Source of the DNA: Pseudacidovorax intermedius
GTDB lineage: Bacteria > Pseudomonadota > Gammaproteobacteria > Burkholderiales > Burkholderiaceae_C
Assembly (NCBI RefSeq): GCF_003350475.1
Contig: NZ_QQAV01000001.1
Span: 62,001 to 126,000, forward strand
Direction: 5' to 3'
DNA length: 64,000 bases
In this document: in pieces, positions 1-64,000 of the stretch
How the letters are laid out: every line of letters starts with the position of its first letter
Position numbering within the stretch: position 1 is the first letter of the stretch
Position numbers and translations under genes: made by a program
Notes under the pieces: model-generated
What the model was told of the DNA's origin: nothing
Database searches by the model: none
The model's input: the letters and a program-made list of their open reading frames with translations, nothing else

Positions 1-467
1 TGCCCCTGGCCGCCAGCGTCTACACCATGGTCGACGAATGGAGCCGCCAGAGCGGCCGCGCGCAGCCGGCCCTGCGCCTGGTGGAAAGTCTGCCGGCGGT
101 GCGCTTCAACGAGGAGCACCTGCGGCGCATCCTGGTCAACCTTCTGGACAACGCCGCCCGCTATGCAGGGCCGGGCGAGGAATCCATCCGCGTCCACACC
201 TTCGCCGCGGGCGACGGCCGGCCCACCCTGGCCGTCTGGAGCGATGGCGCGCCTCTGGAGCAGGGCGTGGAACGCCACCTGTTCGAGCCCTTCTTCTCCT
301 CCGAGAGCCGATCCAGCGGGCTGGGCCTGTTCATCTGCCGCGAGCTGTGCGAGCGCCATGGGGCCACCATCCGCTACGAACGCCTGCGTCCCGCACCCGA
401 CGTGCCTGCCGGCAATGCCTTCCTGCTGAGCTTCGCGCCAGCGCAGGCGGGCGCTTTGCCACAATAG
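1..467 (+). CDS. Sensor histidine kinase, C-terminal part (PilS-like), 5' truncated by window
   Basis: The open frame is already running at base 3 and ends at 467, so only the last ~155 residues are present. They form a HATPase_c ATP-binding domain: an N box (LVNLLDNAARYAG) and a G box (SGLGLFICRELCERHGA). The dimerisation and phospho-acceptor His region and any membrane segments lie upstream. The next gene starts 4 bp later and encodes a sigma-54-dependent response regulator, so this is the kinase of that pair. The NtrC-type partner suggests PilS of the type IV pilus system PilS-PilR. That name is inferred from the pairing, because no sensor domain is visible. Confidence 0.85.
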   Translation, partial: PLAASVYTMVDEWSRQSGRAQPALRLVESLPAVRFNEEHLRRILVNLLDNAARYAGPGEESIRVHTFAAGDGRPTLAVWSDGAPLEQGVERHLFEPFFSSESRSSGLGLFICRELCERHGATIRYERLRPAPDVPAGNAFLLSFAPAQAGALPQ

Positions 468-471
468 CTCG

Positions 472-2010
472 GTGAGCAGTTCTCCCGCATCGCCGCCGGC
501 GCAGATCCTCGTCGTGGACGACGAGCCCGACCTGCGCACCCTCTACGAGCTGACCCTGCTGCGCGAGGGCTACCTGGTCGAAGCGGCCAGCAGCGTGGAG
601 GAGGCGTGGCAGCACCTGCAGGCCAACCGCTTCGATGCCGTGATCACCGACATGCGGCTGCCCGACGGCCTCGGCCTGGAGCTGCTGCAGCGCATCGCCC
701 GCCACCAGCGCAGCGAACGCTGCGTCGTGATGACCGCCTACGGCTCGGCCGAGAACGCCGTCGAGGCGCTCAAGGCCGGCGCATTCGACTACCTGACCAA
801 GCCGGTGGACCTGAAGCAGTTCCGCAGCGTGGTGGCCTCGGCCGTGCAGGAGCGCCCGGGCGGCACACCGGCGCGTGCCGCGTCGCCATGCGAGTCCGCG
901 CCGGTCGTGCCGGCCGAAGAAGCGCCGGCCGAGGCAGGCGTTGCGCCCGCGGCCCGCGCCGCGCTGGCGCGCCTGGTGGGCGAGTCGGACGCCATGCGCG
1001 CAGTCAAGGCCCGCATCGTGCGTGTGGCACGCGGCATGGCGCCGGTGCTGATCCACGGCGAATCGGGCACGGGCAAGGAACTGGTGGCGCGCGCGCTGCA
1101 CGCCTGCAGCCAAAGGGCGGGCGGCCCCTTTGTCGCCGTCAATTGCGGGGCCATTCCCGAAACACTCCTCGAAGCCGAGTTCTTCGGCGCGCGCAAGGGC
1201 TCCTACACCGGCGCGATGCAGGACCGCGACGGCTACTTCCAGGCGGCGCGCGGCGGCACGCTCTTCCTCGACGAGATCGGCGACCTGCCGCTGGCCATGC
1301 AGTCCAAGCTGCTGCGGGCCATCCAGGAACGCTGCGTGCGCCCCATCGGCAGCACGCAGGAGGAACCGGTGGACGTGCGCATCGTCAGCGCCACGCACAA
1401 GGACCTGCAGGCCGAGGTGCTGGCGGGCCGCTTCCGACAGGATCTGTTCTACCGCCTCAACGTGATCGAAGTGCGGCTGCCGCCGCTGCGCGAGCGCCGG
1501 GAAGACCTGTCGGCCCTGTGCACCGCCCTGCTGGCGCGCATCGCCGAGGAAAGCGGCCAGCCGGTGCCGAGGATGACGATGCAGGTGCTGCTCAAGCTCG
1601 AATCGCATCCGCTGCGCGGCAACGTGCGCGAACTGGAGAACCTGCTGCACCGGGCCGTCGCCCTGAGCGAGGGCGACACGCTGCAGCTGGACGTCGAAGC
1701 CGCGGACGGCAACGGTCTGCAGGACCTGTCCATGCCGCTCTTTGCCATGCCAGCGCCGGGCACCGTGACGGCCATTCCCGTGCCGGAGGCCGCGCCCACC
1801 CGATCACCGGCAGTCGTGGGAGACCCCCCCGTGCCCGCCGACCTGCAGCAGTACCTCGACGACCAGGAACGCGGCATCGTCGAGCGCGCGCTGCGCGAGG
1901 CCAACTACAACCGCACCGCCGCCGCCGCGCGCCTGGGCCTGAGCCTGCGCCAGATCCGCTACCGCATCGCGCGCCTGGGCATCGCGGTGCCGCATGGCGA
2001 CGATGACTGA
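472..2010 (+). CDS. pilR: Sigma-54-dependent response regulator (PilR-like)
   Basis: This 512-residue NtrC-type regulator starts at GTG 472, only 4 bp after the kinase. The receiver domain (about 10-125) has acidic D16/D17, phospho-acceptor D60 and K110. A linker of about 45 residues leads to the AAA+ sigma-54 interaction domain, with Walker A GESGTGKE (196-203), the sigma-54 contact loop as GSYTGA (243-248) and Walker B LFLDEI (264-269). The C-terminus (about 470-505) is a Fis-type helix-turn-helix. When phosphorylated it should activate sigma-54 promoters, such as pilin genes if it is PilR. No pil structural genes are in view, so the pilus assignment rests on family resemblance. Confidence 0.85.
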   Translation: MSSSPASPPAQILVVDDEPDLRTLYELTLLREGYLVEAASSVEEAWQHLQANRFDAVITDMRLPDGLGLELLQRIARHQRSERCVVMTAYGSAENAVEALKAGAFDYLTKPVDLKQFRSVVASAVQERPGGTPARAASPCESAPVVPAEEAPAEAGVAPAARAALARLVGESDAMRAVKARIVRVARGMAPVLIHGESGTGKELVARALHACSQRAGGPFVAVNCGAIPETLLEAEFFGARKGSYTGAMQDRDGYFQAARGGTLFLDEIGDLPLAMQSKLLRAIQERCVRPIGSTQEEPVDVRIVSATHKDLQAEVLAGRFRQDLFYRLNVIEVRLPPLRERREDLSALCTALLARIAEESGQPVPRMTMQVLLKLESHPLRGNVRELENLLHRAVALSEGDTLQLDVEAADGNGLQDLSMPLFAMPAPGTVTAIPVPEAAPTRSPAVVGDPPVPADLQQYLDDQERGIVERALREANYNRTAAAARLGLSLRQIRYRIARLGIAVPHGDDD

Positions 2011-2584
2011 GCCCGGCGCCGCCCCCTGGGACGGTGGCTGGCTGCGGGCGGCGCGCCGGCTGGACTCTCCCAACTTCGGCCCCCGTCCGGCCGGGGCCTG
2101 CATCGATCTCCTGGTGGTGCACTCCATCAGCCTGCCGCCCGGGCGCTACGGCGGCGAGGAGGTCCAGCAGCTCTTCACCAACCAACTGGACTGGGACGCG
2201 CATCCCTACTTCGCGCAGATCCGGGGTCTGGAGGTCTCGGCGCACTTCTACATCCGTCGCGATGGCAAACTCTGGCAGTTCGTCAGCGCGGACGACCGGG
2301 CCTGGCATGCGGGCGTCTCGCAGTGGCGGGGTCGCGCCAACTGCAATGACGATTCGGTCGGCGTGGAACTGGAAGGCCTGGAAGGCGAGCGTTTCGAGGA
2401 CGCGCAGTACGAGACCCTGGCCCAGCTCGCGCGGGCGCTGTCGGCCCGCTATCCGATTGCCCACATCGCTGGCCACGAACACATCGCTCCCGGCCGCAAA
2501 TACGACCCGGGGCCGGGCTTCGACTGGGCCCGCTTGGCGCGGCAGTTGGCGGGCACCGCCATCGCCTTCCCGGCCGCTCCTTAA
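1994..2584 (+). CDS. ampD: 1,6-anhydro-N-acetylmuramyl-L-alanine amidase AmpD
   Basis: A cytoplasmic zinc amidase of the amidase_2 family. It cleaves the amide bond between 1,6-anhydroMurNAc and the stem peptide during peptidoglycan recycling. Visible features are the start of the fold (LLVVHSISLPPG), the substrate-side motif SVGVELEG, and the terminal zinc/catalytic block AGHEHIAPGRKYDPGPGFDW. The zinc ligands would be the His in VVHS, the His in GHEH and the Asp in YDPG. The frame overlaps the end of the regulator gene. ATG 1994 (196 aa) and ATG 2003 (193 aa) are both possible and neither has a clear Shine-Dalgarno. The freed tripeptide can be reattached by Mpl, encoded at 14681. Confidence 0.92.
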   Translation: MATMTEPGAAPWDGGWLRAARRLDSPNFGPRPAGACIDLLVVHSISLPPGRYGGEEVQQLFTNQLDWDAHPYFAQIRGLEVSAHFYIRRDGKLWQFVSADDRAWHAGVSQWRGRANCNDDSVGVELEGLEGERFEDAQYETLAQLARALSARYPIAHIAGHEHIAPGRKYDPGPGFDWARLARQLAGTAIAFPAAP

Positions 2585-2598
2585 ATTTTTCAATCGGA

Positions 2599-2630
2599 CC
2601 CCGGGGAGCGATGGCGCCAGCGCTCCGGGG
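2599..2630 (+). terminator. GC-rich hairpin after ampD
   Basis: CCCCGGGGAGCG and CGCTCCGGGG form an imperfect stem (a two-base bulge) around a short loop, 15 bp after the ampD stop. There is no U-tract, so this may be a weak or Rho-assisted terminator, or only an mRNA 3' end stabiliser. The rest of the 348-bp gap to nrdA holds the nrdA promoter; nothing else was recognised in about 2631-2800. Confidence 0.35.
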
Positions 2631-2804
2631 CGGGCCGGATGGCCGGACGTCGCCAAGCCCCTGTTCATGCGGGTTTGCGCGCCAAATCGCCCGCCAAGCC
2701 CCATCGTTGCGGCCTCGGCCACGAAGGCACCTACTGCTGCTTGGCTCCGGCGCGGCATCCTGGGGTTTCACCGGAAGTCAAGCTTGACCCGGCAGCCCGA
2801 CCAA

Positions 2805-2852
2805 ACACTACCGGTAGTGCATTGGCCCCCCTCGGGACACCAGATATAGTGC
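2805..2852 (+). promoter_or_regulatory. nrdA promoter with paired NrdR-type boxes
   Basis: Two 16-bp boxes are visible. Box 1 at 2805-2820 is ACACTACCGGTAGTGC, whose core 2806-2819 is a perfect palindrome. Box 2 at 2837-2852 is ACACCAGATATAGTGC. Their starts are 32 bp apart, about three helical turns, which is the usual geometry of NrdR operator pairs. A sigma-70 promoter fits between and over them: -35 TTGGCC (2822-2827), a 17-nt spacer, and -10 TATAGT (2845-2850). Box 2 covers the -10 and box 1 abuts the -35, so NrdR bound with (d)ATP should block transcription. The predicted 5' UTR is about 75 nt. Confidence 0.75.
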
Positions 2853-2932
2853 CCCTCCATCGACGCGGCGGCATCGATCCCTGCCCACCGCGCCCTGATC
2901 GACGAACACCAAGCCCCCTCAAGAGGAACCGC

Positions 2933-5872
<2,940 letters not shown>

Positions 5873-5896
5873 TCGCTGCGCGCATCGCGCACTGAT

Positions 5897-5929
5897 GCAT
5901 GCGTTCCTGCGCAAAGCAGGAACGCATGC
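5897..5929 (+). other. Perfect 14-bp hairpin between nrdA and nrdB
   Basis: GCATGCGTTCCTGC (5897-5910) pairs without mismatch with 5916-5929 across a 5-nt loop. It begins 25 bp after the nrdA stop and is not followed by a U-run, so it is unlikely to be a strong terminator. An intercistronic element that protects or processes the mRNA and adjusts the nrdA:nrdB ratio is a reasonable inference. The remaining spacer up to 6052 is fairly AT-rich and has no recognised promoter. Confidence 0.6.
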
Positions 5930-6052
5930 CGTCATGTCGGGGCATCGGACGACAGACCCGATGCCCAGGCACAACAAAATTCAGCAACGACACAGCCGAA
6001 GAACTTTTCAAGCGCATGTCGTTGCTCTGATAATTGAGCATTGGATTTTTCT

Positions 6053-7258
6053 ATGTTGACCTGGGACGACGAAGTCAAGCCCTCCAATTCGGGCGCACTG
6101 TCGAATGCATCGGACATGGCCGCAGGCCGGCCGACGGCATCCCCTTCTTCCCCCGCTTCCTTTGCACAGCCCGCGCTGGCTACGCACAGCTTCAGCGCAC
6201 CTGCTGGCGCTCAACCCGTCGCTGCCACGACTGCCGCCGCGCGCCGCGTGAATGCCGCCGACAAGCGCATCATCAACGGCCAGACCGACGTCAACCAGCT
6301 GGTGCCCTTCAAGTACAAGTGGGCCTGGGAGAAGTACCTCGCCACCTGCGCCAATCACTGGATGCCGCAGGAGGTCAACATGAACCGCGACATCGCCCTC
6401 TGGAAAGACCCGAACGGCCTGACCGAGGACGAACGCCGCATCGTCAAGCGCAACCTCGGCTTCTTCGTCACCGCCGATTCGCTGGCCGCCAACAACATCG
6501 TGCTGGGCACCTACCGGCACATCACCGCGCCCGAATGCCGCCAGTTCCTGCTGCGCCAGGCCTTCGAGGAAGCGATCCATACCCACGCCTACCAGTACAT
6601 CGTGGAGTCGCTGGGCCTGGACGAGTCCGAGATCTTCAACGCCTACAACGAAGTCCAGTCGATCCGCGACAAGGACGAGTTCCTGATCCCGTTCATCGAC
6701 GCGATCATGGATCCGAACTTCAAGACCGGCACGCCCGAGACCGACCAGACGCTGCTCAAGTCGCTGATCGTCTTCGCCTGCCTGATGGAAGGCCTCTTCT
6801 TCTACGTCGGCTTCACGCAGATCCTCGCGCTCGGACGCCAGAACAAGATGACCGGTGCCGCCGAGCAGTACCAGTACATCCTGCGCGACGAGTCGATGCA
6901 CTGCAACTTCGGTATCGACCTGATCAACCAGCTCAAGCTCGAGAATCCGCATCTATGGACGCCCGAGTTCAAGGCCGAGATCAAGGCCCTGTTCCAGAAG
7001 GCGGTCGAGCTCGAATACCGCTATGCTGAAGACACCATGCCCCGCGGCGTGCTCGGCATGAATGCCTCCATGTTCAAGGGCTACCTGCGCTACATCGCCA
7101 ACCGGCGTGCCACGCAGATCGGCCTGGAAGCGCTCTTCCCGAACGAAGAGAACCCGTTCCCCTGGATGAGCGAAATGATCGACCTGAAGAAAGAGCGCAA
7201 TTTCTTCGAAACCCGCGTGATCGAATACCAGTCGGGTGGCGCGCTCTCATGGGACTGA
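6053..7258 (+). CDS. nrdB: Ribonucleoside-diphosphate reductase, class Ia beta subunit
   Basis: A 401-residue ferritin-fold subunit that houses the diiron-tyrosyl radical. ATG 6053 (MLTWDDE) fits related proteins better than the in-frame TTG at 6041. A Pro/Ala/Ser-rich N-terminal tail of about 65 residues precedes the conserved core. Metal ligands and radical residue are in place: D142, E173, H176 and tyrosine Y180 (E-x2-H-x3-Y), then E280 and H283 in the second half (DESMH). It should therefore be a standard tyrosyl-radical enzyme, not a radical-free or Mn/Fe variant. The conserved C-terminus ends in GGALSWD, the segment that docks on NrdA. It is cotranscribed with nrdA under the NrdR-type promoter. 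Confidence 0.97.
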
Positions 7259-7297
7259 GCACGCCTCTTTCCTGAAGGACGAATGGATCTGAGACCC

Positions 7298-7342
7298 GCC
7301 CCGGACGCCAGACGCACCCCAGAGTGCGGCGTCCGGGGCTTT
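7298..7342 (+). terminator. Terminator of nrdAB
   Basis: A perfect 12-bp stem, GCCCCGGACGCC (7298-7309) with 7328-7339, is followed by TTT at 7340-7342. It lies about 40 bp after the nrdB stop and separates nrdAB from the histone-like gene. The U-tract is short. Confidence 0.7.
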
Positions 7343-7452
7343 CCCATTCGTGGTGGCGGGGTGTGCCCCGACGTCACGGATCGCTGGCCGCAGGCACACG
7401 GGCGGCCCGTGCAATTCGAAGGTTGATTTCCAACTTGATCAAGGAGAAAGAA

Positions 7453-8028
7453 ATGGCAACTGCAAAGAAGGCTCCGGCCAAGAAGGTCGCTGCAAAGAAG
7501 GCCGCTCCGGCCAAGAAGGTCGCAGCGAAGAAGGCGGCTCCGGCCAAGAAGGCTGCCGCACCGGCGAAGAAGGTTGCGGCCAAGAAGGCGGCACCGGCCA
7601 AGAAGGTCGCAGCGAAGAAGGCTGCACCCGCCAAGAAGGCGGCGCCGGCGAAGAAGGTTGCGGCCAAGAAGGCTGCACCGGCCAAGAAGGTCGCGGCGAA
7701 GAAGGCTGCGCCCGCCAAGAAGGCCGCAGCGCCGGCGAAGAAGGTCGCCGCCAAGAAGGCAGCAGCACCTGCGAAGAAGGTCGCCGCCAAGAAGGCTGCA
7801 CCGGCCAAGAAGGTCGCCGCCAAGAAGACGACGGCGGCCAAGACGGCTGCGGCCCCCAAGGCCCCCGCCAAGAAGGCCGCTGCCAAGAAGGCCGCCGCCA
7901 AAAAGCCTGCCCCTGCGAAAGCGCCTGCCCCTGCGGCTGCGCCCGCGCCTGCCGCTGCAGCCCCTGCAGCACAGACCACGCTGAGCCCGCAGGCCGCCTG
8001 GCCCTTCCCCACGGCCAGCAAGCCCTGA
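7453..8028 (+). CDS. Histone H1-like Ala/Lys/Pro-rich DNA-binding protein
   Basis: A 191-residue protein built almost entirely of degenerate AAKK, APAKK and VAAKK units from residue 4 to about 165, then an Ala/Pro-rich stretch and a short C-terminus (LSPQAAWPFPTASKP). It resembles the C-terminal tail of eukaryotic histone H1 and bacterial H1-like proteins (Bordetella BpH1, AlgP/AlgR3, HctB). These are thought to bind DNA nonspecifically through Lys clusters and help to compact the nucleoid. ATG 7453 follows a good Shine-Dalgarno (AAGGAG), and a 10-bp palindrome CTTGATCAAG (7434-7443) overlaps it. Such tracts often vary in length between strains through repeat slippage. Product type is clear; target specificity is unknown. 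Confidence 0.9.
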   Translation: MATAKKAPAKKVAAKKAAPAKKVAAKKAAPAKKAAAPAKKVAAKKAAPAKKVAAKKAAPAKKAAPAKKVAAKKAAPAKKVAAKKAAPAKKAAAPAKKVAAKKAAAPAKKVAAKKAAPAKKVAAKKTTAAKTAAAPKAPAKKAAAKKAAAKKPAPAKAPAPAAAPAPAAAAPAAQTTLSPQAAWPFPTASKP

Positions 8029-8067
8029 GGCTGAACGAAGCGCCGCGAGAGCGGCCTTCGAAGCCAG

Positions 8068-8099
8068 AACCCGGCGACCGCAAGGCGCCGGGTTTTTTT
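8068..8099 (+). terminator. Rho-independent terminator of the histone-like gene
   Basis: The stem AACCCGGCG (8068-8076) pairs with CGCCGGGTT (8086-8094), and the U-run spans 8093-8099. It lies 40 bp after the stop and 19 bp before the 3' end of the convergent kinase gene. Confidence 0.9.
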
Positions 8100-8117
8100 A
8101 TTGCGCCGTATGCACGC

Positions 8118-9020
8118 TCACAGGCCCAGGGCGGCGCGGTCGACCTGGTAGTTCTGCGGGCCGCGCTGTGCGATCTTGAGGGCGCCCAGGCGGTTGCCCA
8201 GTTCGGCGCAGCGCACCAGGTCCCAGCCCTGTTCCAGGCCATAGAGCAGGCCGCCGCGCCAGGCGTCGCCGCAGCCGGTGGGATCGACCACGGCCTCGGG
8301 CGTCACGGGCGCCACGCGCGTGGCCTCGCCGCCGACCCACACGTCGCAGCCCTCGGCGCCCAGCGTGACCACCATGCCGCGCACACGGCGCGAGATCTCG
8401 GCCGTGCTCCAGCCCGTGCGCTCGCTGAGCATGCGGCCCTCGTAGTCGTTGACCACGACCCAGTCCGCCTGATCGATGAAGTGGGCCAGGTCCTTGCCGT
8501 CGAACATCGGCAGACCCTGACCCGGATCGAACACGAAGGGAATGCCGGCAGCCTTGAACTGCGCGGCATGCTGCAGCATCGCCTCGCGGCCGTCGGGCGC
8601 AATGATGCCCAGGCGGATGTCCTCGCGTGCCTCGATGCGGTTGAGGTGGGCCTGCTGCATCGCACCCGGGTGGAAGGCCGTGATCTGGTTGTTGTCGCGG
8701 TCGGTCATGATCATGGCCTGCGCGGTGTAGCTGTCGTCCAGCTGCAGGATGAATTCGGTGCCCACACCCAGTTCCTTCAGGCGCTGCACGTAGTCGGCGC
8801 CATCGCTGCCCACGGCCGCCATGGGCAGGGCGCGGCCGCCCAGCGCATTCAGGCTGTAGGCAATGTTGCCGGCGCACCCGCCGAAGTCCCGGCGCAGGCC
8901 GGGCACCAGGAAGGACACGTTCAGGATGTGCAGCTGGTCGGGCAGGATCTGCTCGGCGAAGCGGCCCTCGAAGGTCATGATGGTGTCGAATGCGAGCGAG
9001 CCGCAGATCACGGAAGCCAT
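8118..9020 (-). CDS. PfkB-family carbohydrate/nucleoside kinase
   Basis: A 300-residue ribokinase-fold kinase. Both PfkB signatures are present: a glycine-rich N-terminal one (FGGCAGNIAYSLNALGG) and the C-terminal anion-hole and base motif DPTGCGDAWRGG, whose Asp in GCGD is the catalytic base. The start MASVICGSLAFDT at 9020 is chosen over the longer open frame, which only runs into the upstream gene. Relatives are usually annotated as carbohydrate kinase or adenosine kinase; the substrate cannot be read from the sequence. It is the last gene of the minus-strand run from 14611, 68 bp after the DUF3426 gene. Confidence 0.88.
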   Translation of the reverse strand: MASVICGSLAFDTIMTFEGRFAEQILPDQLHILNVSFLVPGLRRDFGGCAGNIAYSLNALGGRALPMAAVGSDGADYVQRLKELGVGTEFILQLDDSYTAQAMIMTDRDNNQITAFHPGAMQQAHLNRIEAREDIRLGIIAPDGREAMLQHAAQFKAAGIPFVFDPGQGLPMFDGKDLAHFIDQADWVVVNDYEGRMLSERTGWSTAEISRRVRGMVVTLGAEGCDVWVGGEATRVAPVTPEAVVDPTGCGDAWRGGLLYGLEQGWDLVRCAELGNRLGALKIAQRGPQNYQVDRAALGL

Positions 9021-9088
9021 GGCGGGATCAATCCTGCAGAAGCGGTGGGAGACAAGGCGAAGCCGCGGGCACGGTGTGACCGTCGGCC

Positions 9089-10519
9089 TCAGGGATAGAA
9101 GGCGAGCACGCTGTGGCCCACCACGGAAGGCAGTGGCCGGCCGGCCGCCGCGTGCAACTCGAGCGCCAGCGCGACTTCCTCTTCGGCACGGCCCGGCAAT
9201 ACGGCGGCACGCGCCATCTCGACCGACTGGACGACGCGCCGCAGCACCGGGCGTTCGGAGCCGTCGAGCAAGGACAGCTCGATTGCCGGCATGGCCACGG
9301 CCACCGGCGCCGCATTGCGCAGCGTGAAGACCAGCCGGTAGCGGCCCTCGGCGCCGTCGCGCATCAGCGTGGAGCCATCCACGCGGATGTCGTCGATGCG
9401 GCGTGGTGCCTCGATCGTGCAGGCGGTCGCCTGGCACACGGCCGTCAGCAACGGCAGCAAGGCTGGCCGGGACAGCGCCCACTGGTCGCGCTCATGCCGC
9501 ATCACCTGCGCGCCCAGCACGATCAGCAGGCCCGCTGCAGCCAGCGACCACAGCCAGAAGCGGCGGCGACGCGGCGCCTCACCTTCTTCTGGCGCATCCG
9601 GCGTGTCCAGGAAGCTGGGGCGCAGAGGGGTGAACGGCGGCGCCGCCAAGTCGTCCCGGGCGGCGGGCTCATCGTCCCTCGGCAGATCGGACGACGGCGG
9701 GGTCGACTCCGCCGTCGGGGACTCTTCGACCAACGGCGGGGGCGCCTGCCCAGGCGCTTCGTCGACGTCGGCGCCTGGCGAAGGGCGGTCAAGGCCCGCA
9801 TCCGGCGCGGGGATGACCGGGGCCGGCGGCGGATCCGCCTCCAGCGAGGGCTCGAGGGGGGCCGGGCGCGGCGGCACCGCAGCGCGCCCGGGCCGCAGGA
9901 AGGCGGCGAGCGCGGTGGGCTCGGCATTCACCCATGCGCGACCGCGGCGCAGGACGCGGCCGACCTGCGCCGCATCGGCCGCCGGGCGCCCGGGGATGGC
10001 CGAGAGCGCGGAGGACGCCGACGGCGCCTGGGCATCCTGCGTCGACGCCGCCCTGTCTTCGGGCTGCGCCAGATCCAGCAGGTCGGGCGCGGGCATCCGG
10101 GGCTCGACACGTTCGGCCGCCGGGGGCGCAGATGTCGCACCACCTGCAGACAGATCGAGCCAGTCGACGGAGGGCCAGGGTTGGGCGGTCGGCGAAGTGT
10201 TGGCAGACAGCGAGGGCGACGCTGCGCCGGGCACATCGTCATCCACCGGCTCACTCTCTCCGTCCCGCATCGCAGAGGCCGACTCCGCGTCGCCCACCCC
10301 CGCCGCAGCCCCCGGCTCCGCGACAGGCCATGCGCCCTCGGAGGCGGGCGCCGCCAACACCACCCAACGACCGTCGGGCAACTGCTCGCGCAGGTCGGAC
10401 TGCGCATCGAACACCTCGCCGCACCGGCCACAGCGCACCCATCCGTCGGACAGCCGCAACTGGTCGCGCACCACCTTGAAGGCGGTCGTGCAGGACGGAC
10501 AGCGGGTGACGAGACTCAT
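9089..10519 (-). CDS. Zinc-ribbon and DUF3426 domain membrane protein
   Basis: A 476-residue protein in three parts. Residues 1-40 are an MJ0042-type zinc ribbon with paired cysteines C7/C10 and C30/C33. Residues about 60-320 are a long, probably disordered region rich in Pro, Ala, Asp and Glu. One membrane helix (FWLWSLAAAGLLIVLGAQVM) is followed by a C-terminal DUF3426 beta domain, which should be periplasmic. The ribbon would then sit in the cytoplasm. Its ATG overlaps the prmA stop by 4 bp (ATGA), so the two are translationally coupled. Function is unknown; it recurs beside prmA/accBC in betaproteobacteria. Confidence 0.85.
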   Translation of the reverse strand: MSLVTRCPSCTTAFKVVRDQLRLSDGWVRCGRCGEVFDAQSDLREQLPDGRWVVLAAPASEGAWPVAEPGAAAGVGDAESASAMRDGESEPVDDDVPGAASPSLSANTSPTAQPWPSVDWLDLSAGGATSAPPAAERVEPRMPAPDLLDLAQPEDRAASTQDAQAPSASSALSAIPGRPAADAAQVGRVLRRGRAWVNAEPTALAAFLRPGRAAVPPRPAPLEPSLEADPPPAPVIPAPDAGLDRPSPGADVDEAPGQAPPPLVEESPTAESTPPSSDLPRDDEPAARDDLAAPPFTPLRPSFLDTPDAPEEGEAPRRRRFWLWSLAAAGLLIVLGAQVMRHERDQWALSRPALLPLLTAVCQATACTIEAPRRIDDIRVDGSTLMRDGAEGRYRLVFTLRNAAPVAVAMPAIELSLLDGSERPVLRRVVQSVEMARAAVLPGRAEEEVALALELHAAAGRPLPSVVGHSVLAFYP

Positions 10520-11409
10520 GCCGCGCGGCGGCCGGTCATCAGGATCCAGCCGTCTTCGGTGTCGGCGACCTCGAGCGCGATCCAGGGCGCATAGGCCTCC
10601 TTCAGCTCGTCGGCCTGCCGCGACAGGATGCCGGCCAGCACCAGGTGGCCGCCCGGTCGCACGTGGGCGCAGAGCAGCGGCGCCAGCACCTTGAGGGGTG
10701 TGGCCAGGATGTTGGCAAGCACGGTGTCGTATTCGCCCTGGGCCCGCTCGGGCAGGCCGGGCGAGAGCTCGACGGCATTGGCATCGGCGTTGAGGCGGGT
10801 CGATTCCACAGCCGCTTCGTCGATGTCGACGGCATCGATCTCGGTGGCGCCGAACTTCGCGGCGCCGATGGCCAGGATGCCCGAGCCGCAACCGTAGTCG
10901 AGCACGCGCGAACCCAGCACGTCGGCCGGCTGGGTCGCGATCCAGCGCAGGCACATGCGCGTGGTCGGATGGGTGCCTGTGCCGAACGCCAGACCCGGAT
11001 CGAGGCGGATCACCTGCACGGCCTGCGCGGGCGGCTCATGCCAGGTCGGGACGATCCAGAAGCTCTCGGTGATCTCCACCGGCGCAAACTGCGACTGGGT
11101 CAGCCGCACCCAATCCTGCTCGGGCACTTCGGCGATGCCTGCCAGGCTGCAGCCTTCGAAGAAGTCCTGCGCCTGCAGCAGCGCCGCCGCCTCGTCGGCC
11201 TTGGCGCGGGTGTCGAAGAGGGCCACCACGCGCGAGCGCTGCCAGCCTTCGCGCGGCGGCGGCATGCCGGGCTCGCCGAACAGGGCCTGCTCGGCCTCGG
11301 TGTGGGCATCGGCGTCCTCCACCGAGACGGAGAGGGCATCGAGCGCATCGAGCGCATCACCCACCACCTCGACCCGGTCTTCGGGCGCCAAGAGCCGCAG
11401 TTCGAACAT
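10516..11409 (-). CDS. prmA: Ribosomal protein L11 methyltransferase
   Basis: A 297-residue SAM-dependent enzyme that trimethylates ribosomal protein L11. The start MFELRLL at 11409 is the usual PrmA start; the longer frame to 11457 has no family support. An N-terminal L11-recognition domain (about 1-100) precedes the class I methyltransferase core with the SAM motif VLDYGCGSGILAIGA and the catalytic-loop motif LANILATPL. LDPGLAFGTGTHPTT is the family's substrate-site signature. It lies 142 bp downstream of accC, with a hairpin between them. Confidence 0.95.
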   Translation of the reverse strand: MFELRLLAPEDRVEVVGDALDALDALSVSVEDADAHTEAEQALFGEPGMPPPREGWQRSRVVALFDTRAKADEAAALLQAQDFFEGCSLAGIAEVPEQDWVRLTQSQFAPVEITESFWIVPTWHEPPAQAVQVIRLDPGLAFGTGTHPTTRMCLRWIATQPADVLGSRVLDYGCGSGILAIGAAKFGATEIDAVDIDEAAVESTRLNADANAVELSPGLPERAQGEYDTVLANILATPLKVLAPLLCAHVRPGGHLVLAGILSRQADELKEAYAPWIALEVADTEDGWILMTGRRAA

Positions 11410-11464
11410 GAATCGCCTTTCCTCAACGGGCCGCGCGCCCATGCCGCGCGGCCCCATAACGAAC

Positions 11465-11496
11465 GCGCCGCGGACCGGAAGGCCGGGCCGCGGCGC
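11465..11496 (-). terminator. Hairpin between accC and prmA
   Basis: GCGCCGCGG (11465-11473) pairs with CCGCGGCGC (11488-11496), and an inner CCGG/CCGG closes on AAGG. On the minus strand the following bases are GTTCGTT, a poor U-tract. It may partly uncouple prmA from accBC, as an attenuator or mRNA 3' stabiliser. Confidence 0.45.
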
Positions 11497-11551
11497 AAGT
11501 CTTCACAAAGTATCGCCGGTGCGGGTCGCCCCGCCCAGGGCCGCGCGCCGA

Positions 11552-12901
11552 CTAGCGCTTGTGGGCGGCCATCCACTCTTCCAGATAGTGGATGTTGGTG
11601 CCGCCGGCCATGAACTTGGCGTCCACCATCAGCTCGCGGTGCAGCGGGATGTTGGTCAGGATGCCTTCGACCACCGTCTCGTTGAGCGCCGTGCGCATGC
11701 GGGCCATGGCCTGCTCGCGCGTGTCGCCGTAGACGATCAGCTTGCCGATCATCGAGTCGTAGTTGGGCGGCACGAAGTAGTTGGTGTAGACGTGCGAATC
11801 GACGCGCACGCCGGGACCACCCGGCGGATGCCACATGGTGATGCGGCCCGGCGACGGCGTGAACTTGTACGGGTCTTCGGCGTTGATCCGGCACTCGATG
11901 GCATGGCCCTTGAGCTGGATCTGGCGCTGGGTGAAGGGCAGCTTCTCGCCGGCGGCGACCATGATCTGCGTCTTCACGATGTCGATGCCGGTCACCAGCT
12001 CCGTCACCGGATGCTCCACCTGCACGCGGGTGTTCATCTCGATGAAGTAGAACTCGCCGTTCTCGTACAGGAACTCGAAGGTGCCGGCACCGCGGTAGCC
12101 GATCTTCTTGCAGGCGGCGGCGCAGCGCTCGCCGATCTTTTCGATCAGCTTGCGCGGAATGCCGGGGGCCGGCGACTCCTCGATCACCTTCTGGTGGCGG
12201 CGCTGCATGGAGCAGTCACGCTCGCCCAGGTAGACGGCGTTCTTGTGCTTGTCCGCGAGGATCTGGATCTCGATGTGCCGCGGGTTCTGGAGGAACTTCT
12301 CCATGTAAACCGCCGGATTGTTGAAGGCCGCGGCCGCCTCGGCCTTGGTCATCTGGATCGCATTGACCAGCGCGGCTTCGGTGTGCACCACGCGCATGCC
12401 GCGGCCACCGCCACCGCCCGCGGCCTTGATGATCACCGGATAGCCGATGGCGCGGGCGATGCGCTTGTTGGCCGTCGCATCGTCCGACAGCTCGCCGTCC
12501 GAGCCGGGCACGCAGGGCACGCCGGCCTTGATCATGGCCTGCTTGGCCGACACCTTGTCGCCCATGATGCGGATCGACTCAGGCGTGGGGCCGATGAACT
12601 GGAAGCCGCTCTGCTCCACCCGTTCGGCGAAGTTGGCGTTTTCCGAGAGGAAGCCGTAGCCGGGGTGGATGGCCTCGGCGTCCGTGACCTCGGCGGCCGA
12701 GATGATGGCCGGCATGTTGAGGTAGCTCTGCGACGAGGGCGCCGGGCCGATGCATACGGCCTCTTCGGCCAGCTTGACGTACTTGGCCTCGCGGTCGGCC
12801 TCGGAATACACCATGACCGCCTTGATGCCCAGTTCGCTGCAGGCGCGCTGGATCCGCAAAGCGATCTCGCCCCGGTTGGCAACGAGGATCTTCTTGAACA
12901 T
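11552..12901 (-). CDS. accC: Acetyl-CoA carboxylase, biotin carboxylase subunit
   Basis: A 449-residue ATP-grasp enzyme that carboxylates the biotin on AccB, the first step of malonyl-CoA synthesis. Expected signatures are present: N-terminal [13 protein letters not shown], the Gly-rich ATP lid [11 protein letters not shown], the catalytic block [26 protein letters not shown] split over the metal site (EMNTR), and YDSMIGK. The length equals the E. coli enzyme. It starts 8 bp after accB, the standard accBC pair. Confidence 0.98.
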
Positions 12902-12909
12902 TCAGCGTC

Positions 12910-13377
12910 TCACTCGATGATGAACAGCGGCTGGCCGTATTCGACGGCCTGGCCGTTCTCGCCGAGGATCTGCTTGACGGTGCCCGACTTGTCGGCCTCG
13001 ATCTCGTTGAGGATCTTCATCGCCTCGATGATGCAGAGGGTGTCGCCCTCCTTCACCTGGGAGCCGACCTCCACGAACGCGGCGGCGCCGGGACTGGAGG
13101 AGCGGTAGAACGTGCCGACCATGGGCGACTTCACCACATGGCCCGAGGGCGCCGCCTCTGCGGACGCAGCGGCCGGCGCCGCAGCCTGCGCTGCCGGGGC
13201 AGCCGCCATGACGGCAGGCGCCGCTGCCGCGGGCATGGCCGCCTGGACATACTGAACGGGGGCGGCTTCGCCCGCCTTGACGATGCGCACCTTGCCTTCG
13301 GCTTCGGTGATCTCGAGTTCGGAAATATTGGATTCAGACACCAGGTCGATCAGTGTCTTGAGTTTGCGCAGATCCAT
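12910..13377 (-). CDS. accB: Biotin carboxyl carrier protein of acetyl-CoA carboxylase
   Basis: A 155-residue carrier. Residues 1-36 are the N-terminal helix-strand region, about 46-78 an Ala/Pro-rich flexible linker, and 79-155 the biotinyl domain with EAMK, in which K121 is the biotinylated lysine. The start MDLRKLK at 13377 is the family start; the longer frame reads into the leader. It is translated just ahead of accC. The 98-bp gap to the upstream thioredoxin gene probably holds its own promoter, though none stands out. Confidence 0.96.
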
Positions 13378-13475
13378 GATTCTCCAGCGCCGGCCGCGGA
13401 GGCCGTCTATCGAACTTGCTTGAAAGTCGGCGTACGTCGGCGTTTTGACGCCATCTGCCGAGAAGGTCGCGGATT

Positions 13476-14024
13476 CTAGCCGTGAACCACTGCGCGCTGC
13501 CAAGCCTGCAGATCCGCCGGCTCGACCTTGCCCATTCTACGGTCGCGCACGGCACCGCCCGAATCGAGCACGAGCGTGAAGGGCAGGCCGCCGCTGTCAT
13601 TGCCCAGGGCCTTGACCAGCGACAGGGCCTGCGCGCCTGCGATGCCGATCGGGAAACCCACTGGAAGCCGCGCCAGGAACTTGTCCACCGGCTCCGCGCG
13701 ATCGACGGCGATGCCGACCACGTGCCAGCCATTGGCCGTGTTTTCGCGGTGGAAGCGGTCGAGCAGCGGCATCTCCTCGACACAGGGGGGACACCAGGTC
13801 GCCCAGAAATTGACCAGCGTCGGCTTGCCACGCAGCGCCGCCAGGGCCAACTCGCCACCGCCGGGCCGCGGAAGACGCAGCGACCACAGCGCGTCCGGGA
13901 CCTCCCCCGCTGCCGACACGCCGGACTGCGGCTGTTCACGATGCCGCCACAGTGCCAAGCCCGCGCAGGCGGCCACCGCGGAGGCACCGCCATACGCCAG
14001 CCACTGCCGACGGTTGGCCGTCAT
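13476..14024 (-). CDS. TlpA/ResA-family thiol-disulfide oxidoreductase
   Basis: A 182-residue thioredoxin-fold protein with an N-terminal membrane anchor or signal (about 9-26, preceded by RR) and the active site W77-C78-P-P-C81. The cis-Pro loop is seen in GLPFTLVLD. It is probably anchored in the inner membrane with the catalytic domain in the periplasm, where it would reduce disulfides, for example in cytochrome c maturation. Its start overlaps the stop of the upstream NTase-like gene by 4 bp (ATGA). The substrate is not evident. Confidence 0.88.
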
Positions 14025-14611
14025 TGCCCTTCCTCCACCAAGCGCCGGACCGACGCCAGATCGCCGCGGGGTGTGCGCCCCTGGCTGTCGGGCCGCAAGG
14101 CACCGCGCAGGTCGTCCAGGTCGTAGATCATCAGGTGCACCCCCACTTCGGTGCCCAGTTCGCGGCTGCGGGCATGGACGCTGAGCGCCTCGACGCTCTC
14201 GCCATGGAAGCCTGTCACGGTACGGGGCTCGTACTCGACGCGGTGGTCGATGAGCGCGATCTCCGCCGACTTGGAGTCATCGCAGAACAACTGGATATAG
14301 ATGTCGCTCAGGCGGGTGGCAGTCCCGTGCCAGACAGAACCCCCGAGATGCGGCCTGAAGGCCGCCATGTGCTCCATCCATTCGAGCGCCAGCCGTCGCA
14401 GCGCCTGCAACTCGGCCGGCTGGGTGTCGGCGCAAAAGATGCGGATGTAGTCGCGCACCTCTTCCTCGACCTCGTCATTGCCGGGCAGGGCCGTGCGTTG
14501 CGGCAGGCCGAGATCGCGCAGGGCACGGCGCTTGGCAGGGCCGTATTCGAGCCCCTCCTCCACGATGAGGCGGGCAGCGGCGGCAGCGATGTCGCGCTTG
14601 GCGGAGTCCAT
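14021..14611 (-). CDS. Conserved hypothetical protein beside mpl, weakly nucleotidyltransferase-like
   Basis: A 196-residue cytoplasmic protein with no signal peptide or membrane segment. The N-terminal half is helical and charged (MDSAKRDIAAAAARLIVEEG). The middle segment WHGTATRLSDIYIQLFCDD loosely recalls the G-S-x(n)-SD-x-D pattern of minimal nucleotidyltransferases, but the catalytic Asp pair is not convincing. The C-terminus contains VGVHLMIYDLDDLRGAL. It is divergent from mpl (69 bp apart) and overlaps the TlpA-like gene by 4 bp. I recognise it only as a conserved betaproteobacterial neighbour of mpl; the function is unknown. Confidence 0.75.
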   Translation of the reverse strand: MDSAKRDIAAAAARLIVEEGLEYGPAKRRALRDLGLPQRTALPGNDEVEEEVRDYIRIFCADTQPAELQALRRLALEWMEHMAAFRPHLGGSVWHGTATRLSDIYIQLFCDDSKSAEIALIDHRVEYEPRTVTGFHGESVEALSVHARSRELGTEVGVHLMIYDLDDLRGALRPDSQGRTPRGDLASVRRLVEEGQ

Positions 14612-14680
14612 CGGCGCATTGTGCCGCCGCGAGGCCGCCCCCGGGGCGGACGGCCCTGCGGCTCTTCCTAGAATCCGCCG

Positions 14681-16156
<1,476 letters not shown>

Positions 16157-16173
16157 CCGCCGGAGAACCCACC

Positions 16174-16689
16174 ATGGCCCAAACCACATCGCGCGCCCGG
16201 CAGCTGATCGAGACGCTGCAACTGCAGCCCCATCCCGAGGGCGGTTGGTACCGCGAGGTGTTCCGCGCACCGACCCCGGTGCAGCCCGCCGACCACCGGG
16301 GACCACGTGCGGCACTGACCAGCATCTACTTCCTGCTGGAGGCCGGCCAGCACTCCCGCTGGCACCAGGTACTGTCGGACGAACTCTGGGTGCATCTGGA
16401 GGGCGTGCCGCTCACCCTGTGGACCGCCGACGCCGCCTTCCGCACGGCGCCGGCCCATGTGCGCCTGGCCCCGGTGGACGTCCACGGCGGCCGCCCCCAG
16501 CACGTGGTGCCCGCCGGCCAGTGGCAGGCGGCACAGCCCGTGGCCACGCACAGCGTCGGAGACTACACCCTGGTCGCCTGCGCCGTCGCGCCGGGTTTCG
16601 ACTTCGCCGACTTCACGCTGATGGACGCCCAGGGCGAGGTGGCCGCCGCCGTGCGACACCACTGGCCCGCGCTGGCTTCCTTCATCTGA
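16174..16689 (+). CDS. Cupin-5 (DUF985) family protein
   Basis: A 171-residue beta-barrel protein. The DUF985 hallmarks are LQPHPEGGWYREVF at the start, SIYFLLEAGQHSRWHQVLSDELWVHL split over the cupin strands, and APGFDFADFTL at the end. ATG 16174 lies 17 bp after mpl, so it is probably cotranscribed. Relatives are cupin-fold proteins of uncertain function. His in SRWHQ and Glu in DELW could bind a metal or ligand. It converges on the DAHP synthase gene with 1 bp between the stops. Confidence 0.85.
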   Translation: MAQTTSRARQLIETLQLQPHPEGGWYREVFRAPTPVQPADHRGPRAALTSIYFLLEAGQHSRWHQVLSDELWVHLEGVPLTLWTADAAFRTAPAHVRLAPVDVHGGRPQHVVPAGQWQAAQPVATHSVGDYTLVACAVAPGFDFADFTLMDAQGEVAAAVRHHWPALASFI

Positions 16690-16690
16690 T

Positions 16691-17806
16691 TCAACCGCGA
16701 CGCTTCTTCACCGCCTGCGACAGCACATCCAGCAGGCCGCGCGAATCGTCCCAGCCCAGGCAGGCATCGGTGATGCTCTTGCCGTATTCCAGCGCCGACG
16801 GCACATCCTTGCCCGGCGAGAACTTCTGCGCGCCGGCCTGGATGTGGCTTTCCACCATCACGCCAAAGACCTTGCGGCTGCCGCCCGCGATCTGGTCGGC
16901 GATGTCGCGCGCCACCTCGACCTGCTTCTGGTGCTGCTTGCTGCTGTTGGCATGGCTGCAGTCCACCATCAGCGTGGGCGGCAGGCCGGCGGCCTCCAGG
17001 TCGCGGCAGGCGGTCTCGACGCTGGCGGCGTCGTAGTTGGGCGCCTTGCCGCCACGCAGGATCACGTGGCAGTCCTTGTTGCCGTTGGTCTGCACGATGG
17101 CGACCTGGCCGTTCTTGTGCACCGACAGGAAGTGGTGGCCGCGCGCCGCCGCCTGGATGGCGTCGGTGGCGATGCGGATGTTGCCGTCCGTGCCGTTCTT
17201 GAAGCCGATGGGCGCCGACAGGCCCGAGGCCAGTTCGCGGTGCACCTGGCTCTCGGTGGTGCGCGCGCCGATGGCGCCCCAGGCGATCAGGTCACCGATG
17301 TACTGGGGCGAGATCACGTCCAGGAACTCGCTGCCCGCCGGCAGGCCCAGGCGGTTGATGTCGATGAGCAATTGACGGGCGATGCGCAGGCCCTCGTCGA
17401 TGCGGTAGCTCTCGTCCAGGTACGGGTCGTTGATCAGGCCCTTCCAGCCGACGGTGGTGCGCGGCTTCTCGAAGTACACGCGCATCACGATCTCCAGCGA
17501 GTCGGCGTACTTTTCGCGCTCGGCCTTCAGGCGGCGGGCGTAGTCGAGCGCCGCGGCGGGGTCATGGATGGAACACGGCCCCATCACCACCAGCAGCCGG
17601 TCGTCCTGGCCGGCCATGATGTTGTGGATGTTGCGGCGGGTGTCGGTGATCAGCTTCTCGACGGCCGTGCCATGGATGGGGAAGAAGCGGATGAGGTGTT
17701 CCGGAGGGGGCAGCACGTTGATGTCCTTGATGCGTTCGTCGTCGGTCTGGCTGGTTTTCTCGACGGGCGCATACCAGGGGTTGGCGGTGGCATTGCTGCT
17801 GTTCAT
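16691..17806 (-). CDS. aroG: 3-deoxy-7-phosphoheptulonate (DAHP) synthase, AroG/F/H type
   Basis: A 371-residue type I DAHP synthase. It condenses phosphoenolpyruvate with erythrose 4-phosphate, the entry step to the shikimate pathway. Conserved segments: GPCSIHDP, RVYFEKPRTTVGWKGLINDP (PEP and metal site), GARTTESQVHRELASGL, GFKNGTDG and DCSHANS. The N-terminal extension that forms the feedback-inhibition site in the family is present, but which amino acid it senses cannot be read with certainty. Transcription should start near 17990 and pass through an aromatic-rich leader peptide and a terminator at 17855-17891, so expression is probably controlled by attenuation. aroE lies elsewhere in the window (24521). 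Confidence 0.96.
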   Translation of the reverse strand: MNSSNATANPWYAPVEKTSQTDDERIKDINVLPPPEHLIRFFPIHGTAVEKLITDTRRNIHNIMAGQDDRLLVVMGPCSIHDPAAALDYARRLKAEREKYADSLEIVMRVYFEKPRTTVGWKGLINDPYLDESYRIDEGLRIARQLLIDINRLGLPAGSEFLDVISPQYIGDLIAWGAIGARTTESQVHRELASGLSAPIGFKNGTDGNIRIATDAIQAAARGHHFLSVHKNGQVAIVQTNGNKDCHVILRGGKAPNYDAASVETACRDLEAAGLPPTLMVDCSHANSSKQHQKQVEVARDIADQIAGGSRKVFGVMVESHIQAGAQKFSPGKDVPSALEYGKSITDACLGWDDSRGLLDVLSQAVKKRRG

Positions 17807-17854
17807 GGGAACGATCCTTCTTGTGGGTTGATGTGTGACGGAAAACGGGGGGAC

Positions 17855-17891
17855 AAAAAAAACCGCCGGGCTTGTGGCACCGGCGGTTTTT
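17855..17891 (-). terminator. Attenuator hairpin in the aroG leader
   Basis: Read on the minus strand, AAAAACCGCCGG (17891-17880) pairs with CCGGCGGTTTTT (17869-17858) around a 10-nt loop, with an eight-U run at 17862-17855. It stands 49 bp before the aroG start and after a tiny leader ORF, so it ends transcription before the gene it precedes. The 5' arm core CCGCCGG can instead pair with CCGGCGG inside the leader ORF (17931-17937), which would form an antiterminator. This is the classic 2:3 versus 3:4 arrangement. Confidence 0.9.
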
Positions 17892-17911
17892 GAGGGGTGG
17901 GGTTGTTGCGT

Positions 17912-17986
17912 TTACGCGCGCGCCTCTCGTCCGCCGGAGTCCGGGAACCAAAAGTAGGCAAGGTAATAAGCGCGTTGAGCGAACAT
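17912..17986 (-). CDS. Aromatic-rich leader peptide of aroG (24 aa)
   Basis: ATG 17986 opens a 24-codon frame ending in TAA at 17912. Residues 2-14 contain seven aromatics: three Phe, three Tyr and one Trp, with the core YYLAYFWF at 7-14. The chance of such a run just before a terminator and a DAHP synthase is small. Stalling of the ribosome on Tyr, Phe or Trp codons when the charged tRNA is scarce would favour the antiterminator. The second half of the peptide codes the RNA arm (17931-17937) that competes with the terminator. The Shine-Dalgarno is weak (GAG about 10 nt upstream). Too short for standard gene callers. Confidence 0.85.
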   Translation of the reverse strand: MFAQRAYYLAYFWFPDSGGREARA

Positions 17987-17994
17987 GGAGCGCG

Positions 17995-18022
17995 ACTCTA
18001 GCACGTAAAAAACGGCTGCCAA
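17995..18022 (-). promoter_or_regulatory. Predicted sigma-70 promoter of the aroG leader
   Basis: On the minus strand, -35 TTGGCA (18022-18017), a 16-nt spacer and -10 TAGAGT (18000-17995). It lies just after the tldD stop. Transcription would start near 17988, only a few nt before the leader ATG, so the leader mRNA would have almost no 5' UTR. The promoter assignment is therefore moderate. Confidence 0.5.
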
Positions 18023-18035
18023 GCTGTATTTATGC

Positions 18036-19496
18036 TCAGGCCGTGCCACCGACGGTGAGGCGGTCGATGCGCAGCGTGGGCTGGCCCACGCCCACGGGCA
18101 CGCTCTGGCCCTCCTTGCCGCAGGTGCCCACGCCGGTGTCCAGCTTCATGTCGTTGCCGATCATGCTCACGCGCGTCAGTGCGTCCGGGCCGTTGCCCAC
18201 GATGGTCGCGCCCTTGACCGGGTAGAGAAGTTTGCCCTTCTCGACCCACCAGGCCTCGCTGGCCGAGAACACGAACTTGCCGCTGGTGATGTCGACCTGG
18301 CCGCCGCCGAAGTTGGTGGCGTACAGGCCTTTGTCGATGCTGGCGACGATCTCGTCCGGGTGGCGGTCGCCGCCCAGCATGTAGGTGTTGGTCATGCGCG
18401 GCATGGGCAGGTGCGCATAGCTCTCGCGCCGACCATTGCCGGTGGGCGCCACGCCCATCAGGCGGGCGTTGAGCGAATCCTGGATGTAGCCCTTGAGGAT
18501 GCCGTCCTCGATCAGCACGTTGCGCTGGCTGGGGTTGCCCTCGTCGTCCACGTTGAGCGAGCCGCGGCGGTCGGCGATGGTGCCGTCGTCCAGCACCGTC
18601 ACGCCCTTGGCCGCCACGCGCTGGCCGATGCGACCGCTGAAGGCGCTGGAGCCCTTGCGGTTGAAGTCGCCTTCCAGGCCGTGGCCCACCGCCTCGTGCA
18701 GCAGGATGCCGGGCCAGCCGGGGCCGAGCACCACGACCATCTCGCCAGCCGGGGCCGGGCGCGATTCGAGGTTGGTCAGGGCCGAATTGACGGCATGGTC
18801 CACGTACTCGGCGATCTGCTCGTCGCCGAAGTAGGCCAGGCCGAAGCGGCCGCCGCCGCCGCCGGAGCCGATCTCGCGGCGGCCGTTGTGTTCCGCAATG
18901 ACCGTGACCGACAGGCGCACCAGCGGGCGCACGTCGGCGGCCAGCGTGCCGTCCGCACGCGCCACCAAAACCACGTCGTATTCGCTCGCCAGGCCCGCCA
19001 TGACCTGCGCGATGCGCGGGTCGCGGCTGCGGGCCAGCTTCTCGACCTTTTCGAGCAGCGCCACCTTGGCCGTGCTGTCGAGTGTGGCGATGGGGTCGAT
19101 GCCGCCGTAGAGCTGGCGACTGGGCGCCACCTTGCGGGCCGGCGCCTTGACGCGGCCCGACTTGCCGGCCGCGGCGATGGCACGCACGGTGCGAGCCGCG
19201 TCGAGGAGCGAGGCCTCGGAGATGTCGTCGGAATAGGCGAAGGCGGTCTTCTCGCCGCTCACTGCGCGCACGCCCACGCCCTGGTCGATGGAGAAGCTGC
19301 CCGTCTTGACGATGCCTTCCTCCAGGCTCCAGCCCTCGGCGCGGGTGTACTGGAAGTACAGGTCCGCGTCGTCCACCTTGTGCGCGCGGATCTCGGCCAG
19401 GGCCCTCGCCAGGTGCGTCTCGTCGAGCCCGAAGGGCGTGAGCAAAAGCTGCTGCGCCGTGGCCAGGCGCTCGAGGGTGGGTTCGCGGGAGATCAT
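18036..19496 (-). CDS. tldD: Metalloprotease TldD
   Basis: A 486-residue member of the TldD/PmbA (U62) family. The metal-binding stretch HEAVGHGLEGD supplies the HExxxH ligands. The C-terminal region has the family block VDITSGKFVFSASEAWWVE and GNGPDALTRVSMIGNDM. In other bacteria TldD works as a heterodimer with TldE/PmbA and degrades unfolded peptides or matures antibiotic peptides such as microcin B17. No pmbA is in this window. The start MISREPTLERL at 19496 has no competing upstream start with family support. Confidence 0.95.
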   Translation of the reverse strand: MISREPTLERLATAQQLLLTPFGLDETHLARALAEIRAHKVDDADLYFQYTRAEGWSLEEGIVKTGSFSIDQGVGVRAVSGEKTAFAYSDDISEASLLDAARTVRAIAAAGKSGRVKAPARKVAPSRQLYGGIDPIATLDSTAKVALLEKVEKLARSRDPRIAQVMAGLASEYDVVLVARADGTLAADVRPLVRLSVTVIAEHNGRREIGSGGGGGRFGLAYFGDEQIAEYVDHAVNSALTNLESRPAPAGEMVVVLGPGWPGILLHEAVGHGLEGDFNRKGSSAFSGRIGQRVAAKGVTVLDDGTIADRRGSLNVDDEGNPSQRNVLIEDGILKGYIQDSLNARLMGVAPTGNGRRESYAHLPMPRMTNTYMLGGDRHPDEIVASIDKGLYATNFGGGQVDITSGKFVFSASEAWWVEKGKLLYPVKGATIVGNGPDALTRVSMIGNDMKLDTGVGTCGKEGQSVPVGVGQPTLRIDRLTVGGTA

Positions 19497-19690
19497 CGGC
19501 AGATTATTGCTCGCGCCTCCGGACGCTGCCCCCGTCCTCGGGGATCGGCAGGCCGGGGATCAGGGGCAATGCCAACGCTGCGCGCGCGGCTGCGGCTGAC
19601 GGGTCGGGACGCGTAGAACCGGGTCGGGGCGAGGGACCGACGGCGCAAGCGCTCGCCAGATGCGACAGGCCTGGCGCGACGACCGGAAGA

Positions 19691-20845
19691 TCAGGTCTGC
19701 ATCAGGCGCCGCGAGCGCGCGATCGACATCAGGATGCCCAGCCCCAACCCCAGCGTCACCATGGCCGTGCCGCCATAGCTGACGAAGGGCAGCGGCACGC
19801 CCACCACCGGCAGGATGCCGCTGACCATGCCCATGTTCACGAAGGCATAGGTGAAGAAGATCATCGTCACCGCACCGGCCAGCAGCCGCGAGAACAGCGT
19901 CGGTGCCGACGAGGCGATGGCCAGGCCGCGGAAGATCAGGAAGATGAAGCCGCAGATCAGGAAAAGGTTGCCGGCCAGGCCGAACTCCTCGGAATAGGCG
20001 GCAAAGATGAAATCGGTGGTGCGCTCGGGAATGAACTCCAGGTGCGTCTGCGTGCCCTGCATGAAACCCTTGCCGCCCAGCCCGCCGGAGCCGATGGCGA
20101 TCATGCCCTGGATGATGTGGAAGCCCTTGCCCAGCGGGTCTCGGAAGGGATCGAGCAGCGTGCACACCCGCTGGCGCTGGTACTCGTGCAGGATGCGCCA
20201 GTCGACGCCATCGGCGCACAGCTGCGGCTCGTACCAGACGATCAGCGTCACGGCGATGGCGATGATGATCACCGGCGGCACGATCAGCTTCCAGGGCAGG
20301 CCGGCGAAGAAGATCACCGACAGCCCGGCCGCCAGCACCAGCAGCGAGGTGCCCAGATCGGGCTGCTTCATGATCAGGCCGACCGGAACCGCGAGCAGCA
20401 CGAAGGAGACCACGAAATCCAGCGGCCGCAACTGGCCTTCGCGCCGCTGGAACCACCAAGCCAGCATCATCGGCATGGCGATCTTCAGGATCTCGCTGGG
20501 CTGGATCACCACGCCCACGTTCAGCCAACGCGTGGCGCCCTTCTTGGTGACGCCGAACAGCGCCACCGCCACCAGCAGCGTGACGCCGAACGCATACAGG
20601 GGCACCGCCAGGCTCATCAGCCGCTGCGGCGGCACCTGGGCCACGAGGAACATGATGCCGGCCGCCAGCAGCATGTTGCGGCCATGGTCGGAGAACCGGG
20701 TGCCGCTGTCGTAGCCTGAGGAATACATGGCCACCATGCCGGTCGAGGCCAGCACCACCAGCGCGAGCACCAGCAGGACGTCGAAGCCCTGGAACACAGG
20801 CGCGATGCGGCGCAGGAGCGAGGGGCGCTGGAAGACGGCAGACAT
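19691..20845 (-). CDS. rodA: Rod-shape SEDS peptidoglycan polymerase RodA
   Basis: A 384-residue SEDS glycosyltransferase with about ten membrane segments. It polymerises lipid II during cell elongation with its partner PBP2. Conserved parts: TKKGATRWLNVG with QPSEILKI, the catalytic-region motif KQPDLGTSLL, the long periplasmic loop (DPFRDPLGKGFHIIQGMIAIGSGG in part), and the C-terminal GVPLPFVSYGGTAM. It differs from FtsW at 40040 in lacking the N-terminal cytoplasmic extension. It sits 194 bp ahead of tldD and is divergent from yqiA by only 41 bp; mreBCD and mrdA are not beside it. Confidence 0.95.
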   Translation of the reverse strand: MSAVFQRPSLLRRIAPVFQGFDVLLVLALVVLASTGMVAMYSSGYDSGTRFSDHGRNMLLAAGIMFLVAQVPPQRLMSLAVPLYAFGVTLLVAVALFGVTKKGATRWLNVGVVIQPSEILKIAMPMMLAWWFQRREGQLRPLDFVVSFVLLAVPVGLIMKQPDLGTSLLVLAAGLSVIFFAGLPWKLIVPPVIIIAIAVTLIVWYEPQLCADGVDWRILHEYQRQRVCTLLDPFRDPLGKGFHIIQGMIAIGSGGLGGKGFMQGTQTHLEFIPERTTDFIFAAYSEEFGLAGNLFLICGFIFLIFRGLAIASSAPTLFSRLLAGAVTMIFFTYAFVNMGMVSGILPVVGVPLPFVSYGGTAMVTLGLGLGILMSIARSRRLMQT

Positions 20846-20886
20846 GAGGCGCGCGATTATCCGCGTGCCCCGCTACAGTGCGGCAA

Positions 20887-21474
20887 ATGTCGACCACCCA
20901 CCTGCTCTACCTGCATGGCTTTCGCTCGTCGCCGCAATCGGCCAAGGCGCGGCTGATGGCGGCGCGGATGGCGGCGCGGCATCCGGCGGTGCACTGGTGG
21001 TGCCCGCAGCTGCCGCCCTCGCCGCACGCGGCGGCGGAACTGATCGCGCAGGGCACCGCCGACTGGCCCGGCGACAGCATGGCCGTGGTCGGCTCCTCGC
21101 TCGGCGGCTTCTACGCGACCTGGCTGGCGGCGCGCACCGGCTGCCGCGCGGTGCTGGTCAACCCGGCCGTCGATCCTGCGCGCGACCTCGCGAAGTACAT
21201 CGGCGAGCAGACCGCCTGGCACGACCCGGAGGCGCATTTCTTCTTTCGCCCCGAGTACATCGACGAGCTGCGCGCCCTGCAGGCCGGCGCGCTGCGGCAT
21301 CCGGAGCGCCTGATGGCCGTGATCGCCAAGGGCGACGAGGTGCTGGACTGGCGCGAGATGACGGCGCGCTACCCCGGCAGCCTGCTGCGCGTGGTCGAGG
21401 GCGGCGACCATGCGCTGTCCGATTTCGAGACGGCCCACCTGGACGCCGTGATCGCCTTCCTGCAGCCGGCCTGA
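20887..21474 (+). CDS. yqiA: YqiA-type esterase
   Basis: A 195-residue alpha/beta hydrolase of the UPF0227/YqiA family. The fold begins LLYLHGFRSSPQSAKA. The nucleophile elbow is GSSLGG and the last catalytic residue is the His of GGDHALSDF. ATG 20887 gives the family start MSTTHLLYLHGF; GTG 20878 would add three residues. It is first in a plus-strand run with the RNB ribonuclease and may share a short promoter region with divergent rodA. Natural substrate unknown. Confidence 0.9.
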   Translation: MSTTHLLYLHGFRSSPQSAKARLMAARMAARHPAVHWWCPQLPPSPHAAAELIAQGTADWPGDSMAVVGSSLGGFYATWLAARTGCRAVLVNPAVDPARDLAKYIGEQTAWHDPEAHFFFRPEYIDELRALQAGALRHPERLMAVIAKGDEVLDWREMTARYPGSLLRVVEGGDHALSDFETAHLDAVIAFLQPA

Positions 21475-21522
21475 GCCCGTCGCGTGCCCGGCGCGCCGCG
21501 GGGCGCGTGTGACAATCGCCGG

Positions 21523-23595
21523 ATGTTTGTGTTGTTCGAAGAAGCCGGCAAGTACCTCGGCGGCCGTGTGCTGTCCGAGGCCGAAGCGTCGGCGCAGGTG
21601 GAGCTGGAAAGCGGCAAGCGCGTCAAGGTCAAGGGCGCGAACATCGTGCTGCGTTTCGACAAGCCGGCGCCCGCCGAGCTGATCGCCGAGGCGCGCGCGC
21701 TGGCCGCCACGATGGACCTGGACCTGGCCTGGGAATTCGCGTCCGACGAGGAATTCGGCTTCGCCGAACTCGCGGCCGACTATTTCAGCGACAAGCCCAC
21801 GCTGGCACAGCAGGCCGCCGCTCTCTTCGCGTTGTTCGACGCGCCGCACTACTTTCGCCGCAGTGGCAAGGGGCGCTTCCGCAAGGCGCCGGCCGAGATC
21901 GTGCAGCAGGCCCTGGCCGCCATCGAAAAGAAGAAGGCCGTGCAGGCGCAGATCGGCGAATGGTCGGCCGAGCTGGTGGCCGGCCGCTGCCCGGCGCCGA
22001 TCCGCGAGCAGCTCTACCGCATCCTCTTCAAGCCCGACAAGAACGCGCCCGAGTACAAGGCCGTCGTCGAGGCCGCCCGCACCGCCCAGCGCCCGCCGCT
22101 GGAGCTGCTGACCACCGCCGGCGCCATCGACTCGTCCTACCAGTTCCATTGGAAGCGCTTCCTGTTCGAGAACTTCCCCAAGGGCACGGGCTTTCCGGCC
22201 GCACTCACGGCGCCTGCGGTGGCCGACGACCTGCCGCTGGCCGAGGGCGTCGAGGCCTTCTCCATCGACGACTCGCAGACCACCGAGATCGACGATGCGC
22301 TGTCGGTGCAGGGCCTGGGCAGCGGCACCGTGACCGTCGGGGTACACATCGCGGCGCCCGGCCTGGCGCTCGCCCCCGGCGATGCGCTGGACCAGGTGGC
22401 GCGCGGGCGCATGTCCACAGTCTACATGCCGGGCCACAAGATCACCATGCTGCCCGACGCGGTGGTGCAGACCTACACCCTGCTCGAAGGCGCGCCGCGC
22501 CCGGCGGTTTCGCTCTATGCCCGCTTCGACGAGGCCACGCTGGCGCTGCAGGGCATCGAGACGAAGATCGAGCGCGTGCCGGTGGTCGCCAACCTGCGGC
22601 ACGACCAGCTCGACGCCGTGATCGACGAAGCCTGGCTGGAGGCGCCCGCCGCCACCGGCGGCCCCGACGAGGCGCAGCGCCTGCATGCGCCGCTGGCCTT
22701 CCTGTTCCGCCTGGCCAAGGCGCTGAAGGCGCAGCGCGAAGTGGTGCGCGGCAAGCCCGAGAGCTTCAACCGCCCCGACTACAACTTCCGCCTGGTCGGC
22801 CACGAGGACCGACCCGAGCCCGACGGCAGCGAGACCGTGCAGATCACGACCCGCCGCCGCGGCGCGCCGCTGGACCTGATCGTCTCCGAGGCCATGATCC
22901 TGGCCAACAGCAGCTGGGGCGGCTGGCTGGGCGAGCTGGGCGTGCCCGCGCTCTACCGCAGCCAAGCCAGCCTGGCGCCCGGCATCAAGGTGCGCATGGG
23001 CACCAAGGCGCTGCCGCATGCTGGCCTGGGCGTGAAGAGCTACGCGTGGAGCACCTCGCCGCTGCGCCGCTACACCGACCTGGTCAACCAGTGGCAGATC
23101 ATTGCCGCCGCGCGCCACGGCAAGACGGCCGCGCTCGCCGCGCCCTTCAAGCCCAAGGACGCGGGACTGTTCTCCATCCTCTCCGGCTTCGACGCGGCGT
23201 ACTCGACCTACAACGCCTACCAGTCCGGCATGGAGCGCTTCTGGACGCTCAAGTACCTGCAGCAGCACGGCATCCGCGAGCTGGAGGCCACGCTGGTGCG
23301 CGACGCCGGCGGCGGCGAGGCGCTGGCCCGCGCCGACACGCTGCCGCTGGTGCTGCCGGTGATCGGTGCCCAGGGCCTGCCGCGCGGCGCCCGCATCCGG
23401 CTGCGCCTGGGCGACATCGACGAGATCGCGCTGGCCGTCAACGGCAGCGTGATCGAGCGCCTGGACGCCGAGGCCTCACCCGCCGCCGACGATGCCGAGG
23501 CCGACGAGGAAGAAGCCGCCACCGGCGCGCTGACCATCGCCGTCGACGTGAACGACGCCGAACCCGAGACCCCTGCGCCCGCCCCCGCGGCCTGA
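21523..23595 (+). CDS. RNB-domain 3'-5' exoribonuclease (RNase II/R-like)
   Basis: A 690-residue protein with the RNB catalytic domain. The Mg-binding acidic motif is AFSIDDSQTTEIDDALSV (about 245-262), followed by GVHIAAPGLAL, STVYMPGHKITMLP and the C-terminal RNB block AWSTSPLRRYTDLVNQWQI. The N-terminal ~200 residues differ from E. coli RNase II/R cold-shock domains. An acidic tail rich in Ala, Glu and Asp ends the protein. ATG 21523 (MFVLFEEAGKYLGG) is the family start. It probably degrades single-stranded RNA processively. It is not classic Rnr or Rnb by layout, so no symbol is given. Confidence 0.9.
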   Translation: MFVLFEEAGKYLGGRVLSEAEASAQVELESGKRVKVKGANIVLRFDKPAPAELIAEARALAATMDLDLAWEFASDEEFGFAELAADYFSDKPTLAQQAAALFALFDAPHYFRRSGKGRFRKAPAEIVQQALAAIEKKKAVQAQIGEWSAELVAGRCPAPIREQLYRILFKPDKNAPEYKAVVEAARTAQRPPLELLTTAGAIDSSYQFHWKRFLFENFPKGTGFPAALTAPAVADDLPLAEGVEAFSIDDSQTTEIDDALSVQGLGSGTVTVGVHIAAPGLALAPGDALDQVARGRMSTVYMPGHKITMLPDAVVQTYTLLEGAPRPAVSLYARFDEATLALQGIETKIERVPVVANLRHDQLDAVIDEAWLEAPAATGGPDEAQRLHAPLAFLFRLAKALKAQREVVRGKPESFNRPDYNFRLVGHEDRPEPDGSETVQITTRRRGAPLDLIVSEAMILANSSWGGWLGELGVPALYRSQASLAPGIKVRMGTKALPHAGLGVKSYAWSTSPLRRYTDLVNQWQIIAAARHGKTAALAAPFKPKDAGLFSILSGFDAAYSTYNAYQSGMERFWTLKYLQQHGIRELEATLVRDAGGGEALARADTLPLVLPVIGAQGLPRGARIRLRLGDIDEIALAVNGSVIERLDAEASPAADDAEADEEEAATGALTIAVDVNDAEPETPAPAPAA

Positions 23596-23614
23596 GCCTG
23601 CCCGCTTGTTCGCC

Positions 23615-24481
23615 ATGCGCCTGGCCGACCTGACTCCGCTGCACATGGCACTGGGTGTGTCGGTGCTGGTGCATGCGGCGGTGCTGGGCGTGCGCGTGGC
23701 CGACCCGGCCGCCTTCGAGCGCGTGCTGCAGGAGTCGCCGCTGGAGATCATCCTGGTCAACGCCCGCAGTTCGCAGACCGACCTGCCGGCCAAGCCGGCG
23801 GCCCTGGCCCAGGCCACGCTGGCCGGCGGTGGCGACCTGGAGCGGGGCCGCGCCACCAGCCCGCTGCCGCCCTCGGCCTTCCGCGCCGTCGGCGATTCCG
23901 ACCAGGACGCCCAGCGCCGCATCGAGGCGCTGCAGGAGCAGCAGCAGATGCTGCTGGCCCGCGTGCGCAAGCAACTGGCCGCACTGCCCGCGCCCGACCC
24001 CAGCCGCACCGGCCAGACCGCCGACAGCACGGCGCAGGAAGAGCGCCGGCGCCAGCTGCTGGACCTGCTCGCCGAGATCGAACGCCGTGTCAACGAAGAG
24101 AACGCCCGCCCCAAGCGCCGCTACATCAGCCCCTCCACGCGCGAGGTGGCCTATGCGGGCTACGTGGATGCGCTGCGCCGGCGCATCGAGGCGCGCGGCA
24201 CGCTGAACTTTCCCGAGGCGCGGGGCCAGAAGCTCTATGGCCAGCTCACGCTGCTGATCACCGTCAACCACGACGGCCGCCTGCTGGCGACCGAGTTGGT
24301 GGAAAGCTCCGGCAATGCCGACTTGGACCGCCGCGCCCAGGCCATCGTGCGCAGCCTGGGCAACTTCGGCCCCTTCACCGACGCCATGCGCCGCCAGGCC
24401 GACCAGATCGTCCTGCCCTCGCGCTTCCGCTTCACCCGCGACGAGACGCTGGAGACCCAGGTGTCCGCGACGCCGCAGTGA
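23615..24481 (+). CDS. Energy transducer TonB-like protein
   Basis: A 288-residue protein with an N-terminal membrane helix (MALGVSVLVHAAVLGV), a coiled-coil or charged middle (about 95-160, QRRIEALQEQQQMLLARVRKQ) and a C-terminal TonB domain (about 175-275: YVDALRRRIEARGTLNFP, LTLLITVNHDGRL). It lacks the long Pro-Lys repeat typical of TonB. No exbB or exbD lies nearby, so it may serve envelope integrity more than iron uptake; that is inference. ATG 23615 is chosen; TTG 23606 is an alternative. It follows the ribonuclease gene by 19 bp and precedes aroE by 39 bp. Confidence 0.8.
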   Translation: MRLADLTPLHMALGVSVLVHAAVLGVRVADPAAFERVLQESPLEIILVNARSSQTDLPAKPAALAQATLAGGGDLERGRATSPLPPSAFRAVGDSDQDAQRRIEALQEQQQMLLARVRKQLAALPAPDPSRTGQTADSTAQEERRRQLLDLLAEIERRVNEENARPKRRYISPSTREVAYAGYVDALRRRIEARGTLNFPEARGQKLYGQLTLLITVNHDGRLLATELVESSGNADLDRRAQAIVRSLGNFGPFTDAMRRQADQIVLPSRFRFTRDETLETQVSATPQ

Positions 24482-24520
24482 GTCGCCCCCGTCTTTTTCC
24501 TTCGACCGCATCAGAACCCC

Positions 24521-25387
24521 ATGGACCGCTACTGCGTGATGGGCAACCCGGTGGCGCACAGCCGCTCGCCGTGGATCCACGCCCGCTTCGCCCAACTCAC
24601 CGGCCAGACGCTGGACTACGGACGCCGCGAGGTCGCACCGGGCGCCTTCGCGCAGGCCGTGGCCGACTTCCGCCGCGAGGCACAGGAGGCCGGCGACCGC
24701 GCTGGCGGCTGCAATGTGACGGTGCCCTGCAAGTTCGACGCCGCCGCGCTGGCCGGCGAGCGGCTGAGCGCGCGCGCCCGTCTGGCCGGCGCGGTCAACA
24801 CCCTGCGCTTCGACGAGGACGGCCATGTGCACGGCGACAACACCGATGGCGCCGGCTTGGTGGCCGACATCGTGCGCCATGCCGGCCGCGCGCTGGCGGG
24901 CGCGCGGGTGCTGCTGATCGGCGCGGGTGGCGCGGCGGCCGGCGTGATGGGGCCGCTGATCGAGGCGGCGCCTTCGCGCCTGGTGGTGGCCAACCGCACC
25001 GCCGCCAAGGCCGAGGCGCTGGTGGCGCAGCATGCCCACCTGGCCCGCGGCACGGATTGCGAGCTTCAGGCCGCCGGCCTGGACGGCCTGGGCGATGCCC
25101 GCTTCGACATCGTCGTCAACGGCACCGCCTCCAGCCTGGCGGGTGACGGCGTGCCCGTGCCGGCCAGCGTGCTGGCCGAGGGCGCCCTGGCCGCGGACAT
25201 GATGTACGGCCCCGCCGCCGCCGGCTTCATCGGCTGGGCCCAGGCCCACGGCGCCATCGGTCGAGACGGCCTGGGCATGCTGGTCGAGCAGGCGGCCGAG
25301 GCGTTCGCCGTGTGGCGCGGCGTGCGGCCCGATGCGGCGCCGGTGCTGGCCGAGCTGCGCGCCCTGGTCGACGCCAAGCCCGCATGA
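24521..25387 (+). CDS. aroE: Shikimate dehydrogenase
   Basis: A 288-residue NADP-dependent enzyme that reduces 3-dehydroshikimate to shikimate. Signatures: substrate-binding YCVMGNPVAHSRSPWIH, the catalytic region CNVTVPCKF (Lys of the K-D dyad) and GAVNTL, GDNTDGAGL (Asp of the dyad), and the cofactor motif LIGAGGAAAGV with NRT. The stop overlaps the mtgA start by 4 bp. Together with aroG at 16691 this is the second shikimate-pathway gene here, although the two are not cotranscribed. Confidence 0.96.
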   Translation: MDRYCVMGNPVAHSRSPWIHARFAQLTGQTLDYGRREVAPGAFAQAVADFRREAQEAGDRAGGCNVTVPCKFDAAALAGERLSARARLAGAVNTLRFDEDGHVHGDNTDGAGLVADIVRHAGRALAGARVLLIGAGGAAAGVMGPLIEAAPSRLVVANRTAAKAEALVAQHAHLARGTDCELQAAGLDGLGDARFDIVVNGTASSLAGDGVPVPASVLAEGALAADMMYGPAAAGFIGWAQAHGAIGRDGLGMLVEQAAEAFAVWRGVRPDAAPVLAELRALVDAKPA

Positions 25388-26130
25388 TGCGTCCGCTCGG
25401 TCGCTGGCTGGTCTGTCTGCTGCTGGCAGGCGTGGCGCTGCAGCTGTTCTTCCTGCTGCGCATCGCGCTCATGCTGGTGCTCGATCCGCAGTCCACCAGC
25501 TTCCAGCGCTCGGAGATGTGGCGCCTCGCGCGGGAGGACGGCACGCGCGCCCAGTGGAGCCAGACCTGGTTGCCCTACGAACGCATCGCCGATCCGCTCA
25601 AGCGCGCCGTCATCGCCAGCGAGGATGCCGCCTTCGTCGAACACGGCGGCGTGGAATGGGAGGCCATCGAACGTGCCCGCCAGCGCAACGCGCGCGCCGA
25701 GGAGCTGGCTGCGCGCCGGGCCGCCCGTGCCGCCGCGCAGGGCCGGCCCACCCGCCCGCCGCAGCTGCGCGGCGGCTCCACCATCAGCCAGCAGCTGGCC
25801 AAGAACCTGCTGCTGTCGGGCGAACGCACGCTGCTGCGCAAGGGCCAGGAGCTGGTGCTGACGCAGCTGCTGGAGCTCTTCCTGGGCAAGCGCCGCATCC
25901 TCGAGATCTACCTCAACAGCGTGGAATGGGGCGAAGGCGTCTTCGGCGCCGAAGCTGCGGCGCGCCACTACTTCGGCAAGGGCGCCGACCGCCTCACGGC
26001 CAGTGAGGCCGCGCGGCTGGCCGTCATGCTGCCCAGCCCCAAGTTCTATGAGAAGCGGCCCTACTCGCCCTACCTCAATGGCCGGGCCGCCACCATCGTC
26101 GCGCGCATGGGCGCGGTCGAGCTGCCCTGA
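25384..26130 (+). CDS. mtgA: Monofunctional biosynthetic peptidoglycan transglycosylase
   Basis: A 248-residue GT51 enzyme that polymerises lipid II into glycan strands. One N-terminal membrane helix (about 8-27) is followed by the transglycosylase domain: IASEDAAFVEHGG (catalytic Glu), RGGSTISQQLAKNLLLSGER, KRRILEIYLNSVEWG (second Glu region) and AAARHYFGK. There is a charged Arg/Ala-rich insertion at about 95-125 before GGSTISQQ. No transpeptidase domain follows. ATG 25384 overlaps the aroE stop (ATGA); ATG 25387 follows directly. Confidence 0.96.
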   Translation: MMRPLGRWLVCLLLAGVALQLFFLLRIALMLVLDPQSTSFQRSEMWRLAREDGTRAQWSQTWLPYERIADPLKRAVIASEDAAFVEHGGVEWEAIERARQRNARAEELAARRAARAAAQGRPTRPPQLRGGSTISQQLAKNLLLSGERTLLRKGQELVLTQLLELFLGKRRILEIYLNSVEWGEGVFGAEAAARHYFGKGADRLTASEAARLAVMLPSPKFYEKRPYSPYLNGRAATIVARMGAVELP

Positions 26131-26152
26131 CCCCCACCCGTATCATCGACCG

Positions 26153-26800
26153 ATGTACCTTGCCAAGCTGACGGGCGCCCTGCTGCTGGGCGTTACGCGC
26201 CTGCTCACCGGGGCCCAGGCGCGCTGGTGGGGCTGCCCGCCCAAGGCCGAGCAGCGCATCTACTTCGCCAACCACCAGAGCCACATCGACCTGGTCATGA
26301 TCTGGGCCGCACTGCCCGGCGAACTGCGCAGCATCACCCGGCCCATCGCGGCGCGCGACTACTGGGCCAATTCGCCCTTCAAGCGCTGGATCACCACCGA
26401 AGTCTTCAACGCCATCTATGTGGAGCGCGGCGGCACGCCCGCGCCGGCCGAGGACGGCGCCGCGCCGCCCGATCCGATGGCGCCGCTGCAGCCGCTGATC
26501 GAGGCGCTGAAGAGCGGCGACTCGATCATCATTTTTCCCGAAGGCACGCGCGGCCACACGGGCGTGCCGCAGAAGTTCAAGTCGGGCCTCTACACGCTGG
26601 CGCAGATGTTCCCGGAGGTGGTGCTGGTGCCGGCCTGGATCGACAACGTCCAGCGCGTGATGCCCAAGGGCGAAGTGGTGCCCGTGCCCATCCTCTGCTC
26701 GGTGACCTTCGGCGCGCCGATCCGCATCGAGCCGGGCGAGGAGCGGCGCGCCTTCCTCGACCGGGCGCGCGAGGCCGTGATCGCCCTGCGCGACGTGTAG
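26153..26800 (+). CDS. PlsC-family 1-acylglycerol-3-phosphate acyltransferase
   Basis: A 215-residue acyltransferase. Motif I NHQSHID has the HX4D catalytic pair; motif III is FPEGTRG. A weakly hydrophobic N-terminus ([18 protein letters not shown]) may dip into the membrane. It would acylate lysophosphatidic acid to phosphatidic acid. The next gene, 15 bp away, is a CdsA-like cytidylyltransferase, so the pair could turn lysophosphatidate into CDP-diacylglycerol. It may be a second PlsC beside a housekeeping copy. Confidence 0.9.
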
Positions 26801-26815
26801 GAAGGACAGCGCCTC

Positions 26816-27883
26816 ATGGAGAACTTCCTTCGCAACCTCGGGCCCTCGGAGCAGGTGGCCGCCCTCTTCCTGCTTGTCTTCGGCATCCTGGCCCTGGTCA
26901 GCGCCGCCCTCTTCTTCGTCGGCCTGCGCGAGCGCCGCAACCCCGTGCACGGGGAGGCCTGGGAAGAGGAACTCGTGCACCTGCGCGCCCTGCTGCGCAC
27001 CACCTGGGTGATGGTCATCGTCTTCTGGATCGGCTGGGCGCTGGGCGAAACGGTGGCCACGGTGCTGTTCGGCCTGATCGCCTTCCTGGCGCTGCGCGAG
27101 TTCATCACCCTCTCGCCCACGCGGCGCGGCGACCACCGCAGCCTGCTGCTGGCCTTCTTCGTAGTGCTGCCGATCCAGTTCGTGCTGGTGGGCACGGCCC
27201 GCTTCGACCTGTTCACGGTGTTCATCCCGGTCTATGCCTTCCTGGCGCTGCCCGCGGCCGCCGCGCTGGCGGACGACCCGGACCACTTCCTGGAGCGCAA
27301 TGCAAAGCTGCAGTGGGGCATCATGGTCTGCGTCTACGGGCTGTCGCATGTGCCGGCGCTGCTGTTGCTGCAGTTTCCGGGCTACGACGGCAAGAACGCC
27401 TTCCTGGTGTTCTTCCTGGTCGCGACGGTGCAGACCTGCATGCTTGTGCAGCACCTGATCTATCGGCACCTGGCCGCCTCGGGCAACGACAGCCAGGCCG
27501 GCCCACCGGCGCCGCCCGGCCGCGGCGGCCTGCTGCGGCAGATCCTGCGGCCCCGCGCGCCCATCGCGCCGCATGTCAGCCGCAGCTTCAACTGGGCCAG
27601 CTGGGGCGTGGGCATGGGCGTGGCCAGCTTCGTGGGCGCGCTGCTTTCGTTCATCACGCCCTTCCACTTCTGGCAGGCCTTCGTGGCCGCGCTGGTGGCC
27701 TGCGTGGCGGGCTCCATGGGCCACCTGGTGATGAAGGCCCTCAAGCGCGACCGGGGCGTGCCGCATTGGGGCCGCAAGGGCGTGGGCATCACCGGCGCCA
27801 ACGGCCTGCTGGACCGGGTGGATGCGCTGTGCTTCGCGGCACCCATCTTCTTCCATTCGGTCCGCTGGTACTTCAACGCATGA
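26816..27883 (+). CDS. CdsA-like phosphatidate cytidylyltransferase (YnbB type)
   Basis: A 355-residue protein with about eight membrane segments that should make CDP-diacylglycerol from phosphatidate and CTP. The C-terminal CDS signature is recognisable but altered: [18 protein letters not shown] then [12 protein letters not shown], where standard CdsA has a KR-x4-KD-x pattern and a PGHGG-type turn. This fits the divergent YnbB-like subfamily that pairs with PlsC, as here. A Pro/Gly-rich loop (about 225-245) splits the membrane part. Activity is likely but not certain because of the altered signature. Confidence 0.8.
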
Positions 27884-27888
27884 GGACG

Positions 27889-28437
27889 ATGCGCGTACTC
27901 GGCATCGACCCCGGCTTGCAGACCACCGGCTTCGGCGTGGTGGATGTGGACGGCTATGCGCTGCGCTACGTGGCCAGCGGCACCATCAGCACGCGGCATC
28001 TGGCGACCACGGCGCTGCCGGCACGGCTCAAGGTGCTGTTCGATGGCATCGGCGAGCTGAGCCAGCGCTACCAGCCGGATGCGGCGTCGGTGGAGATCGT
28101 GTTCGTCAACGTCAACCCGCAGTCCACGCTGCTGCTGGGCCAGGCCCGCGGCGCCTGCCTGACGGCCCTGGTGACCCACGGCCTGCCGGTGGCGGAGTAC
28201 ACGGCCACGCAGATGAAGCAGGCGGTGGCCGGCCATGGCCGTGCGGCCAAGGCGCAGGTGCAGGAGATGGTGCGCCGGCTGCTGGAGTTGCCCGGCCTGC
28301 CCGGCAGCGACGCGGCCGATGCGCTGGGGCTGGCCATCACCCATGCGCAGGTGGGCCGGGTGCGCGCCCGGCTCGGTGAGGCCACCACGCTGCAGCCGCG
28401 GGCCAGTGGGCTCTACAAGGGCGGGCGCTCGCGCTGA
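27889..28437 (+). CDS. ruvC: Holliday junction resolvase RuvC
   Basis: A 182-residue endonuclease that cuts Holliday junctions symmetrically. Acidic catalytic residues are seen in RVLGIDPG (Asp), VEIVFVN (Glu), and the C-terminal [13 protein letters not shown] (Asp pair). ATG 27889 gives the typical MRVLGIDPG start. ATG 27880 overlaps the CdsA-like stop (ATGA) and would add three residues. ruvA and ruvB are not adjacent. It converges on the LysR-type regulator 98 bp away; that gap has no clear terminator. Confidence 0.95.
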
Positions 28438-28535
28438 AGGGCCGACGCATGCATCGAACAGCCCGTTGCTTGAGCTGAGGGCGGGACGGGAGCGCCGAGG
28501 CAGCGGCGACACCGAGTTCGGCGTCGGACCTCGTC

Positions 28536-29468
28536 CTATTGCAGCGCAGTCGCCGTGTCGCTCACCCAGCTGGCAGAGCGGCCGATGCTCTCCAGCAGGT
28601 GCTCCGTGAAGGCCCGCACCTTGAGGCTGGCCTGCGGCGCCGCCCGCAGCATGTAGATGCCGCTGGCCGGCTGACGGGGCGCGCCTTCGAGCTGGAGCTC
28701 GACGATGCGGCCGGCGGCCAGGTCCTCGCCGATGGCCCAGTTGGGCATCAGCGCGATGCCCAGGCCCTGCGCCGCGCAATGCCGACGCGAGTCGCAGTCG
28801 TCGCTCTCCAGCACGAAGTGCGGCGGCTGGCTCCAGTCGAAGCCGTCCAGCTCGCGCCAGCCACGGGCGCTGGTGCTGTGCTGGCGGTCGATCAGCCGGT
28901 GATGCGCCAGGTCCTCGAAGCGTTCGGGCCGCCCGTGGCGCGCCAGGTAGGCGGGCGAGGCGCCCATGATGTAGCGCTGGCTGCCGATGCGCTGGCCCAC
29001 CAGGCTGCTGTCGGGCTGCGGGCCGATGCGGATCACGAGGTCGAAGCGCTCCAGGACCGGATCGACCAGGCGCTCGGTCAACTCCAGCTCCACACGCAGC
29101 GCAGGATGGCGCTCGAACAGCGAGCCCAGGTGCGGCACCACATGGCGGCGGCCGAAGGCCGGCACGCAGCTCACGCGCAGCAGGCCCTGCACGCTGCGGT
29201 CGAGCGAGACGACCTCGCTGCGCGCGTCGGTCATGTCGCGCAGGATCTTGCGCGCCCGCTCCAGAAGCAGCACGCCCGCCTCGGTGGGCACCAGCGCGCG
29301 GGTGGAGCGGGTGAAGAGCGGCACCTTCAGGTCCTGCTCTAGCGCACCGATCTGGCGTGCCACCGACGAGGCCACCATGCCGCGTCGGCGCGCCACCGCC
29401 GAGAAGCTGCCGGCCTCGGCCACGTCGACGAAGACGGCCAGGGATTCGGCGAAGCGGATCGATTCCAT
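28536..29468 (-). CDS. LysR-family transcriptional regulator
   Basis: A 310-residue regulator. The N-terminal winged helix-turn-helix is about 8-65 (FVDVAEAGSFSAVARRRG, then VARQIGALEQDLKVPLFTRSTR), followed by the periplasmic-binding-protein-like effector domain (about 93-295). The start MESIRFAESLAVF at 29468 is the family start. It is divergent from the TctC-type binding protein gene, the usual arrangement in which the regulator controls its neighbour in response to an aromatic or organic-acid effector. The 101-bp shared spacer holds an inverted repeat at 29515-29539. Confidence 0.92.
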   Translation of the reverse strand: MESIRFAESLAVFVDVAEAGSFSAVARRRGMVASSVARQIGALEQDLKVPLFTRSTRALVPTEAGVLLLERARKILRDMTDARSEVVSLDRSVQGLLRVSCVPAFGRRHVVPHLGSLFERHPALRVELELTERLVDPVLERFDLVIRIGPQPDSSLVGQRIGSQRYIMGASPAYLARHGRPERFEDLAHHRLIDRQHSTSARGWRELDGFDWSQPPHFVLESDDCDSRRHCAAQGLGIALMPNWAIGEDLAAGRIVELQLEGAPRQPASGIYMLRAAPQASLKVRAFTEHLLESIGRSASWVSDTATALQ

Positions 29469-29514
29469 CTGTGCAGACCTCGCAAAGGCGTTTGGCAGAC
29501 GCAGCGGATTCTGC

Positions 29515-29539
29515 AGATGCCACGCAAAGAATAGCATCT
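29515..29539. promoter_or_regulatory. Candidate LysR-regulator operator
   Basis: AGATGC (29515-29520) and GCATCT (29534-29539) form an inverted repeat with a 13-nt spacer in the divergent lysR/tctC spacer, 31 bp before the tctC start. Its size suits a LysR-family site (T-N11-A type). Specificity is inferred from position only. Confidence 0.5.
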
Positions 29540-29569
29540 ACCCCACTCCACAAGAACCAGGAATCGCTC

Positions 29570-30571
29570 ATGTTCCAAGCAGAGACAACGCGCGGCGGCG
29601 CCTCCCGCCGCAGCCTCCTCGGCCAGGGCCTCGCACTCGGCCTCGGTCTGTTCGCGGCAGGTGCGGCGCTGGCACAGCCGGCCTATCCCTCGCGCCTCGT
29701 GACCATCGTCGTGCCCTTCGCGGCCGGCGGCACGGTCGACAAGGTGGCGCGCCAGATCCAGGAGCCGCTGGCCGCCCGCCTGGGCCAGCAGGTGATCGTC
29801 GACAACCGCGGCGGTGCCGGCGGCACCATCGGCATGGCGCTGGTGGCCAAGGCCGTGCCCGATGGCCACACGGTGGCGATGGTGTTCGACTCCTACGCCA
29901 CCGAGCAGCACATCTATCCCCGACTGACCTACTCCACCGAGCGCGACCTCACCGGTGTGTCGTACATCGCCCGCTCGCCCATGGTGCTGGTGGTGCCGGC
30001 CAGTTCGCCCTACCGGACGCTGCAGGACTATGTGGCGGCCACCAAGGCTGGCAATGGCGTCTCCTATGCCTCGGTGGGCGCCGGCAGCTCCAACCACCTG
30101 GCGGCCGAGCTCTTCCTCGAAACCGCCGGCGGCAAGGGCACGCACGTGCCCTTCAAGGGCGGCGGCCCGGCCATGACCGACCTGATGGGCGGCCATGTGG
30201 ACTCGATGATCGCCAGCCTGCCGCTGGTGCTGCCGCAGGTGCAGAGCGGCAAGCTCCGCGCCCTGGCCGTGACCTCGCCGCAGCGAAGCGCGGCCCTGCC
30301 CGACGTGCCGGCCGTGGCCGAGCGCTACAAGGGCTTCGAGGTCTATTCCTGGGTCGGCATGGTGGCGCCCGCCAAGGTGCCGGCGCCGGTGCTCGACCGC
30401 CTGGGGGCCGACGTGACCGCGACGCTGCGCCAGCCCGAGGTGGCCAAGCGCCTGGCCGAGGGCGGCTTCGAGGTGGTGGCCGGCTCACGCGAGGCGATGA
30501 ACCAGCTCGTTCGCAGCGAAAGCGCCCGCTGGGGCCGCCTGATCAAGGCCCGCAACATCGTCGCCGAATGA
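29570..30571 (+). CDS. TctC/Bug-type tripartite tricarboxylate transporter substrate-binding protein
   Basis: A 333-residue periplasmic binding protein. An N-terminal signal (RRSLLGQGLALGLGLFAAGAALA, about 13-35) carries a twin-Arg and ends with an AxA cleavage site. The mature part has the Bug signatures YPSRLVTIVVPFAAGG, GQQVIVDNRGGAGG and PFKGGGPAMTDLMGG. Burkholderiales encode very many such proteins, often without their TctAB permease, as here. The next gene overlaps by 4 bp and is a maleylacetate reductase, so the ligand may be an aromatic-derived acid. Confidence 0.92.
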   Translation: MFQAETTRGGASRRSLLGQGLALGLGLFAAGAALAQPAYPSRLVTIVVPFAAGGTVDKVARQIQEPLAARLGQQVIVDNRGGAGGTIGMALVAKAVPDGHTVAMVFDSYATEQHIYPRLTYSTERDLTGVSYIARSPMVLVVPASSPYRTLQDYVAATKAGNGVSYASVGAGSSNHLAAELFLETAGGKGTHVPFKGGGPAMTDLMGGHVDSMIASLPLVLPQVQSGKLRALAVTSPQRSAALPDVPAVAERYKGFEVYSWVGMVAPAKVPAPVLDRLGADVTATLRQPEVAKRLAEGGFEVVAGSREAMNQLVRSESARWGRLIKARNIVAE

Positions 30572-31629
30572 AGCCCTTCGTCTACGAGAGCCGGGCGCAG
30601 CGCGTGCTGTTCGGCGCCGGCACGCTGGCACAGGTCGCGGCGGAGGTCGAGGCCCTGGGCGCGCGCAAGGCGCTGGTGCTGTGCACGCCGCCGCAGCGCG
30701 CCCAGGCCGAACAGGTGGCCGGGCTGCTCGGCGAACGGGCGGCGGGCGTGTTCGACGGCGCGGTCATGCATGTGCCCATGGCGGCCGCGCGCGAGGCCCG
30801 CGCCGTGGCGCAGCGCCTGGGCGCCGACTGCGCGGTGGCGGTGGGCGGCGGCTCCACCATCGGCCTGGGCAAGGCCATCGCGCTGGACTCCGGCCTACCG
30901 ATCCTGGCCGTGCCCACCACCTATGCGGGCTCCGAGATGACACCCATCTACGGCCTGACCGAAGAGGGTGTGAAGCGCACCGGCCGCGACCTGCGCGTGC
31001 TGCCGCGCACCGTGATCTACGACCCGCAGCTCAGTCTGGGCCTGCCCGTCGGCCTGTCGGTCGTCAGCGGCATCAATGCCATGGCCCATGCGGCCGAGGG
31101 CCTGTATGCCGACGACGCCAACCCGGTGACGCAGCTGATGGCCGAGGAAGGCCTGGCCGCGCTGGGCCGCGCCCTGCCCGCCATCCATGCCGACAGCGGC
31201 AATCGACAGGCCCGCGCCGATGCGCTCTACGGCGCGTGGCTGTGCGGCACCGTGCTGGGCAGCGTCGCCATGGCGCTGCACCACAAGCTGTGCCACACGC
31301 TGGGCGGCAGCTTCAACCTGCCGCATGCCGAGACCCACACCATCGTGCTGCCGCATGCGCTGGCCTACAACGCGCCGGCCGCACCCGCGGCCACGACGCG
31401 CATCGCCCGTGCCCTGGGTGCGGCCGACGCGCCGCTGGCGCTGTACGAACTCGCCCTCCGCCACGGTGCGCCGGTGGCCCTCAGGCAGATCGGCTTGCGC
31501 GAAGAGGACCTGGACCGCGCCTGCGCGCTGGCGATGCAGAACCAGTACCCGAATCCTCGCCCGCTGGAGGCCGCGGCGCTGCGCCGGTTGCTGCAGAACG
31601 CCTACGACGGCGTGCCGCCTGCGGCATGA
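30568..31629 (+). CDS. Maleylacetate reductase (iron-containing ADH family)
   Basis: A 353-residue NAD(P)H-dependent reductase that converts maleylacetate to 3-oxoadipate in the breakdown of resorcinol, hydroxyquinol and chloroaromatics. It begins MKPFVYESRAQRVLFGAGTL. The dinucleotide site is VGGGSTIGLGKA. Metal-site-type segments are VSGINAMAHAAEGLYA, LHHKLCHTLGGSF and LPHAETHTIVLPHAL. No ring-cleavage dioxygenase or hydroxylase lies nearby, so the pathway partner must be elsewhere. The overlap with the binding protein gene (ATGA) indicates one transcript. Confidence 0.9.
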   Translation: MKPFVYESRAQRVLFGAGTLAQVAAEVEALGARKALVLCTPPQRAQAEQVAGLLGERAAGVFDGAVMHVPMAAAREARAVAQRLGADCAVAVGGGSTIGLGKAIALDSGLPILAVPTTYAGSEMTPIYGLTEEGVKRTGRDLRVLPRTVIYDPQLSLGLPVGLSVVSGINAMAHAAEGLYADDANPVTQLMAEEGLAALGRALPAIHADSGNRQARADALYGAWLCGTVLGSVAMALHHKLCHTLGGSFNLPHAETHTIVLPHALAYNAPAAPAATTRIARALGAADAPLALYELALRHGAPVALRQIGLREEDLDRACALAMQNQYPNPRPLEAAALRRLLQNAYDGVPPAA

Positions 31630-31651
31630 AGGCGCGCGCGGCCTGCGCCGG

Positions 31652-31828
31652 TCAGGCTAGGCGCTCGGCGATCAGCACGGCGAAGAAGCCGAGCGCCGCG
31701 AGGAAGGTCCACTTGAAGACGATCCAGCCCAGGCGCCGGTAGCGCATCTGGCCGGTGGCCGCATAAAAGGCGAAGCACACCCCTGCCACCAGCAGCAGGA
31801 GAAGGATGACCCAGCGGAAAAGCAGCAT
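31652..31828 (-). CDS. Small hydrophobic membrane protein downstream of lpxC (58 aa)
   Basis: A 58-codon frame from ATG 31828 to TGA 31652, starting 18 bp after the lpxC stop. It encodes two hydrophobic helices (RWVILLLLLVAGVCFAFY and KWTFLAALGFFAVLIAER) joined by a basic loop (GQMRYRRLGW). The helix-basic loop-helix layout places both ends on one side of the membrane. Codon use is high-GC like its neighbours. I do not recognise a named family. The position suggests cotranscription with lpxC and a possible role in the envelope. Confidence 0.7.
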   Translation of the reverse strand: MLLFRWVILLLLLVAGVCFAFYAATGQMRYRRLGWIVFKWTFLAALGFFAVLIAERLA

Positions 31829-31846
31829 GCGATCGCGAGGTGCGAC

Positions 31847-32770
31847 TTACCAGGCGCGGGCGATCTCGCCGAAGCCGCGGGGGGCCTGGCGGGTGTCCTC
31901 GAAGGTCACGATCTCGTAGGCATCGGACTGGGCCAGCAGTTCGCGCAGCAACTTGTTGTTGAGCGCATGGCCCGAGCGGAAGGCGCTGTAGGCCGCCAGC
32001 AGCGGCTTGCCGACGATGTAGAGGTCGCCCATGGCGTCCAGGATCTTGTGCTTGACGAACTCGTCGTCGTAGCGGAGACCACCGGCATTGAGCACCTTGT
32101 GGTCGTCCATGACGATGGCATTGTCCAGCCCGCCGCCCAGGGCCAGGCCCTTGCTGCGCATGTACTCCACCTCCTTGGTGAAGCCGAAGGTGCGTGCACG
32201 GGCGATGTCGCGGGCGTACTGGCCCACGCTCAGGTCGAACTCGTAGCGCTGGCCGGTGGCGTTGACCACGCGGTGGTCGAAGTCGATCTCGAAGCTCAGC
32301 TTGAAGCCGTGGTAAGGGTCCAGGCGCGCCCACTTGAGGTTGTCGCCCTCGCCTTCGCGCACTTCCACGGGCCGCAGCACGCGGATGAAGCGGCGCGGCG
32401 CCTTCTGCAGTTCGATCCCGGCGCTCTGCAGCAGGAAGACGAAGGACGAGGCCGAACCGTCGAGGATCGGCACCTCGTCGGCCGTGATGTCGATGTAGAG
32501 GTTGTCGAGCCCCAGGCCGGCGCAGGCCGACATGATGTGCTCCACCGTCTGCACCTTGGCCCCGCCGGTGGAGACCGTGGACGCCAGGCGGGTGTCGGTC
32601 ACCGACTCGGCCCGCATGGGGATGTCCACCGGCTCGGGCAGATCCACCCGCCGGAACACGATGCCCGTGTCCGCCGGCGCGGGTCGCAGCGTCAGCTCCA
32701 CACGCTGGCCGCTGTGCAGGCCGACGCCCACGGCGCGGGTGATGGACTTGAGGGTTCGTTGTTGCAGCAC
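31847..32770 (-). CDS. lpxC: UDP-3-O-acyl-N-acetylglucosamine deacetylase
   Basis: A 307-residue zinc enzyme for the committed step of lipid A synthesis. GTG 32770 gives [21 protein letters not shown], the start that matches LpxC; the upstream GTG at 32794 would add eight residues. Zinc and catalytic segments: [27 protein letters not shown] and [13 protein letters not shown]. It is the last large gene after the dcw cluster, as in many proteobacteria, but is separated from ftsZ by two hairpin-forming elements. Confidence 0.96.
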
Positions 32771-32876
32771 GGCGCGGATTGTAATTTTGGCCACCCCGCG
32801 CCAACCCCACTCTTCGGCCTATGACCGTGATAGCCGTAAGGAGGCGTAAGCGCCCGCGGACAAGCAGGACGAACGA

Positions 32877-32910
32877 AAGCGCCACGCATCGAACCCGGTG
32901 CGTGGCGCTT
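32877..32910 (-). terminator. Perfect 12-bp hairpin between ftsZ and lpxC
   Basis: AAGCGCCACGCA (32877-32888) pairs exactly with 32899-32910. On the minus strand the tail is TTTCGTTCG, a broken U-run. It could end part of the ftsZ transcript before lpxC. The whole ftsZ-lpxC gap is about 316 bp and otherwise holds the long palindrome and presumably the lpxC promoter, which I could not pinpoint. Confidence 0.55.
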
Positions 32911-32967
32911 CTGCTTGGACTCCACACCGCAGCCGCAGGCTGCCGGTGCCTTCATTCAAGCGCAGGC

Positions 32968-33092
32968 GATTGATGGGTCAGACGGCGTAGCGAGCGCCCC
33001 GAGGTTGCGCCGAGCATCGCAGCCGTACTTGGGTACGGCGAGAAGCGCAGGCGCAAGATCGGGGCGCGCAGTAGCCGTATGCCCCATCAATC
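32968..33092. repeat. 125-bp imperfect palindrome overlapping the ftsZ stop codon
   Basis: The two ~62-bp halves are inverted copies with matching blocks GATTGATGGG, ACGGC, GCGCCCCGA and TTGCGCC, and a perfect central hairpin GCCGTAC-TTGG-GTACGGC (33022-33039). About 70% of positions pair. The right arm's outer block contains the last codons and stop of ftsZ. It may be a dispersed palindromic (REP/BIME-like or miniature inverted-repeat) element inserted at the end of ftsZ, or the ftsZ terminator. No second copy was seen in this window. Confidence 0.75.
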
Positions 33093-34307
33093 AGCTTGGC
33101 GGCGGAGGAACGCGGGGATCTCGAAATCGTCCATCCCGCCCGACGACAGCGCATCCACCTTGGCGGCGGCCATCGTGCGGTTGGTGCGCCACACGCTGGG
33201 CACGGCCATGCCGTCGTACTTGGCCTGGCCGGCCGCGCCGGCGGCCACGCCGTTGGCCAGCGCGCCGCCGAGGGTCGGGACCTGGAAGGCCACGTTGTCG
33301 GTGCCGGTGCGGATGACCTGCAACTCGGGCTGGCCACGGCCGGCGGCCGGGCGCGACAGGCCGGTGGCCACCACCGTGACGCGCATGTCGTCGCCCAGGC
33401 TGTCGTCGTAGGCGGCGCCGTAGATGACGTTGGCTTCGGGCGAAGCGTAGGCGCGGATGGTGTTCATCGCCAGCTTCGACTCCGACAGCTTCAGCGAAGC
33501 CTTCGAGGCCGTCACCAGCACCAGCACGCCCTTGGCGCCGGACAGGTCGATGCCCTCCAGCAGCGGGCAGGCCACGGCCTGCTCGGCGGCGATGCGGGCG
33601 CGGTCCGGGCCGTTGGCCGAGGCGGTGCCCATCATGGCCTTGCCCGGCTCGCCCATCACGGTGCGCACGTCTTCGAAGTCGACGTTCACGCCGCCGTACT
33701 CGTTGATGATTTCCGAAATACCGCCGACGGCGTTCTTCAGCACGTCGTTGGCATGCGCGAAGGCCTCGGCCTGCGTCACCTCGTCGCCCAGCACCTCGAG
33801 CAGCTTCTCGTTCAGGATGACGATCAGCGAGTCGACATTCGCCTCGAGTTCGGACAGGCCCGACTCGGCGTTGTTCATGCGCTTGCCGCCTTCCCAGTCG
33901 AAGGGCTTGGTGACCACGCCGACGGTGAGGATGCCCATTTCCTTGGCCACGCGGGCGATGACGGGCGCCGCGCCGGTGCCGGTGCCGCCGCCCATGCCGG
34001 CAGTGATGAACAGCATGTGGGCGCCGTCGATGGCGGTGCGGATCTCGTCCACCGCCGCCTCGGCCGCCTCGCGGCCCTTGTCGGGCTTGCCGCCGGCACC
34101 CAGGCCGTTGTTGCCCAGCTGGATCAGCTTCGGCGCGCCGCAGCGGTTGAGGGCCTGGGCATCGGTGTTGGCGCAGACGAACTGCACCCCCTGGACGCCC
34201 CGCTCCATCATGTGGGAGACGGCGTTGCCGCCGCCGCCGCCGACACCGATCACCTTGATCTGCGTGCCTTGGTTGAACTCTTCGACTTCGATCATTTCGA
34301 TGGGCAT
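33087..34307 (-). CDS. ftsZ: Cell division GTPase FtsZ
   Basis: A 406-residue tubulin homologue that forms the Z ring. GTP-site loops: VIGVGGGGGNAV, the tubulin signature GMGGGTGTGAAP, and the T7 loop NVDFEDVRTVM. A variable linker (about 320-390) leads to the C-terminal peptide DDFEIPAFLRRQ that binds FtsA and ZipA. ATG 34307 is preferred because AGGAG lies 6 nt upstream; ATG 34310 is adjacent. The stop lies inside a 125-bp palindrome. The 169-bp spacer from ftsA may carry an ftsZ promoter, but no confident -35/-10 was seen. Confidence 0.98.
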   Translation of the reverse strand: MPIEMIEVEEFNQGTQIKVIGVGGGGGNAVSHMMERGVQGVQFVCANTDAQALNRCGAPKLIQLGNNGLGAGGKPDKGREAAEAAVDEIRTAIDGAHMLFITAGMGGGTGTGAAPVIARVAKEMGILTVGVVTKPFDWEGGKRMNNAESGLSELEANVDSLIVILNEKLLEVLGDEVTQAEAFAHANDVLKNAVGGISEIINEYGGVNVDFEDVRTVMGEPGKAMMGTASANGPDRARIAAEQAVACPLLEGIDLSGAKGVLVLVTASKASLKLSESKLAMNTIRAYASPEANVIYGAAYDDSLGDDMRVTVVATGLSRPAAGRGQPELQVIRTGTDNVAFQVPTLGGALANGVAAGAAGQAKYDGMAVPSVWRTNRTMAAAKVDALSSGGMDDFEIPAFLRRQAD

Positions 34308-34476
34308 CATGAACTCCTGGATCCTTGCAGTTGCTGCTTGACTGACGTTGGCTTTGTTGTAGGGGGCGTGGTGCGGAAGGTGGAAGCGGCGGTCACTTCC
34401 GGCGATGGCGGCGGCCCCGTACGTCGCCATCGCTCGTTGAAATGGATGAGGTGGGGTTGAGGTGCTGCGTGGTGCA

Positions 34477-35706
34477 TCAGAAATTCCCCACGATGAAATC
34501 CTTGAATCGGCCGAAAGCCGTCTTCACTGAACCATTTTTTTGCGCGACCTTGTAGCCGCGCATGCGTGCGTGCCGGGCCTCTTCGAGCAGGCCCATGACG
34601 GTGGCGGCACGCGGCTGGGCCACCATGTCCGACAGGGCGCTGGCGTACTTCGGGATGCCGCGGCGCACCGGCTTGAGGAAGATGTCCTCGCCCAGCTCGA
34701 CCATGCCCGGCATGACGGCGCTGCCGCCAGTGAGCACCACGCCGGACGAGAGCACTTCCTCGTAGCCCGACTCGCGCACCACCTGCTGCACCAGCTGGAA
34801 GATCTCTTCCACGCGGGGCTCGATCACGCCGGCCAGCGCCTGCTTGCTCAGCATGCGCGGGCCGCGGTCGCCCAGGCCGGGCACCTCGACCTGCGTCTCG
34901 GGGTCGGCCAGCAGCTGCTTGGCGAAGCCGTTCTCGACCTTGATGTCCTCGGCGTCCTTGGTCGGCGTGCGCAGCGCCATGGCGATGTCGCTGGTGATCA
35001 GGTCGCCTGCGATCGGAATCACGGCCGTGTGGCGGATCGCGCCGTTGGTGAAGATGGCCACGTCGGTGGTGCCGGCGCCGATGTCCACCAGGCACACGCC
35101 CAGTTCGCGCTCGTCCTCGGTGAGCACCGCCAGGCTGGAAGCCAGCGGGTTCAGCATCAGCTGGTCCACCTCCAGGCCACAGCGGCGCACGCACTTGATG
35201 ATGTTTTCGGCCGCGCTCTGGGCGCCGGTCACGATGTGCACCTTGGCCTCCAGGCGCATGCCGCTCATGCCGATCGGCTCCTTCACGTCCTGGCCGTCGA
35301 TCACGAATTCCTGCGGCTCCACCAGCAAGAGGCGCTGGTCGCTGGAGATGTTGATGGCGCGCGCCGTCTCCACCACGCGGGCCACGTCGGTGGTGCTGAC
35401 CTCGCGGTCCTTCACGGCCACCATGCCGCTGGAGTTGATGCCGCGGATGTGGCTGCCGGTGATGCCGGTGTAGACGCGGCCGATCTTGCAGTCGGCCATC
35501 AGCTCCGCTTCCTTGAGCGCCTGCTGGATGCTCTGCACGGTGGCGTCGATGTTGACCACCACGCCGCGCTTGAGGCCGTTGGACGGTGCCACGCCCAGGC
35601 CGGCGAGCTTGAGCTCGCCGCCCGGCAGCACTTCGGCCACCACCGCCATCACCTTGGCGGTGCCGATGTCGAGTCCGACAACCAGGTCCTTGTAGTCTTT
35701 GGCCAT
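34477..35706 (-). CDS. ftsA: Cell division protein FtsA
   Basis: A 409-residue actin-like protein that tethers FtsZ to the membrane. Nucleotide-site segments: VVGLDIGTAKVMAVV, CLVDIGAGTTDVAIF and VVLTGGSAVMPG. The 1C domain follows the first segment (about 85-165). The C-terminal amphipathic helix FGRFKDFIVGNF is the membrane anchor. The start MAKDYKDLVVGL at 35706 is the family start. It is 52 bp after ftsQ. Confidence 0.98.
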   Translation of the reverse strand: MAKDYKDLVVGLDIGTAKVMAVVAEVLPGGELKLAGLGVAPSNGLKRGVVVNIDATVQSIQQALKEAELMADCKIGRVYTGITGSHIRGINSSGMVAVKDREVSTTDVARVVETARAINISSDQRLLLVEPQEFVIDGQDVKEPIGMSGMRLEAKVHIVTGAQSAAENIIKCVRRCGLEVDQLMLNPLASSLAVLTEDERELGVCLVDIGAGTTDVAIFTNGAIRHTAVIPIAGDLITSDIAMALRTPTKDAEDIKVENGFAKQLLADPETQVEVPGLGDRGPRMLSKQALAGVIEPRVEEIFQLVQQVVRESGYEEVLSSGVVLTGGSAVMPGMVELGEDIFLKPVRRGIPKYASALSDMVAQPRAATVMGLLEEARHARMRGYKVAQKNGSVKTAFGRFKDFIVGNF

Positions 35707-35758
35707 GATGTGTGAGTGTTCCCTCGGGGCTCTCGTTCGTTCTGTCTGTCTGTTCGGT

Positions 35759-36559
35759 CTACCGCCGCCGTGCGGCTGCTGCGGCGGGCGCATCGGCCGA
35801 GACGGTGGTGACGCCGCGGATGCGCACTGCGTACGCGTCGGCATGGCGCAGGTCGGCGCTTTCGATGGATTCGATGCTGCGGCCGTATTGCGCGGCCACA
35901 TGGCGGGCACTGAGCAGGAAGCGCCGCACGCGCGCCACCACCTCCTCGGGCGTGCCACGGCCAATCTCCACGGTGGCGCCGGAGTCCAGCACCGCCTGCC
36001 AGCCGCCACGGGTGGACAACCGCAGCTCGGTGAGCTTCAGGCCGCTTCCGTCGAAGGCAGGCGCCAGCTCGCGGTACATGCCCAGTACCTGGCTGGCCTG
36101 GTCGTCGGGGCCCTGCAGCCGCGGCAGGTCGTCGCCGGCCTCGTCGGTGTTGGCCTCGAAGACCTCGCCGTAGGTGTTGATCATGCGGGACTCATCCTCG
36201 GCGCCCCACAGCGCGGCCGGCACATGCTCGGTGAGCGTGGCACGCAGCGCGTTCGGGAACTCGCGCCGAACCACGGCCTTGCGCACCCAGGGCACCGATT
36301 CGAAGGCCACCCGGGCGCGCTGCAGGTCCACGGTGAAGAAGTTGCCGGCCAGTCGCGGCGCCACGTTGGCCCGCAGCGTGATCGGGTTGTTGTGCGTCAC
36401 GTCGCCGTCCACACGGATCACGCCCAGCGGCAGGAAGGGCTGGCGCAGCACCCACCAGCCGCCGGCGGCGAGCAGCATCAGCCCGCACAGCGCGTACAGG
36501 ACGGTCGCCGTGAGGTTCATGAGGCGCACGTCCAGCGGGACTGCGATGCCGTCGGCCAT
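35759..36559 (-). CDS. ftsQ: Cell division protein FtsQ
   Basis: A 266-residue bitopic divisome protein. There is a short cytoplasmic tail, one membrane helix (LTATVLYALCGLMLLAAGGWWV, about 16-37), a periplasmic POTRA domain (FLPLGVIRVDGDVTHNN and on) and the FtsQ beta domain (VRKAVVRREFPNALRATLTEHVPAALWG). It links early and late division proteins through FtsB/FtsL. The C-terminus is Ala/Arg-rich. It starts 3 bp after ddl. Confidence 0.95.
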   Translation of the reverse strand: MADGIAVPLDVRLMNLTATVLYALCGLMLLAAGGWWVLRQPFLPLGVIRVDGDVTHNNPITLRANVAPRLAGNFFTVDLQRARVAFESVPWVRKAVVRREFPNALRATLTEHVPAALWGAEDESRMINTYGEVFEANTDEAGDDLPRLQGPDDQASQVLGMYRELAPAFDGSGLKLTELRLSTRGGWQAVLDSGATVEIGRGTPEEVVARVRRFLLSARHVAAQYGRSIESIESADLRHADAYAVRIRGVTTVSADAPAAAAARRR

Positions 36560-36562
36560 GGG

Positions 36563-37564
36563 TCAGGCACCTTCCTTGGGGACGGGCCGGGTGTCCAGCG
36601 CCGCCTGGGCCAGGATGCGCAGGCACAGCTGCTCATAGCTCAGGCCCGCGGCGCGCGCGGCCATCGGCACCAGCGAATGGCTGGTCATGCCGGGCGAGGT
36701 GTTCATCTCCAGCAGGAAGGGCTGCTGGTCGCGTGCGCGCACCATGAAGTCGGCCCGGCCCCAGCCGCGGCAACCCAGGCTGCGGTAGGCCGCGATGGCC
36801 AGCTGGCGCACCTGCGCCTCCAGCGCGTCGGGCAGGCCCGCCGGGCAGTGGTACTTCACGTCGTCGGTGAAGTATTTGTTCTGGTAGTCGTAGGCCCCCT
36901 CGGGCGCGGCGATGCGGATCACCGGCAGCGCGACGGCGCCGGCGCCCGTGCCGAGCACGGCGCAGGTCAGCTCATCGCCGTCGATGAATTCCTCGCAGAG
37001 CACCTCGGGGTCGTAGCGCGCGGCCAGCTGCACGGCCTCCTGCATCTGCGAATAGCCCTGCACCTTGGTGACGCCGATGGACGAGCCCTCGTGCGGCGGC
37101 TTGACGATCAACGGCAGGCCCAGGGTGTCGGGCACCTCGCGCACCCGCTCGCGCGCCTGGCCGTCGGCGTGCAGCAGCACATGGCGCGGCGTGGGCAGGC
37201 CCTCGGCCAGCCACACGCGCTTGGTCATGGTCTTGTCCATGGCCACGCTGGAGGCCATCACGCCCGAGCCGGTGTAGGGAATGCCCAGCAGTTCGAGCGC
37301 GCCCTGCACCGTGCCGTCCTCGCCGTGGCGGCCGTGCAGCGCGATGAAGCAGCGGTCGAAGCCTTCATGGCGCAGTTCGGCCAGCTCGCGCTCGGCGGGG
37401 TCGAAGGCATGCGCATCCACGCCCAGCGAACGCAGCGCCTGCAGCACGCCGGTGCCGGACATCAACGACACCTCGCGCTCGGCCGAGCGGCCGCCGAAGA
37501 GCACCGCCACACGGCCCATGGCGGCGGCGTCGGGCAACGGGGGGAAGACGAACTGCGGGTTCAT
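36563..37564 (-). CDS. ddlB: D-alanine--D-alanine ligase
   Basis: A 333-residue ATP-grasp ligase that makes D-Ala-D-Ala for MurF. Motifs: [44 protein letters not shown] (in two overlapping parts), [21 protein letters not shown] and [17 protein letters not shown] 37564 overlaps the murC stop (ATGA). Its place between murC and ftsQ is the usual dcw position. Confidence 0.97.
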
Positions 37565-38976
37565 GCAGGCTGTCCTTGCTGCTGAGAGCGCTCCACGATC
37601 TGGCCGGCCACGGCACCGATGGAGCCGGCGCCCATGCACAGCACCACGTCGCCATCACGGGCGTTGCCCAGCACAGCCTGGGGCAAGGCGCGAACGTCGT
37701 CGACGAAGACCGGCTCGACCTTGCCCGCCACGCGCAGCGCGCGCGCCAGGCTGCGGCCGTCGGCAGCCACGATGGGCGCCTCGCCGGCGGCATAGACCTC
37801 GGTCAGCAGTACCGCGTCGGCGCCGCCGAGGACCTTGACGAAATCCTCGAAGCAGTCGCGCGTTCGGGTGAAGCGGTGCGGCTGGAAGGCCAGCACCAGC
37901 CGCCGGCCCGGAAAGGCGCCGCGCGCGGCCGCGATGGTGGCGGCCATCTCGACCGGGTGGTGGCCGTAGTCGTCGATCAGTGTGAAGCGCCCACCATTCG
38001 CGGCAGCCACCTCGCCATAGCGCTGGAAGCGCCGGCCCACGCCCTTGAACTCGGCCAGACCGCGCTGCACGGCCTCGTCGGGCAGGCCCAGCTCGACGGC
38101 GATGGCGATCACCGACAGCGCGTTGCGCACGTTGTGCTCGCCCGGCAGGTTGAGCACCACCGGCAGGTCCGGCAGCACCACGCCGTTGCGGCGCTGGGCG
38201 GTGAAGTGCATCTGCGCACCCACGGCCCGCACGTCGATGGCGCGCACCTGCGCATCCTCGCTGAAGCCGTAGCTGGTCACCGGGCACGTCACCTGCGGCA
38301 GGATCTGGCGGATGGCCGGATCGTCCACGCACAGGATGGCCGTGCCGTAGAAAGGCATGCGGTGCAGGAAGTCGACGAAGGCCTTCTGCAGCCGGCCGAA
38401 GTCGTGGCCATAGGTGTCCATGTGGTCGGCGTCGATGTTGGTGACGACCGCCATCACGGGCAGCAGGTTGAGGAAGGAGGCGTCGGACTCGTCGGCCTCG
38501 ACCACGATGTACTCGCCCTGGCCCAGCCGCGCATTGGCGCCGGCGCTGTTGAGGCGTCCGCCGATGACGAAGGTCGGGTCCAGCCCGGCCGTGGCCAGCA
38601 CGCTGGCGGCCAGGCTGGTGGTGGTGGTCTTGCCGTGGGTTCCAGCGATGGCGATGCCGCTGCGCAGGCGCATCAGCTCGGCCAGCATCAGGGCACGCGG
38701 CACGACCGGGATCTTCTTCGCCCGGGCGGCGACCACCTCGGGGTTGTCGGCCTGCACCGCAGTGGAGGTCACGACCGCGTCGGCACCGGCAATGTTGGCG
38801 GCGTCGTGGCCCACGAAGGTGCGGATGCCCAGGTCGGCCAGGCGGCGCAACGTGGCGCTGTCGGCCAGGTCCGAGCCCGAGACGCCGTAGCCCAGGTTGA
38901 ACAGCACCTCGGCGATGCCGCTCATGCCCGAGCCACCCAGGCCGACGAAATGGATGTGACGGATCGCGTGCTTCAT
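37561..38976 (-). CDS. murC: UDP-N-acetylmuramate--L-alanine ligase
   Basis: A 471-residue cytoplasmic ligase that adds the first amino acid of the stem peptide. Motifs: [17 protein letters not shown] (UDP-binding domain), P-loop [26 protein letters not shown] and the C-terminal [10 protein letters not shown], with [11 protein letters not shown]. It overlaps murG and ddl by 4 bp on each side, a sign of tight translational coupling. The paralogue Mpl at 14681 shares the domain plan. Confidence 0.98.
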
Positions 38977-40043
38977 GGCTTGACCAGCTCCTCGCAGGCC
39001 AGGGCCACCTGGGCCACGGCATCGGTCTTGCGCATCGCATGTGCGCGCTGCGCGCGCTCGAGCAGCTCGGCGCGCGTCGTTTTCTGGATCAGGTCGGACA
39101 AGAGTTCAGGCGTCAGATCGGTCTGCTGCACCAGCCAGGCACCGCCAGCGTCCGCGAGGAAGCGGGCATTGGTGGTCTGGTGGTCGTCGACCGCGAAGGG
39201 GAAAGGAACGAAGAGCGCGGCGGCACCGACCGCGGCGATCTCGGTCACGGTGCTGGCGCCGGCGCGCGCCACGATGAGGTCGGCCGCGGCGAAGGCCTCG
39301 GCCGTGTTGTCGATGAAGGGCACCAGCTCGGCTTCGACGCCGGCGGCAGCGTAGTTGGCGCGCAGCTCGTCGATCTGCTTGTCGCCACTCTGATGCAGCA
39401 CCACGGGCCGCTCTGCCGGTGCGATGCGCGCCAGTGCCTGCGGCACCACGGTGTTGAGCGCCTTGGCGCCCAGGCTGCCGCCCACCACCAGCAGCTTGAG
39501 CGGGCCGCTGCGGCCTTCGAAGCGCGCGGCAGGCGCGCCCTGCGACAGGAAAGGCTCACGCAGGGGATTGCCGACCCAGGCCGCATTCGGCAGCACGTTC
39601 GGGAAGGCGCTGAAGCAGCGGTCGGCGATGCGCGCCAGCACGCGGTTGACCAGGCCGGCCACGGAGTTCTGCTCGTGCAGCACCAGCGGACGGCCACGCA
39701 GCACGCCCATCATGCCGCCCGGAAAGCTGATGTAGCCGCCCAGACCGACCACCACGTCGGGCTGGACGCGGCCCACGGCCTGGAAGCTCTGCCAGAAGGC
39801 GCGCAACAGCCGCAGCGGGAGCAGCGCCAATGTGAGCGGACCCTTGCCGCGCACGCCACCGAACTGGATCGGCTCGAAGGCGAAGCCGCGCGGCGGCACC
39901 AGACGCTCTTCCATGCTGCCGGGCGCACCCAGCCAGTGCACCCGCCAGCCGCGGGCACGCAGTTCTTCGGCCACGGCGAGGCCCGGGAAGATGTGGCCGC
40001 CGGTGCCGCCGGCCATCACGAGCGCGGTGCGGGCGCCGGTCAT
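38973..40043 (-). CDS. murG: UDP-GlcNAc:lipid I GlcNAc transferase
   Basis: A 356-residue GT28 glycosyltransferase that turns lipid I into lipid II on the inner face of the membrane. Motifs: [19 protein letters not shown] (N-terminal G-loop), [24 protein letters not shown] and the donor-site block [12 protein letters not shown] with [15 protein letters not shown]. It overlaps ftsW and murC by 4 bp each. Confidence 0.98.
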
Positions 40044-41347
40044 ACGCGACCCCCTCTCATCAGCACACGGTTCTCGTAATCAACGCGAAGCACCACCGCG
40101 AGCGCCACCACGTTCATCAGGATGGCCGAGCCGCCGAAGCTCATCAGCGGCAGGGTCAGGCCCTTGGTGGGCAGCGCGCCCAGGTTCACGCCCATGTTGA
40201 TGAAGGTCTGGAAGCCCATCCACACGCCCACGCCCTGCGCGGCCAGTCCGGCGAACACGCGGTCCAGCGCGATGGCCTGGCGGCCGATGTGCATGATTCG
40301 GCGGGTGAGCCACAGGAAGAGCGCGATGGCGATCAGCACACCGACCAGGCCCAGCTCTTCGCCGATCACGGCCAGCAGGAAGTCGGTGTGGGCCTCGGGC
40401 AGCCAGTGCAGCTTCTCGACGCTGCCGCCCAGGCCGACGCCGAAAATCTCGCCGCGGCCGATGGCGATCAGCGAATGCGAGAGCTGGTAGCCCTTGCCCA
40501 GCGCATGCTCCTCGCTGAAGGGGTCGAGGTAGGCAAAGATGCGCTCGCGCCGCCACGGGCTGGCCGCCACCATGGTGGCGAAGGCCACGACCACCAGCAT
40601 GGCGATCAGGAAGAACATGCGCGCGTTCACGCCGCCCAGGAACAGGATGCCCATGGCGATGATGGCGATCACCATGAAGGCGCCCATGTCGGGCTCGGCC
40701 AGCAGCAGCATGCCCACCACCACGACGGCCACGCCCATGGGCAGCACAGCGCGGAAGAAGCGCTCCTTGATCTCCATCTTGCGCACCATGTAGCTGGCCG
40801 CATAGAAGACCATGGCCAGCTTGGCCAGCTCCGACGGCTGGAAGCGCATGAAGCCCAGCGGCAGCCAGCGGCGCGCGCCGTTGACGTTGATGCCCACGTG
40901 CGGGATCAGCACGATCACCAGCAGCAGCAGCGCCACCACGAACAGCCACGGCGCCGTGCGCTCCCAGGTGCGCATGGGAATCTGGAAGGCCACCAGCCCG
41001 GCGACGAAGGCGAACACCAGCGAGATGGCGTGGCGGATCAGGTGATAGGACTCGCTGTAGCCGCCGACGCGGTTGAAGCGCGGGTTGTCGCCCATGGCGA
41101 TGGAGGCCGAGAACACCATCACCAGGCCCCACATCAGCAGCGCGATGGTGACCCACACCAGCGGCTGGTCGAAGCCGGCCACACGCACCGGCGCGGCGCG
41201 GGTCTGGGCGATGTCGGCGCCACCCAGGCGCACCGGCAGGTGCATGGGCAGGGCATCCATGCCGCTCTTGGCGGCACGGCGGAACCAGCCGAAGAAGCGG
41301 CTGCCGCCCTCGTTGGGCGTGGCGGCGGCGGGCAGGCGGGCGCTCAT
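40040..41347 (-). CDS. ftsW: Septal SEDS peptidoglycan polymerase FtsW
   Basis: A 435-residue SEDS glycosyltransferase with about ten membrane segments, partner of FtsI. A cytoplasmic N-terminal extension of about 65 residues precedes the first helix. Conserved parts: [22 protein letters not shown] (in two motifs), [11 protein letters not shown] (catalytic Asp region), [21 protein letters not shown] and the C-terminal [17 protein letters not shown] 41347 has a good GGAGG Shine-Dalgarno. It is 61 bp after murD. Confidence 0.97.
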
Positions 41348-41408
41348 TCTGGAATCCTCCGTGCTGCGCACTGCGGATGCGAGCGCCTGCGGAACGGCCG
41401 GGCGGCGC

Positions 41409-43181
41409 TCATTCGTAGGCCTCCTCGTCGGCCAGCGCGTCGACCGCCTCGCGGAAGACGTCCGCCCGGTGCGCATAGTCGCGGAACATGTCGAGGCTGG
41501 CGCAGGCGGGCGACAGCAGCACAGCGTCGCCGGGCTGGGCCTGGTCGGCGCAGAGGCCGACGGCCTCGGGCAGCGTGGCGGCGGCGAGCAGCGGCACGCC
41601 GGTCTCGGCCAGGGCCTCGCCGACGGCCGGGCCGTCGCGGCCGATCAGCACCACGGCGCGCACGTACTGGCGCACCAGCGGCGCCAGCGGCGAGAAGTCC
41701 TGGCCCTTGCCGTCGCCGCCCAGGATGACGACCAGCTTGCGCTCCAGGCCCAGGCCCGACAGTGCAGCGGCAGTGGCACCGACGTTGGTGCCCTTGCTGT
41801 CGTCGAAGTATTCGACCTCGTCCACGATGGCGATGGGCTCCACGCGGTGCGGCTCGCCACGGTATTCGCGCAGGCCGTAGAGCATGGGCGCCAGCGCGCA
41901 GCCGGCGGCGCTGGCCAGCGCCAGGGCGGCCAGGGCGTTCAGCGCGTTGTGCTGGCCACGGATGCGCAGCGCATCGGCGGGCATCAGGCGCTGCAGGTGG
42001 ATCTCTTCCTGCACGGCGGCGCCGCGACGACGCTTGAGGGTCTCGTCGGCCTCATGGGCACGCACCAGCCAGGCCAGGCCGTTGGCGCGCTCGATGCCGA
42101 AGTCGCCAGGACGCTGCGGCAGGTCGGCGCCGAAGGTCACATGGGCGCGCAGCTGCGGCCGCTGCAGCCGCACCTTGACTGGCGCCGGCAGCATGCCCAT
42201 CACACGGACGTCGTCGCGGTTGAGGACCATCAATCCGGTCCGGCCGAAGATGCGCGCCTTGGCGGCGGCATACGCCTCCATGCCGCCATGCCAGTCCAGG
42301 TGGTCCTGGGTGACGTTGAGCACCGCGGCGGCAGTGGGCTCGAAGCCCTGCACGCCATCGAGCTGGAAGCTGGAAAGCTCCAGCACCCACACCTGCGGCA
42401 GGGCGTCGGCATCCATGCGTTCGGACAGCGTATCCAGCAGCGAGGGGCCGATGTTGCCGGCCACGGCCACGGTCTTGCCGGCGCGCTCGACCAATTGGCC
42501 GGTGAGCGAGGTGACGGTCGTCTTGCCGTTGGTGCCGGTGATCGCCAGCACGGCGGGACGATAGCCGGGCTCGGGGACGGGCGGCGGTGCGATGGGCAGG
42601 GGGGGCGGCGTCTCGTCGAGCGTCTCGTCGTCCGCGGCGGCGTCGTCGGACGGCACTGCCGGGGCCGCGGCTTCGCCGTCGCCGTCGCCGGAGGGCTCAA
42701 CGGCGATGTCCGCGCCCGCCTCTGCCGCGTCGGCGGGCGGCGCAGCCACAGCGATGGCGCCTGCAGCCGCATCGCCGGGCACATCGTGCGCAGCATCTGC
42801 CGCCGCGTCGTCCTCATCGGGTGCCGCATCCGGCGCCACCCGCAGGTCCGACAGCGCCTGCGCGAACAGGTCCAGCTCGCCACCCACCGGCAGGCCGATG
42901 GCGCGCGCGGCATCGACCACCGGTGCAATGGTGGCGGGCGCCAGGCCCGGCGAGCGGTAGACGGCGCGCACCGGCTGCCCCTCGACCAGTGCGGCCGTGA
43001 GCGGCCCACCGACGAAGCGCACCTGCGGCAGCTCAGCGGCCAGCGTGGCCAGTTGCGGCGGCGCCTCGCGCGTGTCGGCCACCGTGACATGCGCACCATG
43101 GCGGGCGCACCAGCGCGCCATGGCCAGGCCCGAGGCGCCCAGGCCCAGGATCAGCACTTGCAGGTCGGCGAGATGCTTCAT
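41409..43181 (-). CDS. murD: UDP-N-acetylmuramoylalanine--D-glutamate ligase with acidic linker insertion
   Basis: A 590-residue ligase that adds D-Glu; E. coli MurD has 438. The N-terminal UDP domain ([15 protein letters not shown]) ends near residue 110 at [10 protein letters not shown]. The ATPase P-loop [12 protein letters not shown] (K220) should follow within about 10 residues. Here about 95 extra residues (112-207) intervene, rich in Ala, Asp, Glu and Pro and ending in a Pro stretch. The rest is normal: [40 protein letters not shown] and [12 protein letters not shown]. The frame is intact and GC-rich, so this is a real in-frame insertion, presumably a disordered linker. Confidence 0.96.
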
Positions 43182-43194
43182 GGTCGGCCGATGC

Positions 43195-44373
43195 TCAACG
43201 CAGCTTGAGGGTGGACAGGCCCACCAGGCACAGCAGCATGGTGACGATCCAGAAGCGGACCACCACCTGCGTCTCGCGCCAGCCGGACTTCTCGAAGTGA
43301 TGGTGCAGCGGCGCCATCTTGAGCACGCGGCGGCCTTCGCCGTACTTGCGCTTGGTGTACTTGAACCAGCTCACCTGGGCCATGACCGAAATCGCCTCGA
43401 CCACGAAGATGCCACCCATGATGAAGAACACGATCTCCTGGCGCACGATCACGGCCACGGTGCCGAGCGCGCCGCCCAGCGCCAGCGCGCCGACATCGCC
43501 CATGAAGACCTGCGCCGGATGGGTGTTGAACCACAGGAAGGCCAGGCCCGCACCGGCCATGGCCGAGCAGAACACCAGCAGCTCGCCCGCGCCCGGAATG
43601 GAGGGGAACAGCAGGTAGCGCGAGTACATCGCATTGCCCGTGACATAGGCGAATACGCCCAGGGCCGAGCCCACCATCACCACCGGCATGATGGCCAGGC
43701 CGTCCAGGCCGTCGGTGAGGTTCACCGCGTTGCTCGCGCCCACGATCACCAGATACGTGAGGATGACGAAGCCGATGCCACCCAGCGGATAACTGATCTC
43801 CTTGAAGAAGGGCACGATCAGATTGGTCTTGGGCGGGAAGTCGAGCGCGAAGCCCGAGCGTGTCCAGTTGACGAACAGCTCGAGCACGCGCCAGTTGGAG
43901 CTCTCGGAGATCGAGAACAGCAGGTACACCGCCGCCACCAGGCCGATGATGGACTGCCACATGTACTTCTCGCGCGAGCGCATGCCCTCCGGGTCCTTGT
44001 TGACCACCTTGCGCCAGTCGTCCACCCAGCCGATGGCGCCGAAGCCCAGCGTCACCCACAGCACGATCCAGACGAAGCGGTTGGACAGGTCGAACCACAG
44101 CAGGGTGGCGATGGCGATGGCGAACAGCACCAGCACGCCGCCCATGGTGGGCGTGCCGCTCTTGGCCAGGTGCGTCTCCATGGCGTAGCCGCGCACCGGC
44201 TGGCCGATCTTGAGCGCGCGCAGCCGGCGGATCACCGCCGGACCGGCGGCCAGGCCCACCACCAGCGCGGTGAGCGCGGCCATCAGCGCGCGGAAGGTGA
44301 GGTACTGGAAGACGCGCAGGAAACCGAGTTCGGGCGACAGCGTCTGCAGCCATTGGGCCAGGCTCATCAGCAT
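43195..44373 (-). CDS. mraY: Phospho-N-acetylmuramoyl-pentapeptide-transferase
   Basis: A 392-residue polytopic enzyme that makes lipid I from UDP-MurNAc-pentapeptide and undecaprenyl phosphate. Motifs: [14 protein letters not shown], the Asp pair in [34 protein letters not shown] and [12 protein letters not shown]. About ten membrane helices are seen. The start overlaps the murF stop by 7 bp. Confidence 0.98.
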
Positions 44374-45821
44374 GGGCGGGCGTCCGTGTCATGCGGCATG
44401 ACCGGCTCCTTGTTGTTGTTCGAGCCGGCGGCGCCGGCCACCAGGGCCTGCACCACGCGCTCCATCTTCATGAACCGCGAACCCTTGACGAGCACGCTCG
44501 ATGCGGCGCCGGCCTGGGCCAGCGCTGCGGCGTTGAGGGCCTCGATGGCCTCGAAGTGGCGGCCGGCCGCGCCGAAGGCTTCCACCGCGTGACGGCTGGC
44601 ATCGCCCAGCGCGAACAGCGCGTCGATGCCGCGCTGGCGGGCCCAGTCGCCCACCTCGGCATGGAAGCGCGGCCCCTGGTCCCCGACCTCGCCCATGTCG
44701 CCCAGCACCAGCAGGCGCGGGCCGGGCAGCTCGGCCAGCACGTCGATGGCGGCGCGCACGGAATCGGGATTGGCGTTGTAGCTGTCGTCCACCAGCGTCA
44801 GAAGGCTGCCATCGGGACGCTGCAAGATCTGCGCACGCGAACGGCCACCGACCGGTTCGAAGGTCGACAGGCCGGTGCCAATGGCCTCGGCCGTCACGCC
44901 GGCCGCCAGCGCACAGGCCGTGGCGGCCAGCGCATTGCGCAGGTTGTGCCGGCCCGGGATGGCCAGGCGCGCCCGCACCATGCCGGCGGGCGTGCGGGCC
45001 GCGAAGCGCCAGGCCTCGCCGTCCCACTCCGCCTCGGCCAGCGACACGTCGGCCGCAGGCGATTCGCCGAAAAGCAGGCAGCCTGCACCGGCCGGCACGA
45101 GGCCACGCCACAGGTCGGTGTAGTCGTCGCCATGGGGAAAGACAGCCGTGCCGCCCGCGGCCAACGCCTGCAGCACGCAGCCGTTCTCGCGGGCAACCGC
45201 CTCGACGGTGGCCATGAATTCCTGGTGCTCGCGCTGCGCGTTGTTGACCAGCGCCACCGTCGGCCGCGCGATGGCGGCCAGCCGCGCGATCTCGCCCGGA
45301 TGGTTCATGCCCAGCTCGACCACGGCCAGGCGATGTTCGGGCCGCAGGCGCATCATCGTGAGCGGCAGACCGATCTCGTTGTTGAAGTTGCCCTGCGTGG
45401 CCAGGCTGGCGCCGGGCGCTGCGGCGCGCAGGATGGACGCGACCATCTGCGTGACCGTGGTCTTGCCGTTGCTCCCCGTCACCGCCACCAGCGGCAGCGT
45501 GAAGCGGGCGCGCCAACCGGCGGCGATGGCACCGAGCGCAACCAGGGTGTCGGGCACTTCGAGGCCCGACAGGCCCAACGGCGCCAGACGGCCCGGTTCG
45601 GCCACAGCGGCGATGCCGCCCTGCGCCTGCACCTGCGGCAGGAAGTCGTGTGCGTCGAAGCGCTCGCCGCGCAGCGCGACGAAGAGGTCGCCCGCGGCCA
45701 GCGTGCGCGAGTCGGTGTGCACCCGCGCGACCGCGCGGCTGCCCTCACCCACCACGCGCGCACCCGGCACCCAGCCGGCGGCCTCGGACAGCGTGAACAG
45801 AGATTCCATCGAAGCGTTCAT
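44367..45821 (-). CDS. murF: UDP-MurNAc-tripeptide--D-alanyl-D-alanine ligase
   Basis: A 484-residue ligase that adds the D-Ala-D-Ala made by Ddl. Motifs: [17 protein letters not shown] (uracil-binding domain), P-loop [47 protein letters not shown] and [11 protein letters not shown]. It overlaps murE by 4 bp and mraY by 7 bp. The C-terminal tail ([17 protein letters not shown]) carries on past the usual end into the mraY start region. Confidence 0.97.
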
Positions 45822-47317
45822 GCCGACCGGCTCCTGGCGGCAAGCGCCGTCTGCGCCTGGGCGCGGTCGGAAAAGGGAAGGCGCCGGCCGGCGACTTCCT
45901 GGTAGTCCTCATGGCCCTTGCCGGCCAGCAGCACCACGTCCTGGGCTGCGGCTTGGGCAATGGCCTCAGCGATGGCGGCGGTGCGGTCCCCCACCACGCG
46001 CGCAGCCTGTGGCGCGGCCAGGCCCGCCACGATCTGGTCGACGATGGCCTGCGGCGATTCGCTGCGGGGGTTGTCGCTGGTGACGACGACGCGGTCGGCA
46101 CCCCGCTCGGCGATGGCACCCATCAGCGGGCGCTTGCCGGGGTCGCGGTCACCGCCGCACCCGAACACGCACCAGAGCCGGCCGCCGCGCGACTCAGCGA
46201 AGGGGCGCAGCGCGGCCAGCGCCTTCTGCAGCGCATCAGGCGTATGGGCGTAGTCGACCACCACCAGCGGGAGGCCGGCCTCGGCAGCGACCACGTCCAT
46301 GCGGCCGGGCACGCTGCCCAGACGGCCGCAGGCCGCGGCAGCGTCGCCCAGCGGCAGGCCGAGCGCGCGCAGCGTGCCGATCACGCCCAGCAGGTTGGCC
46401 ACGTTGTAGTCGCCCACCAGCGTGGTCGAGACCATGGCCTCGGCGCCGCCCTGCTCCACCACCTGGAAGCGCAGGCCCTGCGGACCGTGGCCGGCCTCGA
46501 CCGCCGACAGCCGCGCGGGCGCGCCTACGGCCGAGCAGGTCCACAGCTCGACCAGCGCCGTATCCAGCAGTTCGCCGGCGAGCCGGGCGCCCTGCACATC
46601 GTCGATGTTGACCACGGCCGCGCGCAGGCCCGGCCAGCGGAACAGCTCGGCCTTGGCCGCCCAGTAGGCCGCCATGTCGCCGTGGTAGTCCAGGTGATCC
46701 TGGGTGAAGTTGGTGAAGACGGCCACGTCGAAGTGCAGGCCGTCCAGCCGACGCTCGGCGATGCCGATGGAGGAAGCTTCCATGGCACAGGCCTTCACGC
46801 CCCGCGCCACCAGGTCGCGCAGCGCGCGGTGCAGCGTCACCGGGTCGGGGGTGGTGAGGCCGTTGTAGTCGACGGCCGGTGGCACGCCGATGCCCAGCGT
46901 GCCGGCGACGGCGCAGGGGCCGAAGGCGCTGCCTTCGAGCGCCTGGGCCAGCCACCAGGCGGTGGAGGTCTTGCCGTTGGTGCCCGTGACGGCCAGCAGC
47001 GTCATGGCGTCGGCCGGCCGGCCGCACCAGGCGGCGGCGATGGGGCCGGTGGCGGCCTTCAGGCCCTCGTAGGCGGCCACGGCCGGCTCGTCGGCGAAGT
47101 CGTAGGCCTCGCTGCCGTCGGCCTCGACCAGGCAGGCGGCGGCGCCCTGCGCCAATGCCGACTGCACGAAGCGCCGTCCGTCGGTGGCGGCACCGGGCCA
47201 GGCGATGAAGCCGTCGCCCTCGCCCACGGCGCGGCTGTCCACCTGCAGCTGTCCGCGCACGCGCGCGGACAGCCAGGCGGCGGCCTCGTCGGGGGAATGG
47301 AGACGGTGCAGCGCCAT
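45818..47317 (-). CDS. murE: UDP-MurNAc-L-Ala-D-Glu--meso-2,6-diaminopimelate ligase
   Basis: A 499-residue ligase that adds the third residue. DNPRSE in the C-terminal domain is the meso-DAP-specific motif, as opposed to the lysine-type one. P-loop: VTGTNGKTSTAWW. Others: FTNFTQDHLDYHGD, GDYNVANLLGVIG, VDYAHTPDAL and FGCGGDRDPGKRPLMG. dapF at 60315 supplies meso-DAP. ATG 47317 follows the ftsI stop with a 1-bp overlap (TGATG). Confidence 0.97.
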   Translation of the reverse strand: MALHRLHSPDEAAAWLSARVRGQLQVDSRAVGEGDGFIAWPGAATDGRRFVQSALAQGAAACLVEADGSEAYDFADEPAVAAYEGLKAATGPIAAAWCGRPADAMTLLAVTGTNGKTSTAWWLAQALEGSAFGPCAVAGTLGIGVPPAVDYNGLTTPDPVTLHRALRDLVARGVKACAMEASSIGIAERRLDGLHFDVAVFTNFTQDHLDYHGDMAAYWAAKAELFRWPGLRAAVVNIDDVQGARLAGELLDTALVELWTCSAVGAPARLSAVEAGHGPQGLRFQVVEQGGAEAMVSTTLVGDYNVANLLGVIGTLRALGLPLGDAAAACGRLGSVPGRMDVVAAEAGLPLVVVDYAHTPDALQKALAALRPFAESRGGRLWCVFGCGGDRDPGKRPLMGAIAERGADRVVVTSDNPRSESPQAIVDQIVAGLAAPQAARVVGDRTAAIAEAIAQAAAQDVVLLAGKGHEDYQEVAGRRLPFSDRAQAQTALAARSRSA

Positions 47318-49068
47318 CAGAAGCTCTCGTCCACGCCCTGCGTGAGCACCAGCGGCTTGACGGCCAGGTCGGGCGCGACGTTCATCATGCGCAGCGTCTG
47401 CTGCACCACTTCGCTGAACACCGGACCGGCCACGGTGCCGCCGTAGAAGTTGCCGTCGCTCGGCTCGTCGATCATGACGCCGACGATGATGCGCGGCTTG
47501 TCGATGGGCGCCATGCCGGTGAACCAGCCGCGGTACTTGCCCGCTGCGTAGCCCTTGCCGACCTGCTTGCGCGCGGTGCCCGACTTGCCGCCCACCGAGT
47601 AGCCCACGGTCTGTGCCAGCTGGCCGGTGCCGCCGGGGCCGGCGGCCATCTGCAGCATCTTGCGGATAGACGCCGCGGTGGAGGGTGAGAACACGCGCAC
47701 GCCCGGCGGCTCCTCGTTGCTCTTGAGCATGGTCAGCGGCAGCACCTTCCCGTCGTGCGAGAAGGCGGTGTACGAATGGCACATCTGCAGCAGCGAGGCC
47801 GACAGCCCGTAGCCGTAGGCCATGGTGGCCTGCTCGACGGGCTTCCAGGTCTTCCAGGGACGCAGGCGGCCCGGCGCGGCGCCGGGGAAGGTGATCTGCG
47901 GCTTCTGGCCGTAGCCCAGCGCGGTGTAGGTCTCCCACATCTCGCTGGGGCTCATCTTCTGCGCGATCTTGAGGGCGCCGACGTTGCTGGACTTCTGGAT
48001 CACGCCCTCCACCGTCAGCACGCCATAGTTGTGGGTGTCGCTGATGGTGAAGCCGCCGATCTGGTAGCGGCCCGGCGTGGTGTCGATGATGGTGCTGGGC
48101 TTGACGCGCCCGGCTTCCAGCGCCATGGCCACGGTGATCGGCTTCATGGTCGAGCCGGGCTCGAAGGTGTCGGTGATGGCACGGTTGCGCAGTTGCTCGC
48201 CGGTGAGGTTGCGGCGCTTGTCGGGCACGTAGCTCGGGTAGTTGGCCAGCGCCAGCACCTCGCCGGTCACCGCGTCGAGCACCACCACGCTGCCGGCCTT
48301 GGCCCGGTGCTTGGTCACGGCGTCGCGCAGCTTCTGGTAGGCGAAGAACTGCACCTTGGAGTCGATGGACAGCTGGATGTCCTTGCCGTCCAGCGGCGGC
48401 ACGCGCTCGCCCACGCCCTCGACTACGCGGCCCAGGCGGTCCTTGATCACGCGCTGCGAACCGGGCTTGCCGCCCAGGTCCTTGTCGAAGGCGAGCTCGA
48501 TGCCTTCCTGGCCGTGGTCCTCGACGTTGGTGAAGCCCACCACGTGCGCGGCGGATTCGCCCTCGGGGTACTGGCGCTTGTATTCGCGGGTCTGGTAGAG
48601 GCCCTTGACACCCAGCGCCGCGATCTCCTTGGCGATGGGCTCGTCGACCTGGCGCTGGATCCAGACAAAGCTCTTGTCCTCGTCGGCCAGTTTCTGGTCG
48701 AGGTCCTGCGGCTTCATGCCGAGCAACTGGGCGACGCGGCGCAGCTTGGTGCGGGTCTCGGGATCGTTGCGGTCGATGTCCTCGGGGATGGCCCACACGC
48801 TGGGGGCGATCACGCTGGAGGCCAGGATCAGGCCGTTGCGGTCCAGGATGCGGCCGCGGCTGGCGGGCAGCTCGATGGTGCGGGTGAAGCGCACCTCCCC
48901 CTGCCGCTGGAAGAAGTCCTGCCCGATCACCTGCACATAGGCGGCGCGGCCGGCCAGCACCACGAAGCCGAGCGCGATGGCGGCCACGATGAACTTGCTG
49001 CGCCAGACAGGCGTCTTGCTCGCCAGCAGCGGGCTGGTCGTGTAGCGGACGGAAGGACCGCGGCTCAT
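47317..49068 (-). CDS. ftsI: Peptidoglycan D,D-transpeptidase FtsI (PBP3)
   Basis: A 583-residue bitopic class B penicillin-binding protein for septal cross-linking. A short cytoplasmic tail and one helix (FIVAAIALGFVVLAGRAAYV) precede the pedestal domain (RGRILDRNGLILA). The transpeptidase domain has the S306-T-M-K309 active site, SSN (QKSSNVGA) and KSGT (GGKSGTARK). Partner of FtsW. ATG 49068 overlaps the ftsL stop by 4 bp. Confidence 0.97.
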   Translation of the reverse strand: MSRGPSVRYTTSPLLASKTPVWRSKFIVAAIALGFVVLAGRAAYVQVIGQDFFQRQGEVRFTRTIELPASRGRILDRNGLILASSVIAPSVWAIPEDIDRNDPETRTKLRRVAQLLGMKPQDLDQKLADEDKSFVWIQRQVDEPIAKEIAALGVKGLYQTREYKRQYPEGESAAHVVGFTNVEDHGQEGIELAFDKDLGGKPGSQRVIKDRLGRVVEGVGERVPPLDGKDIQLSIDSKVQFFAYQKLRDAVTKHRAKAGSVVVLDAVTGEVLALANYPSYVPDKRRNLTGEQLRNRAITDTFEPGSTMKPITVAMALEAGRVKPSTIIDTTPGRYQIGGFTISDTHNYGVLTVEGVIQKSSNVGALKIAQKMSPSEMWETYTALGYGQKPQITFPGAAPGRLRPWKTWKPVEQATMAYGYGLSASLLQMCHSYTAFSHDGKVLPLTMLKSNEEPPGVRVFSPSTAASIRKMLQMAAGPGGTGQLAQTVGYSVGGKSGTARKQVGKGYAAGKYRGWFTGMAPIDKPRIIVGVMIDEPSDGNFYGGTVAGPVFSEVVQQTLRMMNVAPDLAVKPLVLTQGVDESF

Positions 49069-49412
49069 CGCGTGCTCCTGGCTGCGGCGGCCGGCGCACC
49101 GGCGGGCACGACGGGCGGCGCCGGCGGCACCGCGGGAATCACCGTGCCGTCCGCCCGCACGTACAGCGTGATCGCGGGGGTGGTGGTGCGCATCTTGAGC
49201 TTGTCCTTGACCAGCGTCTCGATGCGCAGTGGCGTGGCCTGCGCGCGGCGCTCGACCTGCAGGCGCTCGTACTCGGTCTCCAGCGTGCGGGCCTCGGCCT
49301 GCGCGCGGTAGTACTGGCCATAGAGCTGGCGCGACTGGTACTGGGTGTGCACGAGCAGCAGCGCGGTGCCGATCACGGCCAGCAGCAGCAGAAGGTTCAA
49401 CCGGGTGATCAT
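49065..49412 (-). CDS. ftsL: Cell division protein FtsL
   Basis: A 115-residue bitopic protein. One N-terminal helix ([18 protein letters not shown]) is followed by a leucine-zipper-like coiled coil ([20 protein letters not shown]) and a Pro/Ala-rich tail. It forms the FtsQLB complex that activates FtsWI. It overlaps rsmH and ftsI by 4 bp each, the standard slot. Confidence 0.93.
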
Positions 49413-50335
49413 GCCCGCACCTCGGTCCGCTCGGCCACGCGCAGGATCGCGCTGCGCGCACGCGGGTTGGCCGCCACTTCCTCGGCCGAGGGCTTGATGC
49501 GCTCGAGCGCGCGCAACCTCATGGGCTTGGGCGCGGCGAAGGGCGCGCGGCGGTCGTAGACCTCCTTGGAATGCTCGGCGATGAACTGCTTGACGATGCG
49601 GTCTTCCAGCGAATGGAAGCTGATCACCGCCAGCCGGCCGCCCGGCGCCAGCACCGACAGGCTGGCGCTCAGCGCCTGTTGCAGCTCTTCAAGCTCGGCG
49701 TTGATGAAAATCCGAAGAGCCTGAAATGTGCGCGTTGCAGGGTTCTGGCCCGGCTCGCGGGTTTTGACCGTGCCAGCCACGAGCTCGGCCAGCTCGGCGG
49801 TGGTTGAAATTGCGCCCCGTTCTTGTCGGCGAGCAGCAATCGCCTTTGCAATCTGAACAGCAAACCGTTCTTCGCCATAGTCACGGATCACCTCTGCAAT
49901 CTGCTGTGGTTCGGCTGTGGCCAGCCAGTCGGCCACGCTCTGGCCGCGCGTGGGATCCATGCGCATGTCGAGCGGGCCGTCCAAACGAAAAGAAAAACCC
50001 CGGGCGGGGTTGTCGATCTGGGGGGAGCTGACGCCGAGGTCCATCAGGACCCCGGCCACACTGCCGGGTGGCAGCTCCCCCAGGTGGGTGAAGCCCTGGT
50101 GCCGGATGGAAAAGCGCGGGTCGGCGATGGTGCCAGCCTGCGCCACCGCCTCTGGATCCTTGTCGAAGGCCACGAGGCGGGCGCCTGGCGCCAGCCGCTC
50201 CAGCAACAGCCGCGAATGACCGCCGCGACCGAAGGTGGCGTCGACGAAGGTGCCGTCGGGCGCCGGCGCATCGCCGAGCACGGCGCGAACGCCCTCTTCG
50301 AGCAGCACGGTGGTGTGGAGGAAGGATGCGGCCAT
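49409..50335 (-). CDS. rsmH: 16S rRNA (cytosine(1402)-N(4))-methyltransferase
   Basis: A 308-residue SAM-dependent methyltransferase (formerly MraW) that acts on C1402 of 16S rRNA. Motifs: [30 protein letters not shown] (SAM site), [23 protein letters not shown] and [12 protein letters not shown]. The start MAASFLHTT at 50335 fits the family. Codons in about 49690-49920 are oddly AT-ended (many ATT, GCA, GCT, GTT, TTT), unlike the rest of this gene and its neighbours, although the protein there is conserved. Confidence 0.97.
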
Positions 50336-50340
50336 CTGGG

Positions 50341-50775
50341 TCACAGCTTGAGCATCCGGGCCGCCTCGGAGTTGCGGATGTTCTCCATCATCTCCGCGGC
50401 TTCCTTGGCCTGGTAGGCCGCCTTGTCCCACAGCTCGAAGCGGTGGCCCACGCCGAGCAGCAGCACGTCCCGGTTGATGCCCGCCAGCTCGCGCAGCTCC
50501 GGCGAGATCAGCACCCGGCCGGTACCGTCGAGCTCCACATCGGAGGCGCTGCCCAGGTAGAAGCGCTTGAGCCATTGCTCGGAGGAAGGCAGGGCCGCGA
50601 GGCTGGCCCGCGCCTCTTCCCACACCGGGCGGGGATACAGGTTCAGACCGCCGTCCGGATTGCGGGTGACGGTGATCTGGCCACCGGCCTCCGTGCGCAG
50701 GGCGTCCAGATACCGGGCAGGCATCGACAGCCGCCCCTTGGCATCCAGATTCAGCGATGACGTGCCCTGAAACAC
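50341..50775 (-). CDS. mraZ: Transcriptional regulator MraZ
   Basis: A 144-residue AbrB-fold regulator, first gene of the dcw cluster. GTG 50775 gives [19 protein letters not shown], the MraZ start. The longer open frame from 50856 would run through its own operator and has no family support. Two SpoVT/AbrB half-motifs with D-x-K/GR are visible ([13 protein letters not shown] and [14 protein letters not shown]). In E. coli it represses its own operon by binding TGGG repeats, which are present here at 50827-50866. Confidence 0.95.
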
Positions 50776-50826
50776 GAACCCATAACTCCCGAAAAAGCGG
50801 CCGGCGAACTGCCGAGTAGGACGGGG

Positions 50827-50866
50827 CCTAACCCACGTTTTCCCACTTTCCTGCACTTTTTTGCAC
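50827..50866 (-). promoter_or_regulatory. MraZ operator: four 10-bp phased repeats, with mra promoter
   Basis: On the minus strand four repeats with an exact 10-bp period start at 50866, 50856, 50846 and 50836: GTGCA, GTGCA, GTGGG and GTGGG, each followed by 5 nt. The last two contain the TGGG-N6 unit known for E. coli MraZ; the first two are GC-to-CA variants. A -10-like TACAGT (50870-50865) abuts the array, with GATTGG 17 nt upstream as a poor -35. The repeats would then cover the transcription start. The promoter part is less certain than the repeats. The 330-bp gap 50776-51105 holds this array, an AT-rich stretch and the hslU terminator. Confidence 0.7.
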
Positions 50867-51049
50867 TGTAGCAGGAAACACCTGCCGCCAATCGACTGTT
50901 ACGAGGTATTTTTTGTAATGGAATCAATGACTTAGAGCACAACTTTCCTGCGGCTTCAGCCCTCATTTCTCTTTGCTGATGAAGCACTTAGCTACCACAG
51001 TGGAAGTTCCGCGTTAGCTGGTGTAGGCCCAGGCCTGCATCAAAAGGCA

Positions 51050-51079
51050 ACGGCCCGGGGTGTTGCCACCCCGGGCCGT
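51050..51079 (-). terminator. Terminator of hslVU
   Basis: ACGGCCCGGGGTG (51050-51062) pairs perfectly with 51067-51079 around a 4-nt loop. On the minus strand it is followed by TGCCTTTTG, a modest U-run. It lies 27 bp after the hslU stop and ends this transcription unit before the dcw promoter. Confidence 0.75.
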
Positions 51080-51105
51080 CGAACTGTCAAGAGTTTTTCG
51101 CGCGC

Positions 51106-52437
51106 TCAGAGAATGAAACGCGACAGGTCCTCGTCTTTGCTGAGCATGTCCAGCCGCGCATCCACATAGGCGGCATCGATGCTCACCGTTTGGCCCGAAA
51201 GCTTGGCCGCGTCGAAGCTCACCTCGTCCAGCAGCCGCTCCATCACGGTCGACAGGCGCCGCGCGCCGATGTTCTCGGTGCGTTCGTTCACTTCGAAGGC
51301 GATGGTCGCCAGCCGGGTGATGCCGTCCGGCGTGAAGGCCAGCGTGACGCCCTCGGTGGCCAGCAGCGCCTCGTACTGCTTGACCAGCGAGGCACGGGTC
51401 TGCGTGAGGATGCTTTCGAAATCCGCCACCGACAGCGACTGCAGCTCTACGCGGATCGGCAGGCGGCCCTGCAGCTCCGGGATCAGGTCGCTGGGCTTGG
51501 CCAGGTGGAAGGCGCCGCTGGCGATGAACAGGATATGGTCGGTGCGCACCACGCCGTACTTGGTGGTGACGGCCGTACCCTCCACCAGCGGCAGCAGGTC
51601 GCGCTGCACGCCCTGGCGGGAGACGTCGGCGCCCTGCGCCTCGCTGCGGGTGGCCACCTTGTCGATCTCGTCGATGAAGACGATGCCGTTCTGCTCGGCG
51701 TTGACCAGCGCCTGGGCACGGATCTCCTCCTCGTTCAGCAGCTTGCCGGCCTCTTCCTCGGTGAGCAGGCGCAGCGCCTCGGCGATCTTGAGCTTGCGCG
51801 TCTTGCGACGGCCCTGGCCCAGTTGGCTGAACATGCCGCGCAGCTGCTCGGCCATCTCCTCCATGCCGGCAGGGCCCATGATCTCCATCTGCGGCCGGGC
51901 CTCGGCCACCTCGATCTCGATCTCCTTGTCGTCCAGCTCCTTCTCGCGCAGCTTCTTGCGGAAGGCCTGGCGGGTGGCGTTTCCGCTGTCGCTGGCCACC
52001 GCGCGGCCTTCGGCATCGCGGGCGGCGGGCAGCAGGGCGTCGAGGATGCGCTCCTCGGCCGCGTCCTCGGCCCGCACCCGCACCTTGGCCACCTCGGCCT
52101 CGCGCGTGCGCTTGACCGAGACCTCGGCCAGGTCGCGGATGATCGAATCCACGTCCTTGCCCACGTAGCCCACCTCGGTGAACTTGGTGGCCTCGACCTT
52201 GATGAAAGGCGCATCCGCCAGCCGCGCCAGACGGCGGGCGATCTCGGTCTTGCCCACGCCGGTGGGGCCGATCATGAGGATGTTCTTGGGCGTGATCTCC
52301 GGCCGAAGCTTCTCGTCGACCTGCTGGCGGCGCCAGCGGTTGCGCAGCGCGATCGCCACGGCCCGCTTGGCCTCCTTCTGGCCGACGATGTGGTTGTCCA
52401 GCTCGGACACGATTTCCTGGGGGGTCATGGCGGACAT
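51106..52437 (-). CDS. hslU: HslU, ATPase of the HslVU protease
   Basis: A 443-residue AAA+ unfoldase, the same length as in E. coli when started at ATG 52437 ([10 protein letters not shown]), which has AGGA 6-7 nt upstream; ATG 52452 is possible. Walker [16 protein letters not shown], the pore loop GYVGKDV, an I domain (about 110-245, acidic and coiled), Walker [11 protein letters not shown] and the C-terminal tail DEDLSRFIL that inserts into HslV. It unfolds substrates for HslV and is often heat induced. Confidence 0.98.
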
Positions 52438-52458
52438 CGGGTTCCTATCCATCAAGGG

Positions 52459-53004
52459 TCAGAGCACTTCCACGGTGTGGTGCATGTTGGTGTAGATGCA
52501 CAGCTGGCCGGCGATCTCCAGCGACTTGCGCACCACATCCTCGGCCGACAGCTCGGTGTTCTCGATCAGTGCCTTGGCCGCCGAGTGGGCATAGGCACCG
52601 CCCGACCCGATGGCCACGATGCCCTGCTCGGGCTCCAGCACGTCGCCGTTGCCGGTGATGATGAGCGAGGTGGAGCGGTCGGCCACCGCCAGCATCGCCT
52701 CCAGGCGCCGCAGGACGCGGTCGGTGCGCCAGTCCTTGGTCAGCTCGATGGCGGCGCGGGAGAGTTGGCCCTGGTGCTTCTCCAGCTTGGCCTCGAAGCG
52801 CTCGAACAGCGTAAAGGCATCGGCCGTGGCACCCGCGAACCCGGCAATCACCTTGCCCTGGTAGAGCCGGCGTACCTTGCGCGCCGAACCCTTGAAGACG
52901 ATGTTGCCCAGCGTCACCTGGCCGTCGCCGCCGATGGCGACCTGCTCGCCCTGCGGCGTGCTACGGCGCACGCTGACGATGGTGGTTCCATGAAATTGTT
53001 CCAT
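52459..53004 (-). CDS. hslV: HslV, peptidase of the HslVU protease
   Basis: A 181-residue proteasome-like threonine peptidase. The short propeptide MEQFHG is followed by the mature N-terminus TTIVSVRR, with T7 the catalytic nucleophile. Also [23 protein letters not shown] and GNGDVLEPE are conserved. AGGTGG precedes ATG 53004. hslU follows after 21 bp. Confidence 0.98.
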
Positions 53005-53098
53005 CGCAGCCACCTGGGGGCGTTCCGGGGCTGCACAAGGGCGGCGCGGGATTTTTTCTGTCAGCGCAGCTCTGGCCGCCGACTCCAGGCCCAGACCG

Positions 53099-54688
53099 TC
53101 AGCCCGCGCGGGGCACCACCACGGCGCAGCGATCCACCCCGGTGAGCCGCAGGAACTCGGCCAGCACCCCATGCACCGCCAGCAGCCGCAGGCCCGGCCG
53201 CGCACCCAGCCGGGCACGCAGGGCCTCGGCGGCCGCCAGGTCCATGCGCACGAGTGCGGCGCAGTCGATCTCGGGGCCTGCACCGGCCCGGTCGAGCGCT
53301 TCCTCGATCCTGGACCAGGGCAGGCTGTCGGCCCCCGCGAGCTCGCCGGCCAGGAAGGCGCCCCGCGCCGCCGCCGGATCCAGCGCGGCACGGGTGCTGG
53401 ACAGCCCCGCGTCGCCCATCTCCGCCACGGTGCCGCGCGGCGCCTGCCACGAGGGCGGCGTGATCTCGTAGGTGATGCAGTAGTTGAGGGCCACCAGCTC
53501 GAAGTCGTCCAGGCGATTGAGCAGGCGAAGGACGGCCAGGTGCAGGCTCCACCAGCCCGCGTCGACGCCGCGCTCGCCCAGCGGGGTGGCGGCGGCCAGC
53601 ACCGCCAGCAGCTCATCGGTGCCCAGGAAACCCATCTGCACCGGCGAGAGCGCCCAGTGCGTGACCAGCGTCGTGAGCGGCTGCACGGCATCTGCCTCGA
53701 TCTGGCCGAGGCCGCGCCAGTCCAGGCGCCAGACGCTGCCCTTCGCCCGCGACAGGGCCTGCGTGAGCGCCAGCAGGGCCGGGCGGTCCAACCGGGCGGG
53801 CGCCTGCCAGTCGGTCTCCGTGCGTGCATCCAGGCGTTGCGCCACCTCGCCCGTGCGCGCATCCCGCGCCAGCGTCCGCAGCGACACCCAGGCAGGCGCC
53901 GACAGGCCAAAGCGCTCCGCATAGGGGGCGGCCGCCTCGGCAAAGCGCTCCGCGTCGCCCGTGGCGCGGTAGAAGTCGAGCAAGGCGCGCCAGGTCTGGA
54001 GTTGGTCGGCAAAGGCGCTGCCGGGCACCAGGGCCTGCCGCAGCGCGCTTTCGGCACCGGGGTCATCGCCCTGGGCAAAGCGGACGGCCGCTTCTTCGAG
54101 AGGCGTGTCGAAGGCCAGGCGCGGCGCCGCGGTGTACGCCGGCCGGTGCGTGGAGAAGGACGGCAGCAGCACTTCGGGCGCCGCCGGCGCCATGGCCTCA
54201 CGCGGCGGCTGCAGATCGGTCGGCACGACCGGCGCGGTGTCGGCATAGGCACGCGCGTGGTGCTCGGCCAAAGAGGCATCCACCGCCGGGGTACCGGCCG
54301 GCACCGTGTCGGCGCCATCGGGGACGGTGGCGGCGGATTCGGAGGTCCACCACTGCTGAGACATCTGCGCCTCGATCTCGTCGATCTTGCGCAGCGTGAG
54401 CGCACGCCGGTCGGTCATGCGGTCGCTGGAGGGCAGCGACGAGGAGATGTTGCCGGGATCTTCGGTGCCGCCACGCTGACGCAGCTTGCGCAGCATGTCG
54501 AACTCGCGCCGGCGCACGAAGTCGTTGCGCTGCCGACGCTCCATGAGCTCCTTGAGCGCCTCCCGGCTGTAGCCGAAGTCGGAGGCACCCGCGCCGGGCG
54601 TGCCTTCGAGCTCGGACCAGTCCTTGAGCGGGTTGCGCACGAACTTGGCGACCTTGGAGAACAGGCCTCCCGCGTCGTCCTTGGACAT
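53099..54688 (-). CDS. Conserved hypothetical protein with STAS-like C-terminal half
   Basis: A 529-residue cytoplasmic protein with no signal or membrane segment. The N-terminus ([20 protein letters not shown]) and a basic helical stretch ([20 protein letters not shown]) are followed by a disordered part (about 75-190). A helical, TPR-like part (about 195-290) follows. The C-terminal half has two stretches that resemble STAS/anti-anti-sigma folds ([19 protein letters not shown] and [20 protein letters not shown]). I do not recognise a named family. It lies between dksA and hslV on the same strand, so it could take part in stress regulation; that is only context. Confidence 0.75.
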
Positions 54689-54768
54689 GCCCCGTGCTGC
54701 GAGAAAGTGGGTGAAGGCTGGCGTGGCGGGCTGCGCAGGCCGGACCCGGCCCGGCCTGCCGTGCGAAC

Positions 54769-55449
54769 TCAGTCGCCGAACATCTTCTGCTTGAGCTCGC
54801 GGCGCTGCTGCGCCTCGAGCGAGAGCGTGGCCGTCGGGCGGGCCAGCAGGCGGCCGACGCCGATGGGCTCGCCGGTCTCGTCGCAGTAGCCATAGTCGCC
54901 AGCGTCGATGCGGGCGATGGACTGCTCGATCTTCTTGAGCAGCTTGCGCTCGCGGTCGCGGGTGCGCAGCTCCAGGGCGTGCTCTTCCTCGATGGTGGCG
55001 CGGTCGGCCGGATCGGGCACGACCACGGTGTCCTCGCGCAGGTGCTCGGTCGTCTCGCCTGCGTTGTCGAGGATGCCCTGCTTGAGCTGCTGCAGCTTCA
55101 GCTTGAAGAAGGCCAGCTGCGTGTCGTTCATGTACTCGCTGTCGGGCATCGCGATGACTTCGGCATCGGTCAGCTCCTCGACCGGCTTGGTCTTCCAGTT
55201 GTTCGCGAGCTTGGGGTCCTTCTTGACGGACAGGAGGGGCGGGGGAACGAGGGCCGTGGACATGGTCGTTGAGAAACTGGCCTTGGGTGCGGTGGAGGCC
55301 ACCGCCTGAGGCATGGACGGAACGGTCAATTGCGACAACCGGGCCGAAGGACGCGCCCGCGGAGGCAGCGCATCGGGGGACGGCACTGCATCGACGGCGA
55401 CCGGCGTCTTGGCATCGAGGCCGGCGCTGGCCGGGGCGGTTTTCTTCAC
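54769..55449 (-). CDS. dksA: DksA-type RNA polymerase-binding factor lacking a complete zinc site
   Basis: A 226-residue secondary-channel factor that works with ppGpp. GTG 55449 has a good AGGAG; ATG 55263 would give 164 residues, closer to E. coli (151). The first ~75 residues are a Pro/Ala/Ser-rich extension. The coiled-coil tip DPADRAT keeps its two Asp (D146, D149), so activity on polymerase is likely. The zinc finger is degenerate: of four cysteines only C189 remains (CDET for C-x2-C), and the second pair is S210 and A213. A CobW-family GTPase gene is immediately upstream. Confidence 0.92.
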   Translation of the reverse strand: MKKTAPASAGLDAKTPVAVDAVPSPDALPPRARPSARLSQLTVPSMPQAVASTAPKASFSTTMSTALVPPPLLSVKKDPKLANNWKTKPVEELTDAEVIAMPDSEYMNDTQLAFFKLKLQQLKQGILDNAGETTEHLREDTVVVPDPADRATIEEEHALELRTRDRERKLLKKIEQSIARIDAGDYGYCDETGEPIGVGRLLARPTATLSLEAQQRRELKQKMFGD

Positions 55450-55528
55450 GTGGCGGGCTCCTTCACTGGCTGCGGTCTTCCCTGCCTGACGGGCAGCGCC
55501 GAGGGTGGCGGACCGCAACAGGCGCGCG

Positions 55529-55534
55529 ATTGTA
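55529..55534 (-). promoter_or_regulatory. Possible -10 element of dksA
   Basis: TACAAT within TATACAAT on the minus strand, about 80 nt before the GTG start of dksA. No good -35 is found at 17 nt. The 137-bp gap after the CobW gene is otherwise empty. Confidence 0.35.
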
Positions 55535-55586
55535 TAGAGAAAGCACCCTGCAAAAAGGTGAGGGCGATCGGCCTAGCGCGAACGTC

Positions 55587-56648
55587 CTACACCAGGCATT
55601 GATCCAGGCCCTGCTCCAGGATGTCGCGGGGCAGATCGATGCCGATGAACACCATTCGACTCTCGCGCGTCTCGCCCTCGCCCCATTCGGGGCCGAGGTC
55701 GCTGCCCATGAGCTGGTGCACGCCCTGGAAGATCACCTTGCGTTGGGTGCCGTTCATGTCGAGCACGCCCTTGTAGCGCAGCATGCGCGGGCCGTAGATG
55801 TTGACGATGGCGCCCAAGAAGTCCTCCAGCCGCGCCGGGTCGAAGGGCCGCGTGGCGCGGTAGACGAAGCTCTTGACGTCGTCGTCGACATGGTGGTGAT
55901 GGCCGTGGCCATGGTCGTGCTGGTGCGAGGGATGGTCGCAGTGCTCGCCATGTTCGTGGTCATGGTCGTGATGGTGATGCTCGTGGTCGTCCGCCTTTAG
56001 GAAGTCGGGATCGATGTCGAGCTTGGCGTTGAGGTTGAAGCCGCGCAGGTCGAGCACCTTGGCAATGGCCACTTCGCCGAAATGCGCCTTTTCGATGGCC
56101 GCGCGCGGGTTCATGTGCTTGAGGCGGTGGATCAGCGCCTCGGTGTCCTCGGCGCTCACCAGGTCGGTCTTGGACAGGAAGATCTGGTCGGCGAAACCTA
56201 CCTGGCGGCGCGCCTCCTGGCGGTCGTTGAGCTGCTGCGCGGCATGCTTGGCGTCCACCAGCGTGACGATGGAGTCGAGCAGGTAGCTCTCGGCGATCTC
56301 GTCGTCCATGAAGAAGGTCTGGGCGACGGGCCCAGGGTCGGCCAGGCCGGTGGTCTCGATGATCACGCGATCGAAATCGAGCAAGCCCTTGCGGCGCTTG
56401 GCGGCCAGCAGCTGCAGCGCCTCGCGCAGGTCCTCGCGGATGGTGCAGCAGACGCAGCCGTTGCTCATCTGCACGATCTGCTCCTTCGACTCGGTGACCA
56501 GGATGTCGGAGTCGATGTTCTCCTCGCCGAACTCGTTCTCGATGACGGCGATCTTGTGGCCGTGCGACTCGGTCAGCACGCGCTTGAGCAGGGTGGTCTT
56601 GCCGGAGCCGAGGAAGCCGGTGAGGATGGTGGCGGGAATGAGGGCCAT
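55587..56648 (-). CDS. CobW/COG0523-family metal GTPase with His-rich loop
   Basis: A 353-residue G3E GTPase that handles metals, probably Zn. Walker A GFLGSGKTTLL, the metal motif CVCC in NGCVCCTIRED (C-x-C-C), Walker B-type ETTGLADP and the guanine motif SKTD. A loop at about 220-255 has more than a dozen His with Asp/Glu (HEHHHHDHDHEHGEHCDHP), a likely metal buffer. The C-terminal CobW_C domain ends with GIDLPRDILEQGLDQCLV. It is upstream of dksA on the same strand. Relatives of this group (ZNG1-type) deliver zinc to target enzymes. Confidence 0.93.
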   Translation of the reverse strand: MALIPATILTGFLGSGKTTLLKRVLTESHGHKIAVIENEFGEENIDSDILVTESKEQIVQMSNGCVCCTIREDLREALQLLAAKRRKGLLDFDRVIIETTGLADPGPVAQTFFMDDEIAESYLLDSIVTLVDAKHAAQQLNDRQEARRQVGFADQIFLSKTDLVSAEDTEALIHRLKHMNPRAAIEKAHFGEVAIAKVLDLRGFNLNAKLDIDPDFLKADDHEHHHHDHDHEHGEHCDHPSHQHDHGHGHHHHVDDDVKSFVYRATRPFDPARLEDFLGAIVNIYGPRMLRYKGVLDMNGTQRKVIFQGVHQLMGSDLGPEWGEGETRESRMVFIGIDLPRDILEQGLDQCLV

Positions 56649-56751
56649 GGAAACGCTCCGGGAATGTCGGGACGACGATGGAAACGGGGAAGGGGCGAAA
56701 GTTTAGGGCGGCCGCAAAAACTCGGCCGGCCGGCGCTCTTTGCGGGTGCGG

Positions 56752-57954
56752 CTACTTGCGCACCACCACCAGGCCCTTGAGGTACTCGCCCTCGGGGAAT
56801 TCGATGGTCATGGGATGGTCGGGCGCCGCGCCCAGGCGTTCGGCGATGTAGCCGTCCACCCCCGCGTCGATGCCGGCCGAGGCCACGATCTTGTGGAACA
56901 GGTCGGCGCCGATGCCGCCCGAGCACGAGAAGGTCAGCAGCACGCCGCCGGGCGGCAGCAGCTTGAGGGCCAGCCGGTTGATGTCCTTGTAGGCGCGGGC
57001 GGCGCGGTCCGCATGCGCCACGGTGGGCGCGAACTTGGGCGGGTCGAGAACGATGGCATCGAACTGCCGGCCCTCGTCGATGAAGCGGCGCAGCGTCTGG
57101 TTGACGTCGGCATCCAGGAACTGCGCGTTGGCCGCCTCGAAGCCATTCAGCGCGAGGTGCGCCCGCGCCCGGTCCAGCGCCGGCTGTGACGAATCGACGG
57201 AAACCAGTTCCGCGCCTTCCAGCGCACCCGCCGCCGCCAGCCCGTGCGCCGCGGCGACGGTGAAGCCGCCGGTGTAGCAATAGCAGTTCAGCACGCGGGC
57301 GAAGCGCCGGTGCCGCGCCAGTTCGGAGAAGCGCCGGCGGCTGTCGCGCTGGTCGAGATAGAAGCCGGTCTTGTGGCCGGTGGCCACGTCCAGGCTCAGG
57401 CGCCAGCCGTGTTCCTGGATGGTGATCTCGGTCGGGCCTTGGCCGCGCAGCCAGCCGGTGACCGCTGGCAGCCCCTCGCGCCCGCGGCCGCTGGCGTCCG
57501 AGCGTTCGTAGAGCTTCGTCAGGCCGGTGGCGGCCAGCAGCGCATCGGCCAGCACCGCCTTCCAGCGCTCGACGCCGGCCGACAGAAACTGCGCCACCAG
57601 CGTGTCGCCGTAGCGGTCCACGATCAGCCCGGGCAGGCCGTCGGCCTCGCCATGGACGAGACGCTGGCCGTCGCTGGCGATGTCGAACAGCCCGCGCGCC
57701 TGCACGGCGGCCTGGCAGCGGGCGGCGAAGAAGGCGGCGTCGATGCGCTGGCCCTCGTCGAAGCTCCAGGCGCGGGCGCGGATCTTGGAGGCCGGGCTGC
57801 ACGCCGCCCAGGCCAGAAAGCGGCCCTCGTGCGATTCGATGCGCACCGTCTCGCCCGCATCGCCGCCGCCTTTGGCGATGGCGGCGTCGAAGATCCAGGG
57901 ATGGCGGCGCTGGAGCGAGCGCTCCTTGCCGGGCTTGAGGCGCAGGACTTTCAT
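56752..57954 (-). CDS. rlmI: Class I SAM-dependent rRNA methyltransferase, RlmI-like
   Basis: A 400-residue enzyme. An N-terminal PUA domain (about 1-70, VLRLKPGKERSLQRRHPWIF) is followed by an EEHEE-type domain and the methyltransferase core: CYCYTGGFTVAAAHGLAAAG (SAM site), VDSSQPALDRAR, and the catalytic region LDPPKFAP with FSCSGG. E. coli RlmI methylates C1962 of 23S rRNA to m5C. The Cys in SCSG is the expected nucleophile region. It overlaps xerC by 4 bp. Confidence 0.88.
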   Translation of the reverse strand: MKVLRLKPGKERSLQRRHPWIFDAAIAKGGGDAGETVRIESHEGRFLAWAACSPASKIRARAWSFDEGQRIDAAFFAARCQAAVQARGLFDIASDGQRLVHGEADGLPGLIVDRYGDTLVAQFLSAGVERWKAVLADALLAATGLTKLYERSDASGRGREGLPAVTGWLRGQGPTEITIQEHGWRLSLDVATGHKTGFYLDQRDSRRRFSELARHRRFARVLNCYCYTGGFTVAAAHGLAAAGALEGAELVSVDSSQPALDRARAHLALNGFEAANAQFLDADVNQTLRRFIDEGRQFDAIVLDPPKFAPTVAHADRAARAYKDINRLALKLLPPGGVLLTFSCSGGIGADLFHKIVASAGIDAGVDGYIAERLGAAPDHPMTIEFPEGEYLKGLVVVRK

Positions 57955-58943
57955 GGGGTGTCGGGTTTCTTGTCGTCGTCGCGGCCGGTGCGCGCATGCG
58001 CCCGCGGGTGCGCGGCGTCGTAGATGCGGGCCAGGTGCTGGAAGTCCAGCCGCGTGTAGATCTGGGTGGTGGAGATGCTCGCGTGGCCCAGCAGCTCCTG
58101 CACGGCGCGCAGGTCGCCGCTGGATTGCAGCAGGTGGCTCGCGAAGGAGTGGCGCAGCATGTGCGGATGCACCGGCGCCGCCACGCCCGCCTGGATGCCG
58201 CGGGCGCGGAGCATCTGCCACACGGCCTGCGGTCCGAAGCGGCCCCCGCGCAGGCCGACGAAGAGTGCGGACGAATCGACCGGCCGCAGCCCGCGCTGTT
58301 CCAGCCAGGCGCTCACGGCCTGCACGGCCGGGCCGCCCATCGGGACGCTGCGCCGCTTGCCGCCCTTGCCGAGCACATGCACCTCGGCCGAGGGCAGGTC
58401 GAGCCAGCCGCGCGCTTCGGCGGATGGATCGCGGTCCAGCCCCGTGAGTTCGCTCACGCGCAGGCCGCAGCCGTAGAGCAGCTCGACGATGGCGCGGTCG
58501 CGCGCCTCGGTCCAGGCATCGGCCTCGGGCTGCTGGTGCTCGGCCAGGCGCACGGCATCGTCCACGCCCAGCGCCTTCGGGAGCGGCCGCGGCGCCTTGG
58601 GCGCGTGCACGTCCTGCACCGGGTTGCCGGGGATCAGGCCCTCGCGGCCCAGCCAGCGGTAGAAGCTGCGCCAGCACGACAGCACCAGCGCGATGCCGCG
58701 CGGCGCCCGTCCGGCGCCATGCAACTGGGCCATCCAGCGGCGGATGTGGGCGGTGGCCACGCGCTGCAGCGGCAGGCCGGCATCGGCCGCGCGCTGCAGC
58801 AGCTCGGCCAGGTGCAGCGAATAGAGCTCGACCGTGCGCTCGGCCAGCCGGCGCTCCACTCGCACATGGGCGAGGTAGCGGTCGACCAGGGCGCGGTCGG
58901 CGTCCGCGGCGGACGAAGGATCAGTAGTCACCACGGAGGGCAT
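57951..58943 (-). CDS. xerC: Tyrosine recombinase XerC
   Basis: A 330-residue recombinase that, with XerD, resolves chromosome dimers at dif. An N-terminal SAM-like DNA-binding domain (about 15-100) precedes the catalytic domain: GCGLRVSEL (Arg), KGGKRRSVP (Lys), HMLRHSFASHLL (His-x2-Arg), GHAS (His) and TQIYTRL (Tyr). ATG 58943 overlaps the YdcF gene by 23 bp; a GTG four codons in is an alternative. The dapF-DUF484-xerC order is a widespread proteobacterial set, here with a YdcF gene added. Confidence 0.95.
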   Translation of the reverse strand: MPSVVTTDPSSAADADRALVDRYLAHVRVERRLAERTVELYSLHLAELLQRAADAGLPLQRVATAHIRRWMAQLHGAGRAPRGIALVLSCWRSFYRWLGREGLIPGNPVQDVHAPKAPRPLPKALGVDDAVRLAEHQQPEADAWTEARDRAIVELLYGCGLRVSELTGLDRDPSAEARGWLDLPSAEVHVLGKGGKRRSVPMGGPAVQAVSAWLEQRGLRPVDSSALFVGLRGGRFGPQAVWQMLRARGIQAGVAAPVHPHMLRHSFASHLLQSSGDLRAVQELLGHASISTTQIYTRLDFQHLARIYDAAHPRAHARTGRDDDKKPDTP

Positions 58944-59547
58944 TGTTGACGACCGCCGCCACCTCGCGCAGCGATGCGCGCGCGGCGCGGTCCCAGCGCC
59001 GGCAGGGCGCGGGGGCGGCGGCGTACTGCACGTCGAAGGCAGATTCGAAGCCGCTGCCGCGCGCCAATTGGCGGGTACGCCAGAGGTGCGAGGGCTCGGT
59101 GACGACGATCACGCGCCGTACACCCGCTGCTTCGAGCAGGGGCCGCGACAGCCGCAGGTTTTCGCGTGTCGACTGCGAGGCGGACTCGCGCAGCACCGGG
59201 CCGGTGTAGCCCGCCGCGCGGGCCAGACCCTCCATGGCATCGGCCTCGATGCGGCCATCTTCATGGTCCACGCCGCCGCTCATCACCAGCAGCTTCACGC
59301 GACCCGCTTGCGCGAGCGCCACCGCGGCATCGACACGCGACGCGAGGCAGGGGTTGGGCGCGCCGTCGATGAAGGCCCGGTTGCCCAGCACCAGGGCCGC
59401 GTCGGCATCCTTCGCGGGCGGGTTGGCCAGCACGTGCGCGCCGTGCCGCGTCACCATGACATGGATCGCCGCGCCAGCCATCAGACCCAGAACGGCAAGG
59501 ATGAGCCCCACCCGACGCCATCCTCTGATGCGCGTCTGACGCCTCAA
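58921..59547 (-). CDS. YdcF/ElyC (DUF218) family membrane-anchored protein
   Basis: A 208-residue protein with one N-terminal membrane helix (VGLILAVLGLMAGAAIHVMV) and a DUF218 domain: ADAALVLGNRAF, RVKLLVMSGG, ESASQSTRENLRLSRPLL and VVTEPSHLWRT. The domain probably faces the periplasm. E. coli ElyC of this family affects peptidoglycan and lipid-carrier metabolism, which fits this neighbourhood. The start overlaps the DUF484 stop (ATGA). Confidence 0.88.
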   Translation of the reverse strand: MRRQTRIRGWRRVGLILAVLGLMAGAAIHVMVTRHGAHVLANPPAKDADAALVLGNRAFIDGAPNPCLASRVDAAVALAQAGRVKLLVMSGGVDHEDGRIEADAMEGLARAAGYTGPVLRESASQSTRENLRLSRPLLEAAGVRRVIVVTEPSHLWRTRQLARGSGFESAFDVQYAAAPAPCRRWDRAARASLREVAAVVNNALRGDY

Positions 59548-60209
59548 GCGCGCAGACGGGAAAGGGCGGCCGACGCCAGCTGCGCGATGCGCTCCAGGAA
59601 GTCGGTGCCCATCTCGGCGTTGTAGCGCTGCGGATCGGGCGAGGCCAGCACCAGCAGGCCGAAGGCGGGCGCGTCGGCCGCGGTGCGCAGCGGGATCAGC
59701 GCCAGCGACTGGGCCTGCTGCGGCTCGTTGAGCCAGGCCGTGGCCTCGAAGCCCGCGTTGAGGCCGATGTAGGGCGTGGTCAGCGAGGTGGCCAGGGCCT
59801 TCACGTCGTCGCTCACGCCCTGGGTGTAGCCCTCTGCGGCGTAGGCCGGGTCCAGGTCCCAGAGCTTGATGGCCGTTTGCGGCACCATGAACTGCTGGTG
59901 CAGGCCCTTGATGATTTCCCAGGGCAGGCCGCGCAGGTCGCGCCAGGTGAGCAGCGACAGCGTCCAGCGCTGCAGCCGGTCGGCCGTCACCACGTTCTCG
60001 GTGCCGTGGCGCACCATGTCCATGATGCGGTGCTCCAGCGCCTTGATCTTCTCGCGCAGCATTTCGGCCTGGCGCTCCTGCAGGCTCACGGCGCGCTGGC
60101 CGTGCGGGCTGGTCAGCTGCACCTCGGCCAGCAGCTGGGCGTGGCGCTCGAAGAAGTCGGGCGTGTTGGCCAGGTAGTTGGCGATGTCGTCTTCGGTGAT
60201 GGGGTTCAT
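59544..60209 (-). CDS. DUF484 family protein
   Basis: A 221-residue cytoplasmic protein typical of the dapF-xerC operon. N-terminus ITEDDIANYLANTPDFFERH, then a coiled coil (SLQERQAEMLREKIKALEHR) and a GAF-like C-terminal part (ALIPLRTAADAPAFGLLVLASPDPQRYN). The start MNPITEDDI at 60209 is the family start. Function unknown; the GAF-like fold hints at ligand sensing. Confidence 0.9.
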   Translation of the reverse strand: MNPITEDDIANYLANTPDFFERHAQLLAEVQLTSPHGQRAVSLQERQAEMLREKIKALEHRIMDMVRHGTENVVTADRLQRWTLSLLTWRDLRGLPWEIIKGLHQQFMVPQTAIKLWDLDPAYAAEGYTQGVSDDVKALATSLTTPYIGLNAGFEATAWLNEPQQAQSLALIPLRTAADAPAFGLLVLASPDPQRYNAEMGTDFLERIAQLASAALSRLRA

Positions 60210-60314
60210 GGCGGCGGCAGCGTGCGGTCGGTCGGCCGATGCGGGCGCAAGGCGGCGCACCGGAAAGAGGAAGGATGAAGAAGGGTCAGGCAGTGCGAAG
60301 GCGCGTGCAGCGCA

Positions 60315-61193
60315 TCAAAGCTCGTCCGGCACCTCGATCTCGCCTGCGAAGACGGTGACGGCAGGCCCGGTCATCAGCACCGGATCGGCCTCGTCGCCGG
60401 CCCATTCGATGGTGAGGATGCCGCCGCGGGTCTCGACGTCGACGCGGTGGTCGAGCTGCCCGAGACGGATGCCGGCCACCACGGCGGCGCAGGCGCCGGT
60501 GCCGCAGGCCAGTGTCTCGCCCGCGCCGCGCTCGAACACGCGCAGGCGGACATGGGTGCGGTCGACCACTTGCAAAAACCCGGCGTTGACCCGCTGCGGA
60601 AAGCGTGGATGGTGCTCGATGCGCGGCCCCTGCTCGGCCACGGGCGCGGTCTCGATGTCGTCCACCAGCTGCACGGCATGCGGATTGCCCATGGAGAGCA
60701 CGGCCACCGCCACGATGGGCTCGTCGGCCTCGGTGGAGAGGGCGAGGTGCCAGGTGTGCCAGCCGCCGTCGGGCTGCGGATCGAGGCCGGCGGTGTCGAA
60801 GGGCACGCGGGCCGGCTCGAAAACCGGCGGGCCCATGTCCACGGTGACACGGCCGTCGCCATTCATGCGCGGCGCGATCACGCCCGACAGCGTCTGTACC
60901 CGCACCACGTCCTTGTCGGTCAGGCCGCGCTCGCGCACGAAGCGCATGAAGCAGCGCGCGCCGTTGCCGCACTGCTCGACCTCGCCACCGTCGGCGTTGT
61001 GGATGACGTACTGGAAGTCCACGCCCGCGGCCGGCGAGGGCCGCACGCTGAGGATCTGGTCGGCACCGACGCCGAAGTGACGGTCGGCGAGGAATCGGTA
61101 CTGGCCGGGCGTCAGGCCCAGGGGGCCGGCGGTCTCGTCGAGCACGACGAAGTCGTTGCCCGCGCCCTGCATCTTGGTGAAGCGGATTCGCAT
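60315..61193 (-). CDS. dapF: Diaminopimelate epimerase
   Basis: A 292-residue cofactor-free epimerase that makes meso-DAP for MurE and lysine. The two catalytic cysteines are in EQCGNGARC and LACGTGACA. Others: [25 protein letters not shown] and MGNPHAV. It is 27 bp after the amidohydrolase gene, and 105 bp before the DUF484 gene, a gap with no recognised element. Confidence 0.97.
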
Positions 61194-61220
61194 CGGCGGA
61201 TTATCGGCGGCAGGATGGCG

Positions 61221-62477
61221 TCACGAGACCGGCGCCGGCATGGAAGGAGGGGCCTCTTCGCCCGGCAGCCCAGGCAGCAGATGGCCGTCGCGGGCGACGA
61301 TCCGTCCGCCGGCCACCACCAGCCGGCGCGTCGGCCGGGCCACCACCGCTTCGGCCACCGTCTCGGCTTCGACAAGCACCAGGTCTGCCCGGCAGCCGGG
61401 CGCCAGGCCATGCGCCCCGAAGCCGCAGGCCCGCGCGCCCACGGCGGTGACACAGTCCAGCGTCTGTTCGATCTCGTCATCGCGGCGCAGGTTGTAGCGC
61501 AGGCCGATCTGCATGGCGCGCGCCAGCATGTCGGGGCTGCCGTAGGGCGTCCAGGTGTCGCGGATGCCATCGTTGCCGCCGGCCACCGTCACGCCGGCGG
61601 CACGGGCGGCCAGCAACGGCGGCACGGACCGCGAGGACGGCGCACTGGTGACCAGAGAAACGTCCAGCGCGGCCAGGCGCGCCAGCAGGGCCTGCACCTC
61701 GGCCGCGGGCAGATCGCCCAGGCAGAACGCATGGCTCACCGCGACGCGGCCCTGCATGCCCAGCGCGGCGGTGCGCTCCAGGATCAGCCCGAGCGAGAAG
61801 GCGCCCATGGCGCCCGGCTCGTGCAGGTGGATGTCCAGCGGCTTGCCATGGCGCTCGGCCAGGCCGAAGAGCACATCGAGCGAACGCACCGGGTCGCCGT
61901 CGATGGCGCAGGGGTCCAGGCCGCCCAGCACATCGGCGCCCTCGGCCAGTGCGGCGCCCAGCAGCTCGGCGGTGCCCGGTCGCCCGAGTAGGCCGGACTG
62001 CGGAAAGGCCACGGTCTGGATCTGCAGCCAGGGTGCGAGCGCCGCGGCGGTGCGCTGCACGCCCGCCAGGTGGCGCAGGCCGGCCTGGGTGTCGATGTCC
62101 ACATGGCTGCGCAGCCGCGTGGTGCCGGCCGCCAGGAAGGCGCGCGCCAGCCGCATCGACTGCGTGGCGGCATCGTGGCCGCTGGCGGCGCGGAATCCGC
62201 GCTCGTTGTCGATGCGGTCGATCAGCCGGTGGCCCACCGCATTCCGGTACCAGGGCAGGCCCCAGAGCGTCTTGTCGAGGTGGGTGTGCGACTCCACCAG
62301 GCCCGGCAGCAGCAGGGCGCCACCGCCCTCCTCTTCCGGCGTGCCGGCGGGGGGGGTGAGTTCAGGGCCGACCGCGGCGATCCGTCCCGCCTGCACCAGC
62401 ACATCGATTGCAGCGCCCCCCATCGGCCGCACGCGGCGCAGCAACCAGGGCGCGTCCGTGGCGCGGGTCAGATCCAT
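61221..62477 (-). CDS. Cytosine deaminase-like amidohydrolase
   Basis: A 418-residue metal-dependent hydrolase (TIM-barrel amidohydrolase superfamily). Metal residues: HTH in VESHTHLDKTLWG, His in DIHLHEPG, His in VAVSHAFCLGD and Asp in AGGNDGIRDTW. The HLDKT start and GNDGIRDTW motif are typical of the cytosine/isoguanine deaminase group. ATG 62477 has GAGGAG upstream. The substrate is probably a cyclic amidine or pyrimidine, not known. It may be the first gene of the dapF unit. The 147-bp gap to the divergent NUDIX-MBL gene has no clear promoter. Confidence 0.88.
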   Translation of the reverse strand: MDLTRATDAPWLLRRVRPMGGAAIDVLVQAGRIAAVGPELTPPAGTPEEEGGGALLLPGLVESHTHLDKTLWGLPWYRNAVGHRLIDRIDNERGFRAASGHDAATQSMRLARAFLAAGTTRLRSHVDIDTQAGLRHLAGVQRTAAALAPWLQIQTVAFPQSGLLGRPGTAELLGAALAEGADVLGGLDPCAIDGDPVRSLDVLFGLAERHGKPLDIHLHEPGAMGAFSLGLILERTAALGMQGRVAVSHAFCLGDLPAAEVQALLARLAALDVSLVTSAPSSRSVPPLLAARAAGVTVAGGNDGIRDTWTPYGSPDMLARAMQIGLRYNLRRDDEIEQTLDCVTAVGARACGFGAHGLAPGCRADLVLVEAETVAEAVVARPTRRLVVAGGRIVARDGHLLPGLPGEEAPPSMPAPVS

Positions 62478-62624
62478 CCGGCTCTCCTCGGGGCCCGTCG
62501 GCCGATCCGGGCGACAGCGGGGCGCGCCGCCCGGCTTCGGGGCAAAGCGACCATCATGCCATCGCGCCGACAAGGCCGCGGCGACCGCCATGCGCGCATC
62601 GACCGCGCTGCTGATAATGCGGCG

Positions 62625-64000
62625 ATGCCCCGGCTCTCCCAGCAACTCCATCCCCCGCGCGAACCGGCCCCTGCACGGGCGGCCGCCACCGTGCTGCTGT
62701 TGCGCGACACCGAGCTGGGCATGGAGGTGCTGATGACCCGGCGCTCCGCCACGGCCAGCTTCGCCCCCGGCGCCTACGTCTTCCCCGGCGGGCGCGTGGA
62801 CGAGGAGGACACCGACACCCGCCGCATCGCCCTGCGCCGTCGCACCCAGCCCCGGGTGCAGCTCACCCACGCCATCGCCGCGGTGCGCGAGGCCTTCGAG
62901 GAACTGGGCGTGCTGCTGGCCGAGCATGCCGATGGCCGCCCCGTGAGCGCCGCCGAGGTCGCCGCCATGGACCGCAGCACGCCGCCGGCCGTGCCCTTCG
63001 CGCAGCAATGCGCGCAGCGCGGCCTGCGGCTGGCCACCGACCGCGTGTTCGCCTTCGCCCACTGGATCACCGACCGCGACCTGCCCAAGCGCTTCGACGT
63101 GCTCTTTCTGGTGGCCCGCATGCCGCCCGGCCAGACGCCGCAGGCCGACGAGTCCGAGCAATTCGAGCCCAGCTGGGTCCGCCCGGCCGACGCGCTGGAG
63201 CGCCATGCCGCCGGCCGCTTCGACATCATCTTTCCCACCATCCGCACGCTGCAGCGGCTGGCCACCTTTCCCAACGTGCATGCCGTGCTCGAAGCCTGCG
63301 CCAGCGAGCGGCCGCTGTGGAGCAGCTGCCCCCGCGCCGGCCTGCTCAAGGGGGAGGAGGCGCGCTACATGGAGCACGAGTCGCCCTACGGCGAGCTGGC
63401 CCTGGTCTGCCCCGACGGCCAGATCGGCCATGCGCTCGACTGGCAGCACGAGGTGCCCGTGCCGCTGCTGCACAACGTGCAGCGCCTCACGGCGCCCAAT
63501 GGCAGCGTGATGACCGGCCCCGGCACCAACAGCTACCTCGTGGGCGACCGGGACAGCGGCTACATCGTGATCGACCCGGGCCCGAACGACTTCGACCACA
63601 TCGGCCGGCTCTGGCGCGCCACCCAGGGCGACATCCGCGCCATTGTCTGCACCCATTCGCACGCGGACCATTCGCCTGGCGCGCTGCCGCTGCAGGCGCT
63701 GTGCGAGAGGCGCCCGCCCATCCTCGGCCTGCCCTCGGCGCCCACCGCCCGGCCCACCGCGCGCTTCACGCCCGACCGCGCCCTGGCGGACGGCGAGAGC
63801 CTCAAGCTCGAAGGCGGCCCGGCCGACGACGGCAGCGGCCAGCGCATTGCACACACGCTGCGCGTCCTGCACACGCCCGGGCATGCGGCCAACCACCTCT
63901 GCGTGGTGCTGGAGGAGGACGGCCTGCTCTTCTCGGGCGACCACATCCTCAACGGCAGCACCACCGTCATCGATCCGCCGGACGGCAACATGAGCGACTA
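62625..64000 (+). CDS. NUDIX-metallo-beta-lactamase fusion protein, 3' truncated by window
   Basis: ATG 62625 opens a frame that runs off the window (458 codons seen). Residues about 20-215 are a NUDIX-like domain. Its Nudix box is split: FPGGRVDEED, an insertion of about 20 residues, then AVREAFEELGV, as in the NUDT19/RP2-type branch. Residues about 285 on are a metallo-beta-lactamase fold: GPGTNSYLVG, IDPGPN, the metal motif THSHADHSPGA, HTPGHAANHLC and FSGDHI. The second half resembles LACTB2-like nucleases or thioesterases. The combined role is unknown. Confidence 0.88.
   Translation, partial: MPRLSQQLHPPREPAPARAAATVLLLRDTELGMEVLMTRRSATASFAPGAYVFPGGRVDEEDTDTRRIALRRRTQPRVQLTHAIAAVREAFEELGVLLAEHADGRPVSAAEVAAMDRSTPPAVPFAQQCAQRGLRLATDRVFAFAHWITDRDLPKRFDVLFLVARMPPGQTPQADESEQFEPSWVRPADALERHAAGRFDIIFPTIRTLQRLATFPNVHAVLEACASERPLWSSCPRAGLLKGEEARYMEHESPYGELALVCPDGQIGHALDWQHEVPVPLLHNVQRLTAPNGSVMTGPGTNSYLVGDRDSGYIVIDPGPNDFDHIGRLWRATQGDIRAIVCTHSHADHSPGALPLQALCERRPPILGLPSAPTARPTARFTPDRALADGESLKLEGGPADDGSGQRIAHTLRVLHTPGHAANHLCVVLEEDGLLFSGDHILNGSTTVIDPPDGNMSD

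Follow-up and report, generated by a model that had tools for sequence, protein, structure and literature searches.

A predicted leaderless attenuator that would sense phenylalanine, tyrosine and tryptophan before the DAHP synthase gene aroG of Pseudacidovorax intermedius and its relatives

AroG is a type I DAHP synthase of Pseudacidovorax intermedius (family Burkholderiaceae_C, order Burkholderiales, class Gammaproteobacteria). Its gene follows tldD in the 64-kb stretch of DNA that was analysed as a whole and that is called the window here. A short frame rich in aromatic codons, a promoter-like box and a terminator lie between the two genes. The features of the locus are listed in the order of transcription.

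18036..19496, minus strand: tldD, the upstream neighbour; 32 nt lie between its stop codon and the extended -10 box
18017..18022, minus strand: possible -35 box TTGGCA, with a spacer of 16
17995..18003, minus strand: extended -10 promoter TGC-TAGAGT, whose last base lies 8 nt before the leader ATG
17986..17987, minus strand: transcription start predicted from the promoter position, on the A of the leader ATG or the base beside it
17912..17986, minus strand: leader peptide frame MFAQRAYYLAYFWFPDSGGREARA, 24 codons plus stop
17945..17956, minus strand: distal sensor block Tyr-Phe-Trp-Phe (TAC TTT TGG TTC), the predicted stall site that would free arm 2
17941..17948, minus strand: arm 1 (protector); when the nascent RNA is free, its fold pairs this arm with arm 2 and the bases that follow
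17931..17937, minus strand: arm 2, CCGGCGG, within the leader frame
17923..17928, minus strand: conserved GAGAGG; in the window fold, its GAGG lengthens the antiterminator by pairing with a CCTC that immediately precedes arm 3
17855..17891, minus strand: intrinsic terminator, with arm 4 CCGGCGG at 17869-17863 and a U-run of eight T at 17862-17855
17880..17886, minus strand: arm 3, CCGCCGG, which can pair with arm 2 (antiterminator) or arm 4 (terminator)
17819-17815, minus strand: Shine-Dalgarno sequence AAGGA of aroG itself
16691..17806, minus strand: aroG, type I DAHP synthase (NCBIfam aroFGH TIGR00034, E 5.7e-163), start at 17806

A preliminary description of this DNA had read a 24-codon frame at 17986-17912 with three Phe, three Tyr and one Trp among residues 2-14, and the leader MFAQRAYYLAYFWFPDSGGREARA agrees with that reading letter by letter. 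The terminator that it had placed at 17891-17855, between the leader and aroG, is indeed there and forms part of the minimum-energy fold of a 191-nt stretch. The CCGGCGG motif that it had noted at 17931-17937 does complement the 5' arm of the terminator, CCGCCGG at 17886-17880. An aromatic-rich upstream frame, an intrinsic terminator and an antiterminator arm that is mutually exclusive with the terminator, by which an attenuator is recognized, are thus all found at this locus. Among the 694 ATG-started frames of 8-60 amino acids on either strand of the window, each nested start being counted as a frame of its own, the leader is the only one with at least six F, Y or W per 10 residues. The leader peptide has no match in NCBIfam, and Rfam returns nothing above the gathering score for the leader region, where the best hit is STnc310 at 19.7 bits against 40 and on the opposite strand. 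With sub-threshold matches only, the element is assigned to no curated Rfam leader family.

Comparison with relatives was based on 122 aroG loci, which comprise 15 genomes of the genus, 80 named contigs and 27 new loci from a sample of 200 family genomes (198 matched; loci given for 30). The named contigs are the best 80 of 591 matches and are therefore biased to near relatives, the best being 97% identical and assigned to an uncultured Pseudacidovorax. An upstream frame with at least four F, Y or W in 10 residues was recognized by script at 116 of the 122 loci. With the addition of L034, where a leader is present, and the exclusion of L059, which has 4 bases upstream of the match, a leader frame precedes aroG at 117 of 121 testable loci. 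Comamonas testosteroni and a Variovorax isolate are among the relatives with a leader. The leader is missing at the other four loci, namely three Polynucleobacter loci (L090, L092 and L095) and one on chromosome 2 of Cupriavidus (L091). The same three Polynucleobacter loci carry a TAAAAT box 6 nt before the aroG ATG, as if aroG itself were leaderless, and two other Polynucleobacter MAGs (L076 and L082) have the leader. A contig labelled Solimonas (L039) likewise has such a leader before an aroG that is 83% identical to the query, a finding that points to transfer or to a wrongly labelled genome.

The locus set contains duplicates, and the 116 leaders reduce to 105 unique leader DNAs. At least six F, Y or W per 10 residues occur in 98 of these 105, against 1 of 2100 dinucleotide-shuffled upstream regions. 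Of the 122 regions upstream of aroG, 116 contain a GC-rich, terminator-like hairpin that has a T-run, and arm 2 complements the 5' arm of the hairpin. Both observations bear on the alternative that the ribosome on the leader controls aroG translation or the access of Rho and does not act on the intrinsic terminator. Leader frames can generally work in this way, and yet a conserved hairpin of this type with a matching upstream arm makes translational or Rho-dependent control very unlikely.

What is conserved in the region that encodes arm 2, the peptide or the RNA? Among 83 leaders with a Gly-Gly pair, 82 use GGC for the first Gly, and the second is GGA in 55, GGT in 23 and GGC in 5; GGA is used for none of the 180 Gly codons of four window genes. 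Of the 105 unique leaders, 82 read the GGCGG core in frame 0 and 16 in frame 2 (...HRPAEERS... versus ...VPGGREA... is an example of the difference), and 7 lack it. Given the near-constant GGC at the first Gly and the use of GGCGG in two frames, bases rather than residues are what is kept. The arms of distant families read CTGGCGG (arm 2), CCGCCAG (arm 3) and CTGGCGG (arm 4), with T-A-T in place of C-G-C. This T-A-T state is observed at 11 of 148 loci as parsed, or at 13 after two (L133 and L148) were corrected by eye, and may trace to few events. L087 has GGGGCGGCT with AGCCGCCCC. The preliminary description had proposed, as a check, to look in relatives for a conserved leader frame and mutually exclusive arms and for compensatory changes in arms 2, 3 and 4. 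The comparison bears it out: the leader frame and the exclusive arms are conserved, and a compensated change affects all three arms in distant families.

Pairing statistics locate this signal within the helix. Position -1 of arms 2 and 3 is paired in 76% of the 105 unique arm triples compared with 68% after shuffling, a level reached by 1 of 5000 shuffles, and the observed pairing at position -2 is reached by 73 of 5000, with shuffles that ignore relatedness. Positions -3 and -4 exhibit no covariation signal in the same triples. For this test, L123 was dropped as lying at the same place as L001. Position -1 is unpaired at 28 of the 148 loci, 20 of which have A against G. The table of helix lengths understates pairing because pattern slips remain, such as GGCCG or GCGCC cores. 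In the close family (90 sequences, with L052, L087 and L104 left out), RNAalifold returns four pairs for arms 2 and 3 with no covariation bonus and no consensus hairpin of arms 1 and 2. The lack of a covariation signal there is explained by arms that hardly vary, and the compensation signal comes from the frame changes and the distant families. As a separate observation, GAGAGG (17928-17923 in the window) is conserved beyond the need of GGCGG pairing; its possible partners are the CTC stretches before arm 3, as in the window fold, or a leader TTCTC in relatives, as judged by eye.

A covariance model, R1, extended the comparison to whole genomes. Among the 116 elements, 93 are nonredundant, and 72 of these, without L052 and L104, were used for R1, which is largely a profile of the sequence with no more than 6 base pairs. 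R1 matches all 120 host-family genomes of at least 95% completeness, in 115 of 115 genera, some of these genomes having supplied R1. In five family genomes compared by eye (G088, G145, G138, G049 and G028), the R1 match ends 49-68 nt before the aroG match. In an order-wide draw, R1 matches 35 of 150 genomes, four of them from the host family. All 30 order-wide loci that were fetched (the window's own, three more from the host family and 26 from other families) adjoin an aroG homologue that is 59-100% identical to the query. A draw across the class yields four matching genomes among 184: two belong to the host family, and the other two to a single family outside the order, where both matches lie before aroG. 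The association of R1 matches with aroG is independent evidence because the search is blind to genes. R1 finds no match in 115 of the 150 order genomes and 180 of the 184 class genomes under strict filters, such that a non-match does not show absence. Judged by these sequence matches, the predicted attenuator element is family-wide.

The tldD gene ends just upstream of the leader, and the single-sequence fold of the whole 191-nt stretch has a z value of only -1.71, with 10 of 200 shuffles equally or more stable, and exceeds shuffled sequences in stability only mildly. These two points would fit a hairpin that serves as the tldD terminator only and an aromatic frame that is incidental. That explanation is barely credible and is already contradicted by conservation, given the excess of aromatic frames over shuffled regions, the family-wide element and an arm 2 that is kept in two frames.

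A promoter-like box, on which the preliminary description was silent, precedes the leader. Over 108 nonredundant loci, the highest-scoring box is an extended -10 element, TGN-TANNNT, with the hexamer TACATT in 71; its end lies 6, 7 or 8 nt from the leader ATG in 103 of the 108, under a box scoring that favoured TG and TANNNT. A fixed test is more trustworthy than this scoring; TGNTANNNT at 6-8 nt before the ATG occurs in 100 of 105 unique loci compared with 7 of 5250 shuffled upstream regions. No clear -35 box is found in most relatives. A Shine-Dalgarno-like 4-mer (AGGA, GGAG, GAGG or AAGG at -20 to -4) precedes the leader in 0 of 105 loci, versus 92 of 105 for aroG. In the host genome, GTGCTANANTN{6,8}ATG occurs once, at the leader, and twice in the reversed control, a count that is no evidence by itself. 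By standard promoter spacing, transcription from a -10 box at such a distance begins with the A of the ATG or immediately beside it. The position of the extended -10 box, together with the lack of a Shine-Dalgarno sequence, therefore makes the leader mRNA look leaderless, with the leader frame apparently translated from its very 5' end. Alternatively, the attenuator could be real and its leader could be carried on an ordinary leadered mRNA that begins further upstream. Promoter position is the sole ground for leaderless initiation, which leaves some room for such an mRNA, but the tight placement of the extended -10 box and the missing Shine-Dalgarno sequence render it rather unlikely.

The composition of the leader indicates which amino acids would be sensed. 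A unique leader contains on average 4.37 Phe, 1.61 Tyr and 0.97 Trp, and all three amino acids are found in 97 of the 105. Near the end of the aromatic run, 74 of the 105 unique leaders have [YF]FWF[SPL]. Arm 2 should be freed only by a stall late in the run, and we infer that a shortage of any one of the three should therefore act. The Phe codon before Trp is TTT in 68 of these 74 leaders; in four window genes, Phe is encoded by TTT in 2 of 67 cases and by TTC in 65 of 67. TnaC, a nascent peptide that arrests the ribosome with Trp, offers a different model, in which the aroG leader peptide would bind an aromatic amino acid in the ribosome and arrest it with no need for codon starvation. Peptide conservation of the [YF]FWF[SPL] type would be in keeping with arrest. 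However, a specific arrest sequence would not be expected to exchange F, Y, W and H between families or to have its C-terminal part read in more than one frame, as happens here, and a biosynthetic gene should be induced by shortage, not excess; arrest of this kind is thus highly improbable.

Codon-based sensing of three amino acids can be compared with the enzymes of the host. The genome of the host (100% complete by listing) contains one type I DAHP synthase, AroG; PF00793 has one more match there, identified by TIGR01362 as KDO-8-phosphate synthase, and a type II DAHP synthase was not found in this genome. A single DAHP synthase is not the family rule because many host-family genomes have at least two AroG matches. 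E. coli is described as having three DAHP synthases, with one inhibitory amino acid for each (PMC5343134), and its aroG as repressed by TyrR (PMC11878033), the latter in agreement with the preliminary description. The joint sensing of Phe, Tyr and Trp that the same description had put forward gains support from the leader composition and from the single DAHP synthase of this genome.

Predicted folds were used to compare the states of the element. The nascent fold comprises the RNA up to the loop after arm 3, and an antiterminator was scored at four or more pairs between arms 2 and 3. With the whole leader free, arms 2 and 3 pair at 46 of 116 loci. With the ribosome on the penultimate aromatic codon and the covered part removed, they pair at 115 of 116, in a stall model that never lets the ribosome cover arm 2 (the ribosome edge has a median of 1 nt short of arm 2, where it is capped, and ranges from 16 nt short of the arm to 2 nt inside it). 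With the ribosome at the stop codon, the terminator forms at 116 of 116 loci. The complete RNA at equilibrium still folds into the terminator at 101 of 116 loci in the presence of a stalled ribosome. Because the complete RNA favours the terminator, the antiterminator must form before arm 4 is made, as a kinetic switch. In the window, the free nascent leader has arm 2 tied to the upstream bases 17948-17941, and the stalled state contains the CCGGCGG:CCGCCGG helix, the GAGG:CCTC helix and a small inner hairpin. Over the 116 loci, arm 2 of the free nascent RNA pairs with an upstream partner in 52, with arm 3 in 44 and with bases between the arms in 4, and is mostly single-stranded in 16. Protector arm 1 thus does not seem clearly conserved, though pairing of arms 1 and 2 is present in the window fold.

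We propose that a ribosome-mediated transcription attenuator on a leaderless mRNA very probably controls aroG. The preliminary description had deduced ribosome-mediated attenuation of this gene, and comparative genomics of the frame, the arms and the compensated changes lends that deduction strong support. The frame, arms, terminator, promoter-like box and its position, lack of a Shine-Dalgarno sequence, conservation and compensated changes are read from the sequence, and from them we infer the start site, translation, stalling and amino acid response. RNA polymerase would begin with the A of the leader ATG or the base beside it, and leader translation would be initiated by a ribosome that is probably a 70S particle, as the leader lacks a Shine-Dalgarno sequence. 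When charged tRNA-Phe, tRNA-Tyr and tRNA-Trp are sufficient, the ribosome would reach the stop codon, arm 2 would be covered or held by arm 1, arms 3 and 4 would pair and transcription would end at 17855. When any one of the three is short, the ribosome would wait in the Tyr-Phe-Trp-Phe block, where it would cover arm 1 and not arm 2. Arm 2, with GAGG, would then pair with arm 3 before arm 4 exists, allowing the polymerase to read into aroG.

Weak second R1 matches in family genomes lead to a leader of similar design before leuA. Such leaders were found at seven family loci (L157, L159, L160, L161, L165, L166 and L167), and a terminator-like hairpin follows in all seven. Four of these loci were found by R1 itself and are biased; the other three represent 3 of 3 family loci outside the genus. 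The leuA leaders have TANNNT 6-8 nt before the ATG and are rich in Leu, as in MSNFSISLLLDVRHGQVW and MKSFALALLLSSHGRRR, and TIGR00973 identifies leuA on L165 and L174. The leader is absent from the 15 leuA loci of the window's own genus, and 5 of 10 leuA loci of other families look similar, with less certainty (L185, L186, L187, L189 and L190). Relatives thus apparently have a second attenuator, which also looks leaderless, before leuA. It is reasonably likely that a single leaderless-attenuator design recurs at several amino acid genes of Burkholderiales, with a terminated RNA and a peptide that perhaps act in trans. In the shared design, an extended -10 box that abuts the leader ATG would let the first ribosome load on the 5' end as it leaves the polymerase. 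The aroG version would place three amino acids in a four-codon block, with an any-one-missing logic, and the leuA version of relatives would use Leu codons. By analogy with Sinorhizobium, the short terminated RNA and the peptide might act in trans.

Beyond the preliminary description, the analysis adds the apparent leaderless translation, the family-wide element and the similar leuA design in relatives. In a large group of bacteria, the attenuator would likely control the first committed step of aromatic synthesis, and in this genome the one DAHP synthase that was found must supply three products. The element could also serve as a natural system for the coupling of a leaderless ribosome to RNA polymerase in attenuation. 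The conserved leader is new to NCBIfam and Rfam as searched. No description of an attenuator before aroG in Burkholderiales was found in the open literature. Vitreschak and others 2004 (FEMS Microbiol Lett 234:357) could contain related predictions. The main text of a survey of premature terminators (PMC2965389) contains no 'aroG', 'DAHP' or 'phenylalanine', and 'dahp' and 'arof' are absent from the main text of a Streptomyces lividans study (PMC8079986).

How does the aroG element relate to known attenuators? In the pheL and trpL systems, the antiterminator and the terminator are mutually exclusive. The pheA and trpE attenuators of enteric bacteria are described with leaders (pheL and trpL) that contain consecutive Phe or Trp codons (PMC11878033, PMC5343134). 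They resemble the aroG element in that a leader with codons for the amino acid precedes a pathway gene; the aroG element differs in its DAHP synthase gene, its three amino acids per block and its leader without a Shine-Dalgarno sequence. In multivalent attenuators of the ilvGMEDA type, one leader serves several branched-chain amino acids, any of which can cause the stall. The aroG leader is similarly multivalent, with aromatic in place of branched-chain amino acids.

The rnTrpL RNA of Sinorhizobium meliloti is reported to start with the trpL ATG and may therefore be a leaderless mRNA, and trans roles are reported for both the RNA and the peptide, peTrpL (PMC7298713). It is like the predicted aroG leader in that the attenuator RNA begins at the leader ATG, and unlike it in its Trp codons, its bacterial class and its target, trpE(G). 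Leaderless leader frames before amino acid genes (leuL, trpL, ilvL and others) are described in S. lividans (PMC8079986) and represent the same kind of design in another phylum. The uORFC-13-1 motif, reported from Acholeplasma and environmental sequences, is a predicted attenuator uORF before the DAHP synthase gene aroF; its description includes an RBS and one or more Phe codons, and attenuation of E. coli aroF is mentioned in the same source as a past hypothesis (PMC8632094). The motif likewise precedes a DAHP synthase gene, but it has an RBS, whereas the aroG leader has none before its start and has three amino acids, and the aroG leader is not a member of uORFC-13-1 by this feature. The aroG element thus appears to belong to a known kind, ribosome-mediated attenuation, and what would be new is a family-wide, apparently leaderless, three-amino-acid attenuator of DAHP synthase.
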